From the NCBI GenBank assembly GCA_016288855.1, contig JAEELJ010000004.1, positions 1-42,391 of the forward strand: a DNA stretch of 42,391 nucleotides, in the 5' to 3' direction. The position numbers were made by a program, and so were the translations under genes. The first letter of the stretch is position 1; each line of letters starts with the position of its first letter. Positions 1 to 42,391 of this stretch are shown here, piece by piece. Below the pieces are notes generated by a model. That model was not told where the DNA came from. It made no database searches and saw only the letters and a program-made list of their open reading frames with translations. The DNA is from Acholeplasmatales bacterium. Lineage in GTDB: Bacteria > Bacillota_I > Bacilli_A > Acholeplasmatales > Anaeroplasmataceae.

Positions 1-4
1 TGAG

Positions 5-50
5 TATAATTTAAGTTTGAATTCACTAAGTTTTCCATACTTAAATTATA
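5..50. repeat. 12-bp perfect inverted repeat
   Basis: Arms at 5-16 (TATAATTTAAGT) and 39-50 (ACTTAAATTATA) are perfect reverse complements separated by 22 bases. No T-run follows, so it is not an obvious terminator. It lies just before the terminator at 53-110. It could be an operator or the end of a unit lying left of the window; its function is not known. Confidence 0.5.
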
Positions 51-52
51 CC

Positions 53-110
53 AAAAAAATAGGTTCATTCCCAGATTACACTCTAGGTTTGAACCTATTT
101 TTTTATCTTT
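53..110. terminator. Intrinsic terminator, likely bidirectional
   Basis: A perfect 15-bp stem (53-67 with 90-104) is flanked by A-rich sequence on the left and a T-run on the right, so it could stop transcription from either side. It presumably ends a gene lying before the window. From here to the lipoprotein start at 274 I see no gene, only a 12-bp palindrome (169-180) and a possible -10 box (TATAAT at 232-237). Confidence 0.8.
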
Positions 111-273
111 TACAGAACTGTTATTTTTTTACAGCCTCTTTTTTATGCTTCAAGTTATAAATTGTTTACAATTATAATTGATTTGTAAAAAAAAAGGCTT
201 GTTGTCTATTTAATCATTTTTGATATTGATATATAATGAAATAAAGGGTAAACGATTGAAATGAGGTGTAAAT

Positions 274-1008
274 ATGAAGAAAATAAATAAATTTTTAATT
301 GTATTTAGTATAATATTAATTTCATTTTATTTGATATCTTGTAAAAACAGTAATGGTAATGAATTTAAATACCAATTTGAATATAATGAAGATTTTATAA
401 TTGAGTTAGATGATGAAACAAAAGAAGATATTAGAGTAGCATATGATGAAAAATATGGTTATGGTAAATTTTTTTGGTTAAATCCAAATGAATCCAATTC
501 TGATTTTTCATCTGAAAGTGATGTTATAGATTATGCAAGATCCTTTAATGGATTCAGAGCGTATTCAAAAATAGGAGATAATTATATTTTGGTACGTTTT
601 GGTGCACCATGGAGTTTTGGAATGTATCGTGATTATGATTTATATTATAAGGATACTTTATTAATAGAAGGTCGTGGATGTGAATTTGGAAGCTTCCTTG
701 GAGGTATCTATATTTATAATAATGGTGAAATAAGTGAAGTTTTAAGTAAGGAAAGTATTGATTCAAAAGATATTTTTGATTTATCAGAATTTGATTTTAT
801 AACTCTAGATGATGCTTTAAAAATTAAACAAAATCATGACAGTTTTAATCATTATTATTTCAGTAAATTCTTAAATGAAGAAGAATTAAAAACAAATGAT
901 TATAATGCTGCATATTATAGAATTAGAGCTGAACTTAAGAAAAACAATAATCCTACTACAACGACTTCACATGATCAAGATACTGAAATAACTATATCTC
1001 ATTCATAA
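274..1008 (+). CDS. Putative lipoprotein, unknown function
   Basis: A 244-residue protein with a lipoprotein signal peptide: MKK start, a hydrophobic stretch and a LISC lipobox with the modified Cys at residue 23. It is therefore probably anchored on the outer face of the membrane. The mature part is rich in Asp, Glu, Tyr and Phe and ends in a low-complexity tail containing NPTTTTS. I do not recognise a family. A ribosome-binding site (GAGGTG, 263-268) sits just before the ATG. The gene stands alone between two terminators, so it is probably monocistronic. Lipoprotein assignment is firm; no function can be given. Confidence 0.8.
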   Translation: MKKINKFLIVFSIILISFYLISCKNSNGNEFKYQFEYNEDFIIELDDETKEDIRVAYDEKYGYGKFFWLNPNESNSDFSSESDVIDYARSFNGFRAYSKIGDNYILVRFGAPWSFGMYRDYDLYYKDTLLIEGRGCEFGSFLGGIYIYNNGEISEVLSKESIDSKDIFDLSEFDFITLDDALKIKQNHDSFNHYYFSKFLNEEELKTNDYNAAYYRIRAELKKNNNPTTTTSHDQDTEITISHS

Positions 1009-1034
1009 ATATTTACTGAGGTTATAAAATAATT

Positions 1035-1064
1035 GACTAAGTAGAAATACTTAGTCTTTTTTTT
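1035..1064 (+). terminator. Intrinsic terminator
   Basis: A perfect 9-bp stem (1035-1043 with 1048-1056) closed by a GAAA tetraloop and followed by eight T residues. It ends the lipoprotein gene at 274-1008. Confidence 0.92.
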
Positions 1065-1066
1065 AT

Positions 1067-1092
1067 GAAAAAAAGAGGATTTTAATCCTCTT
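1067..1092 (-). terminator. Intrinsic terminator overlapping a stop codon
   Basis: An 8-bp stem (1073-1080 with 1085-1092) whose minus-strand reading runs into a U-tract. The stop codon of the minus-strand membrane protein (1082-1084) lies in the loop region. It faces the plus-strand terminator just upstream, so the converging units are insulated. Confidence 0.85.
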
Positions 1093-1371
1093 CTAAGTTG
1101 ATTGCTTTATATAAGGTTAATCTATAATAACCAAAAACAAATAAAACTGCAAATAAAATAAATATTATTGGTGCAATTATGATTAATGCTGAAATATTCA
1201 TCTTTTCTAAGCTTTTAAATATACCTAAGGCAAATAATCCAATTCCAGTAAGTAAACCTAAAATACCTATAATAATGAAAGGAATAGAAGTATAAGCTAA
1301 ATGCTTTTTAACCTTTATTCTTTCTTCAATTGGTTTTTCATTTAATTCAAGTATATAAAGTGCATTAAGCA

Positions 1372-1372
<1 letters not shown>
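1082..1372 (-). CDS. Small membrane protein, unknown
   Basis: A 96-residue protein with two predicted membrane helices (about residues 28-50 and 60-82), a charged N-terminus containing KPIEERIKVKKHL, and an acidic last few residues (NLEED). I do not recognise a family. Its ATG overlaps the trpS stop codon by one base (TAATG), so translation is probably coupled to trpS and expression would follow the Trp T-box. It is the last gene of that unit. It might be a small membrane protein that merely shares the trpS transcript. Confidence 0.75.
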
Positions 1373-2556
<1,184 letters not shown>

Positions 2557-2562
2557 ATAGTC

Positions 2563-2591
2563 ATTATAATACTTTTAGCTTTCTATTTCAA
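2563..2591 (-). promoter_or_regulatory. Promoter of the trpS T-box transcript
   Basis: On the minus strand, -35 TTGAAA (2586-2591), a 17-bp spacer and -10 TATAAT (2563-2568). The -35 box lies inside the last codons of the upstream minus-strand membrane protein gene. Confidence 0.85.
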
Positions 2592-2937
2592 TTCTTTTTA
2601 TTTTTTTTACAAGATAAACACACATAGGAATTAATGTAACAAAAGTAATTATTTGGATGGTGAAATAACATGTCCAAGATAAGAATTGGAAAGAAATGTT
2701 ATTATCATGAATTATTATATATGCAATAAGTGTTGCAATAATTGCATTAAATGTACATGCAATTTTATAAGATCTAGATTCTTTAGGATTAGTGATTGTT
2801 CCATTCTTTTTTCTATTAATAATATAAAGGATTATAAATAAGAAACCACCTAAAGATAAATATAATGATATTGCTATTGCTGGCAATAATAATATACCTA
2901 TTAAAATATAAAGAATAATTTTTCCAAAACTTTTCAT
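2575..2937 (-). CDS. Small membrane protein, unknown
   Basis: A 120-residue protein when started at the ATG at 2935-2937, which has an AAGAGGT ribosome-binding site. A longer frame reaches 2988, but its first ATG falls inside the -35 box of a strong promoter (2960-2988), so it would not be on the transcript. The protein has about three hydrophobic helices (residues 4-38, 60-74 and 88-110) and a basic C-terminus (KKIKRIEIE). No family recognised. No terminator is visible behind it, so read-through into the trpS leader is possible. Confidence 0.7.
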   Translation of the reverse strand: MKSFGKIILYILIGILLLPAIAISLYLSLGGFLFIILYIINRKKNGTITNPKESRSYKIACTFNAIIATLIAYIIIHDNNISFQFLSWTCYFTIQIITFVTLIPMCVYLVKKIKRIEIES

Positions 2938-2959
2938 ATTTACCTCTTTAAACAACATA

Positions 2960-2988
2960 ATTTTACTAATATTTTTTTGTTGTGTCAA
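2960..2988 (-). promoter_or_regulatory. Promoter for the small membrane protein
   Basis: Minus-strand -35 TTGACA (2983-2988, perfect consensus), 17-bp spacer, -10 TAAAAT (2960-2965). It predicts a leader of about 15 bases before the ATG at 2937, which decides that start. Confidence 0.85.
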
Positions 2989-3301
2989 TTTACTTTTTTA
3001 AACACAAAAATCAAAATAGTTCAAATTATTTAAATGTATAAAAATAGATGTAAAATTTTATAAAAAGCGTGTTTTAAACTTAATACTATTTTGTGTTCGA
3101 AAATTGTGCTACTGAACAGCTAAACACATTAAAAAATAAAATAAAAATTCATAAAAAAGTGAAAAATAACGAACAAAATACAATTTTTGTAAAAAATAAC
3201 GAAAAAAATGTAAAAAAATTAAAAAATGATATTGACTTATTTGTATAATGAAACTAAAATAATGGTATAATTTTTTATATATAAGGAAAGAGGTAGAAAA
3301 A
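2989..3301. promoter_or_regulatory. Gene-free region upstream of oppA with repeats
   Basis: A very AT-rich 313-base spacer. It holds an exact 12-base direct repeat AAAAATAACGAA (3162-3173 and 3192-3203, 30 bp apart) around a palindrome TACAATTTTTGTA (3179-3191). An extended -10 box TGGTATAAT (3263-3271) with a weak TTGTAT (3241-3246) is the best promoter for oppA. A ribosome-binding site (AAAGAGG) precedes the oppA ATG. No ORF is seen here. The repeats are visible; a role as operators is inference. Confidence 0.55.
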
Positions 3302-5527
3302 ATGAAATTTAAAACAATTGCTTTAACTAGTGCAGCATCACTTGCTGTATTAGCATTAGCTTCTTGTGGAAAAGGTTCTAGTACAACTACAGGAACTGGT
3401 GTTACAACAACTACAGGAACTGGTGTTACAACAACAACAGGTTCTGATACAACAACTAGTACAAATGATTATACTTTAACAGTACCAGAAAGCTTTACAC
3501 CAGAAGCTTCTATGGATGTTTCTGACATCGATTTAGAAACTGCAACAGACGAACAGTTATATACTAAGTTCTGGGGCACATATGAACAGGAAGTTGAGGC
3601 TGCTGAAAGTGCAACATCAACTGCTGAAAGATATTATCATTATGCTAAGGCAGAAGCTTATATCTTAGACCAAGCTTTATATTTACCAATGACTACTGAA
3701 GGTGGTACATATGGTCTTACAAGAGCTGCATATCGTTCAGTTCCATATGCAAAGTGGGGTTTAACTAACGAAAGATTAAACAATATTGCAGTAGCAACTG
3801 ATATTGTTAAGCCAGCTGACCGTCAAACTTTAAAGGCTAAATGGCAAGCTGCAAACAATGCAACTAATGAAGGTGGTTATTCAACATGGTCTGATGGTAC
3901 TCATACATCATCATATAACCCTGTTCAAGAATTAACTAATTTAGGATATACAGTTAAGCGTTCATTCAAGGCTGCATTATCTGAATTCCCTCAGACATTT
4001 GACCCAAGTAATACATATAGATCAACTGATATCGATCATATTGCTAACCTATATGATACATTAATCGAATATGATAACGCTGGAAATATCGTTCCAGGTT
4101 TAGCTGAATCTTGGACAAGAAGCCAAGATGGTTTAACTTATACTTTCAACATCCGTCAAGGTGTTAAGTGGGTTGATTCAACAGGAGCTCAAAAGCAAGA
4201 TTTAACAGCAAATGACTTCGTATTTGGTATCAAGAAAGTTCTTGAAAATGCAACTACATCATATATGTATGCTCCTTTAGCTGGTTATGATCCAGTATTA
4301 GCAGATGCAGGTACATTACCAGTTGAAAACTTAGGTGTACGTGCTGTTGATGACTATACACTAGAATTCACTTTATCTGAAAGAGTTGATTATTTCTTAA
4401 CATATTTAACATATGTTTCATATATGCCATTAAATCAGGCTTATTATGAATCAACTGCAACAGTAACTGAAGGTGAAACTACATATGAATATGGTTCAAA
4501 TAAGGATAAGACTTTATATTGTGGACCATTCTATGTAACAGAATTAACTGATGCATCAGCATTCAAGTTAAGAAAGAACTCTAATTACTGGGATGCTTCT
4601 AATACAACTGTTGATGAAGTTATTTATACATTCGATGATTTCTCAAATCAAAAGGCTACATATGATGCATTCAAGGATGGTACATATGATTCAGTTGGCT
4701 TAAATACTGAACGTATGGCATTAGCTAAGGCTGATGGTTTAGATCAATTCAAGTATGTTACTGATACAACTGCTGGTACTTACTTTGGTGGTTTCAACCT
4801 TAACCGTAAGGCTTATGCAACTGAAAGTTATGAAAGCACAACAACATCTACTAAGAGTGATGATGCTAAGGCATTAACTAAGAGAGCTATGTTAAATACT
4901 AACTTCCGTCGTGCATTATTAACTGCAATCAATAAGGAACAATTTAATGCTGCAGTAGTTGGTGCAGATGTTGCATTATTCTCATTAAGAAATACATATG
5001 TTCCATATGACTATGTTGCATTACCTGCAGCAACTGCAGGCTATGAAGCTGGTACAGTATATGGTGATGTTGTATTAGGCGAATTCAATAAGTCAAGCTG
5101 GGGTCAGTATGTAACTGCATTAGCTGATGGCTACAATGCATTCTATTCAACTGATTTAGCACAAGCATTCATCAATAAGGCATTTGAAGAATTAGGCTTA
5201 AGTGATACAGATGTTATTGAAATTGATTATCCATATCAATCATACATCACTGTTTATACTACACGTGCTCAAGTATTAAAGGCAAGTGTTGAAAATGCAA
5301 CTGGTGGAAAGATTAAGATTAATCTTGTTGCATGTAATGATAAGTATGCATTCTACTATAGCAACTACTATGTAGATGAAGCTTCTCAATTAAATTACGA
5401 TATTGATATTTCATCTGGTTGGTTACCTGACTTCGGTGATCCATCAACATATATTAATACATTCTCAAGAAGCGGAGATATGGTTAGATTAAACGGTATC
5501 AATGCTCATTCAAAGAGTGAAGAATAA
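3302..5527 (+). CDS. oppA: Oligopeptide-binding lipoprotein, apparently circularly permuted
   Basis: Solute-binding protein (SBP_bac_5 type) that would capture peptides outside the cell for the opp permease encoded next. Residues 1-22 are a lipoprotein signal (LASC, lipidated C22), followed by a Thr/Gly linker (27-55). Residues about 75-190, from EQLYTKFWGTYEQE through YAKAEAYILDQALYLPMTT to LKAKWQAANNA, resemble the C-terminal part of OppA/AmiA proteins. The usual N-terminal start (FPQTFDPSNTY, then IVPGLAESWT, YTFNIRQGVKW) begins only near residue 215. The protein ends shortly after DFGDPSTYINTF (710-721), where the missing C-terminal segment would begin. At 741 residues it is somewhat longer than AmiA-type proteins. 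The family call is firm; the permutation is a reading of the motif order, with alignments recalled, not computed. Confidence 0.93.
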   Translation: MKFKTIALTSAASLAVLALASCGKGSSTTTGTGVTTTTGTGVTTTTGSDTTTSTNDYTLTVPESFTPEASMDVSDIDLETATDEQLYTKFWGTYEQEVEAAESATSTAERYYHYAKAEAYILDQALYLPMTTEGGTYGLTRAAYRSVPYAKWGLTNERLNNIAVATDIVKPADRQTLKAKWQAANNATNEGGYSTWSDGTHTSSYNPVQELTNLGYTVKRSFKAALSEFPQTFDPSNTYRSTDIDHIANLYDTLIEYDNAGNIVPGLAESWTRSQDGLTYTFNIRQGVKWVDSTGAQKQDLTANDFVFGIKKVLENATTSYMYAPLAGYDPVLADAGTLPVENLGVRAVDDYTLEFTLSERVDYFLTYLTYVSYMPLNQAYYESTATVTEGETTYEYGSNKDKTLYCGPFYVTELTDASAFKLRKNSNYWDASNTTVDEVIYTFDDFSNQKATYDAFKDGTYDSVGLNTERMALAKADGLDQFKYVTDTTAGTYFGGFNLNRKAYATESYESTTTSTKSDDAKALTKRAMLNTNFRRALLTAINKEQFNAAVVGADVALFSLRNTYVPYDYVALPAATAGYEAGTVYGDVVLGEFNKSSWGQYVTALADGYNAFYSTDLAQAFINKAFEELGLSDTDVIEIDYPYQSYITVYTTRAQVLKASVENATGGKIKINLVACNDKYAFYYSNYYVDEASQLNYDIDISSGWLPDFGDPSTYINTFSRSGDMVRLNGINAHSKSEE
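3383..3430 (+). repeat. 24-bp tandem repeat in the OppA linker
   Basis: Two identical 24-base units (3383-3406 and 3407-3430) followed by a degenerate third. They encode the Thr/Gly linker between the lipid anchor and the folded part. The in-frame unit length means copy-number changes would only lengthen or shorten the tether. Confidence 0.85.
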
Positions 5528-5542
5528 TAATATGTAAAAATC

Positions 5543-5577
5543 AGGGTAGATTTTTAAAAAAATCTACCCTTTTTTTC
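5543..5577 (+). terminator. Intrinsic terminator after oppA
   Basis: Near-perfect hairpin of up to 13 bp (5543-5555 with 5558-5570) followed by a run of T. It separates oppA from oppBCDF, which have their own promoter, so the binding protein and the transporter can be made in different amounts. Confidence 0.92.
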
Positions 5578-5595
5578 TTTTTGAGTCCGAAAAAA

Positions 5596-5621
5596 TACAA
5601 AATTTAAAAAATGATTTTGTA
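5596..5621. repeat. Inverted repeat upstream of the oppB promoter
   Basis: TACAAAAT (5596-5603) and ATTTTGTA (5614-5621) are perfect reverse complements 10 bp apart, ending 25 bp before the -35 box. The TACAA/TTGTA half-sites also occur in the palindrome upstream of oppA (3179-3191). A shared operator is possible but unproven. Confidence 0.45.
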
Positions 5622-5646
5622 TGATGTACAAAAAAATATTTTTTAT

Positions 5647-5675
5647 TTGAATTATCAATCGTTTTATATTATAAT
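5647..5675 (+). promoter_or_regulatory. Promoter of oppBCDF
   Basis: -35 TTGAAT (5647-5652), 17-bp spacer, -10 TATAAT (5670-5675). The predicted transcript starts near 5682 and has an 80-base leader containing a hairpin (5706-5746). Confidence 0.85.
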
Positions 5676-5705
5676 ATAAAAGCATATTTTATATATGGAA
5701 GTGGG

Positions 5706-5746
5706 AGACGAAGTTTTATTATTTTTTACTTCGTCTAAATTTTTTT
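5706..5746 (+). terminator. Leader hairpin with T-run, possible attenuator
   Basis: A perfect 9-bp stem (AGACGAAGT 5706-5714 with ACTTCGTCT 5728-5736) and a 13-base loop, followed by AAA and seven T residues, all between the oppB promoter and the oppB ribosome-binding site. It has the shape of a terminator inside the leader. I see no competing antiterminator or known riboswitch, so regulation is inferred. Confidence 0.55.
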
Positions 5747-5761
5747 GAAGAGGGGTTTAAT

Positions 5762-7366
5762 ATGGCAGGTTATATATTAAAAAGAATAGCCAGATCATTT
5801 TTATCCATTATTGTAGTTGTATTTATAATCATGTTATTAGTATTCCAGCTAATGAACAGAGATGCAATTTTCCAAAGTATGAATTTAAATAAGTACACAG
5901 GAAACGCAAGAACTAACTTTAAATACACTCAATGGGCTAAATTTGGTTACTTAGACAAGGTCACATATAGTGATTATGTCGTCGAATTAGTAAAAGATAA
6001 AATATCAAATCAAGCATGGGAATCATACAATTTAGATAATTCTAAATCATATGGTGATTATTATGAAGAATATTATTCATTATATTATACTGATTATTTC
6101 AATGAATTATATGATTCAAAGATGAGTGAAGAAACTCAAACTGTTATAGATTTTAAAGAAAAATATTCTTCAAGAGGATATACAATTATTGATTTAAAGT
6201 CTACAGGAAAAACTAATCCAGCAGTTTTATTTGCTTCAAAAGATATTAATATTTTTGTAAGATTATGGAGATTCTTTGCAGGCGTAATCGTTATAGATAC
6301 TCCAAATTATGCTCAGGTTACAGATACATATAGAGCTAAATATGGCGATATTGAAAGAAAAATATATTTTTCAACTGATTATAATGGCTTACCATGCATA
6401 ATGGGTTCTGGTACAAAGCATAGATATTTATTATATTTTGATAATGTTTATCCATTCGTACATCAAAACTTTATTACTTTAAATCTTGGATATCAATATG
6501 CTTCAGGCAATGATTTCTTTGAATATTTCACAGAAAATCAGGATCCAAGTAAAGAAGTATATCAAACTTTACCTGATGGAACAAAGGGATATTCATCTTA
6601 TAATTATCATGAAAGAACATTCTCTCAAAATCCATTAGAGTCTGATGTTGAAGTTTATGGTGATACATATACAAATGTTTCAACATATAAGGAACAATTA
6701 TCTAGATTAGGTTATTCATTTGTAATTGGTATTATTTCAACTATTTTAGTATACTTAATTGGTATTCCTCTAGGATTATTATTAGCATTAAAGAAGGATA
6801 AGATTGCTGATAAGATTGGTAATTTCTATATTATCTTCATTATGGCAGTTCCATCTTTAGCATATATTTATATTTTCTCATTCCTAGGACATGAATGGTT
6901 AAAATTACCAAATAGCTGGCCTACTGGTACTAAGCCTTTAATTTATGTTTTACCTATCATATCATTAGCTTTACCATCTATTGCGACAATGATGAAGTGG
7001 GTAAGAAGATATACAATCGACCAAATGACTGCAGATTATGTTAAGTTTGCAAGATCACAAGGCTTTAGTGAAGGTGAAATTTATAGAAAGCATATCTTAA
7101 AGAATGCTTTAATTCCAATTGTACAAGGTATTCCTGCATCAGTATTAGGTGCTTTAACAGGTGCTATCATTACTGAAGGTGTATATAAGGTTCCTGGTAT
7201 GGGTAAATTATTAGTTGATGCAATCAATAAGAGTGATAATGGTGTTATCGTTGGTATTTCATTCTTCTATGCATTATTATCAATTGTTTCATTAATCTTA
7301 GGTGACGTATTAATGTCAAAGGTTGACCCAAGAATTTCATTTGCGAGCGGAGGAGGAAGAAAGTAA
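5762..7366 (+). CDS. oppB: Oligopeptide ABC transporter permease OppB, enlarged
   Basis: Membrane subunit of the peptide importer. Residues 8-31 form the first helix after the family-typical start GYILKRIARSF. The core permease domain begins near residue 318 and carries the cytoplasmic coupling loop (DYVKFARSQGFSEGEIYRKHILKNALIP) and the final VDPRI tail. Between them lies an external segment of about 280 residues, rich in Tyr, Asp and Asn; in ordinary OppB (about 310 residues in all) this loop is short. Total length is 534. The loop could dock the unusual binding protein, but that is inference. A GAGGGG ribosome-binding site supports the ATG. First gene of the oppBCDF unit. Confidence 0.93.
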   Translation: MAGYILKRIARSFLSIIVVVFIIMLLVFQLMNRDAIFQSMNLNKYTGNARTNFKYTQWAKFGYLDKVTYSDYVVELVKDKISNQAWESYNLDNSKSYGDYYEEYYSLYYTDYFNELYDSKMSEETQTVIDFKEKYSSRGYTIIDLKSTGKTNPAVLFASKDINIFVRLWRFFAGVIVIDTPNYAQVTDTYRAKYGDIERKIYFSTDYNGLPCIMGSGTKHRYLLYFDNVYPFVHQNFITLNLGYQYASGNDFFEYFTENQDPSKEVYQTLPDGTKGYSSYNYHERTFSQNPLESDVEVYGDTYTNVSTYKEQLSRLGYSFVIGIISTILVYLIGIPLGLLLALKKDKIADKIGNFYIIFIMAVPSLAYIYIFSFLGHEWLKLPNSWPTGTKPLIYVLPIISLALPSIATMMKWVRRYTIDQMTADYVKFARSQGFSEGEIYRKHILKNALIPIVQGIPASVLGALTGAIITEGVYKVPGMGKLLVDAINKSDNGVIVGISFFYALLSIVSLILGDVLMSKVDPRISFASGGGRK

Positions 7367-7367
7367 T

Positions 7368-8390
7368 ATGGAAAATAATAATATTTTAAATAATGAAATC
7401 ATATCCGAAGCTGATGAAAATAAGGTTGAAGAAATTAATGAAGATGAATTATTTAAATTTGTAGAAGAAGATCCTGAAGCATCTGAAAAAATCACTGCTC
7501 CAAGATATTCTTACTGGAAATCTGTATTAAGAGTATTCTTCAGAAAAAAATCAAACTGGGTAGCATTAGGTATTTTAATAATAATGTTATTATTAACATA
7601 TATTTATGGTAGTACAGTAAAAACCCCTTTATCAGACTACACTATTAATCCTAATGTATTAGTAAGTGAGTATAAGAATTTAACTCCAAAGCAAGCTATT
7701 GGTGAATTTGGATTCAGCTTAAAATGGATCTTAGGTACTGGTGCTTATGGTGAATCTACATTACAACATATTTGGGCTGGTGCTAGAATTTCATTAACAT
7801 TAGCTGTTATTTGTGCAGCTATCAATATGACACTTGGTGTTGTTATTGGTGCTGTATGGGGATTCTCAAAAAAAGTAGATGTTGTTATGACAGAAGTTTA
7901 TAACATTATCGCAAATATTCCATATATTTTATTCGTTTCAGTATTTGTATTAGTATTAGGACCTGGCTTCTGGTCATTTGTTATTGCATTAACTGTAACT
8001 GGTTGGTTAGGTATTGCATATTTCATAAGAACACAGGTTTTAATTATTAGAGATAGAGAATATAACTTAGCTTCTAAGTGTTTAGGTACAGGATTATTTA
8101 AGTTAACTACTAAGAATATCTTACCTTATTTAACATCAGTTATTGTTACTATTCTTGCAACTGAAGTACCATCATATATTTCATATGAAGTATTCCTATC
8201 TTATTTAGGAATTGGTATGGATAGTAATACTCCATCATTAGGTAAACTAATTCAGGCAGCACAGTCAAGTATGACTATTTACCCAATTCAATTCTGGGGA
8301 CCAGTATTAGTTTCATCATTATTAACAATAATTTTATATGTTGTAGGACAGAATTTAGCAGATGCATCTGATCCTAGAACTCATATGTAG
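7368..8390 (+). CDS. oppC: Oligopeptide ABC transporter permease OppC
   Basis: Second membrane subunit of the peptide importer. The start is set at the ATG at 7368 (GGAGGAAG ribosome-binding site, one base after the oppB stop), giving 340 residues; an upstream in-frame start would overlap oppB. Residues 1-45 are an acidic cytoplasmic tail. The first helix (around 65-80) follows the SYWKSVLRVFFRKKSNWVAL stretch typical of OppC. Five more helices follow, with the coupling loop REYNLASKCLGTGLFKLTTKNILPY and the C-terminal DASDPRTHM. It is the least modified of the transporter subunits, slightly long because of the N-terminal tail. Confidence 0.93.
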   Translation: MENNNILNNEIISEADENKVEEINEDELFKFVEEDPEASEKITAPRYSYWKSVLRVFFRKKSNWVALGILIIMLLLTYIYGSTVKTPLSDYTINPNVLVSEYKNLTPKQAIGEFGFSLKWILGTGAYGESTLQHIWAGARISLTLAVICAAINMTLGVVIGAVWGFSKKVDVVMTEVYNIIANIPYILFVSVFVLVLGPGFWSFVIALTVTGWLGIAYFIRTQVLIIRDREYNLASKCLGTGLFKLTTKNILPYLTSVIVTILATEVPSYISYEVFLSYLGIGMDSNTPSLGKLIQAAQSSMTIYPIQFWGPVLVSSLLTIILYVVGQNLADASDPRTHM

Positions 8391-8403
8391 TAGAGGTGAT
8401 ATC

Positions 8404-10236
8404 ATGGAAGAAAGAAAAAAGATATTACAGCTATCAAAAGTAGAAGTTGAATTTAAGGTTAGAGGTCGTATTTTAACTGCAATTCGTGGTGTTGATTTAG
8501 ATATTTATGAAGGTGAATCAATTGCAATTGTAGGTGAATCAGGTTCAGGTAAATCTGTTTTAACTAAGACTTTCTCTGGTATGCTTGATTCAAATGGTTA
8601 TGTTTCTAATGGGTCAATCATTTATGATGATCCTGAATTATCAGAAACATATGGTAAAAAGACTGCTTTAAATCTTAAAATATATAATTCATTCATTAAC
8701 AAATTAAATGAATATTCAAAGTATGAATATGGTGTTAATGAGCATAAAGAAATAGTTAATTACAAAAAAGAAATTCAAGCAAAAGTTTCTGCATCTATTG
8801 AGGAAGAAGAAGCTTATAAAAAGAAAATTAACGATTTAGAATTTGATCGTGTTGAAAAATTCAATTATAAGCAAACTCTAGATTCTAAGAAGGATGCTAA
8901 TGAAATCGAAAAGATTAAATTAGAAATTAAAGAAATATATGCAAAAGAAAAGGAACTATCTTTAGAATTTAAAAAGTTAGTTTCTGAAAGAGCTAATGCA
9001 TATAAGTTAAATCAAGAAGAAGTTTTAAAAGATAAGCAAAAATTACAAGAATTAAATGAAAAATTCGAAAAAGCAATTAATGTTTCTATTTCTGACGAAC
9101 AAAAGAAACGTAATGAATTAATTGCAAAAGAATTAATTCTTTCAATCGCAAGATATCCATTCAGCAAGAAATTCATGGCATATAGAGGCTTATTAAAGGC
9201 TTATAAGAATGCTATGATTGAAGGTTTAGATATTTATAAAGAAGAAGTTAGAGATGAGATTTGTGGTTCTATAGCATTTAGAGTTAAATTCTTAGATGAA
9301 ACTAATGAAGAGGATTGCAAAGAAAAAGAAACACCAAAGTGGCATGGTTATTGTAGACTAGATTTAGCTAAATTCAAGCTAAATTCAGACTGGAACCAAA
9401 TCCGTGGTGCTAAGATTGCAACAATCTTCCAGGACCCAATGACTTCCTTAAACCCAATTATTAAAATCGGTAAGCAAATTACAGATTGTATCTTAAAGCA
9501 TCAAGATTTAACTGTTACTCAAGCACGTCATAAGGCTATTAAGCTAATGAAACTTGTAGGTATTCCTAATCCTGAAAAGAGATTTGATGATTATCCATTC
9601 CAATATTCTGGTGGTATGAGACAAAGAATTGTTATCGCAATTGCTTTATCATGTGAACCAAGAATATTAATTTGTGATGAACCTACAACAGCTCTAGACG
9701 TTACAATTCAAGCACAAATTATTAGATTAATTAAGGACTTACAACGTAAGCTTGGTTATACAATTGTATTCATCACTCACGATTTAGGTGTTGTTGCAAA
9801 TGTTGCTGACCGTGTTGCAGTTTTATATGCAGGACAGGTTGTTGAAGTTGGTAAGGTTGAAGAAGTATTCTATGACCCACGTCATCCATATACTTGGTCA
9901 TTATTATCATCATTACCTCAGTTATCAACAAGAGGAGAAGAATTATTCTCTATTACAGGTACACCACCATCTTTATATAATAAGATTAAGGGTGATCCTT
10001 TTGCTCCAAGAAACCCATATAGAATGGCAATTGATTACGTTAAAGAACCACCAATGTTCAAGGTTTCTGATACACACTATGCTAAAACATGGTTATTAGA
10101 TCCTCGTGCACCAAAGGTTGAAAAACCACAAATTATTCAAGATATCCATAATAAGCTATCTAATACAGTATATGGTAAAACTATGGATGAAATTGAAAAT
10201 GGTAACCTAGATTCAGTAGAAAGTGAGGCAAAATAA
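8404..10236 (+). CDS. oppD: Oligopeptide ABC transporter ATPase OppD with large insertion
   Basis: Cytoplasmic ATPase that powers peptide import with OppF. Start placed at 8404 (AGAGGTGAT site), 610 residues. Walker A is GESGSGKS (44-51), the Q-loop [11 protein letters not shown] (Q343), the signature YSGGMRQR, Walker [12 protein letters not shown], the H-loop FITHD, and the OppD C-terminal peptide-transporter domain ([13 protein letters not shown], then FAPRNPY). Walker A and the Q-loop are about 290 residues apart; around 50 is usual. The extra 240 or so residues (about 80-325) are Lys/Glu-rich and probably coiled coil. The C-terminal Cys cluster seen in many OppD proteins is absent. All ATPase motifs are intact, so it should be active. 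Confidence 0.93.
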
Positions 10237-10237
10237 T

Positions 10238-11893
10238 ATGTCAGATAAAGAAAAAGATATTTTAGAACCTCAAACTGAAAATGAAACAAATGAAGAAGTA
10301 AAAGAAGTAAGTACTACTACTGAAAATGAGGAGCAAACTAAGGAAGAACAAAAATTCTATAAAGAAAACTTTGATTTTGCTCAAGATGATGAAGTTTTTA
10401 AATTACAATTAAAGAATCGTTTTGCTGAAGATAAGGCTAAAATTGCTGAATTAAAAGCAAAATATCAAGAAGAAATTCAAGGTAATATTTCTGATGTGAC
10501 AAAAGGAAGAAACCTTAAGATTGCTAAATTAATTTTATTATCTACAATTCCTAATGGAATTAAAGCAAATAAGATTGCAAAAAATATCATTAAAGATTTA
10601 AAGTCTTTAATGTCTACTGGTAGTATCTTAGATGATTCAAATGTTAAGCTTTCTATTGAAGATTATTGCCCATATTATCAATTAACTGATAATGAAAAGC
10701 TAGCTGCAAAAGATTCTATAGGCAATGTAATTGAAATAGATTCTAATGAATCATATGCTAAAATTATCGCAAGCTATTCTGGTGTAGATGTTACAAAGGT
10801 TAAGCTATCAAGTGATATTAAGGTTAGTGATGTATTAGCTGAATATCATAATTTAATTAATGAAGCATCTAAATTAGAATTAGGCTCTGAAACATTTAAA
10901 AAGATCCAATATTATAAGAAGGATTTAAACCGTACTATTCCATTACAAGGACCAATTGATCCAACAAATGGAAAAGAAATAATTGTATCTTTAAAGAATG
11001 TAGATATAACATTTGGTAGTTTTAAAGCAGTAAAAGATGCATCATTTAATATCTATAAGGGTGAAACATTTGCTCTAGTAGGTGAATCAGGCTCTGGTAA
11101 AACAACTATTGGACGTGCAATTATTAGAATTAATCCAATTTCTAATGGTGAAATTCGTTATAAGGGTATGAAAATATCTGGTAAGATTTCACATAAGGCT
11201 GACCGCGAAGTTGTAAGAAATATTCAAATGATATTCCAAGATCCTGCTGCATCATTAAATGAACGTGCAACAATTGAATATATTGTTTCAGAAGGTTTAT
11301 CAAATTTCCATCTTTATAATTCTGAAAAAGAAAGAATTCATAAGGTTGAAAATATAATAAAAGAAGTAGGTTTATTACCTGAACATTTAACTCGTTATCC
11401 ACATGAATTCTCAGGTGGACAGCGTCAACGTGTTGGTATCGCAAGATCAATTGTAATGGAACCTGAATTCGTTATTGCAGATGAACCAATCTCAGCACTA
11501 GATGTATCTATTCGTGCACAAGTATTAAACTTATTAAAGAAGTTCCAGCATAATTTAGGTATTACATACCTATTTATTGCTCACGACTTATCAATCGTTA
11601 GATTTATTTCAGATAGAATTGCAGTTATTTACTTAGGTAATATTGTTGAAATTGCAGAGACAGAAGAATTATTCTTACATCCAATGCATCCATATACTAA
11701 GTCTTTATTATCAGCAATTCCAGTACCAGATCCTGAAATTGAAAAGAATAAGAAATTATTCGTTTATGACCCATCAGTTCATCACTATGAAGAAAATAAG
11801 CCTAGTCTAAGAGATATTGGACATGGACATTTCGTATTCTGTAATGATGAAGAATTTGATAGTTATAAAGCAATTAGAAATAAAACTAATTAA
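10238..11893 (+). CDS. oppF: Oligopeptide ABC transporter ATPase OppF with N-terminal extension
   Basis: Partner ATPase of OppD. The ATG at 10238 follows the oppD stop by one base, giving 551 residues. The ABC domain starts only near residue 249 ([18 protein letters not shown]), with Walker A GESGSGKT (282-289), Q-loop [11 protein letters not shown], signature [10 protein letters not shown], Walker [12 protein letters not shown] and H-loop IAHD. The first 245 residues have no counterpart in ordinary OppF (about 320 residues): an acidic tail, then a Lys/Glu-rich and helical part. Together with the OppD insertion this suggests an extra cytoplasmic assembly on the transporter, which is inference. 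Confidence 0.93.
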
Positions 11894-11904
11894 GAGGTGA
11901 TTTA

Positions 11905-13068
11905 ATGGCAGTAGTTTATACAAAAAATGAAAAGAGAAGCATAATTATTCGTGCTGGTCTTTTAGGCGTATTACTTATTGCCATTGTAATCGTCATAGTT
12001 TTACTAGTAAATAGCTTTAGTATTAAAGAAGGATTTAATGAAATTTCTTCCACATATGTTAATAATTATTCTATTTCTAGTGAACTAAATCTTAAATATT
12101 ATTTAAAAAAGGATTCTAATTCAATAGCCTCAAACAAGGATAAGCTTGAAAAATTGTATGCTGAATCCTTAGATACTATATATGAATTAATTGATTCAAA
12201 GCAAGAATATTCAAATAAAAATAATATATACTATATTAATAATCATCCAAATGAAACAATAGAAATAGATAAAACATTATATGATGTATTAAAAAACATA
12301 TATGATGCTGATAGTAGATTTCTATTATATGGTTCATTATATCAATATTGGGATTCTTTGTATTTTTCATTAGAAGAAAAACAAAGAGATAACCTAGACC
12401 CAAGCTATAATTTAGAATATAAGAATTTAATTAATGAATTTGTAACAAATTCTTTAAATTATATTTCAATTGATTTTTTAGAGGATAATAAAATAATATT
12501 AAATGTTTCTGATGAATATAATTCTATATATCAAGATGAATACATTGAATATATTGGACTTGGTTATCTTACTAATATGATAATAATGGATTATATTAAA
12601 GCATGCTTTATTGATAATGGTTATAATGATGGATATATTATTTCTAAGGATGGATATTTATTAAGCTTTGGTGGAGAGCATTTATCCTCATATCCATTAG
12701 TAACTGATATTTATAATACTTACTATGCTAAAGTAGAAATATCAAATGGTAATGCTTATATTGGCTCATATGATTATTCAATTAATGATTCATATAGATA
12801 TTATGAAACAAAATATAATGAAACAAAGATTAAAAGAAATCAATATATAAATAATGATACTGGTTATCAATATGATTTAGGTAATTCCTTTTATTATAAG
12901 GAAGGCTATTTATTTGATACATATAAAGAAATGATTAAATTAGTAAATGGTGATAGCTTTGATTTATCTTATATAAAGTTTAATAACGATGAGTTAAATC
13001 CTAAAGTTACTACTAATGTTAAGACTGGTATTACATTTAGAAATGGAATAGAGGTATCTTATGAGTAA
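11905..13068 (+). CDS. Membrane-anchored protein, possibly a degenerate ApbE-like fold
   Basis: A 387-residue protein with one N-terminal helix (about 15-36) and the rest probably outside the cell. I cannot assign it firmly. Parts recall ApbE (FAD:protein FMN transferase): an early helical stretch with an INNHPNETIEIDKTLYDVLKNIYDAD run, and IEYIGLGYLTNMIIMDYIKACFIDNGYNDGYIISKDGYLLSFGGE, which resembles the ApbE 'dLG..aKGy...L...G....i..GG' block. The key Lys and GG context are only partly kept, so activity is doubtful. It sits 11 bases behind oppF with its own AGAGGTGAT site, so it is probably co-transcribed with the transporter. Confidence 0.7.
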   Translation: MAVVYTKNEKRSIIIRAGLLGVLLIAIVIVIVLLVNSFSIKEGFNEISSTYVNNYSISSELNLKYYLKKDSNSIASNKDKLEKLYAESLDTIYELIDSKQEYSNKNNIYYINNHPNETIEIDKTLYDVLKNIYDADSRFLLYGSLYQYWDSLYFSLEEKQRDNLDPSYNLEYKNLINEFVTNSLNYISIDFLEDNKIILNVSDEYNSIYQDEYIEYIGLGYLTNMIIMDYIKACFIDNGYNDGYIISKDGYLLSFGGEHLSSYPLVTDIYNTYYAKVEISNGNAYIGSYDYSINDSYRYYETKYNETKIKRNQYINNDTGYQYDLGNSFYYKEGYLFDTYKEMIKLVNGDSFDLSYIKFNNDELNPKVTTNVKTGITFRNGIEVSYE

Positions 13069-13399
13069 GAAAATAAAAGAAATCAATATTCCTAAAAAAA
13101 TATATATATTATCTTTTACTTTAGTGTTCTTTATATCATTCTTATTACCATTAATTATATTTTTATTATGGTATCATTATGAAGAAATGCTTATAGTTAT
13201 ACCAATTATTGTTGGTTTAATACTATTCTTAGTTTGGAACTTTTATGGAGTATCTGAACTAAAGGCAGAGCATAAAAAGAAAAAAGATTATAATTTTGAT
13301 TTAACAAAGAAGATAAAAAGATTGTTGCTTCTATTAATGTGTGAAGCTTTTCTTATAGCTTTAATTATGGGATTAATAGTTTTACCAACAATCAGTTAG
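13061..13399 (+). CDS. Small membrane protein, unknown
   Basis: A 112-residue protein with three hydrophobic helices (about 15-37, 43-62 and 87-109) and a Lys-rich cytoplasmic loop (KAEHKKKKDYNFDLTKKIKR). Its ATG overlaps the end of the preceding gene by eight bases, so translation is probably coupled. No family recognised. Its position implies a shared role with the 387-residue envelope protein and perhaps with the opp system, but nothing in the sequence shows what that is. Confidence 0.75.
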   Translation: MSKKIKEINIPKKIYILSFTLVFFISFLLPLIIFLLWYHYEEMLIVIPIIVGLILFLVWNFYGVSELKAEHKKKKDYNFDLTKKIKRLLLLLMCEAFLIALIMGLIVLPTIS

Positions 13400-13416
13400 T
13401 GGAAGGAGATATTAAA

Positions 13417-13827
13417 ATGGAAAATTCTAAAGAAAAATTAGAAGAAACTAAAGATAATTCTATTGAAGATACAAAAGAAGTTTCAGTAGAAGAAAATAAT
13501 GAAACTGAAGCTTTAATCCAAACTGAGGATAGTGATAAGGAAGCTAAAAATGAAGAATTAGATCTTGCAGATGAGCTTGCATCTGAGGATTTCGATAAGA
13601 AATTTGTAAATGGTTATGATATCGTTGCACTTGTTGGCATAATTTTAGGTGGTATCGCATTTGTAGCTTCAATATTTGGATTTGGTATTTTCACTTTCCT
13701 ACCTGGACTAATTGTTTCAATTGTTGGCAAAAAAGCAAAGAAGCAAAAGAAGTTAGCTGATTATGGCGTATTATTCTCAATTCTTGCATTAGTTATTGCC
13801 ATCGCATTATTTATCTTCGCTCCATAA
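13417..13827 (+). CDS. Membrane protein with acidic N-terminal tail
   Basis: The start is placed at the ATG at 13417, which has a GGAAGGAG site; a GTG at 13399 would overlap the previous stop and lacks a site of its own. The 136-residue product has an acidic, Glu-rich, probably disordered region (1-60) and then two helices (about 67-94 and 108-133) separated by a short basic GKKAKKQKKLADYG loop, a layout like DUF4190-type small membrane proteins. The acidic tail is similar in style to the N-termini of OppC and OppF in the same unit. Last gene of the opp unit. Function unknown. Confidence 0.75.
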   Translation: MENSKEKLEETKDNSIEDTKEVSVEENNETEALIQTEDSDKEAKNEELDLADELASEDFDKKFVNGYDIVALVGIILGGIAFVASIFGFGIFTFLPGLIVSIVGKKAKKQKKLADYGVLFSILALVIAIALFIFAP

Positions 13828-13828
13828 T

Positions 13829-13856
13829 AAAAAGCACCAATCGGTGCTTTTTTTAA
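13829..13856. terminator. Bidirectional intrinsic terminator
   Basis: A perfect 8-bp stem (13831-13838 with 13843-13850) with an AATC loop and T-runs on both strands. It closes the opp unit on the plus strand and the CYTH gene on the minus strand. Confidence 0.9.
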
Positions 13857-13858
13857 TT

Positions 13859-14401
13859 TTATTTTTTTGCTTCAAATGCTCTAACGCTTTTCTTTGGAGA
13901 TTCTTTATATTCAATCTCATGTTGCTTCATAAATGCTATGAAATCATGCTTACCTTCATCGTCATGCTCTGCTTCATATTCAATCTCATAATCTATATGT
14001 CCGTAATATTCACTTCTATCGAAGAATAATTTACCATGCTTATAGAAAGTAGAAGTACGATATGTTGTAAGCTCTGCAACCTTTACTACATCAAGTGGAA
14101 GGTCAATTATATCAGCATTGAAGCCATTTTTAATATAGCTTTGTGCTTTTTCTTCTGTTAAAAGAATATGTGACTCATCATTACCTACAGTACTTTTAAC
14201 TTTTTTAGTTAATTTATAATTTTCTCCCTTTTGTCTAATTCTTAAAACTATTTTTTCATCATGTAGCTTTAAATCAGGTGTATCAAAGTAGTGATTTATC
14301 TGACAATAAACATTATCCTTAAGATTAAATTCCTTAACTAAAGCCTCATATTGCTCCTTAGTAATTAGAGTTTTAAATTCTATTTCCTTTTCAAAAATCA
14401 T
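13859..14401 (-). CDS. CYTH-domain protein, YjbK-like
   Basis: A 180-residue CYTH (triphosphate tunnel) protein. The hallmark ExExK motif appears as EIEFK (residues 6-10), followed by alternating acidic and basic strands (HDEKIVLRIRQKGENYKLTKKVK, LFFDRSEYYGHIDYEIEYEAEHD) that would line a metal/triphosphate-binding barrel. Family members hydrolyse inorganic triphosphate or bind nucleotides; the substrate here cannot be told. Length matches Bacillus YjbK, which also lies close to NAD kinase, as this gene does (divergent, about 140 bp apart). The start has a strong AAGGAGGG site. Confidence 0.88.
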   Translation of the reverse strand: MIFEKEIEFKTLITKEQYEALVKEFNLKDNVYCQINHYFDTPDLKLHDEKIVLRIRQKGENYKLTKKVKSTVGNDESHILLTEEKAQSYIKNGFNADIIDLPLDVVKVAELTTYRTSTFYKHGKLFFDRSEYYGHIDYEIEYEAEHDDEGKHDFIAFMKQHEIEYKESPKKSVRAFEAKK

Positions 14402-14428
14402 ATAATCCCTCCTTGAGTGTCTATTTTA

Positions 14429-14458
14429 ATTATACTTTAGATTGATATTTAAAATCAA
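14429..14458 (-). promoter_or_regulatory. Promoter of the CYTH gene
   Basis: Minus-strand -35 TTGATT (14453-14458), 18-bp spacer, -10 TATAAT (14429-14434). An inverted repeat ATTGAT/ATCAAT (14441-14446 and 14454-14459) overlaps the -35 box and spacer and might be an operator. Confidence 0.65.
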
Positions 14459-14508
14459 TATTTTTATTTTTCTTAATAATTATCTATATAGTATTTAATA
14501 GTCAATTG

Positions 14509-14517
14509 TGTTAAAAT
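14509..14517 (+). promoter_or_regulatory. Extended -10 promoter of NAD kinase
   Basis: TGTTAAAAT has the TG dinucleotide one base before a TAAAAT hexamer. No good -35 box is seen. The NAD kinase start lies about 25 bases downstream. Confidence 0.5.
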
Positions 14518-14541
14518 AACAACAAGTAAGGGGTGATTTTA

Positions 14542-15318
14542 GTGACCTATACAGTTGTTGTAAGAGATCAAGATAGAAGCCAAGAGGTTCTTGATGTAAT
14601 AACTAAAAAAGTTAAATTAGATCGTGATGATAAGAATCCTGATATAGTAATTGCGATAGGTGGAGATGGTACTATTTTAAAAGCATTTCACTTATATCCA
14701 AAGTCTTTATTGTTTGGTATTAAAACAGGCACATTAGGATTTTATTCAAATTACTTAGGAACAGATTTAGATAAAATGATTGATGATATTAATAATCAAA
14801 CATATAGTGTTTCTGAACTAGACCTTTTAAAAATTGCTTTTATAGATAAGGACGGAAATAAAAAAGAAGATATTGCCTTAAATGAAATCACAGTAGTATC
14901 TCCTTTGAGAACACTAAGATTAGATGTATATGTTGATGAATTATATTTAGAAAGATTTAGAGGAACTGGTGTATGTGTATCAACACCATCAGGCTCAACA
15001 GCATATAATAAATCCCTTCATGGTGCAGTAATTGATTCTGATTTATCAGTTATGCAATTAACTGAAATTGCAGGAATTAATTCTAATGCATATAGAACAT
15101 TATCATCTCCACTTATTTTATCAAATGAAAGAACTATTTTATTAAAAGCAGTTGATTTTGATAAAACATTTATAACAGTAGATAATAAGCAATATTCTGT
15201 TGAAAATTTGAATGCTGTAAGAATATCTATTAATGAAGATAAATTAAGAATGGCATATCATGATTATGAATCTTTTTATAAGAGATTACAAAGAACTTTC
15301 TTAATTTCATTGAAGTAA
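14542..15318 (+). CDS. nadK: NAD kinase
   Basis: Phosphorylates NAD to NADP in the cytoplasm. The GTG at 14542 is chosen because the AAGGGGTGA site (14528-14536) overlaps the alternative GTG at 14533; this gives 258 residues, normal for the short Gram-positive form (ppnK). The catalytic GGDGT motif is at 40-44, followed by the NE motif (LNEITVVSP) and the diagnostic GSTAYNKSLHG block with TPSGSTAYN. Divergent from the CYTH gene. The following terminator contains a cre-like palindrome that precedes gap. Confidence 0.96.
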   Translation: MTYTVVVRDQDRSQEVLDVITKKVKLDRDDKNPDIVIAIGGDGTILKAFHLYPKSLLFGIKTGTLGFYSNYLGTDLDKMIDDINNQTYSVSELDLLKIAFIDKDGNKKEDIALNEITVVSPLRTLRLDVYVDELYLERFRGTGVCVSTPSGSTAYNKSLHGAVIDSDLSVMQLTEIAGINSNAYRTLSSPLILSNERTILLKAVDFDKTFITVDNKQYSVENLNAVRISINEDKLRMAYHDYESFYKRLQRTFLISLK

Positions 15319-15345
15319 ATCATAATAATTCAAAAAAAAATAATA

Positions 15346-15388
15346 AATTCGGTAAACGTTTACATAAAGTTTGCCGAGTTTTATTTTA
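15346..15388 (+). terminator. Terminator after nadK containing a cre-like palindrome
   Basis: A 12-bp stem with two G-U pairs (15347-15358 with 15370-15381) followed by a T-rich tract. The left arm and loop contain GGTAAACGTTTACA (15351-15364), with a perfect 12-bp palindrome at 15352-15363, one base from the ideal CcpA operator (cre) core. Confidence 0.8.
15351..15364. promoter_or_regulatory. Candidate cre site (CcpA) upstream of gap
   Basis: GGTAAACGTTTACA matches the cre consensus TGWAANCGNTNWCA at all but the first base and is palindromic over 12 bp. It is centred about 66 bp upstream of the predicted gap transcript start, a position compatible with activation or with a roadblock for read-through from nadK. 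CcpA control is inference; no regulator gene is in the window. Confidence 0.55.
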
Positions 15389-15417
15389 TTGAATATAGAT
15401 TTATAGTGTAGTAAAAT
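15389..15417 (+). promoter_or_regulatory. Promoter of gap
   Basis: -35 TTGAAT (15389-15394), 17-bp spacer, -10 TAAAAT (15412-15417). It begins directly after the nadK terminator. Confidence 0.75.
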
Positions 15418-15463
15418 AATTATGTAAAATTTTTTTCAATTTTTAGGAGGATAAAAAAATATT

Positions 15464-16504
15464 ATGGCTGTTAAAGTAGCAATTAATGGTTTTGGACGTA
15501 TTGGACGTTTAGCTTTTAGACAAATGTTCAATGCTGAAGGTTATGAAGTTGTAGCAATTAATGATTTAACTGCTCCAGCAATGTTAGCAAATTTATTAAA
15601 GTATGATACTGCACAGGGCGGTTATGCTGGATTCATCGGTGAAAACAAGCACACTGTTGAAGCTGGTGAAGATTCAATCACTGTAGATGGTAAGAAGATT
15701 ACTATCTATAAGGAACCAGATGCAGCAAACTTACCTTGGGGCAAGTTAGGTGTAGATGTTGTATTAGAATGTACTGGTTTCTATACTAAGAAGGAAAAGG
15801 CAATGGCTCATATCAATGCCGGCGCTAAGAAGGTTGTTATTTCAGCTCCAGCTGGAAACGATCTTAAGACTATCGTTTACAATGTAAACAATGAAACATT
15901 AACTAAGGATGATCAGATTATTTCTGCTGCATCTTGTACTACAAACTGCTTAGCTCCTATGGCTAAGGCATTAAATAACTTCGCACCAATCGAAGCTGGT
16001 ATCATGAACACAATTCATGCATACACTGGTGACCAAATGATTCTTGATGGTCCACATCGTAAGGGCGATTTAAGAAGAGCTAGAGCTGGTGCTGCAAACA
16101 TCGTTCCAAACTCAACTGGTGCTGCAAAGGCAATCGGTCTAGTTATTCCTGAATTAAATGGTAAGTTAATTGGTTCTGCACAAAGAGTTCCAGTACCTAC
16201 AGGTTCTACAACTATCTTAGTTGCAGTAGTTAATGGTAAGGGTAAGGAAGTTACTGCTGATACTATTAATGCAGCAATGAAGGCAGCTTCTGATCCAGAA
16301 ACTTTCGGATACAACGAAGATCCAATCGTTTCATCTGACGTTATTGGTATGAGATATGGTTCATTATTTGACGCAACTCAAACAATGGTATTACCTCTAG
16401 GCAATGACAAGTATCAGGTTCAAGTTGTTTCTTGGTATGACAACGAAAATTCTTATACTTCACAGATGGTTCGTACTATTAAGTATTTCGCTGAATTAAA
16501 GTAA
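15464..16504 (+). CDS. gap: Glyceraldehyde-3-phosphate dehydrogenase
   Basis: Glycolytic enzyme that oxidises glyceraldehyde 3-phosphate with NAD and phosphate. The Rossmann start [11 protein letters not shown] (residues 4-14), the catalytic [14 protein letters not shown] with Cys158, the phosphate-binding [12 protein letters not shown] and the C-terminal WYDNENSY are all intact. At 346 residues it is about ten longer than usual. A TAGGAGG site precedes the ATG. The gene uses C-ending codons (AAC, ATC, GAC) more than its neighbours, as do oppA and parts of rpmF, consistent with high expression. Monocistronic between two terminators. Confidence 0.98.
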
Positions 16505-16526
16505 TAATATTTTAAAAATATAAATT

Positions 16527-16559
16527 AAACTACGATAATCTTTTATCGTAGTTTTTTTT
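16527..16559 (+). terminator. Intrinsic terminator after gap
   Basis: Perfect 12-bp stem (16527-16538 with 16543-16554) with a TCTT loop and a T-run. Confidence 0.93.
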
Positions 16560-16565
16560 AATTTA

Positions 16566-16574
16566 TGCTATAAT
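16566..16574 (+). promoter_or_regulatory. Extended -10 promoter of ung
   Basis: TGCTATAAT, with TG one base before a consensus TATAAT (16569-16574) only 17 bases before the ung start. The mRNA leader would be about 10 bases with a weak GGTGATG site. Confidence 0.6.
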
Positions 16575-16591
16575 TATCCCGGTGATGATTT

Positions 16592-17266
16592 ATGGATTGG
16601 ATTGATTTATATAATAATGATTTAAAAAAGGATTATTTTAAAAAGCTTTTAGAAGATGTAAAAGAAGAATATAAAAATTATACCTGCTTCCCACCATATG
16701 AAAATATTTTTAGAGCATATAAATTAACACCTTTAGAGGATGTAAAGGTTGTTATTTTAGGACAAGATCCTTATCATGAAAAAGGACAAGCTAATGGTCT
16801 AGCATTTTCTGTTGATTGCAAGAAGCTTCCACCTTCATTAAAAAATATATATAAAGAGATGGAAAAAGACCTAGGATTAACTGTTAATCAGGATGGTGAT
16901 TTATCTTATCTTGCGAAACAAGGAGTAATGCTTTTAAATACAACCCTTACTGTAAGAGAAGGAGAAGCTAATTCTCACAAGGATTTAGGCTGGAGTCATT
17001 TTACAAATAACTCTATTGCTCTTTTAAACGCATTATCTACACCTAAGGTGTTCATCTTATGGGGAAATGATGCAAAAACTAAAAAAAGCCTTATTACGAA
17101 CCCTAATCACCTTATTATAGAGTCAGCACACCCATCTCCTTTATCTGCATATCATGGTTTCTTTGGTTCAAAGCCTTTCTCAAAGGCAAATGAATTCTTA
17201 AAAGCGAATGGAAGAAAACCAATTGATTGGGTAAAAGAAGAAAATAACTTGTTTAATTTAAAATAA
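16592..17266 (+). CDS. ung: Uracil-DNA glycosylase
   Basis: Removes uracil from DNA at the start of base excision repair. Family 1 motifs are complete: the water-activating GQDPYH (Asp59), the Phe-containing base pocket (NGLAFSV), LLNTTLTVREGEANSH, and the leucine-intercalation loop HPSPLSAYHGFFGSKPFSKAN. The length of 224 is normal. Very short leader and its own extended -10 promoter; the stop codon lies beside the terminator stem, so the gene is monocistronic. Confidence 0.97.
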   Translation: MDWIDLYNNDLKKDYFKKLLEDVKEEYKNYTCFPPYENIFRAYKLTPLEDVKVVILGQDPYHEKGQANGLAFSVDCKKLPPSLKNIYKEMEKDLGLTVNQDGDLSYLAKQGVMLLNTTLTVREGEANSHKDLGWSHFTNNSIALLNALSTPKVFILWGNDAKTKKSLITNPNHLIIESAHPSPLSAYHGFFGSKPFSKANEFLKANGRKPIDWVKEENNLFNLK

Positions 17267-17303
17267 TGTGTTGTTGCATCTTGCGATAACGCATTATTTT
17301 TTT
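17262..17303 (+). terminator. Intrinsic terminator overlapping the ung stop
   Basis: A 9-bp stem with one G-U pair (17262-17270 with 17290-17298) and a 19-base loop, followed by a T-run. The ung stop codon lies inside the left arm. Confidence 0.75.
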
Positions 17304-17310
17304 GTTATTC

Positions 17311-17368
17311 TGGTACCATTAAAAATATTTTAATTGGTACTTTTATTGATACCAAAAACAATTATAAT
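17311..17368 (+). promoter_or_regulatory. Promoter and candidate operator array of the ECF gene
   Basis: A -10 TATAAT (17363-17368) is preceded by a perfect palindrome TGGTACCA (17311-17318) and by an inverted repeat TTGGTA (17334-17339) / TACCAA (17350-17355) that spans the expected -35 region. The recurring GGTA/TACC half-site suggests repressor binding. No known riboswitch motif was recognised between here and the start codon. Confidence 0.5.
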
Positions 17369-17395
17369 GTTTAGTATACGAGAGAGGTGAGAGTT

Positions 17396-18283
17396 ATGTC
17401 AAAAAATAAAAAATTATTGACTAAAATTAGTATTATTGCAATACTTACTGCATTATGCTTCGCAGGTACTTATGTACAAATTAAAATGCCATCTGGAGAT
17501 ATGATTCATTTAGGCAACTTTGTAATGATAATTGCTGCGTTATTATTAGGAGGACTTGAAGGAGGATTTGTTGGTAGCTTTGGTATGGGTTTATATGATG
17601 TTATTTATTATACTCAAAAGCCAACAACTATATTTAGAACATTAATTCTTAAGTTCCTTATTGGTTTTATTGTAGGTTCTTTATTTAGATTAATCATTAA
17701 GAAGGATTTAAAGGCAAGACCTATATTATTTACAATTTCTGGATTATTATTTGCTTTAGGAATCGGTGCTATTATATTATATGCAACTGGTGATTTTGCA
17801 AATACTTCAGCTAAAAATTTATTTTCATCTGTACACTATTATGTATTAGATGATAAAACTAAGAGCTTTAATGTATCAGTTATCATTCCAATATTATCAA
17901 TATTATATGCAATTACTGCTTTAGTTGCAGGAATTATAAGTGGTAAATTAACTCAAAGAAATAAAGCAGCTTTAGTTGCAATATTAGTTGCAATATTCAT
18001 TAATATTATTGGTGAATTTGTATTAAGATATACTTTAGAAGGTTGGTTTGTATCTGATTTTAATACATCAGGCTTAGTTGCAACATCAAAGATTCCAGGC
18101 TCAATGATTACAGGATTTATTACAGTAATATTATCAGTTGTAGTTTATGAACCAGTATATTATGCATTAAAGAAAGCATCTTTAATTGAAGATGATTTAG
18201 AAACAAAGCAAGAATTAGAAGAAGAGAATGCTGAAATTTTAACTCATAATAAATTTGAGACACAAGATAATTTAGTTAAGTAA
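17396..18283 (+). CDS. ECF transporter substrate-binding (S) component
   Basis: Integral membrane S component of an energy-coupling-factor vitamin importer. Start at the ATG at 17396 (AGAGAGGTGA site), 295 residues. It has about six hydrophobic helices and the S-component pattern GDMIHLGNFVMIIAALLLGGLEGGFVGSFGMGLYDVI near residues 37-75. A loop of about 50 residues around 130-160 and an acidic C-terminal tail (260-295) are added. The T and A components are not in the window and are presumably shared ones elsewhere. The substrate cannot be told from sequence; a vitamin or vitamin precursor is the family rule. A solo gene with a repeat-rich promoter. Confidence 0.8.
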   Translation: MSKNKKLLTKISIIAILTALCFAGTYVQIKMPSGDMIHLGNFVMIIAALLLGGLEGGFVGSFGMGLYDVIYYTQKPTTIFRTLILKFLIGFIVGSLFRLIIKKDLKARPILFTISGLLFALGIGAIILYATGDFANTSAKNLFSSVHYYVLDDKTKSFNVSVIIPILSILYAITALVAGIISGKLTQRNKAALVAILVAIFINIIGEFVLRYTLEGWFVSDFNTSGLVATSKIPGSMITGFITVILSVVVYEPVYYALKKASLIEDDLETKQELEEENAEILTHNKFETQDNLVK

Positions 18284-18289
18284 GAAATA

Positions 18290-18318
18290 GGGCTAATTAA
18301 AAATAGCCCTTTTATTTT
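18290..18318 (+). terminator. Intrinsic terminator
   Basis: GGGCTA (18290-18295) pairs with TAGCCC (18304-18309), followed by a T-rich tract. It ends the ECF gene. Confidence 0.8.
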
Positions 18319-18371
18319 GGACTCAAATTCATTAAATATGTGAATATCTCATAAATAAAAACGCTTACTAT

Positions 18372-18391
18372 ATAAAATTTATAAATTTTAT
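18372..18391. repeat. 20-bp perfect palindrome upstream of adhE
   Basis: A perfect 20-base palindrome made only of A and T, centred on TA at 18381-18382, 50 bases before the adhE start and within the likely promoter zone. It may be a regulator site. In DNA this AT-rich, chance palindromes are more likely than usual. Confidence 0.5.
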
Positions 18392-18441
18392 TATATACTA
18401 TAAATGTATTTATTATTCGTTTTTTAATAGGAGGTATAGTT

Positions 18442-21066
18442 ATGGATGAAAAGATTTTGACTCCAGAAGAGGAAGTAGATTCTTTAGTTAAAAAGGCACA
18501 AAAGGCTTTAGAAGAATTTGCCAGATTCAATCAAGAACAAATAGATTATATTGTTGCAAAATGTAGTGTTGCAGCCTTAGATAAGCATGGGGTACTTGCT
18601 AAGCTTGCAATAGAAGAAACACAAAGAGGTGTTTTTGAGGATAAGGCTACAAAGAATTTATTTGCATGTGAATATGTAACTAATAATATGAAGAGAACAA
18701 AGACAGTTGGTGTAATATCAGAAGATCCAGTTACTGGTGTTACTGAGATAGCTGAACCAGTTGGTGTAGTTGCAGGTATAACACCTGTTACAAACCCAAC
18801 ATCAACAGCTATTTTTAAGTCATTAATTTGTCTTAAGACTAGAAATCCTATCATTTTTGGATTCCACCCAGGTGCTCAAAAATCAAGTGCTGAGGCTGCA
18901 AGAGTTGTTTATGAGGCTGCGATTCAAGCAGGTGCTCCTAAAAACTGTATTCAATGGATAGAGCATCCTTCACTTGAGGCAACAACAGCATTAATGAATC
19001 ACCCAGGTGTTGCAACAATTTTAGCAACAGGTGGAAATGCAATGGTAAAGGCTGCATATTCTTGTGGTAAGCCTGCATTAGGCGTTGGTGCTGGTAACGT
19101 ACCTGCATATTTTGAAAAAACTTGTAATTTAAGACAAGCAGTTAATGATGTAATTATGTCAAAGTCATTCGATAACGGTATGGTTTGTGCATCAGAGCAA
19201 GCTGTTATTGTTGATGAAGAAATATATGATGAAGTAAAAAATGAATTTAAAAAATATGGTGTTTACTTCGTTGATGAAAAAGAAAAGAAAATGCTTGAAG
19301 CATTTATGTTTGGTGTAAATAAGAAGAGTGATTATCCAAATGCAAAGCTTAATGGTGCAGTTGCAGGTAAATATGCAACATGGATTGCAGAACAAGCTGG
19401 ATTTAATGTTCCTTCTAATACAGTTATTATTATTGCTGAATGTAAAGAGGTTGGTGTGAATGAGCCTTTAACAAGAGAAAAGCTTTCACCAGTTTTAGCA
19501 ATGATAAAGAGTCATTCAACTGAAGAAGGAATTTTAATGTCTAAGCAAATGGTTGAATTTAATGGCTTAGGGCATAGTGCTGCAATACATACAGCATCTA
19601 AGGAATTAGAAAAGAAATTTGGAGATGTTGTACCTGCAATAAGAATTATTTGTAATTCTCCTTCAACATTTGGTGGTATTGGTAATGTTTATAATTCATT
19701 CATACCATCATTAACACTAGGTTGTGGTTCTTATGGACACAATTCAGTTGCAGGAAATATTGGACCTTTAAATTTATTAAATGTTAAGAAGGTCGGAAGG
19801 AGACGTAATAATATGCAGTGGTTTAAGATTCCAGCTAAAATTTATTTTGAGCCAAACGCAATTGAATATTTACATCAAATGAAGGAAATGAAGAAGGCTT
19901 TAATTGTTACTGACCGTTCCTTAGTTGAATTAGGATTTGTACAAAAGGTTATTGATCAGCTTCAATTAAGAACACCAGAAGTACCATATCAGCTATTCTG
20001 TGATGTAGAACCAGATCCATCTATTCAGACAGTTAAAAAGGGTGTTGCCCTAATGAAATCATTTGAACCTGATACAATTATTGCGTTAGGTGGAGGATCT
20101 GCAATGGATGCTGCTAAGGGCATATGGCTATTCTATGAGCATCCTGAGGTTAATTTTGATGATTTAAAGCAAAAATTTATGGATATAAGAAAGCGTGCCT
20201 TCCAATATCCTGAATTAGGACATAAAGCTCATTTGGTTTGTATTCCTACAACATCAGGTACAGGTAGTGAGGTAACTCCATTTGCGGTATTAACAGATTC
20301 TTTGGAGCATAAGAAATATCCATTAACTGATTATTCTTTAACTCCAACAGTTGCTATTGTAGATCCTGAATTTGTAATGACATTACCAAAGAGCATTGTT
20401 GCTGATACTGGTATGGATGTATTAACTCATGCAACTGAAGCATTTGTTTCTACATTAGCATCAGATTATACAGATGCATTAGCTATCCAAGCTATAAAGA
20501 TGGTATTTAAATATTTAGTTAGATCATATAAGAATGGTAATAATGATCCTGAAGCAAGAGAAAAAATGCATAATGCATCAACACTTGCAGGTATGGCATT
20601 TGCAAATGCCTTCTTAGGTATGAACCATTCAATGGCACATAAGATTGGTGGAGAATTCCATGTTCCTCACGGACGTGCAAATGCAATTCTTTTACCATTT
20701 ACAATTAGATACAATGGCCAAAAGCCACAAAAGCTTTCTACTTGGCCTAAATATAACTATTATAAGGCAGATGAAAGATATGCTGAGCTTGCAAGAGTTT
20801 TAGGTTTACCTTGCAGTACAATAGAAGAAGGTGTAGAATCTTATGCGAAGGCTGTTGGTGAATTAGGTAAGGCAGTTGGCATCAAGATGAACTTTAAGTC
20901 TCAAGGTGTTGATGAAGCTGCTTGGTTAAATTCATTAGAAAAGCTTGCATACCTTGCATATGAAGATCAATGCTCTCCAGCTAACCCAAGAGTTCCTATG
21001 GTAGAGGATATGATGAAGATTATGAAGGAAGCTTATTATACTGAAGAATTTATTGATAAGGAGTAA
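18442..21066 (+). CDS. adhE: Bifunctional acetaldehyde/alcohol dehydrogenase AdhE
   Basis: Converts acetyl-CoA to acetaldehyde and then ethanol, recycling two NADH in fermentation. Residues 1 to about 440 are the CoA-acylating aldehyde dehydrogenase half (catalytic Cys in FDNGMVCASEQAV; GTGGNAM-like ATGGNAMVKAAY). Residues about 455-870 are the iron alcohol dehydrogenase half (GGGSAMDAAKG, TTSGTGSEVTPFAV, and the iron-binding DVLTHATEAF, NHSMAHKIGG, HVPHGRANA). The halves are joined by KVGRRRNNMQWFKIPAKIYFE. Length 874 is normal, and such proteins form spirosomes. A clear AGGAGG site precedes the ATG. Co-transcribed with yhbY. It suggests an anaerobic mixed-acid or ethanol fermenter. Confidence 0.97.
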   Translation: MDEKILTPEEEVDSLVKKAQKALEEFARFNQEQIDYIVAKCSVAALDKHGVLAKLAIEETQRGVFEDKATKNLFACEYVTNNMKRTKTVGVISEDPVTGVTEIAEPVGVVAGITPVTNPTSTAIFKSLICLKTRNPIIFGFHPGAQKSSAEAARVVYEAAIQAGAPKNCIQWIEHPSLEATTALMNHPGVATILATGGNAMVKAAYSCGKPALGVGAGNVPAYFEKTCNLRQAVNDVIMSKSFDNGMVCASEQAVIVDEEIYDEVKNEFKKYGVYFVDEKEKKMLEAFMFGVNKKSDYPNAKLNGAVAGKYATWIAEQAGFNVPSNTVIIIAECKEVGVNEPLTREKLSPVLAMIKSHSTEEGILMSKQMVEFNGLGHSAAIHTASKELEKKFGDVVPAIRIICNSPSTFGGIGNVYNSFIPSLTLGCGSYGHNSVAGNIGPLNLLNVKKVGRRRNNMQWFKIPAKIYFEPNAIEYLHQMKEMKKALIVTDRSLVELGFVQKVIDQLQLRTPEVPYQLFCDVEPDPSIQTVKKGVALMKSFEPDTIIALGGGSAMDAAKGIWLFYEHPEVNFDDLKQKFMDIRKRAFQYPELGHKAHLVCIPTTSGTGSEVTPFAVLTDSLEHKKYPLTDYSLTPTVAIVDPEFVMTLPKSIVADTGMDVLTHATEAFVSTLASDYTDALAIQAIKMVFKYLVRSYKNGNNDPEAREKMHNASTLAGMAFANAFLGMNHSMAHKIGGEFHVPHGRANAILLPFTIRYNGQKPQKLSTWPKYNYYKADERYAELARVLGLPCSTIEEGVESYAKAVGELGKAVGIKMNFKSQGVDEAAWLNSLEKLAYLAYEDQCSPANPRVPMVEDMMKIMKEAYYTEEFIDKE

Positions 21067-21070
21067 TAAA

Positions 21071-21364
21071 ATGTTAAAACCTAAACAGGTTGCTTATTTA
21101 AGAAGCTTAGCTAACCATATCAAACCAGTTACTCAAATTGGTAAGGATGGGTTAAGTGATAATTTATTAGATACAATCTTAAATTATTTAAATAAACATG
21201 AATTAATGAAGGTTTCAATTTTACAAAATTCTTTTGTTTCAGATGAGGAAGTAAAAGAATTCGTAACTGATGCTGGAATTGAATATGTTGCAAAAATAGG
21301 TAGAGTTTATATATTCTATATGCATTCAGATGATGCAAAGGATCTTATAGTATTACCTCGTTAA
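21071..21364 (+). CDS. yhbY: YhbY family RNA-binding protein
   Basis: A small CRS1/YhbY-domain protein that binds RNA and is associated with assembly of the 50S ribosomal subunit in related bacteria. The start is the ATG at 21071, four bases after the adhE stop, with an AAGGAG site inside the adhE end; a TTG at 21053 would lie within adhE. The 97 residues include the family block LRSLANHIKPVTQIGKDGLSDNLLDTI and the GRVYIFY strand. Its pairing with adhE looks accidental. Confidence 0.92.
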   Translation: MLKPKQVAYLRSLANHIKPVTQIGKDGLSDNLLDTILNYLNKHELMKVSILQNSFVSDEEVKEFVTDAGIEYVAKIGRVYIFYMHSDDAKDLIVLPR

Positions 21365-21369
21365 TAATT

Positions 21370-21402
21370 AATAATCTAGATTTCGGTCTAGATTATTTTT
21401 TA
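21370..21402 (+). terminator. Intrinsic terminator after yhbY
   Basis: Perfect 11-bp stem (21370-21380 with 21387-21397) with a TTTCGG loop and a T-run. Confidence 0.92.
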
Positions 21403-21473
21403 TTTTTGTTATTTGTTTTAGGTATAATTTAAGTTCTAACTATAGACTATAATTGAAAGCTGAGGTGATTCAT

Positions 21474-23243
21474 ATGAAAAAGAAAGCTTTAGGATTGATA
21501 TTTACATCTTTAGGTTTATTAACTTTAGCATCCTGTGGTCTAGGTAATGTTTTGTCAATTAAATCTACATCATCTAATAATAATGAATATGTTGCAGAAG
21601 ATGTTGATATGACAGAGGTTGATGATGCTGAGGATAATTATACTAATATTAACTCATCCTTTTTTATAGAAACTGAAGATGGAAATTATAGTACTACTAA
21701 TAATATATATACTATTACATCAAACGGTACATATAGATTAAGAGGTTTATTAGATAATGGCCAAATAGTTGTAGATGCAAGTGATTCAGATGATATTATA
21801 ATAGAACTAAATGAAGCAAAAATAACTTGTGATAATTCTTCCCCTATATTAATACTTAATGCAAGTAATGTAACTATTAAAGCACTAGAGGATACATATA
21901 ATGAGATAATTGATAATAGATCAACAACTCAAGTTTATGATTCTAGTTCAGGCAGCGCAGCTATTTCATCAGAATGCGATTTAAAAATCAGTGGGTCAGG
22001 TTCTTTAGTCGTAAATGGAAATTATAATAATGGTATAGATTCAAGTGATGATTTAAAAATAAAGAATATTACATTAAAGGTAAATTCTTATGATAATTCA
22101 CTTAAAGGAAATGATTCAGTAACAATTGAATCTGGTAATATTATTGCAATATCAAAAATTGGAGATACAATTAAAACTAAATCATCAGATATTTCAAGCT
22201 CTAATAACCAAAAAGGCACGGTTTCTATAGAAGGTGGAAATGTTCTACTATATGCTGCAGACAATGGAATAGATTCTTGTTATGATGTTACATTAAAAGA
22301 AGCAGATGAATTAACTGAAACATCACTTCAAATTTTTACTTCAAATTATTCTAAATATACAACAACAGCAGGTTCTTCAGCATCAGGAATAAAATCTGAA
22401 AACATTGTAACTGTTGATGGAGGCGTTATATCAATAACAGCTAAAACAGATGGTATACATGCTAATCGAGGAACTACACTAGAGAATGGTAGTAGTGGTA
22501 TAGGAAATGTAATTATCAATGGTGGTAAAACATATATACAAGCTGGAGATGATGGAATACATTCAGACTATATAACTACAATAAATGATGGATATATTAA
22601 TGTAATGACATCAAGTGAGGGTATAGAAGGCTCACAAGTAGTATTTAATGGTGGGACATCAAAGGTATATGCAACAGATGATGGAGTAAATGCAAGTGGA
22701 AATTATTTATCAGGCTTAGTTACAGTAACTGGTGGATATTTAGATGTAACTGTTTCAACAGGAGATACAGATGGAGTTGATTCTAATGGAAGCTACAAGC
22801 AAACAGGTGGAACAGTTGTCGCAAGAAATCCAAATAGTAATGGTGGATCTAATATGGCCGCAATAGATTCTGATTCATCAATTACAGTAAGTGGAGGAAC
22901 TCTAATCAGTGTTGGTTCAGTTTCAAATACACCATCAGGTTCTAATTTAGTAACATTCGGTTCTAGTCAATCAAGTGGATGGAATGGATTTATGCAAATT
23001 GCAGGCGATGCTTCTAATAGACCAGGAAGTAGTAGCTCTTCATCATATACATTTGCAAGTGGTACTTATAGCATTATGGATAGTAGTGGTAATTTAATTG
23101 CATCATTTGAATTAGAATCATCATACACTGGAATGTGGATAGCATCATCAAACTTTAAAATAAATGAATCATACAGCTTATCAAATGGCACAAGTACTTA
23201 TTCTTGGACACAAACAAGTCAAAAAGTAACTTATCAAGCATAA
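21474..23243 (+). CDS. Lipoprotein with beta-helix carbohydrate-binding domain (Cthe_2159-like)
   Basis: Start at the ATG at 21474 (GAGGTGATT site), 589 residues. A lipoprotein signal with LASC puts the modified Cys at residue 21. The rest is repetitive, with many short GG, DG(I/V) and NGG turns such as DDGIHSDYITTINDGYI, DDGVNASGNY, DTDGVDSNGSYKQTGGT and VVINGGKTYIQAGDDGIHSD, as in right-handed parallel beta-helices. This matches the Cthe_2159 / DUF4353 'carbohydrate-binding domain' proteins, whose founder binds acidic plant polysaccharides with calcium. No catalytic motif is seen. It may tether cells to polysaccharide or mucus. Ends with a clear terminator; monocistronic. Confidence 0.8.
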   Translation: MKKKALGLIFTSLGLLTLASCGLGNVLSIKSTSSNNNEYVAEDVDMTEVDDAEDNYTNINSSFFIETEDGNYSTTNNIYTITSNGTYRLRGLLDNGQIVVDASDSDDIIIELNEAKITCDNSSPILILNASNVTIKALEDTYNEIIDNRSTTQVYDSSSGSAAISSECDLKISGSGSLVVNGNYNNGIDSSDDLKIKNITLKVNSYDNSLKGNDSVTIESGNIIAISKIGDTIKTKSSDISSSNNQKGTVSIEGGNVLLYAADNGIDSCYDVTLKEADELTETSLQIFTSNYSKYTTTAGSSASGIKSENIVTVDGGVISITAKTDGIHANRGTTLENGSSGIGNVIINGGKTYIQAGDDGIHSDYITTINDGYINVMTSSEGIEGSQVVFNGGTSKVYATDDGVNASGNYLSGLVTVTGGYLDVTVSTGDTDGVDSNGSYKQTGGTVVARNPNSNGGSNMAAIDSDSSITVSGGTLISVGSVSNTPSGSNLVTFGSSQSSGWNGFMQIAGDASNRPGSSSSSSYTFASGTYSIMDSSGNLIASFELESSYTGMWIASSNFKINESYSLSNGTSTYSWTQTSQKVTYQA

Positions 23244-23278
23244 CACAAAAATTTAAAACTAATTTTTCTCATTTTTCT

Positions 23279-23306
23279 GATGGATACCAAAAGTATCCAT
23301 CTTTTT
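23279..23306 (+). terminator. Intrinsic terminator
   Basis: Perfect 9-bp stem (23279-23287 with 23293-23301) and a T-run, after the beta-helix lipoprotein gene. Confidence 0.92.
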
Positions 23307-23352
23307 AACTTTATACATTTTAATTTTAAATGTTTAAATCTTAGATTTAATA

Positions 23353-23361
23353 TGTTAAAAT
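23353..23361 (+). promoter_or_regulatory. Extended -10 promoter of the reductase gene
   Basis: TGTTAAAAT, identical to the extended -10 before NAD kinase. It lies 26 bases before the start codon, which has an AAGGAG site. Confidence 0.5.
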
Positions 23362-23387
23362 AATGTTAGTATTTAAGGAGTATTAAT

Positions 23388-23969
23388 ATGAAAAAATTAT
23401 TATTATTAAACGCAAACCAGAATCTTGAGCATTCAAGAACTTATTATCTTACTAAAAAGGTAATAGAAAAGTATGAGCTTGATAAGAAATATGATATAAA
23501 GGAAATTAATTTATATGATTTAAATCTAAATTATTTAGATGAAGAAAAAATAATTGAAAGAAATGAATTAGTTTTCCAACGTAAATTTGATGATAAGATG
23601 TTTGATTTAGCAAAGGAAGTAAAGGATGCAGATTTTATTATTGTATCAGCACCAATGTTTGATATGTCTTATCCAGCAGTCCTAAAGGTATTTATTGAAA
23701 ATGTTAGTGTATCTAATTTATTATTTACATATGATGGTAAAGAAATAAAAGGCTTATGTAAGGCAGAAAAACTATTATATGTAACAACACGTGGTTGGGG
23801 AATTAAGAACCGTGATGACTATGGATATAAGAATATCGTACAGGTTGCAAATATGTGGGGAATTAATAATACAAAATTAATTGGTGTATCAAAAACAGAT
23901 TTAGCAAAACGTCCATTCCGTGATATTGATGATTTTGTATCTAAGCTTGGTTCATTAGATGAAGAATAA
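23388..23969 (+). CDS. Flavodoxin-fold NADH reductase (azoreductase-like)
   Basis: A 193-residue flavodoxin-like fold protein of the NAD(P)H dehydrogenase / FMN-dependent azoreductase group. The N-terminal strand and phosphate loop read LLLLNANQNLEHSRTYYLTKKV, and the FMN-contact block is VSAPMFDMSYPAVLKVFIENVSVSNLLFTYDGKEIKGL, very like AzoR. It would reduce quinones or azo compounds using NADH with bound FMN. The usual NxNP at the first strand end is altered, and the true substrate is unknown. Stands alone with its own promoter and terminator. Confidence 0.85.
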   Translation: MKKLLLLNANQNLEHSRTYYLTKKVIEKYELDKKYDIKEINLYDLNLNYLDEEKIIERNELVFQRKFDDKMFDLAKEVKDADFIIVSAPMFDMSYPAVLKVFIENVSVSNLLFTYDGKEIKGLCKAEKLLYVTTRGWGIKNRDDYGYKNIVQVANMWGINNTKLIGVSKTDLAKRPFRDIDDFVSKLGSLDEE

Positions 23970-23971
23970 TT

Positions 23972-23996
23972 AAAAGCCACTTTTCGTGGCTTTTTA
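23972..23996 (+). terminator. Intrinsic terminator
   Basis: A 9-bp stem (23972-23980 with 23986-23994), loop TTTTC, followed by a short T-run. Ends the reductase gene. Confidence 0.9.
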
Positions 23997-24013
23997 TAAA
24001 TTAAGGGGAGTAT

Positions 24014-24769
24014 ATGCAAGAGAATTATAATAAGTTGCCTTATTATCAATATTTCATTGATAATTCTTGTGATATTAATAATAAAGGTACTGCAAGATTT
24101 AAAATTGAATATATAGATGTAGAATATAAAATAAATGGTATTTCATATCATGCTGACTATGAAATACATTATGAAAAGGATAGAAATGTAATTCAAATTA
24201 ATTTTGAAGGTACTACTGATAAAATAGATTGGGTTACTAATTTTATATTCTTACCTAAATATTATGACACCTTCATTTATAATGGTAAAAAAATAACATT
24301 AAGGGTTCATAAGGGCTGGGGAGATATGTATAAGGCAGTAAAATATCAAATCAGAGAAAAGGTAAAGGAATTAATTGAATTACACCCCAACGCAAATGTT
24401 GAAATAGTAGGATTCTCACTTGGTAGTGGCCAGGCTATGCTTTGTGCACAAGACCTAAATTATAATTTAAATATTAAATCATACCTATATACATTTGGCT
24501 CTGTAAATATTTATAAAACAAATATTTTCAATAGAAGAAAGACCATAAATTATTTAAGAGAATGCTGCCATAGAGTATATAATTTTAGTGATAGAAGTGA
24601 TATTGTTACATATACAGTACCAAGAATATTTGGATTTGTAAAATTAAGAAGAGTTAACCTAAAAGGTAGATTTAAATTCTTTGGTTTATTTAGACCATTA
24701 AAATATCATCTTGGATATGATGATGATTATAAATATTCAAAAATATATAAAAGAGAGAAAAAAATATAA
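24014..24769 (+). CDS. Class 3 lipase-like alpha/beta hydrolase
   Basis: A 251-residue protein with the lipase class 3 arrangement: a central strand, HKGWGDMY, the nucleophile elbow VEIVGFSLGSGQAMLCAQ (Ser in GFSLG), the acid in NFSDRSDIVT and a candidate catalytic His in KYHLGYDDD. Family members hydrolyse acylglycerols or phospholipids. GxSxG is kept, but the usual GHSLGG is GFSLGS, which may affect substrate choice. No signal peptide or membrane helix is visible, so it is probably cytoplasmic. An AAGGGGAG site precedes the ATG; it is monocistronic, and its stop codon lies in a shared hairpin terminator. Confidence 0.82.
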   Translation: MQENYNKLPYYQYFIDNSCDINNKGTARFKIEYIDVEYKINGISYHADYEIHYEKDRNVIQINFEGTTDKIDWVTNFIFLPKYYDTFIYNGKKITLRVHKGWGDMYKAVKYQIREKVKELIELHPNANVEIVGFSLGSGQAMLCAQDLNYNLNIKSYLYTFGSVNIYKTNIFNRRKTINYLRECCHRVYNFSDRSDIVTYTVPRIFGFVKLRRVNLKGRFKFFGLFRPLKYHLGYDDDYKYSKIYKREKKI

Positions 24770-24795
24770 GCATCATTTGATGCTTATTTTTTTAA
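24766..24795. terminator. Bidirectional terminator containing both stop codons
   Basis: A perfect 10-bp stem (24766-24775 with 24778-24787) with a two-base loop. The lipase stop codon (24767-24769) lies in the left arm and the minus-strand GGDEF stop codon (24784-24786) in the right arm, with T-tracts beyond both. Confidence 0.9.
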
Positions 24796-25875
24796 TATTA
24801 ATTTTTGTATTCCAACTAATTTATGCTCTTCAAGGTATCTTGCATATAATTGACCTAAAAGAAATAGTGTAATCTTTTCCTTTGAATCCCACAACCTAGA
24901 TGTTCTTTTAGTTGCGAAAATAAAATAACCATAGAATTTATTATTTCTATTCATTTTTAATAGATAAGATGATTCAATACCTAAATCATCATATATATAA
25001 TATAATTCTTGGCTAAAATCTTTAACATCCTTTAGATAATTAAATGAAATAGTACCATCCTCATCTAAATATTTATCTATGTTTTTAATCTTACCTAATA
25101 CATCAGCAGTAGTAGAATCATATACCTTATAATTTTCATCTACATATAATAAATATTCTATTAAGAAATCATCCCTTACATAATTAAATATAAAAGGCAT
25201 ATCATCCCCTGAAACAGAATAGCTTGTTCTGGATTCAAACATTTGGAATAATCTTCTTATTTTTTTATCGAATGTTTCTTTATATAGTGGGTTAATTACA
25301 ATATCCTTATGTTTTTCTTCAACCCATATGATAAAGCAATTTCTTCCCTTACATTTTCCTCTATATAAGGCCCTTTGTAATTTATCCTCAGCCTCATCTA
25401 AATTAGATACATCATTAGGATATGATACAGATGCGATTGTTGCAGTAACAAAAGGAGAATAAAGCCCACAATGTACATTCTTTCTTAATATCTTTCCACT
25501 ATGCATAATTGCTTGATAATAATCATGTAATACCTTATAATCAGTTTTATTTAATAAAATGAAGCCTAATTTAGAACTACCAATTCTTGCAACAACACCA
25601 TTTTGCTCTAAGAATTGAAATAGATTTTTAGAAACATCCTTTAGTACCTTATTTCCTACATCATCCCCATAAATATCAATTAGGTTACTAAAGTTATCTA
25701 ATTCTAAATAAGCTATACTAAATTTTTCTTTTTTATTAATTAAATAAGAAATATAAGATTTAAATGTACTGTTGTTAATTAATCCAGTTAATTCATCAAC
25801 TGTATCATTTAATAAATGATTCTTAAAATAGTCAATAAAAAAGCTATCATTTAAAATGATATCATTGGTTTGCAT
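24784..25875 (-). CDS. Degenerate GGDEF-domain protein with C-terminal sensor-like region
   Basis: A 363-residue protein when started at the ATG at 25873-25875 (AAGGTGGGTG site); a longer frame lacks a ribosome-binding site. Residues 20-185 form a GGDEF-type domain: DELTGLINNSTFKSYI, LELDNFSNLIDIYGDDVGNKVLKDVS, and RALYRGKCKGRNCFI. The active-site GGDEF is replaced by GSSKL (in ARIGSSKLGFIL), so cyclic-di-GMP synthesis is unlikely. The C-terminal part (about 220-355) has a GAF-like strand pattern (YKVYDSTTADVLGK, KFYGYFIFATKR). It may act as a ligand sensor or scaffold. No signal peptide or membrane helix is seen. Monocistronic. Confidence 0.82.
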   Translation of the reverse strand: MQTNDIILNDSFFIDYFKNHLLNDTVDELTGLINNSTFKSYISYLINKKEKFSIAYLELDNFSNLIDIYGDDVGNKVLKDVSKNLFQFLEQNGVVARIGSSKLGFILLNKTDYKVLHDYYQAIMHSGKILRKNVHCGLYSPFVTATIASVSYPNDVSNLDEAEDKLQRALYRGKCKGRNCFIIWVEEKHKDIVINPLYKETFDKKIRRLFQMFESRTSYSVSGDDMPFIFNYVRDDFLIEYLLYVDENYKVYDSTTADVLGKIKNIDKYLDEDGTISFNYLKDVKDFSQELYYIYDDLGIESSYLLKMNRNNKFYGYFIFATKRTSRLWDSKEKITLFLLGQLYARYLEEHKLVGIQKLILKK

Positions 25876-26037
25876 ATATAACACCCACCTTGTAAATCGA
25901 AATTCATCTCTTAAGTTAATTATACTTATTACGTAATAAAAATTCAATAATTTATACTATTTTTAATGATTGGTCTTATTGTATTCTTTATTATACTTAT
26001 TTTATATATAGATTCTATTTAAAATAAATCTATAATT

Positions 26038-26046
26038 TGTTATAAT
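26038..26046 (+). promoter_or_regulatory. Extended -10 promoter of the polA operon
   Basis: TGTTATAAT: TG one base before TATAAT (26041-26046). A second TATAAT lies at 26031-26036. No strong -35 box is visible. The polA start is 31 bases downstream. Confidence 0.55.
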
Positions 26047-26076
26047 AATATTAAATTATTTTTAAGGTGATCTAAA

Positions 26077-28695
26077 GTGAAAAGAATGATATTAGTTGAT
26101 GGAAACTCTTTAATGTATAGAGCTTTCTACGGAATGAATGTAAACAATCTTGTACCAAATAAAAATGGCTTATATACTAATGCTATTTATAATTTTGCAA
26201 GAATGATTAATCATTTAATAAAAAGTGATTATGATAATATTTTAGTTGCGTTTGACGCAGGAAAACAAACTGTAAGACATGAGCTTATGCAGGATTACAA
26301 GGCAGGGCGTTCTCCTATGCCTGATGAATTTAGAATGCAAATTGCATATATTAAAGAATTTTTAAATATTATGCATATAGCTCAATATGAACAACCTTTA
26401 TATGAGGCTGATGATATTATAGGTACAATGTCTTTAAAGGCTGAAAAGGAAGGATATCATTGTGATATCTATTCATCTGATAAGGATTTATTACAGCTTA
26501 TAAGTAATAATACAACAGTTCATTTAACTAAAAAGGGAATGACTGAGCTAGAGGATTATACTCCTGAACTTTTTAAGGAAAGATATGAAATATCATATAA
26601 TCAGTTTATTGATCTTAAGGCTTTAATGGGCGATAAGAGTGATAACTTACCTGGTGTTAGTGGAATTGGTGAGAAGAAGGCTGTTAAATATTTATTGCAA
26701 TATAATGACCTAGATAATCTTATTAATCACGCTGATGAAATAAAAGGTAAGGATGGAGAAAACATCCGTAATGATAAGGATAAAGCAAAGCTTTGTCAAA
26801 AAATGGCAACTATCATTAGAGATTTTGATATTAATCTAACTTTAGATGATACTAAAAGAAGAGATTTAGATAAAGAAAAATTAATTGAATTCTATAAGAA
26901 TCTAGAATTTAATTCTTTACTTAAGGATATTGAGGTAGATAAGCCAAAGGTATTAGATGTTAATTATAAAATATTAACTAATGAGGATGATATTGATAGC
27001 TTATTAGTAGATAATAGTGCATTAATATTTGAAACATTTGATTATAATTATCATCAATCACCATTACTTGCAGTAGGTGTTACAAATAGTAAGGGTGCAT
27101 TTATATTAACTCCTGAATTAATTTGCAATAATACTAAAGTAAAGAAATTCATGAGTAAAAATAATCATAAAATTATATTTGATTATAAAAGAGCTTTTGT
27201 AGTTTCAAAAAGATTTGGATTTGAATTATCAAAAGTTGATTTTGATTTACTTTTAGCAACATATGTAATTAATTCAAATGTTGCAAAGGAAGAATTTAAA
27301 TCTATTGCTGAATTCTATAATTATTCAAATGTATATTATGATGAAGAGGTATATGGTAAGGGTGTTAAAAGATCAATACCTGAAAAGAATTTATTATATA
27401 CTCATATAATTAGAAAATCTAATGCCTTATATTCACTTAAGGATGAAGCATTAAATAGATTAAATGAAAAAGATCAGTTAAAACTTTTGACAGATATAGA
27501 AATTCCACTATCAAGAGTATTAGGTAAAATGGAATTTGAAGGCATGATGATTGATAAAGAAGAATTACAAAGACAAGAAAGAGATTTAAATGTTTCAATA
27601 AGTGAGCTTGAAGAAAAAATATATGAGCTTGCAGGAATGGAATTTAATATTTCTTCTCCAAAACAGCTTGGTGAGGTTTTATTTGAAAAGATGGGATTAC
27701 CATACCCTAAGAAGACATCAAAGAGCTATTCAACTGATATTGATACATTAAATAAGATTAGAACATCATCACCTATCGTAGATTATATAATTGATTATAG
27801 AGCTAAAACAAAGCTTCTATCTACATATATTTTAGGAATGAGAGACTATATTTATCCTGATGGAAAGGTACATACTATATTCCAACAGGCTCTAACTTCA
27901 ACAGGTAGATTATCAAGTATTAGTCCTAACCTACAAAATATTCCAATTAGAACTGAAGAGGGTCATTTAATAAGAAAAATGTTTATACCTAATAAGGTAG
28001 GTAATAAATTTTATTCTGCAGACTATTCTCAGGTTGAATTAAGAGTATTAGCATCTATGGCTAATGTTAAGCATTTAATTGATGCGTTTAATAATGGCAT
28101 TGATATTCATACTAAAACAGCATCTATGGTATTTAATAAGCCAATTGATGAGGTTACTGCGTTAGATAGAAGAAGAGCTAAGGCTGTTAATTTTGGAATT
28201 GTATATGGTATTTCAGCATTTGGTTTAGCTGAGGATTTAGGTATTACTAATTCACTTGCTTCACAATTCATTAATGCATATTATGAGGCATATCCTGAAA
28301 TTAAGGAATTTATGGATAAGGTTACTAATGATTGTAAGGAAAATGGTTATGTAAAAACTATGTATAATAGAATTAGATATATACCAGAAATAAATTCTAA
28401 GATATATATGCAACGTGAATTTGCTAAGCGTATGGCAATGAATGCACCAATACAAGGTAGTGCAGCTGATATAATAAAGGTTGCAATGATAAATGTTGAT
28501 AAAGCTTTAGAGGATAATAATTTAAAATCAAAGCTATTAGTTCAGGTTCATGATGAATTAGTATTAGAAGTATCTAATGGTGAAGAAGAAATTGTACAAA
28601 AAATTGTTAAGGAATGCATGGAAAATGCAGTTAAGTTATCTGTTCCTTTAGAGGTATCAGATTCATTTGGAAATAATTGGTGGGAGGTAAAATAA
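26077..28695 (+). CDS. polA: DNA polymerase I
   Basis: Repair and Okazaki-fragment polymerase, 872 residues, GTG start with an AAGGTGATCT site. Residues 1-290 are the 5'-3' exonuclease (ILVDGNSLMYRAFYG, DYKAGRSPMP, LPGVSGIGEKKAVKYL). Residues 295-470 are the remnant of the 3'-5' exonuclease: the DxE of the first motif is missing (LIFETFDYN) and the third motif is lost, so there should be no proofreading, as in Bacillus and Taq. The polymerase part has motif A YSADYSQVELR, motif B RRRAKAVNFGIVYG and motif C QVHDELVLEV. It heads a seven-gene repair and replication operon ending at dnaI. Confidence 0.98.
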   Translation: MKRMILVDGNSLMYRAFYGMNVNNLVPNKNGLYTNAIYNFARMINHLIKSDYDNILVAFDAGKQTVRHELMQDYKAGRSPMPDEFRMQIAYIKEFLNIMHIAQYEQPLYEADDIIGTMSLKAEKEGYHCDIYSSDKDLLQLISNNTTVHLTKKGMTELEDYTPELFKERYEISYNQFIDLKALMGDKSDNLPGVSGIGEKKAVKYLLQYNDLDNLINHADEIKGKDGENIRNDKDKAKLCQKMATIIRDFDINLTLDDTKRRDLDKEKLIEFYKNLEFNSLLKDIEVDKPKVLDVNYKILTNEDDIDSLLVDNSALIFETFDYNYHQSPLLAVGVTNSKGAFILTPELICNNTKVKKFMSKNNHKIIFDYKRAFVVSKRFGFELSKVDFDLLLATYVINSNVAKEEFKSIAEFYNYSNVYYDEEVYGKGVKRSIPEKNLLYTHIIRKSNALYSLKDEALNRLNEKDQLKLLTDIEIPLSRVLGKMEFEGMMIDKEELQRQERDLNVSISELEEKIYELAGMEFNISSPKQLGEVLFEKMGLPYPKKTSKSYSTDIDTLNKIRTSSPIVDYIIDYRAKTKLLSTYILGMRDYIYPDGKVHTIFQQALTSTGRLSSISPNLQNIPIRTEEGHLIRKMFIPNKVGNKFYSADYSQVELRVLASMANVKHLIDAFNNGIDIHTKTASMVFNKPIDEVTALDRRRAKAVNFGIVYGISAFGLAEDLGITNSLASQFINAYYEAYPEIKEFMDKVTNDCKENGYVKTMYNRIRYIPEINSKIYMQREFAKRMAMNAPIQGSAADIIKVAMINVDKALEDNNLKSKLLVQVHDELVLEVSNGEEEIVQKIVKECMENAVKLSVPLEVSDSFGNNWWEVK

Positions 28696-28697
28696 AA

Positions 28698-29210
28698 ATG
28701 GTTAATGTAATTTATAAAAGAAGAAGTATTAGAAAATTTGATTTATCTAAAAATGTAACTTATGAAAATTTATTAGAATTATGTCGTGCTGCATCAGCTG
28801 CACCCTCAGCTAAAAGACAAATTGATAAAGAATATATCATAATTGATGATAAAAAAATTATTGAAGAAATCGCAGCACTACCTCATGGTACCCTAAATCC
28901 TATTGATTGTAATAGCTTTATTGCGTTAGTAGGAAAGAATCCAAAGGATTTAACAATACCAGGAATGCAGGTTATTGATTTATCAATGGCAGCAGAAAAT
29001 ATTATGATTCGTGCTGCAGAATTAAACATTGGAACATGCTTTTTAGGTGTATACCCTATTGAAGATAGAGTCAAAGCAATGAATAAGATTCTAAATATCG
29101 AGGAAGGAAAATTCTGCTTTGGCTTAATTGCAATAGGATATCCAGAAGATGAGGATGCATTTAAAGAGTGGGATAAGTTTGATCCAAATACAGTTAGACA
29201 TAATAGATAG
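28698..29210 (+). CDS. Nitroreductase family protein
   Basis: FMN-dependent oxidoreductase of the nitroreductase fold. The start is the ATG at 28698, two bases after the polA stop, with a GGGAGGT site within the polA end; 170 residues. The family block YKRRSIRKFD (FMN phosphate contacts), the AASAAPSAKRQ loop and MAAENIMIRAAELNIGTCFLGVYP are all present, as is the FGLIAIGYPEDE end. It would use NAD(P)H to reduce nitro or other electron acceptors; the substrate is unknown. It is an unusual passenger between polA and mutM, where Bacillus has none. Confidence 0.9.
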   Translation: MVNVIYKRRSIRKFDLSKNVTYENLLELCRAASAAPSAKRQIDKEYIIIDDKKIIEEIAALPHGTLNPIDCNSFIALVGKNPKDLTIPGMQVIDLSMAAENIMIRAAELNIGTCFLGVYPIEDRVKAMNKILNIEEGKFCFGLIAIGYPEDEDAFKEWDKFDPNTVRHNR

Positions 29211-29221
29211 AAGGTTTTAAT

Positions 29222-30046
29222 ATGCCAGAGCTTGCTGAGGTTGAAACAGTAAGAAGAACTTTAGAAAAAGAAATAGTAGGACTAAAGATTAAAGATATAG
29301 ATATTAGATATGAAAATATGATTGATTGTGATATTAATGATTTCAAATCTAATATTAAAGGTCAAAATATAATATCACTTAATAGACGTGGTAAGGTTTT
29401 AATTTTTAATTTATCAAACAATAAAAATATATTATCTCATTTAAGAATGGAAGGTAAATATTTTTATGAGCCTAATTTAAATCTTGATAATAAGCATGTA
29501 CATGTAGTATTTATGCTATCAAATGGTTATTATTTGATGTATCAGGATGTTAGAAAATTCGGCCGTATGTGGTTAAGGAATAATGACGAATTATATACTA
29601 CTAAGCCAATTATAGAAATAGGCTTTGATCCAGTTTTAGATAAAAGCTATGATGTAGAAAAAATATATAAAGAAATTCATCAAAGAAAAATTGAAATTAA
29701 AGCAACCTTACTTGATCAATCTATTATTGCTGGTTTAGGAAATATATATGTAGATGAGGTTTTATTTTATTCTAAAATTAATCCTCATAAACCATCAAAT
29801 ACTATTAGTATAGAAGAAGTTGAAAAGATAATTAAAGAAACTATAAGAATTCTAAATTTAGCAATAAAATATAAAGGAACTACGATAAAAACTTTTACAT
29901 CATCACATGGTGTAGAAGGAGAATATCAAAAGTTCTTAGCTGTGCATACAAAAACAATATGTCCTTGTTGCAATTCCAAACTTATTTGTGATAAAATAAA
30001 GGGGAGAACGACATATTATTGTTCTATGTGTCAAGGAGAATTGTGA
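29222..30046 (+). CDS. mutM: Formamidopyrimidine-DNA glycosylase
   Basis: Excises 8-oxoguanine and formamidopyrimidines and cuts the abasic site. The N-terminus is PELAEVETV, with Ala in place of the usual Pro at the fourth residue of PELPEVE; the catalytic N-terminal Pro and Glu are kept. The beta-loop Lys lies in NRRGKVLIF, the H2TH region reads LLDQSIIAGLGNIYVDEVLF, and the C-terminal zinc finger has four Cys (CPCCNSKLICDK to CSMC). The length of 274 is normal. It ends with TGA one base before coaE, so translation is coupled. The gene order polA-mutM-coaE is the Bacillus one apart from the inserted nitroreductase. Confidence 0.97.
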   Translation: MPELAEVETVRRTLEKEIVGLKIKDIDIRYENMIDCDINDFKSNIKGQNIISLNRRGKVLIFNLSNNKNILSHLRMEGKYFYEPNLNLDNKHVHVVFMLSNGYYLMYQDVRKFGRMWLRNNDELYTTKPIIEIGFDPVLDKSYDVEKIYKEIHQRKIEIKATLLDQSIIAGLGNIYVDEVLFYSKINPHKPSNTISIEEVEKIIKETIRILNLAIKYKGTTIKTFTSSHGVEGEYQKFLAVHTKTICPCCNSKLICDKIKGRTTYYCSMCQGEL

Positions 30047-30047
30047 C

Positions 30048-30641
30048 ATGAAACGTGTAATTGGTGTTACTGGTGGTATTGCAAGTGGAAAAAGTAATGT
30101 TTGCAATGTCATTAGCGAATTAGGCTACCCAGTTTTAGATTGTGATTTAATTACAGCTGAATTATCAAAAAAGGATTTGCCAATTTATAAGGCAATTGTT
30201 GACAATTTCGGTACTGATTTTTTACTTGAGGATGGGCAGCTAGATAAGAAAAAAATTGGTAAGCTTATATTTAATAACGATGGAGCTAAAACAAAATTAA
30301 ATCAAATAACTCACCCTATAATAAGAGAAGAGCTTATTAAAAGAATTGGTGAATATAAGGATGGTTTAGTTTTCATAGAGGTTCCTTTATTATATGAAGC
30401 AAAATTCAATGATATTTGTGATAAGGTAATTTGTGTATTCTTAAAAAAGAAAAATCAGGTTGAGCGTTTAATGGAACGTGAAGGAATTGATGAGGATTAC
30501 GCACTTGCAAAAATTCATTCACAAATGGATTTATATTTAAAAAAGGCTATGGCTGATTTCATTGTCGATTCAAAAGGAGATTTTGATGAAACAAGAGAAC
30601 AGGTAATTGAAATTATAAATAAGATTAAAGAAGGAGCGTAG
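30048..30641 (+). CDS. coaE: Dephospho-CoA kinase
   Basis: Last step of coenzyme A synthesis, phosphorylating dephospho-CoA. The P-loop is GVTGGIASGKS (residues 5-15), followed by the CoaE-typical LDCDLI, THPIIREEL, VFIEVPLLYEAKF and RLMEREGIDEDYALAKIHSQM (lid). The length of 197 is normal. The ATG lies one base after the mutM stop, without a strong site of its own, so it depends on coupling. Confidence 0.96.
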   Translation: MKRVIGVTGGIASGKSNVCNVISELGYPVLDCDLITAELSKKDLPIYKAIVDNFGTDFLLEDGQLDKKKIGKLIFNNDGAKTKLNQITHPIIREELIKRIGEYKDGLVFIEVPLLYEAKFNDICDKVICVFLKKKNQVERLMEREGIDEDYALAKIHSQMDLYLKKAMADFIVDSKGDFDETREQVIEIINKIKEGA

Positions 30642-30646
30642 TTATT

Positions 30647-31000
30647 ATGACAGAAGTAATTACAGGAGAAAGAGAAAAGAAATTAGTTTTACAAACTCAT
30701 TATTACAAGACTAATTATGAGAACATTAGAAATATTTATCTAGAATTATTAGATGAATTAGGACATAATGTTGTTTCAGTAAATGATGATTATCATGAAA
30801 TCTACTCTGAAATTCCTCATATGGAAGTAATCGCAAAGATTATTGAACAAAATCCAGAAGAAACTTCAATCGACTTTGAAATTCATGCTGAATTCGTAGT
30901 TGGTTCTAAAGGTAAGGCAGAAAAATTCATTCAACAGGCTTATGATAAAATCGAAGGCAAGTACCAATTCAAGGGTGTAAGTCTTCATATCGAGTTCTAA
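30647..31000 (+). CDS. Unknown protein in the nrdR position
   Basis: A 117-residue soluble protein of no family I recognise. It has mixed alpha/beta composition, many Glu and Ile residues, no Cys and no membrane segment. In Bacillus the gene between coaE and dnaB is nrdR, but this protein lacks the NrdR zinc ribbon and ATP-cone. The start is five bases after coaE with an AAGGAG site. It uses more C-ending codons (ATC, TAC, TTC) than the genes on either side, suggesting high expression. The upstream stop of the next gene's frame coincides with its own stop, so dnaB translation probably depends on it. Confidence 0.8.
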   Translation: MTEVITGEREKKLVLQTHYYKTNYENIRNIYLELLDELGHNVVSVNDDYHEIYSEIPHMEVIAKIIEQNPEETSIDFEIHAEFVVGSKGKAEKFIQQAYDKIEGKYQFKGVSLHIEF

Positions 31001-31003
31001 AAA

Positions 31004-32179
31004 TTGGAAAAATTCGAATCAAACTCTAAGTTTAGTGTGTATTCTAGTTTTACATTATCAAATGATGATGTAAATATAATATTTTTACTTTATGCACCAT
31101 TGATTGGACCTGAGGCAGTAACATTATACTGTAGCTTCCAATCTCTATTAGAGCGTAACAATTTAAAGAGTGAAAAGCTCACTCACCAAGATTTATTTGA
31201 CCTATATTCACTTAAGGCTGAGTCTTTTAAAAAGGCTCGTTACAAGCTTGAAGGTATAGGTCTTTTAATAACTTATTTGAATGAAGAAAATGAGTATATT
31301 TATATACTATGTCCACCACTTACTGCAAAGAATTTTATTAAAGATGCAACATTAGGATTATTTTTATATTCTAAGGTTAATAAAGATACATTCGATTTTA
31401 TTACTAATCATTTTAAAATTGAAAAAATTGAGAAAAATAATTATACAAATATTACAAAAACATTTGATGATGTATTTACATTACGTCAAGTAAATCAAGA
31501 AACATTTGAAAAGTTCTCATACCTACTTGGTAGAAAGCCTAATAAGTCAATTAAGATTAATAGTAATCCATTTGATTTTGACAGATTCTTAACTATGATT
31601 GAGCAAGGCTTCTTAGAATATGGTGTTACATCTAAATTTAAGGAACAAATTTGTAATTTAGCATTCGTATATGGGTTTGATGAATCTGATATGGTAGGGT
31701 TATATCATGATTCAGTAAATAAAAGTCAGCTATTTGATTATAGATTACTTAAGAAGAAAGCCAATATCTTATTTAATTATAAAAAGAATATGAAGGGACC
31801 TGTATTAGAAGAAAAGAATGATTTAGATGATGAAGCTAATGATTTAATTTCATGGCTTGATGAATCTTCACCTTCTGATTTATTAGAAGAAATAATTCCT
31901 AATTACCCTCCAAAATATTTAGATACTGTATTAAAAATTTATGAGGAGATTAATTTACCAAGAGGTGTTCTTAACTGTATGATTGTTAAAGTAGTTAAGG
32001 ATAAGAGTGGTGAATTACCTGCAGTAAATTATTTTAAAAAGGTTTCTGATTCATGGATTAGTGATTCTGTATTCACAACAAAGGATGCAGTAAAATATGT
32101 AACTACAATGAAGACAGATGATGATATCGTTACTGATGTTAAAACTATTGATGACAATGGAGGTTTTGAAACATTATAA
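31004..32179 (+). CDS. dnaB: Replication initiation protein DnaB (helicase loader partner)
   Basis: Resembles the Bacillus-type DnaB/DnaD superfamily protein that works with DnaI to load the replicative helicase. The position directly before dnaI supports it. It has an N-terminal winged-helix-like part (about 20-110, IIFLLYAPLIGPEAVTLYCSFQSLLERN) and C-terminal DnaB/DnaD domain traits (residues 280-370, ANDLISWLDESSPSDLLEEI, then YPPKYLDTVLKIYEEINLPRGVLNCMI). The only possible start is TTG at 31004, since the stop of the previous gene (30998-31000) is in the same frame two codons earlier, and no clear ribosome-binding site is visible. 391 residues. Confidence 0.85.
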   Translation: MEKFESNSKFSVYSSFTLSNDDVNIIFLLYAPLIGPEAVTLYCSFQSLLERNNLKSEKLTHQDLFDLYSLKAESFKKARYKLEGIGLLITYLNEENEYIYILCPPLTAKNFIKDATLGLFLYSKVNKDTFDFITNHFKIEKIEKNNYTNITKTFDDVFTLRQVNQETFEKFSYLLGRKPNKSIKINSNPFDFDRFLTMIEQGFLEYGVTSKFKEQICNLAFVYGFDESDMVGLYHDSVNKSQLFDYRLLKKKANILFNYKKNMKGPVLEEKNDLDDEANDLISWLDESSPSDLLEEIIPNYPPKYLDTVLKIYEEINLPRGVLNCMIVKVVKDKSGELPAVNYFKKVSDSWISDSVFTTKDAVKYVTTMKTDDDIVTDVKTIDDNGGFETL

Positions 32180-33045
32180 TGGATTTTTATAAATATAATA
32201 ATAATCAATTTGATGAAAAAGAACTTGAAAAGTATATAAAAGAAATCCAGTCTCATTTTCCAAATGTCGAAGTTACATTAGATAATGTTAATGATTGTAG
32301 CTTAGTTTTAACTGAAAGACAAAACTGTAGAAATTGTCCTGGATTACACTCTTGTAAAAACCAGGTTAAAGGTTTTATGACTGATATGGTAGAAGATAAA
32401 TTTACATCTATACCATGTAGATTTAAAAAGGAAATAATTGAAAAGAATTCTAAGGATTCATTAATTAAAACTTTATATATGCCTCAGTCTATTAAAGAAT
32501 ATACATTTGAAAATTATAATTTAGAATGTGAATCAAGACAAAAGATATATTCTTATGTACAAAATTTTATTATTAATTATGGTAAAGAACCAGTTAAAGG
32601 CTTATACATAAGTGGTACATTCTCAATTGGTAAAACTTATACATTAGCTTGTATCGCAAATGAGCTTTCTAAGGCTGGCATTTCATCTTTATTAATTTAT
32701 TTTCCGGATTTAGTTTCTGATATTAAACAGGCACTAAATGATCAGAGATTCACGTCAGTTGTTAATATGCTAAAGGAAATTGATGTATTAATGCTAGATG
32801 ATTTTGGTAGTGAAAATATGACTCCATGGCTAAGAGATGAAATACTTGGACCTGTATTAAATTATAGAGCCTTAGAACATAAGCCTGTCTTTGTTTCATC
32901 TAATCTTTCAATAGCTGAAATAAAAACGCATATAATGATAGATAAATTTAAATCTTCTGAAATAAAAGCTGAAAGAATTTTAGAAAGATTAAAGACAGTA
33001 TCTATTACTATTAGTATGGATGATTCGCAAAAATATAAGAGATAA
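32179..33045 (+). CDS. dnaI: Primosomal protein DnaI (helicase loader)
   Basis: AAA+ ATPase that loads the replicative helicase at oriC. 288 residues; its ATG overlaps the dnaB stop by one base. The N-terminal part carries a likely zinc site (CRNCPGLHSC: Cys50, Cys53, His57, Cys59). The AAA+ domain has Walker A GTFSIGKT (146-153), Walker B VLMLDDFGSE and the sensor-like VFVSSNLS, typical of DnaC/DnaI. Last gene of the polA operon; the stop codon lies in the terminator stem. Confidence 0.94.
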   Translation: MDFYKYNNNQFDEKELEKYIKEIQSHFPNVEVTLDNVNDCSLVLTERQNCRNCPGLHSCKNQVKGFMTDMVEDKFTSIPCRFKKEIIEKNSKDSLIKTLYMPQSIKEYTFENYNLECESRQKIYSYVQNFIINYGKEPVKGLYISGTFSIGKTYTLACIANELSKAGISSLLIYFPDLVSDIKQALNDQRFTSVVNMLKEIDVLMLDDFGSENMTPWLRDEILGPVLNYRALEHKPVFVSSNLSIAEIKTHIMIDKFKSSEIKAERILERLKTVSITISMDDSQKYKR

Positions 33046-33067
33046 TCTTAAAAAGGTTATCTTTTTT
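33040..33067 (+). terminator. Intrinsic terminator overlapping the dnaI stop
   Basis: A 10-bp stem with one G-U pair (33040-33049 with 33053-33062) followed by T residues. The dnaI stop codon is inside the left arm. Ends the polA-dnaI operon. Confidence 0.9.
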
Positions 33068-33082
33068 ATTTTCTTTTTAAAA

Positions 33083-33117
33083 TTAATAAAATTAATCTTG
33101 AGGTTAATAAAATTAAT
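33083..33117. repeat. Pair of 14-bp direct repeats, each a dyad
   Basis: TTAATAAAATTAAT occurs exactly at 33083-33096 and 33104-33117, a repeat distance of 21 bp (two helical turns). Each copy contains the 13-bp palindrome TTAAT-AAA-ATTAA. The second ends eight bases before the -35 box of the DUF2089 promoter. Confidence 0.8.
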
Positions 33118-33124
33118 TTTGTGC

Positions 33125-33152
33125 TTTACAAATTATAAATTTAGGCTATAAT
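33125..33152 (+). promoter_or_regulatory. Promoter of the DUF2089 module
   Basis: -35 TTTACA (33125-33130), 16-bp spacer, -10 TATAAT (33147-33152). The start codon at 33175 has an AAGAGGTGATT site. Confidence 0.75.
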
Positions 33153-33174
33153 TAAAGTGTAAAGAGGTGATTCC

Positions 33175-33600
33175 ATGAAAAAAAGCGTAATTGGGTATTG
33201 TCCAGTGTGTCAAAAGAAGTTAATGGTAAAAACTTTAAGATGCAATGAATGTGACACTGAAATCACAGGAGATTTTGAAATGTCACCATTTGATTACTTA
33301 ACTCAAGAACAAAAGGATTTTGCGTTAGTATTCATAATGAGTGATGGAAATATTAAAGAAATAGAACGTAAATTAAATATTTCTTATCCAACAGTAAAAA
33401 AGAACATGGATGATCTTAAAGGCGCATTAGGTGTTAAGGTATCTTCAGATAACGAATTAGATAATGAGGTAATTGTTCCTGAAGTTGTATTGAAGGATGA
33501 AAAGCCTAATAAGAATTTAAGAGATGATGTTAAGCGTCGCCTTAAGAATGGTGAAATAGACTTTGAAGAGGCAGAAAGGATTTTAGGTGGAAATCTATGA
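33175..33600 (+). CDS. DUF2089 family putative regulator
   Basis: A 141-residue protein with an N-terminal zinc-ribbon-like part (CPVCQKK, CNECDTE: four Cys) and a helix-turn-helix-like middle (FVLIF-type core YLTQEQKDFALVFIMSDGNIKEIERKLNISYPTVKKNMDDLKGALG). This is the layout of DUF2089 proteins, probable DNA-binding regulators. The C-terminal 40 residues end in VKRRLKNGEIDFEEAERIL, a short motif often attached to SHOCT-like tails. It overlaps the next gene by four bases (ATGA). It may autoregulate through the repeats at 33083-33117, which is inference. Confidence 0.86.
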   Translation: MKKSVIGYCPVCQKKLMVKTLRCNECDTEITGDFEMSPFDYLTQEQKDFALVFIMSDGNIKEIERKLNISYPTVKKNMDDLKGALGVKVSSDNELDNEVIVPEVVLKDEKPNKNLRDDVKRRLKNGEIDFEEAERILGGNL

Positions 33601-34409
33601 AAAAGGATTATTTAGAAAGACTTTCAAAAGAATTAGATAAAAGAAATGTTTCTAATAAGGATGAAATTCTAAAAAAATATGAAAAAAGATATGATTTTGG
33701 TAAGGAATCTGGTATGAGTGATTCTGAAATAGAAGAGATGCTTAAAAAGCCAGAGGATGTTGCAAAAGAATTTTCAAAGAATTATGATAAAAAAGATGAA
33801 AAGAAAGATGAAGTAAAAACTAATATTCAAATTAAGGTATTAGGTGATGATATTTATTTTAGACCTGCAAAGGATGATAGAGTTCATATTTTATGTGATG
33901 AATTAGATAAATCATTATATACTATAAGAAATTCAACATCAGAAGGTTTAGTAATAAGCTTCTTAAATGATAGATATTTATCATTAAATAGAAAAAAGGC
34001 AGGTAAATTTATAATTGAAATACCTGAGGGTAGAAAATTTAATGAAGTAAAAATATCAACAAATTCAGGTGATATAGTATTAGGTAGCTTAAAATGTAAT
34101 TATATATCACTTACAACAACATCAGGTGATATTTCAGTTAATGAGGTAGTATCACCAAGAACGAATGTTCAAACTGTATCAGGTGATTTAATCGCAAAGT
34201 CATTGTCTGCAAAGGATATTAATTTATCTACAGTGTCAGGTGATTTATCTGCACTTAAGGTTAGAGGAAATTTAAAGGTTTCAACAGTATCAGGAGATGT
34301 AAAAATTGGAACCTTTAATGGACAATATAAGGTATCAAATGTATCAGGTGATGTTTTCATCAACGGTACACAAATTAATGGATTAAGATTTATGTATAAG
34401 GGGGTATAA
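33597..34409 (+). CDS. DUF1700-like / DUF4097 beta-strand repeat protein
   Basis: A 270-residue protein with an N-terminal helical part like DUF1700 (MKKDYLERLSKELDKR, SDSEIEEMLKKPEDVAKEF), a Lys/Asp linker (65-75) and a C-terminal beta-strand repeat. In that region SGD recurs about six times (NSGDIVLGSL, TSGDISVNEV, VSGDLIAKSL, VSGDLSALKV, VSGDVKIGTF, VSGDVFINGT), as in DUF4097 / LiaG-type putative adhesins. Such proteins accompany envelope-stress regulators. No signal peptide is seen. It overlaps the DUF2089 gene by ATGA and is followed two bases later by a membrane protein, so the three form a module. Confidence 0.85.
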   Translation: MKKDYLERLSKELDKRNVSNKDEILKKYEKRYDFGKESGMSDSEIEEMLKKPEDVAKEFSKNYDKKDEKKDEVKTNIQIKVLGDDIYFRPAKDDRVHILCDELDKSLYTIRNSTSEGLVISFLNDRYLSLNRKKAGKFIIEIPEGRKFNEVKISTNSGDIVLGSLKCNYISLTTTSGDISVNEVVSPRTNVQTVSGDLIAKSLSAKDINLSTVSGDLSALKVRGNLKVSTVSGDVKIGTFNGQYKVSNVSGDVFINGTQINGLRFMYKGV

Positions 34410-34411
34410 AT

Positions 34412-34756
34412 ATGAGCTTTAAATCTAAAATTATAACAATTACACCAATGGTATCTTTAATTATTTATCTATTTATCGGATTTGTTTTTAATATATGGCA
34501 TCCAACATGGGTAATTTTCTTTTCAATATTAATTGTTCCAGCATTATTTAGTAATACTGCATCTAAGGTTGTATGTGCATTATGGCCTTTAATATGTATA
34601 GTTGCATATATACTAATGGGTGTTTTAGGTAATTATTGGCATCCAGGCTGGTTAATTTTCTTAACTATTCCAATTGTTGAAACATTATTTCAAGGTGTAA
34701 CATTTGGTAAAAAGAAAAACAAAAAAAGAATTGAAATAGTAGAAGATAGAGACTAA
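34412..34756 (+). CDS. Membrane protein with internal repeat
   Basis: A 114-residue protein with four hydrophobic helices arranged as two copies of the same unit: FNIWHPTWVIFFSILIVPALF (about 27-47) and LGNYWHPGWLIFLTIPIVETLF (about 75-96), each preceded by a helix. The WHPxW motif is probably at the membrane surface. The C-terminus is basic (KKKNKKRIE). It begins two bases after the DUF4097 gene with an AAGGGGGT site. Likely the membrane member of the envelope module; function unknown. Confidence 0.8.
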   Translation: MSFKSKIITITPMVSLIIYLFIGFVFNIWHPTWVIFFSILIVPALFSNTASKVVCALWPLICIVAYILMGVLGNYWHPGWLIFLTIPIVETLFQGVTFGKKKNKKRIEIVEDRD

Positions 34757-34764
34757 ATTTTATG

Positions 34765-34798
34765 AAGGCATCAATTTTTGGTGCCTTTTTATTTTTTT
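34765..34798 (+). terminator. Intrinsic terminator
   Basis: A 10-bp stem with one G-U pair (34765-34774 with 34778-34787) followed by T-runs. It ends the DUF2089 module. Confidence 0.88.
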
Positions 34799-34858
34799 CG
34801 ACAAAAAAGACAATTATTTTTATATTATTTAATGAAAATAAAAAACGGAGGAGTTAAT

Positions 34859-36181
34859 ATGAAAAAAAATATTGGTTTTTTGTCTTTAGGTCTTGTTGCA
34901 GTTTCTATTGTTTCTTGTGGTAAAAATAATATTAGTAATACATCAGTTTTAGATAATACATCAGTTTTAACAACTACTAAATCTGATAATTCTAAACCTT
35001 TAAAGAATTTACCTACTAAGGTTGATGTTACAAAAATTTATTCTAATGATAGCTATAATGATTTTGTGATTGATTATAATGATTTTTCAGTAGATATTTT
35101 AGAAAAACTAGAAAAAAATAATAATAATTCAAATACAAGCTATTCACCATTATCTATTTATAGTGCAATATCTAGTATGCTTCCTATGCTATCAGATACT
35201 GCAAAGGAAGAAGTATTACAATCATTAGGAATGGATATTGATGAGGTAGAAGCTAATACTAAGATTTTATATAGTCTTTCAAATGATAAGAATTCAATTC
35301 TTTCTAATTCTATATGGTTTAGTGATGAATTAAATATTAATTATGATACTGTTAAGAAAATAGCTAATACTTATTATTCAGAAATTTTTAAAATTGATTT
35401 TGCAAGCGAAAGTAATTTAATAAATGAATATATTAAAAATCATACAAATGACTTACTTGATAGCTGTGGTCCAATATCAGATGATACAATTTTATATATT
35501 TTAAACACATTCTATTTTAATGATGCATGGTCTTTTGATGCAAAAACAAATGGTCATATTACTAGATATTTTGAAAATACAGATAAATCATATGAAACTA
35601 AAAAATTATATTATTCAAATTATAATGGTTTTGAAAAGAGTTATATAACAGATGATTATAAATCTTATTATTTAAGAAGTAAAAATGATTATAAGCTTTC
35701 ATTTGTAATACCTTTAGGTGATAAGAAGGTTTCAGATATTTATAATAAAGAAAATATTAAAGATATTATAGAGCACAACTATTATGTAAGAAGTGATAAT
35801 AATATAGTATATAATACTCGTATTGCATTCCCTGAATTTAGTGCAGGTTTTGATGATGAAATAACTAATGTGATTAAAGATATGGGAATAAATGAGATAT
35901 TTAATGCTAATAATAATCCTTTCTCAAATATTACTACTAATAATGATGTAGCTGCTGGTAGTGTTTGGCATAGAACTAATTTAAATGTTAATAAGGATGG
36001 TATGGAAGGCGCTGCAGCAACATCAATAAGTATTACGTGTGCAGCAACAACATATGGAGGAGAAATTCAAAATGTTTATGATACATTCTATGTTGATAAG
36101 AGCTTTTTCTATGTCATAGAAGATAAAATGGGGTCTATAGTTTTTAGTGGTGTTGTAAATAAAATAGATAGTGATAATTAA
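34859..36181 (+). CDS. Serpin (serine protease inhibitor) lipoprotein
   Basis: Secreted and lipid-anchored protease inhibitor of the serpin family. The start is the ATG at 34859, with a CGGAGGAG site; an upstream ATG at 34778 lies in the previous terminator. Of 440 residues, 1-20 are a lipoprotein signal (SIVSC), followed by a Ser/Thr/Asn linker. The serpin body shows NTSYSPLSIYSAISSMLPMLSDTAKEEVLQSLGM, then ILNTFYFNDAW, and DLNVNKDGMEGAAATS (hinge, about 376-388), followed by the PF-type end FFYVIEDKMGSIVFSGVV. The small Ala residues of the hinge are kept, so it should be inhibitory. By counting from the hinge, P1 is about Ala395 (TCA-ATTY), pointing to elastase-like targets. Confidence 0.9.
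   Translation: MKKNIGFLSLGLVAVSIVSCGKNNISNTSVLDNTSVLTTTKSDNSKPLKNLPTKVDVTKIYSNDSYNDFVIDYNDFSVDILEKLEKNNNNSNTSYSPLSIYSAISSMLPMLSDTAKEEVLQSLGMDIDEVEANTKILYSLSNDKNSILSNSIWFSDELNINYDTVKKIANTYYSEIFKIDFASESNLINEYIKNHTNDLLDSCGPISDDTILYILNTFYFNDAWSFDAKTNGHITRYFENTDKSYETKKLYYSNYNGFEKSYITDDYKSYYLRSKNDYKLSFVIPLGDKKVSDIYNKENIKDIIEHNYYVRSDNNIVYNTRIAFPEFSAGFDDEITNVIKDMGINEIFNANNNPFSNITTNNDVAAGSVWHRTNLNVNKDGMEGAAATSISITCAATTYGGEIQNVYDTFYVDKSFFYVIEDKMGSIVFSGVVNKIDSDN
34937..34972 (+). repeat. 18-bp tandem repeat in the serpin linker
   Basis: The 15-base AATACATCAGTTTTA occurs at 34937-34951 and 34955-34969, in register 18 bp apart, encoding NTSVLD-NTSVLT. It lies just after the lipidation site, like the tandem repeat in the OppA linker. 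Confidence 0.8.
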
Positions 36182-36193
36182 TTATATTTCATG

Positions 36194-36222
36194 TTGAATT
36201 CGATTCTAAATTATTATATAAT
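36194..36222 (+). promoter_or_regulatory. Promoter of the thrS T-box transcript
   Basis: -35 TTGAAT (36194-36199), 17-bp spacer, -10 TATAAT (36217-36222). Transcription should begin near 36229. Confidence 0.85.
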
Positions 36223-36228
36223 TTTAGT

Positions 36229-36455
36229 ATCGATGAAAAGGACGAGATATATAAAGTTCTTACTTTTAGAGACTGTATGGTTGGTGAAAATACAGATAAG
36301 ATTTATATGTTACTACCTTTGAGATTCATGGAGGAAATGCCATGACGTATTACTGCGTTAAAGTATTTGAGTGTCAGGTTATTTATTAATCTGAAATTAA
36401 GGTGGTACCACGGTTAATTCGCCCTTAGATTTTAGGTCTAAGGGCTTTTTATATT
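36229..36455 (+). ncRNA. T-box leader of thrS (Thr-responsive)
   Basis: The leader shows Stem I with the apical GGTTGGTGAAAATACAG region, a candidate specifier ACC (36315-36317, with ACT just before), the T-box element GGTGGTACCACGG (36401-36413) and a terminator (36421-36429 with 36437-36445) followed by T residues. UGGU in the T-box would pair with an ACCA tRNA end. Uncharged tRNA-Thr should permit read-through into thrS. Confidence 0.93.
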
Positions 36456-36470
36456 TTAGGAGGAAGAAAT

Positions 36471-38390
36471 ATGGTAAAGGTTACTTTAAAGGATGGAAGC
36501 ATCAAGGAAGTAGAAAAAGGTACATTAATTATTGCGGTAGCAAAGGAATTATCAACATCATTAGCTAAGAAGGCTTTAGTTGCAAAGCTTAATGGTAAGC
36601 TTGTTGATTTAAAGGATCCAATTTTAGAGGATTCAACATTAGAACTTATTATGCCAAATGATGCTGAAGCATTTGAGGTGTTAAATCACTCAACAGCTCA
36701 CTTAATGGCTCAGGCTGTAACTAGATTATATAAGGGAACTTTATGTGGAGTAGGACCTGCGATTGAAGAAGGATTCTATTATGATTTTAAGACTCCAGTT
36801 CCACTAACAAATGAAGATTTACCAAAGATTGAAGCTGAAATGAAGAAGATTGCAAAAGAAAATTTAGCAATTACTCATTATATTTTAACAAGAGATGAAG
36901 CAAAGAAATTATTTAGCTATGACAAGTTCAAACTTGAATTAATTGATACAGCTGATTCTGATGCAATTGGTATTTATGAACAAGGTGAATATAAGGATGT
37001 ATGTAGAGGACCTCATGTTATTTCAACTGGTGTTTTAAAGAATTTTAAATTATTATCAGTTGCCGGTGCATACTGGAGAGGTGATGCTAAGAAGGATGTA
37101 TTAACTCGTATTTATGGTACATGCTGGGCAACACCTGAAGAATTAGAAAATCACTTAAAGGTATTAGAGGATCGTAAGGAAAGAGATCATAGAAAGATTG
37201 GTAAGGACATGGGAATTTTCATGTTCGATGAATTAGTAGGTAGAGGCTTACCTATGTGGTTACCAAATGGTTTCATAGTAAGAAGATTATTAGCTGACTA
37301 TATTATGGATAAGGAATACGCGTTAGGATATAAGCATGTTATGACTCCATCATTAGGAAATGTTAATCTATATAAGACTTCAGGTCACTGGGATCATTAT
37401 AAGGATGATATGTTCCCTGCAATGGAAGTTGATGATGAAGCATATGTATTAAGACCAATGAACTGCCCTCATCACATGGTTATGTTCCGTTCAAAGCTTC
37501 ATTCATATAGAGATTTACCAGTTCGTATTGCTGAAATTGCAAACGACTTCCGTTTTGAAGCATCAGGAGCTTTAACTGGTATTGAAAGAACACGTGCATT
37601 CTCTCAAAATGACTCTCATATTTTCTGTCGTAATGATCAGATTAAAGAAGAGGTTAAGGGAGTTGTTAAGCTAATTCTTGATGTTTATAATGATTTTGGA
37701 TTCAAGAATTATACATTCCGTCTATCTTTAAGAGATCCTAAGAATGTAGAAAAGTATTTCGGTAATGATGATTTATGGACAAAGTCTGAAACTGAATTAA
37801 GAGAAATCTTAAATGAATTAGGTGTTAATTATTATGAAGCTGAAGGTGAAGCTGCATTCTATGGTCCAAAGATTGACGTTCAGGTTAAATCATCAATCGG
37901 ACATGATGTAACATTATCTACAGTTCAATTAGATTATCAATTACCTGAAAGATTTGAATTAACTTATGTTAATGAAAATAAAGAAAAGGTTAGACCAGTT
38001 GTTATTCACCGTGCAATTTTAGGTTCAATGGACCGTTTCGTTGCATTCCTATTAGAAGAAACTAAGGGTGTATTACCAGTATGGCTAGCACCTACACAGG
38101 TTATGATTATTCCAGTTAACCTTGATTACCATAAGGAATTCTCTGATGATTTAGCATTTAAGCTAAGAAAAGCAGGAATTCGTTATGAAGTAGATTATCG
38201 TGAGGAAAAGCTTGGTTATAAGATTCGTGAAGCACAAACAAGAAAGATTCCATATCAGTTAGTTGTTGGTGATAACGAAGTTAAGAATGGAACAGTTACT
38301 TATCGTGAATATGGTAAGCAAGAGCAAACAACTGTTTCAATTGATGAATTCATCAACCTAATTCTTGAAAAGAATAAAGAATTAAAGTAA
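36471..38390 (+). CDS. thrS: Threonyl-tRNA synthetase
   Basis: Class II aminoacyl-tRNA synthetase for threonine. Residues 1-62 are the TGS domain, 65-230 the editing (SAD-type) domain with HSTAHLMAQA and YCGP-like DVCRGPHV, then the catalytic core with the zinc ligand Cys in RPMNCPHHMVMF, RIAEIANDFRFEASGALTGIERTRAFSQNDSHIF and the motif 3 VVIHRAILGSMDRF. The C-terminal anticodon-binding domain ends near 635 (PVNLDYHKEF and RYEVDYREEKLGYKIREAQ). The length of 639 is normal. A TAGGAGGAAG site precedes the ATG. Confidence 0.98.
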   Translation: MVKVTLKDGSIKEVEKGTLIIAVAKELSTSLAKKALVAKLNGKLVDLKDPILEDSTLELIMPNDAEAFEVLNHSTAHLMAQAVTRLYKGTLCGVGPAIEEGFYYDFKTPVPLTNEDLPKIEAEMKKIAKENLAITHYILTRDEAKKLFSYDKFKLELIDTADSDAIGIYEQGEYKDVCRGPHVISTGVLKNFKLLSVAGAYWRGDAKKDVLTRIYGTCWATPEELENHLKVLEDRKERDHRKIGKDMGIFMFDELVGRGLPMWLPNGFIVRRLLADYIMDKEYALGYKHVMTPSLGNVNLYKTSGHWDHYKDDMFPAMEVDDEAYVLRPMNCPHHMVMFRSKLHSYRDLPVRIAEIANDFRFEASGALTGIERTRAFSQNDSHIFCRNDQIKEEVKGVVKLILDVYNDFGFKNYTFRLSLRDPKNVEKYFGNDDLWTKSETELREILNELGVNYYEAEGEAAFYGPKIDVQVKSSIGHDVTLSTVQLDYQLPERFELTYVNENKEKVRPVVIHRAILGSMDRFVAFLLEETKGVLPVWLAPTQVMIIPVNLDYHKEFSDDLAFKLRKAGIRYEVDYREEKLGYKIREAQTRKIPYQLVVGDNEVKNGTVTYREYGKQEQTTVSIDEFINLILEKNKELK

Positions 38391-38408
38391 AATAACCATA
38401 GTATTTAT

Positions 38409-38437
38409 AAGCCTAGCTTGAATGCTAGGCTTTTTTA
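38409..38437 (+). terminator. Intrinsic terminator after thrS
   Basis: A 9-bp stem (38409-38417 with 38424-38432), loop TTGAAT, followed by T. The ABC-F ribosome-binding site (AGGAG, 38437-38441) follows directly, so no promoter space remains and the ABC-F gene may depend on read-through. Confidence 0.88.
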
Positions 38438-38447
38438 GGAGCATTTT

Positions 38448-39986
38448 ATGGGTTTATTAGAAGTTAAAAATTTAAGATTCAAATATGCTGATAAAGAACT
38501 ATTTAATGATGTTGAATTTAGAGTTTTTGAGCATGACCACATAGTTATTGTTGGTGATAATGGTGCTGGTAAGTCAACATTTATGAATCTTATTTGTAAA
38601 AATTTAATACCAGATAAGGGTGAGGTAGTATGGCTTCCTAATACTACATTTGGATATTTAGATCAGCATTTAAAGGTAAAAACTGATGTTACTATTAATG
38701 AATATTTATCTGAAGTGTTTTTGCCTTTAATTGAAAAAGAAAAGAAAATGAATCAATATTATGATATGCTTGCGACATGCAAGGAATATGAATATGATAA
38801 ATATCTAAATTATGCAAATGCGATTCAAGAGGAACTAGAAAAATCAAATTTCTATGCAATGAATTCTACATTAGGAAACATGACTAATGGACTAGGAATT
38901 ACTGGCTTTGGACTTGATACTAAGTTAAAGGAATTATCAGGTGGTCAAAGAGAAAAGGTATATTTAGCTAAGCTATTATTACAAAATCCTGATGTCTTAT
39001 TAATGGATGAACCTACAAACTTTTTAGATCAAGCACAAATTGAATGGCTAAAGAATTATTTAAATGGATATAATAAATCATTTGTTGTAATAAGCCATGA
39101 TGAGGATTTTATTAGAAGTATTGCAAAAACTGTTTATAATTTATCTAATAATGTTATGACTAGATATAATATGGATTATGATCATTACTTAATTGAAAAG
39201 GAAGTAAGAGATGATAATTACTTAAAAGCTTATAATAAGCAGCAGGAATATATAAAAAGAACTGAAGAATTCATTAATAAGAATATAGTTCGTGCAACAA
39301 CTACAAAGCGTGCTCAATCTAGAAGAAAGCTTTTAGATAGATTAGAAAGAATAGAAAAGCCTAAGAATCATGAACCAATGCATATAAAATTCCCATATTC
39401 AGGACAGCTTGGTCAAGAAGTATTAGTTTTAAATGATTTAACTGTAGGCTATAATAATAAGACTGTATTAGAACATCTAAATTTCTTATTAGGTCAAAAT
39501 CAAAAGGTTGTTATATTAGGACATAATGGTGTTGGTAAATCAACTATTTTAAAAACTATATTAGATGTAATTAAGCCTATTTCAGGTTCTTATAAATGGA
39601 ATCCTTCTGGAGTAATTAATTACTTTAAGCAGGAAGAAGAATATAAGCCAAATGAAACACCAATATCTTACTTAAGATATTTTTACCATCAAAAGACTGA
39701 TCAAGAGCTTAGAAGCATACTTGCAACAGTAGGATTAAAGGGTGATATTGTTACAAAACCAATGACTACCTTATCAGGTGGAGAACAAACTAAGGTCAGA
39801 TTAGCCCTTATGACTATGAAAAAGTCAAATATTTTGGTTTTTGACGAACCTACTAATCATTTAGACATGGCATCTAAAGCGGAGCTTTATGAGGCAATTT
39901 CTTTATTTCAAGGCTCTGTTTTACTTGTAACTCATGAGGATGATTTCTATGATGGGTTAGTTGATTTAGAATTGAATTTCAAATAA
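38448..39986 (+). CDS. ABC-F family ATPase
   Basis: Cytoplasmic protein of 512 residues with two fused ABC ATPase domains and no membrane segments, the ABC-F layout of ribosome-associated translation factors. The first domain has Walker A GDNGAGKS (about 36-43), signature LSGGQREKV and Walker B LLMDEPTNFLD. The second has Walker A GHNGVGKS, LSGGEQTKV and VFDEPTNHLD. The linker between them contains the Arg/Lys-rich FINKNIVRATTTKRAQSRRKLLDRLERI, which would reach towards the peptidyl-transferase centre. It could be a housekeeping factor or an antibiotic-resistance type; the linker length does not decide. Confidence 0.92.
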   Translation: MGLLEVKNLRFKYADKELFNDVEFRVFEHDHIVIVGDNGAGKSTFMNLICKNLIPDKGEVVWLPNTTFGYLDQHLKVKTDVTINEYLSEVFLPLIEKEKKMNQYYDMLATCKEYEYDKYLNYANAIQEELEKSNFYAMNSTLGNMTNGLGITGFGLDTKLKELSGGQREKVYLAKLLLQNPDVLLMDEPTNFLDQAQIEWLKNYLNGYNKSFVVISHDEDFIRSIAKTVYNLSNNVMTRYNMDYDHYLIEKEVRDDNYLKAYNKQQEYIKRTEEFINKNIVRATTTKRAQSRRKLLDRLERIEKPKNHEPMHIKFPYSGQLGQEVLVLNDLTVGYNNKTVLEHLNFLLGQNQKVVILGHNGVGKSTILKTILDVIKPISGSYKWNPSGVINYFKQEEEYKPNETPISYLRYFYHQKTDQELRSILATVGLKGDIVTKPMTTLSGGEQTKVRLALMTMKKSNILVFDEPTNHLDMASKAELYEAISLFQGSVLLVTHEDDFYDGLVDLELNFK

Positions 39987-39992
39987 TACGAG

Positions 39993-40020
39993 AAAAGAGT
40001 TTTAATACTCTTTTTTCTTT
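39993..40020 (+). terminator. Intrinsic terminator
   Basis: AAAAGAGT (39993-40000) pairs with ACTCTTTT (40007-40014), followed by more T residues. It ends the ABC-F gene. The spacer from here to 40146 is AT-rich and I see no gene in it. Confidence 0.85.
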
Positions 40021-40146
40021 AATGTTTATATGTTAGAATAACGGTATAGAGTTTCTTTAAATATGAATAAAGAAGATATAATTTAATACTTTTTTAGCTG
40101 CTATACTATAAGTGGTTTTTACTAGATTAATATTATAAATATTATC

Positions 40147-40175
40147 TTGACTTTGCATACATAAAAAAGTATAAT
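40147..40175 (+). promoter_or_regulatory. Promoter of yceD-rpmF
   Basis: -35 TTGACT (40147-40152), 17-bp spacer, -10 TATAAT (40170-40175). The start codon at 40199 has a GAGGTGAT site. Confidence 0.85.
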
Positions 40176-40198
40176 TTACATTGTTGAGGTGATTTTAA

Positions 40199-40657
40199 GT
40201 GAAGTTTACCATAGCTCAGCTTAGAAAATTATCAATGCCATATCAGTTCAGTGAAGATATTGATTTATCTTCTGATTTAAATGGACTTGAGGATATCCTT
40301 AAAGTATCATATACCCATGTGACTGAGACCATATACAATCGTGGGGATGATTCTTACCGAATCGATTTTACTATCGATTGCAATCTAATTTTAAGTGATT
40401 CTATTACTTTAGAAGAGATTGAATATCCAATTAATGCAAAAGCATCAGAAGTATTTAGTACTGATGAAAAGGAAGAAGATGCATTCTTAATTGAAGGTAT
40501 CACACTTGATACTAAGGAAGCAATTATTGCAAATATCCTTTGTAACAAGCCTATGTCAATTACTAATTATGAAGATGAAATAAGTGATGTGGAAGAAGAT
40601 AACAAGGAAGATGACCATGTTAATCCAGCATTTGCCTCACTAAAGGATTTATTATAG
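40199..40657 (+). CDS. yceD: YceD/DUF177 family protein
   Basis: A 152-residue protein with a GTG start. DUF177 proteins are linked to 23S rRNA accumulation and are nearly always next to the L32 gene, as here (12 bases apart). The strands of the core appear as SYTHVTETIYNR, YRIDFTIDCNLILSDSITLEEIEYPI and DAFLIEGITLDTKEAIIANILCNKPM, followed by an acidic stretch and the conserved end NPAFASLKDLL. Assignment rests on context and this end motif. Confidence 0.87.
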   Translation: MKFTIAQLRKLSMPYQFSEDIDLSSDLNGLEDILKVSYTHVTETIYNRGDDSYRIDFTIDCNLILSDSITLEEIEYPINAKASEVFSTDEKEEDAFLIEGITLDTKEAIIANILCNKPMSITNYEDEISDVEEDNKEDDHVNPAFASLKDLL

Positions 40658-40669
40658 GAGGTGTGAATA

Positions 40670-40867
40670 ATGGCAGTACCTTTCAGAAGAACTTCTAAAA
40701 TGAAGAAGAGAATGAGAAGATCTCACTTAGCATTAAATGTACCTGGTATGATTACTTGTCCTTCATGTGGAGAATTAACTCTTGCTCATAGAGTATGCTC
40801 TAACTGTGGATATTACAAGGGTAAGCAGGTTGTAGCTAAGAAAGAAGAATCAGCAGACAACGAATAA
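40670..40867 (+). CDS. rpmF: 50S ribosomal protein L32
   Basis: A 65-residue ribosomal protein with the L32 N-terminus [18 protein letters not shown] and a four-Cys zinc ribbon ([20 protein letters not shown]). The basic N-terminus binds 23S rRNA. The presence of all four Cys marks the zinc-binding (C+) form. A strong AGGAGGTG site precedes the ATG. Confidence 0.97.
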
Positions 40868-40877
40868 TTATTCATAG

Positions 40878-40908
40878 AAATAGAGACCTGGGGTCTCTAT
40901 TTTCTATT
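40878..40908 (+). terminator. Intrinsic terminator after rpmF
   Basis: Perfect 11-bp stem (40878-40888 with 40892-40902), loop TGG, and a T-rich tail. Confidence 0.9.
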
Positions 40909-40932
40909 TAAGGACAAAATAAGGAGGATATT

Positions 40933-41856
40933 ATGTATCAACATTATAGTGTTTTAAAGCAAGAAGCAATTAATAATTTAAATATTAAGCCTGATGGAAT
41001 ATATGTTGACTGTACTTTAGGTGGTGGTGGACACTCAAGCGAAATTCTAAAGCGTCTTACTACTGGGCATCTTTATTGTTTTGACCAGGATGATTATGCG
41101 TTTCAAAGATCTAAAGAGGTATTAGACCCTATTTCACACAATTATACTTTTATAAAAGCTAATTTTAAGGATATTAAAAAGGAATTAGAAAAGCTTGGAG
41201 TTACACAAATAGATGGTGTTCTATATGATTTAGGTGTTTCTTCATTCCAGCTTGATATCCCAGAACGTGGATTCTCTTATAATTATGATGCTCCACTTGA
41301 TATGAGAATGAATCAGCAAGGCGAACTAACAGCATATGATATTGTAAATAATTATTCATTTAATGAAATAATGAAAATATTATATGATTATGGTGAGGAA
41401 TCAAATGCTAAATTAATCGCAAGAGGTATAGAAAAGGCAAGAGCGATTAAGCCTATTGAAACTACATTTGATTTAGTAAATGTAATTAAATCCTCTTTAC
41501 CTCAAAAGGTACTTCATAAGAAAGGACATCCAGCTAAGCAGACATTCCAAGCATTAAGAATTGCTGTGAATGATGAATTAAGAGTATTTGAAGTATCTAT
41601 TAATGATGCATTAGATATGCTAAAGCCTAATGGATATGCTGTTGTAATTACATTCCATTCCTTAGAGGATAGAATTTGTAAGAAGGTATTTAGAGACAGA
41701 ACAACTCTTGATATACCTGAAGGTCTTCCCGTTATTATTACAGAAGAGGCTCCTTTTGAACTTATAACAAGAAAGCCTATTTTACCAAGTGAAGAAGAGC
41801 TTGGAGAGAATAATAGAAGCCATTCTGCAAAAATGAGAGCTATAAGAAAGAGATAA
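40933..41856 (+). CDS. rsmH: 16S rRNA m4C1402 methyltransferase
   Basis: Methylates C1402 of 16S rRNA using S-adenosylmethionine. 307 residues. Motifs: YVDCTLGGGGHSSEIL (SAM site, about 26-40), LYDLGVSSFQLD, RGFSYNYDAPLDMRM, and the C-terminal FHSLEDRI. In most Firmicutes it is in the mraZ-rsmH-ftsL cell-division cluster; here it follows rpmF, with no mraZ upstream and a membrane gene plus an insertion element downstream. A perfect AAGGAGG site at 40921-40927 precedes the start. No clear promoter is visible. Confidence 0.96.
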   Translation: MYQHYSVLKQEAINNLNIKPDGIYVDCTLGGGGHSSEILKRLTTGHLYCFDQDDYAFQRSKEVLDPISHNYTFIKANFKDIKKELEKLGVTQIDGVLYDLGVSSFQLDIPERGFSYNYDAPLDMRMNQQGELTAYDIVNNYSFNEIMKILYDYGEESNAKLIARGIEKARAIKPIETTFDLVNVIKSSLPQKVLHKKGHPAKQTFQALRIAVNDELRVFEVSINDALDMLKPNGYAVVITFHSLEDRICKKVFRDRTTLDIPEGLPVIITEEAPFELITRKPILPSEEELGENNRSHSAKMRAIRKR

Positions 41857-41883
41857 AATTAATATAGATTTATTCCCCTTTTG

Positions 41884-41892
41884 TGTTATAAT
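41884..41892 (+). promoter_or_regulatory. Extended -10 promoter of the last membrane gene
   Basis: TGTTATAAT, with TG one base before TATAAT (41887-41892), 36 bases upstream of the ATG, which has a GGAAAGGAG site. Confidence 0.6.
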
Positions 41893-41927
41893 AATTTTGT
41901 TAATTGATTGGGAAAGGAGAATGAATC

Positions 41928-42224
41928 ATGGCTAAGGCTAGTAAATCTACTACGATTTCATTATTCTGGATTGTTGGTTTAGTTGCATTCATTTCACTAA
42001 TGTTAGGAGGAACAATTTTCTTCTTACAATTAGCTAATATTAGTGGTGGTATTCTAAATACATTACAGAGTATTTGTCATATTTTCTTAATTGTATGTGC
42101 AGCAATTGCTGGTTTCATATGGTTAACTAATGTTAGATGGAATAAAACAGTAAAGGTTGTATTTATGGTTTTATTCATTATATTTGCTGTACTTGCACTT
42201 GTTGGTGTAGTTAAAGCGTTCTAA
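41928..42224 (+). CDS. Small membrane protein, unknown
   Basis: A 98-residue protein with three hydrophobic helices (about 10-34, 47-64 and 73-96) and short charged ends (MAKASKSTT and VRWNKTVK). No family recognised. It sits where ftsL would be expected after rsmH in many Firmicutes, but it is not FtsL-like (three helices, no coiled coil). Its own promoter precedes it, and an IS3-type element starts 28 bases after its stop. Confidence 0.75.
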   Translation: MAKASKSTTISLFWIVGLVAFISLMLGGTIFFLQLANISGGILNTLQSICHIFLIVCAAIAGFIWLTNVRWNKTVKVVFMVLFIIFAVLALVGVVKAF

Positions 42225-42251
42225 TAGTTGTTTTAGAAAAGAGCCTCGTAA

Positions 42252-42391
42252 TGTAGAGTACCCCTAAAGTTGGACTAGAGAAAATCTAGAAAAACTAAAG
42301 GGGTATTTTTTTATGAGATTAAAAGATGAAGATTTAAAAGAAATAGCAAGACTAGTAGATGAAGGACATAGTTCTAGTACAATAGCTAGAA
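42252..42391 (+). mobile_element. Left end of an IS3-family insertion sequence (cut by window end)
   Basis: From 42252 the sequence begins TG and contains the IS3-like terminal pattern GTACCCCTAAAGTTGGAC, then a short leader with inverted repeats (TACCCC at 42259-42264 against GGGGTA; CTAGA/TCTAG inside) and a transposase orfA start. The exact tip and target duplication cannot be set because the right end lies outside. The window, if it is a contig, may end here because the element is repeated in the genome. Confidence 0.7.
42313..42391 (+). CDS. IS3-family transposase orfA, partial (5' end)
   Basis: Only the first 26 codons are present: MRLKDEDLKEIARLVDEGHSSSTIAR. This is the start of a helix-turn-helix domain (a DLKEIARLVDEGHSSSTIAR helix pair) as in IS3/IS150-type orfA proteins that bind the element ends. 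An AAAGGGG site (42297-42303) lies before the ATG and is part of the leader inverted repeat, which could limit translation. The frame runs open to the window edge. Family assigned from this short piece together with the terminal sequence. Confidence 0.65.
   Translation, partial: MRLKDEDLKEIARLVDEGHSSSTIAR

Follow-up and report, generated by a model that had tools for sequence, protein, structure and literature searches.

The window, a stretch of 42,391 nucleotides from contig JAEELJ010000004.1 of an Acholeplasmatales bacterium, encodes at 3302..5527 (forward strand) an OppA-type lipoprotein of 741 amino acids, with an ATG start and a lipobox (Cys22); the frame lies where a preliminary description of the sequence had placed it. 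The locus raises the question of whether a peptide-binding protein of an ABC importer can carry the two parts of its chain in exchanged order. This oppA is the sole SBP_bac_5 gene in its 1.77-Mb genome, and its product departs from the typical domain order of that family, I-II-III-I: the segment that corresponds to the C-terminal end is instead found at residues 83-184. Since this segment precedes the core, we regard the protein as a permuted variant and not as a typical SBP_bac_5 member. The parts of the gene and of its operon are collected in Table 1.

Table 1. Features of the permuted oppA and its neighbours (positions in the window; residues of the 741-aa protein)
Feature	Position	Strand	Remarks
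trpS, conserved upstream neighbour	1372..2367	-	Locus marker shared by permuted and normal-order species
Signal peptide with lipobox	3302..3367	+	Residues 1-22; lipidated Cys22 predicted from sequence; Cys22 invariant in 14 permuted relatives
Thr/Gly-rich low-complexity tether	3368..3547	+	Residues 23-82; from sequence
Moved segment, old C-terminal end	3548..3853	+	Residues 83-184; remainder of domain III, then the hinge strand and the C-terminal portion of domain I; matches AliC 523-617 / AliB 517-610
Gly135, equivalent of AmiA Gly590	3704..3706	+	By alignment; invariant in alignment A1 (14 permuted relatives); role from PMC11192437
New linker, old C-terminus to old N-terminus	3854..3946	+	Residues 185-215; coincides with best rotation point
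Core, old N-terminal to middle part	3947..5500	+	Residues 216-733; domains I, II and most of III; AliC 12-506; SBP_bac_5 E 3.5e-48
Trp707..Asp710, putative clamp of peptide N-terminus (AmiA W504/D507)	5420..5431	+	Nearly invariant in A1; role from PMC11192437
New C-terminus and stop	5477..5527	+	Residues 726-741, corresponding to AmiA specificity regions R1/R2 by ungapped offset from W707=W504
Hairpin with T run downstream of oppA, resembling an intrinsic terminator	5544..5577	+	Sequence read directly
oppB, AmiC-type permease, ~250-aa extracellular part	5762..7366	+	Pfam BPD_transp_1; full-length match to Ami-type operons, Lactobacillales-like
oppC permease, core probably from ~7368	7323..8390	+	OppC_N and BPD_transp_1
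oppD ATPase, ~235-aa insert in nucleotide-binding domain	8404..10236	+	
oppF ATPase with N-terminal extension	10238..11893	+	

A phmmer search of all solved structures returned AliC, AliB, AmiA and AliD as the best solved relatives, and it returned them in two stretches: query residues 220-733 align with AliC (8qlh) 12-506 and query residues 94-185 with AliC 523-617 (independent E 3e-4), the corresponding pairs for AliB being 219-730 with 6-498 and 93-185 with 517-610. The two parts of the chain thus correspond by homology to two parts of one normal protein, with the order reversed. We also built a profile from residues 83-184 of the 14-member permuted family (A1); had this segment failed to align with the C-terminal region of binding proteins, the permutation proposed in the preliminary description would have been in difficulty. 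It does align: the profile matches 31 of 31 normal-order relatives, at 0-16 residues from their C-terminus, with 26-74 bits, against 7.9 bits for the best of 620 shuffles and 2.5 bits for the best reversed sequence. Furthermore, rotation of the window protein raised its alignment score by 57-117 against six normal-order relatives, the best start lying at ~186-236; when the same scan was run against a permuted relative, the unrotated form scored best. Bearing in mind that 17 genomes share the reversed order and that the tree described below gathers it on a single branch, circular permutation, i.e., two parts of one normal gene in exchanged order, is supported by the sequence evidence.

Several details of the preliminary description were also borne out: the core was expected to begin near residue 215 (found at ~216), the chain to end about 20 residues past a family motif (20 after DPSTYINTF, 8 past the last core residue), and a terminator to follow directly (Table 1). 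Its identification of residues 75-190 as the C-terminal segment was right as to what the segment is, and too generous as to limits, the homologous part being ~83-184. Simple truncation, which it had argued against, is ruled out because the missing end is found at the front. The swap is invisible to Pfam SBP_bac_5 (PF00496) alone: that model matches residues 262-726 (165 bits; curated cut-off 32.4) and ends before the moved segment. Pfam and NCBIfam by themselves do not reveal it, bar one weak NCBIfam OppA match that pairs the front segment with profile positions 779-881 of 896 (E 3e-4). Domain models of this kind hide permuted cases.

Where the chain was cut can be read against published structures. 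In AliD, lobe 1 consists of domain I (residues 29-63, 191-296 and 583-617) and domain II, and lobe 2 of domain III (297-582) (PMC11192437); OppA of S. typhimurium follows the same domain plan (PMC6305025). When our alignment is set against these limits, the cut falls around AliD 525-542, which would place it inside lobe 2, at the specificity pocket P2 that regions R1/R2 form in AmiA (PMC11192437). The path of the aligned chain is lobe 1-lobe 2-lobe 1 in the normal protein; in the permuted one it begins with a short stretch of lobe 2, takes in all of lobe 1 and ends in lobe 2. The number of lobe crossings would still be two, with lobe 1 now continuous and lobe 2 discontinuous, so that the termini and the lipid anchor would shift from lobe 1 to lobe 2. 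In the permuted proteins the linker measures 19-37 aa in 16 of 16 relatives, and the chain ends 1-8 residues past the core (26 in the divergent f23 protein L216). Helix α19, which packs on lobe 1 in the Ali proteins, is just partly recognisable in the linker. The lipidated cysteine is separated from the moved segment by 15-61 aa in 15 of the 16 relatives and by 306 aa in L216 (genome G549), where a BspA-type leucine-rich repeat domain (LRR_5, E 2e-12) is inserted between lipobox and segment.

Does the moved segment still serve a binding site? In AmiA, W504 and D507 clamp the N-terminus of the peptide and the backbone of G590 contacts its C-terminus (PMC11192437). The equivalents of the first two, W707 and D710, are nearly invariant in A1, and that of the third, G135, is invariant; the moved segment keeps its conserved P, GG and AxAEA positions, the peptide-contact glycine among them. 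With dN/dS values of 0.15-0.23 in three close pairs (0.23-0.36 in the core), the moved segment is under purifying selection. These conservation, selection and position data fit a working peptide binder whose binding site the moved segment would complete. An AlphaFold model of the window protein, computed from an alignment of just 11 rows, was poor, with a pLDDT of 57 and a pTM of 0.47; that the segment completes the fold within its own molecule is what homology, conservation and selection together suggest.

The same order was sought in related genomes and is present in 17. Within the genus of the window it occurs in 14 of 27 genomes, as 13 full-length genes plus one (G006) cut by a contig end; in 160 genomes covering the whole order, none was found outside that genus. 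A class-wide sample (395 genomes) yielded permuted proteins in one further family, f23, and among the 90 genomes of f23's order three carry them. A phylum-level sample of 344 genomes, largely of the same class, held no additional cases, and a search of viral contigs gave no useful relative. The normal order was seen in 31 relatives, some of them in the same genus and at the same trpS-oppABCDF locus; we take it to be ancestral because the solved SBP_bac_5 relatives show it. In a midpoint-rooted tree of the rotated and aligned parts (47 proteins, 612 columns), all 16 permuted rows lie on one side of a single branch with support of 100/100. The f23 rows are nested inside the permuted clade of the genus (100/99), which points to lateral transfer.

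These observations bear on three other accounts of the front segment. That the swapped order might be an artefact of assembly or annotation, or the debris of a decaying pseudogene, is a thought invited by the draft state of the source genome (88 contigs); we rejected it on the strength of the 17 genomes and the dN/dS values, and with long contigs, intact frames, lipobox, operon context and identities of 34-51% in the genus, its probability is negligible. The segment could also be a fused additional domain, no longer in its former role, with the core acting as a C-terminally truncated binder, and the poor AlphaFold model is at least compatible with this. We consider it very improbable: in the permuted proteins whose 3' end is intact (16 of 16) the segment is in front, with no remnant of it at the back, its motif and contact positions are kept, its dN/dS is no higher than that of the core, and a protein lacking it would have an incomplete lobe 2 and hinge strand. 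Finally, the segment might complete the fold of a neighbouring molecule, in a domain-swapped dimer or chain. AliC, the closest solved relative, did crystallise as a 3D domain-swapped dimer (PMC11192437), and the variable length of the linker would suit such an exchange; on the other hand, the AliC swap uses a different hinge (residues 290-294) and the sequence holds nothing that requires a dimer, so we regard this account as improbable too.

Turning to the transporter as a whole, the features of an Ami-type importer that we found are an AmiA/Ali-like binding protein, an AmiC-like permease with a large ectodomain, and a Trp and Asp clamp after β20; OppB (534 aa) aligns over its full length with the ~500-aa OppB of Ami-type operons. 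By these homologies the window operon is predicted to be an Ami-type oligopeptide ABC importer. The pneumococcal Ami permease, whose AliC, AliB, AliD and AmiA proteins (SBP_bac_5, cluster C) are homologous to the window OppA over both core and moved segment, shares with it the W..D clamp and the AmiC-type OppB with its large extracellular domain. In contrast to the window protein, the pneumococcal proteins carry the segment at the C-terminus, followed by helix α19, and have their anchor on lobe 1.

The normal-order operons of close relatives are of another kind. Those of G018 and G024 (same genus) and of G078, G032 and G270 (other genera or families) also adjoin trpS, and in G018, G024 and G023 of the genus and G078 and G032 of sister genera we see a homologous binding protein in the same operon order, next to trpS where the contig shows it; unlike in the window, the chain order is normal, OppB is shorter and the core is ~25-29% identical. 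Open frames of OppB at this locus measure 381-415 aa in normal-order operons versus 515-563 aa in permuted ones, and the normal-order OppB and OppC are 34-41% identical to those of the window; these operons are a different Opp subtype. The permuted operon is nearest to Ami-type operons of other families, with which it has the ~500-aa AmiC-type OppB in common; these families would appear to be Lactobacillales. We rejected a normal-order OppA of the genus as the direct ancestor: the permuted core scores 355-433 bits against Lactobacillales-like Ami-type proteins versus 205-265 bits, and the permuted and normal forms in the genus also belong to different operon subtypes. The idea that OppB gained its extracellular domain together with the permutation was likewise discarded, given that normal-order Ami-type operons have the same ~500-aa OppB.

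A tree of rpoB interleaves permuted and normal genomes, pairing normal G024 with permuted G025 (100/98) and normal G018 with permuted G019 (100/99); both pairs are also recovered in a small trpS tree. We rejected the view that chain order was simply inherited vertically, which would need at least six changes on the rpoB tree. The interleaving suggests that two opp operon subtypes have been exchanged at one locus, or that both were present and then differentially lost; none of the genomes examined carries both. Among close species (the window, L142, L143, L152 and L158), the subtypes alternate at the trpS locus as if they were swapped cassettes.

We think it highly probable that the window gene is the oppA of an Ami-type importer, that it underwent a single circular permutation in the ancestor of a clade that lies within the genus or donated to it, and that its product has the fold and function of a normal binder. 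In this scheme the cut would lie in the variable loop after strand β20 of lobe 2 (domain III), at P2 regions R1/R2; a linker of ~20-37 aa would connect the old N-terminus with the old C-terminus (end of domain I, helix α19 region), and the lipoprotein signal would have been retained at the new front. The folded protein would have the usual two-lobed shape, with the moved segment back at its former place, and would act as an ordinary Venus-flytrap peptide binder feeding OppBCDF. The gene would probably have been duplicated in tandem and fused in frame, and would then have lost its outer parts, which is the standard route of natural circular permutation; an origin by duplication with loss of outer parts is plausible here. 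In G216 (L248, ~6300-6750), an intact normal-order oppA is directly preceded by a C-terminal oppA piece with a broken frame (residues 507-656, E 1e-8): this decayed second piece indicates that tandem oppA copies occur in the family, and is the one observation supporting a duplication origin.

Candidatus Fermentithermobacillaceae, an unrelated bacterial family, has two further SBP_bac_5 families in permuted order. Two OppA-like loci (L032/L033) align, in translated frame, residues 77-223 with B. subtilis OppA 364-511 (E 9e-29) and residues 242-609 with 17-358; an opp operon lies downstream, and near full-length relatives occur in at least 8 of 14 genomes of the family. DppA/HbpA-like loci (L255-L257) align residues 82-228 with HbpA 359-507 (E 3e-13) and 272-559 with 44-343. 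As in the window OppA, a lipoprotein signal is followed by the old C-terminal part and then by the old N-terminal part; unlike in the window OppA, the cut precedes a strand of domain III (B. subtilis OppA 358/364) and ~147 aa have moved rather than ~100, and the proteins belong to other subfamilies. Judged by distance from the conserved Trp and by the published domain limits, this cut, too, would lie in domain III. An AlphaFold model of L032 from a nine-row alignment was likewise poor (pLDDT 65, pTM 0.52). Because the cut differs from that of the window, at least two origins are needed, and permutation seems to have arisen separately, at another cut point, in this family.

Such recurrence invites the thought that permutation was selected, for placing the lipid anchor on lobe 2 instead of lobe 1 or for reshaping pocket P2: the window family and the Fermentithermobacillaceae families, with their differing cuts, all have their termini in domain III/lobe 2, and the new C-terminus of the window protein is at R1/R2. 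Two cut sites are a small sample, however, and about half of the protein is lobe 2; the Ami model has lobe 2 in contact with AmiD, and lobe 1 with AmiC ECD2, so that a shift of the anchor brings no obvious advantage, and neutral fixation following duplication would suffice. Selection of this kind we hold to be possible, if rather unlikely. The broader proposal, that permutation is both recurrent and selected, with at least two events shifting anchor and chain ends to lobe 2, opening the P2 loop and altering docking or the peptides accepted, is likewise doubtful in our estimate.

OppA-type proteins are among the best-studied binding proteins. In the literature searched, we found no natural permutation of OppA, SBP_bac_5 or cluster C proteins. 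The one naturally permuted ABC-importer binding protein that we did find there is TpMglB-2 (Tp0684; 'Type Ic / Cluster Bc') of Treponema pallidum, a sugar binder that has relatives among Gram-positive gut bacteria (PMC4990184). Like the window OppA, it is a permuted, lipid-anchored binding protein of an ABC importer, and in the window OppA, too, both parts are homologous to a normal-order family, swapped, and conserved across species. Unlike the window OppA, TpMglB-2 is a sugar binder of cluster B, of another fold class, whose old N-terminal strands now stand at the C-terminus and which gained a fourth lobe crossing; in the window OppA it is the C-terminal end that has changed place, to the front, and the crossings are probably unchanged. 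The window OppA does not belong to Cluster Bc, all of its significant matches being SBP_bac_5 proteins. Sister species of one genus carry either the permuted or the normal form at the same locus, so that a fold can be compared directly before and after its rearrangement, and one can test whether chain order and the anchor-bearing lobe matter for a Venus-flytrap importer.

We also noted peculiarities elsewhere in these operons. The ~235-aa insert of OppD (residues ~82-315 in the window protein) lies between the Walker A part and the Q-loop of the ABC ATPase domain; it is present in most permuted operons of the genus and in both f23 operons checked (frames of 583-643 aa), and absent from permuted G020 (361 aa) and, with frames of 354-398 aa, from 13 of 13 normal-order operons checked. 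Behind oppF, most permuted operons of both the genus and f23 have a 387-aa protein that matches no Pfam family (window 11905-13068); it was not found in the normal-order operons. In L154 (G010), OppD and OppF lie within one open frame of 1335 aa (5390-9295), possibly an ATPase fusion.

Follow-up and report, generated by a model that had tools for sequence, protein, structure and literature searches.

A predicted lipid-anchored serpin of a probably wall-less Anaeroplasmataceae-type bacterium and its sigma factor-linked relatives

A serpin gene with a lipoprotein signal peptide

The window, by which we mean the whole stretch of 42,391 nucleotides analyzed here, carries a serpin gene whose product is likely to be a lipid-anchored, probably inhibitory serpin that protects the exposed membrane of an Anaeroplasmataceae-type bacterium lacking a wall. 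As a serpin gene it is genuine and ordinary, a further example of a known family with a plausible role, and its reading frame, correctly delimited at both ends by an earlier sequence-only reading, is intact, with neither a stop nor a frameshift (Table 1). The Pfam Serpin profile PF00079 matches residues 74–434 of the 440-residue product over its full length (155 bits, E 4.3e-45, profile positions 4–368 of 370; cut-off 27 bits), and a phmmer search of the PDB retrieved 174 distinct sequences at E ≤ 0.001. Profile match and predicted fold thus both place the protein in the serpin superfamily. It is the one serpin found in the window genome.

Residues 1–20, MKKNIGFLSLGLVAVSIVSC, form a signal peptide ending in a lipobox cysteine (IVS-C20), which is kept in the syntenic relative G004; the protein is therefore a predicted lipoprotein, as the sequence-only reading had proposed when it described the serpin as tethered to the cell surface. 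The following linker is poorly conserved, with 20 of 47 aligned residues identical to the relative, and the first 50 residues have pLDDT values below 50 in the AlphaFold model. Upstream of the gene, a terminator and a promoter-like site part it from the preceding genes, and counterparts with altered sequence are present in G004. The promoter-like site is weak on its own, since the scan yields fewer such sites than shuffled sequences do.

Table 1. Features of the serpin locus in the window and sigma-serpin gene pairs of relatives
Feature	Position	Strand	Basis
dnaI-like gene, left flank of insertion	32179..33045	+	IstB/DnaA ATPase match; synteny
DUF2089 regulator (zinc ribbon, HTH, SHOCT-like), inserted block	33175..33600	+	Pfam
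HAAS-Toastrack (DUF4097, LiaG-like) protein, inserted block	33597..34409	+	domain models
Small hydrophobic protein of 114 aa, probably in the membrane, inserted block	34412..34756	+	hydrophobic sequence; no Pfam match
Intrinsic terminator between upstream cassette and serpin	34764..34788	+	scan; G004 has a hairpin-like stretch of different sequence in the equivalent position (by eye)
Promoter-like TCGACA-N17-TATATT of serpin gene	34798..34826	+	scan; G004 retains the CGACA and TATTAT parts
Ribosome-binding site GGAGGAG	34847..34853	+	sequence
Serpin lipoprotein CDS, 440 aa (ATG at 34859, stop ending at 36181)	34859..36181	+	PF00079 155 bits; translation
Lipoprotein signal peptide (residues 1–19) and lipobox Cys20 (IVS-C)	34859..34918	+	sequence; LTS-C in syntenic relative
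Linker of low conservation, residues 21–70	34919..35068	+	pLDDT and alignment with relative
Hinge and reactive-centre loop, residues 381–400 (P15 Gly381 to P5')	35999..36058	+	alignment of 91 serpins
P1-P1' by register, Ala395-Ala396	36041-36046	+	alignment of 91 serpins
T-box leader of thrS, right flank	36224..36429	+	RF00230, 118.4 bits
thrS, right flank of insertion	36471..38390	+	profile match
ECF sigma and membrane-spanning serpin pairs, Anaeroplasmataceae	L038:6949-8897, L039:7576-9512, L033:7256-9098, L034, L036, L037, L041		
Second set of sigma-serpin pairs, f11 (10 genomes)	L133, L134, L135, L136, L137, L117, L119, L120, L130, L131		
Second set of sigma-serpin pairs, f32 (1 genome)	L094		

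Reactive-centre loop and predicted structure

The loop was read against an alignment of 91 full-length serpins, which omits fragments shorter than 360 residues (n = 5: L045, one of two in L071, L085, and two in L086) and small or broken matches at G450:C3, G486:C7, G243:C1, G618:C17, and G608:C57. Its register, with P1 placed by the usual count of 15 residues from P15 (the canonical loop spacing), gives Ala395 as P1, where it had been expected from the sequence, and Ala396 as P1'. The hinge earlier described as inhibitory in type, GMEGAAATS, corresponds to residues 381–389 and keeps Ala at P11–P9 and Thr at P8, which is broadly compatible with that description. Compared with the P17–P9 hinge consensus ExGTEAAAA reported in PMC10090351, five of the eight defined positions match, the differences being P14 Met, P12 Gly, and P17 Lys. 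Among the 52 lipoprotein rows of the alignment, P11 is Ala in 45, P10 is Ala in 48, and P8 is Thr in 49; a bulky P14 (I, M, F, or L) is found in 30 and P12 Gly in 28. The residue at P1 by register is A, S, T, or G in 45/52 lipoprotein rows, 16/18 sigma-linked rows, and 17/21 others. Ala395 as P1 is only a guess, because PMC5127057 describes target proteases cutting the siropins at P3-P2 and P6-P5 and not at the predicted P1.

In an AlphaFold model of the window serpin (alignment of 22 sequences, mean pLDDT 79.4, pTM 0.80), residues 381–390 form a strand following the strand 369–378, while residues 393–405 are unordered. The hinge is thus modelled as an extra β-strand, as in cleaved serpins, and the best structural matches of the model are mostly cleaved, loop-inserted serpins, the top one being cleaved PAI-1 (Z 41.1, 2.4 Å, 352 residues). 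This strand and these matches suggest that the hinge can enter sheet A in the model, although modelling of this kind may be biased towards inserted forms irrespective of function. A hinge unable to insert had been named beforehand as the outcome that would count against the inhibitory reading; the predicted model inserts the loop, with the same reservation about modelled forms.

Sequence change of the serpin and its functional state

Between the window and G004, the serpin (L035:7735-9051 in G004) has diverged to 55.5% identity, compared with 75.5–94.2% for nine other genes of the stretch. Its dN/dS is 0.45 versus 0.07–0.22 for the nine neighbours, with dS in a similar range, and is thus the highest among the ten genes compared and well below 1. 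The G004 protein shares the block, the position, and the lipobox with the window protein but differs in its loop, GFKASAATSIDITLA|STT, and in the hinge, with P14 Phe and P12 Ala. Loop and body are similarly affected (12/20 and 175/308 identical residues, respectively); an arms race confined to the loop would have made it evolve faster than the body, which is not seen, and the rapid change fits either diversifying or relaxed selection. Relaxed constraint, together with the unusual P14 Met and P12 Gly, would be expected of a non-inhibitory or decaying serpin in which protease trapping has been lost. We regard such a loss as unlikely: both hinge residues are common in the lipoprotein group, the frame is undamaged, dN/dS stays well below 1, and the invariant core residues are retained, as is the predicted fold. 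A side observation on loop variation comes from L030:275-4335 (G010:C135), where three lipoprotein serpin genes lie in tandem and their loops differ.

The sequence-only reading called serpins rare in bacteria. This does not hold in the neighbourhood of the window organism, where they occur in 17/55 genomes of the family, 20/160 of the order, and 66/395 of the class sample; in the phylum sample they are present in 50/392 genomes. A lipobox was assigned to 54 of the 91 full-length serpins by a simple rule, which is crude, as are the transmembrane rules: L110 and L095 look like lipoproteins yet were classed otherwise.

Cell envelope and proposed role

Members of Anaeroplasma dwell in the rumen and have no cell walls. 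The penicillin-binding transpeptidase profile PF00905 has no match in the window genome, which is rated 100% complete, while it is present in 10/14 control genomes, so that the window organism probably has neither cell wall nor peptidoglycan. In such a cell, membrane proteins would be exposed to proteases from outside. We infer inhibition, the target class, and a protective role for the serpin along the following lines. After export and lipid attachment at Cys20, the protein would sit on the outer side of the membrane, tethered through a flexible linker of 50 residues. A protease cutting the exposed loop near Ala395 would cause the loop to enter sheet A and would be trapped as a distorted acyl-enzyme; because the cut loop inserts and the protease stays bound, the serpin would act as a one-shot surface guard. 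The small residues around the cut site suggest a target accepting Ala, Ser, or Thr at P1, hence an elastase-like or subtilisin-like enzyme of the host or of neighbouring microbes.

Bifidobacterium longum is an actinobacterium with a cell wall. Its serpin (BL0108) is, like the window protein, surface-anchored and has been proposed to shield a gut commensal against proteases (PMC8012564), but it has a predicted N-terminal transmembrane anchor instead of a lipobox, and its elastase targets are experimentally shown. The siropins of Eubacterium sireum, also serpins and likewise from a gut bacterium, differ from the window protein in that inhibition of neutrophil elastase and proteinase 3 has been measured (PMC5127057). 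A variant compatible with the surface-guard reading, to which we give somewhat less than an even chance, would replace host elastase as the target by a protease, such as one of subtilisin or papain type, that other microbes or the serpin-bearing cell secrete. The small loop residues would suit many other proteases, and papain raised serpin production in B. breve (PMC8012564); however, both the B. longum serpin and the siropins act on elastase-type host enzymes, and subtilisin is reported in PMC5127057 as not inhibited by the siropins. Under either variant, the window serpin would remain a guard of the cell surface. Few surface serpins of gut bacteria have been studied in the laboratory, few of their natural targets have been identified, and a serpin on a wall-less cell offers a simple case for testing the protection of membrane proteins.

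The inserted block and its neighbourhood

The serpin gene lies within a 3.1-kb block, together with the DUF2089, HAAS-Toastrack, and small hydrophobic protein genes, flanked by dnaI and thrS. The block was seen at this place in two genomes of the genus only (G000 and G004) and is absent from all 20 other genus loci examined at thrS. In 18 of these 20 loci both dnaI and thrS are visible; the gap between them is at most about 530 bases in 14, and other genes lie between them in four (L052, L054, L058, L065). The gene content of the dnaI-thrS interval (window 32179-36471 and the same four loci) accordingly differs by species of the genus, and the interval genes of L054 and L058 have lipoprotein-like starts.

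To judge from their domains, the upstream DUF2089 and HAAS-Toastrack genes may form an envelope-stress cassette, the serpin having a candidate promoter of its own. DUF2089 and Toastrack contexts have been proposed as membrane-stress circuits (PMC11237479, the PSP paper), in the main text of which the word serpin does not occur. The window serpin might then be the extracellular sensor of this cassette, with protease attack being read as envelope stress. The four genes do travel as one block in the two genomes, and relatives couple a serpin to a sigma factor, albeit by another route. We nevertheless consider this improbable: terminator and candidate promoter set the serpin apart from the cassette in both genomes, a lipoprotein has no membrane-crossing segment, and a block common to two genomes only means that co-arrival proves little. 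The window protein was also considered as an anti-sigma factor and rejected, as its lipobox lies at residue 20, it has no inner segment, and the gene upstream encodes the 114-residue hydrophobic protein and not a sigma factor.

The sequence-only reading had also placed the serpin in the same region as peptide uptake genes and suggested that protease control and peptide scavenging might be linked. The first statement holds only loosely and the second finds no support, because the oligopeptide transporter operon (3302-11890) is 23 kb away and the serpin adjoins a different cassette between dnaI and thrS; a common operon is ruled out by this distance and by the unrelated genes in between. The transporter operon comprises OppA, B, C, D, and F, the best matches of which are NCBI mollicute models (MMSYN1), below their cut-offs.

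Membrane-spanning serpins linked to ECF sigma factors

Among the 91 full-length serpins, of which five have fewer than 400 bases upstream, 18 combine an inner segment, a single membrane span, and an ECF sigma-factor gene directly upstream. L069 and L093 are doubtful among the serpins counted as membrane-spanning, and L120 was assigned to this class by hand, its first ATG being too far in. The HMM behind the sigma count was itself trained on 17 of these upstream genes; Pfam independently supports 14 of the 18 (4 + 10), the others being L036, L037, L039, and L136, with the sigma protein of L131 just below the Sigma70_r2 cut-off. Both sigma proteins tested with the general ECF model TIGR02937 passed its cut-off. 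A sigma neighbour is found in 18 of the 23 serpins with at least 30 residues before the membrane span versus 0 of the 68 others (Fisher p 7e-15, rows counted without correction for relatedness).

Within the family of the window organism, a sigma-linked serpin is present in seven genomes, namely G013 from the same genus and six from a different one. These proteins have about 40–45 residues before the membrane span, the upstream genes encode sigma-70 regions 2 and 4, and the sigma and serpin genes overlap or lie about 1 base apart. The second set is from two other families of the same class, f11 and f32 (Table 1). In a second structure model, made for the membrane-spanning serpin of L038, the inner segment has pLDDT values below 50. 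The sigma-linked rows fall into two main branches and one long row, the 91-row tree requiring three label changes, and a single origin was rejected by an AU test of one clade (p 0.0025; quick tree of 87 rows, 17 of them sigma-linked, the long rows L130, L102, L073, and L093 being dropped). The hinge also varies: in the f11/f32 branch P11 is Ala in 0/11, with K, T, S, Q, H, or E there, and in the seven Anaeroplasmataceae forms P11 stays Ala or Gly. The former may be pure sensors and the latter perhaps sensor and inhibitor at once.

The nearest known working model, by analogy, is RsiV, whose sigma factor is set free when it binds and inhibits lysozyme (PMC5014341). Like the sigma-linked serpins, RsiV is a membrane protein with an ECF sigma partner. 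Its outer domain, by which an attack enzyme of the host is bound and inhibited (PMC5014341), does not belong to the serpins; the window protein differs from RsiV in having neither inner segment nor sigma partner. The serpin genes of B. breve represent a different solution to a similar task. We incline, by a modest margin, to the view that, in the serpin group that includes the window protein, membrane anti-sigma factors have on two or more occasions recruited the serpin fold as their outer sensor. When a protease attacks the reactive loop, the large irreversible conformational change would be transmitted through the membrane and release the ECF sigma factor. In Anaeroplasmataceae at least, this factor would drive its own operon. 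The window lipoprotein, in a lineage lacking this switch, would be the corresponding free inhibitor. A serpin would be suited as a trigger, because it reports a protease by one permanent shape change. If this is true, the sigma-linked serpin would be the protease counterpart of RsiV, sensing and inhibiting; working as predicted, it would be a bacterial protease receptor built from an inhibitor, by which the cell could sense attacking proteases. The sigma-linked relatives thus offer a testable answer to the purpose of some prokaryotic serpins. In the open-access literature searched, no published description of a serpin anti-sigma factor was found. S2P proteases are present in 18/18 of the genomes with sigma-linked serpins, which is uninformative as they are also present in 14/14 controls.

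A promoter-like motif of the sigma-serpin operons

Upstream of the Anaeroplasmataceae operons we found the promoter-like motif TGTCAC-N17-TGTTTTAT within otherwise poorly alignable sequence; the L038 row was shifted in this alignment by the use of a wrong sigma start, and the motif aligns regardless. An exact genome-wide search of 18 genomes returned it once in each of six sigma-serpin genomes, at that operon, these six being the ones whose contig extends upstream (the contig of G051 ends within the sigma gene and gave no hit). Of the 11 remaining genomes, nine lack an exact hit, G010 has one, and G047 has two, and the reversed control pattern gave one hit across the same 18 genomes. One of the G047 hits precedes a sigma-gene start running into a serpin end, apparently what a deletion has left of a sigma-serpin operon. 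The frame concerned, seen in L153 and L024 (G047:C151), is 106 residues long, with a sigma-like start, a serpin C-terminal end, and the motif intact upstream.

A wider regulon was considered and rejected: of the one-mismatch sites, 11 were inspected, and those common to genomes fall within coding sequence and therefore point to no further target. Scanning 120 bases upstream in f11 for short fragments of the same motif gave nothing convincing. Membrane-spanning serpins also occur apart from sigma genes, as in f14 (L122–L129, L077, and L083), where they have a lysine-rich inner end and no sigma neighbour; in L122–L129 the match to the serpin profile is interrupted midway by a long insertion.
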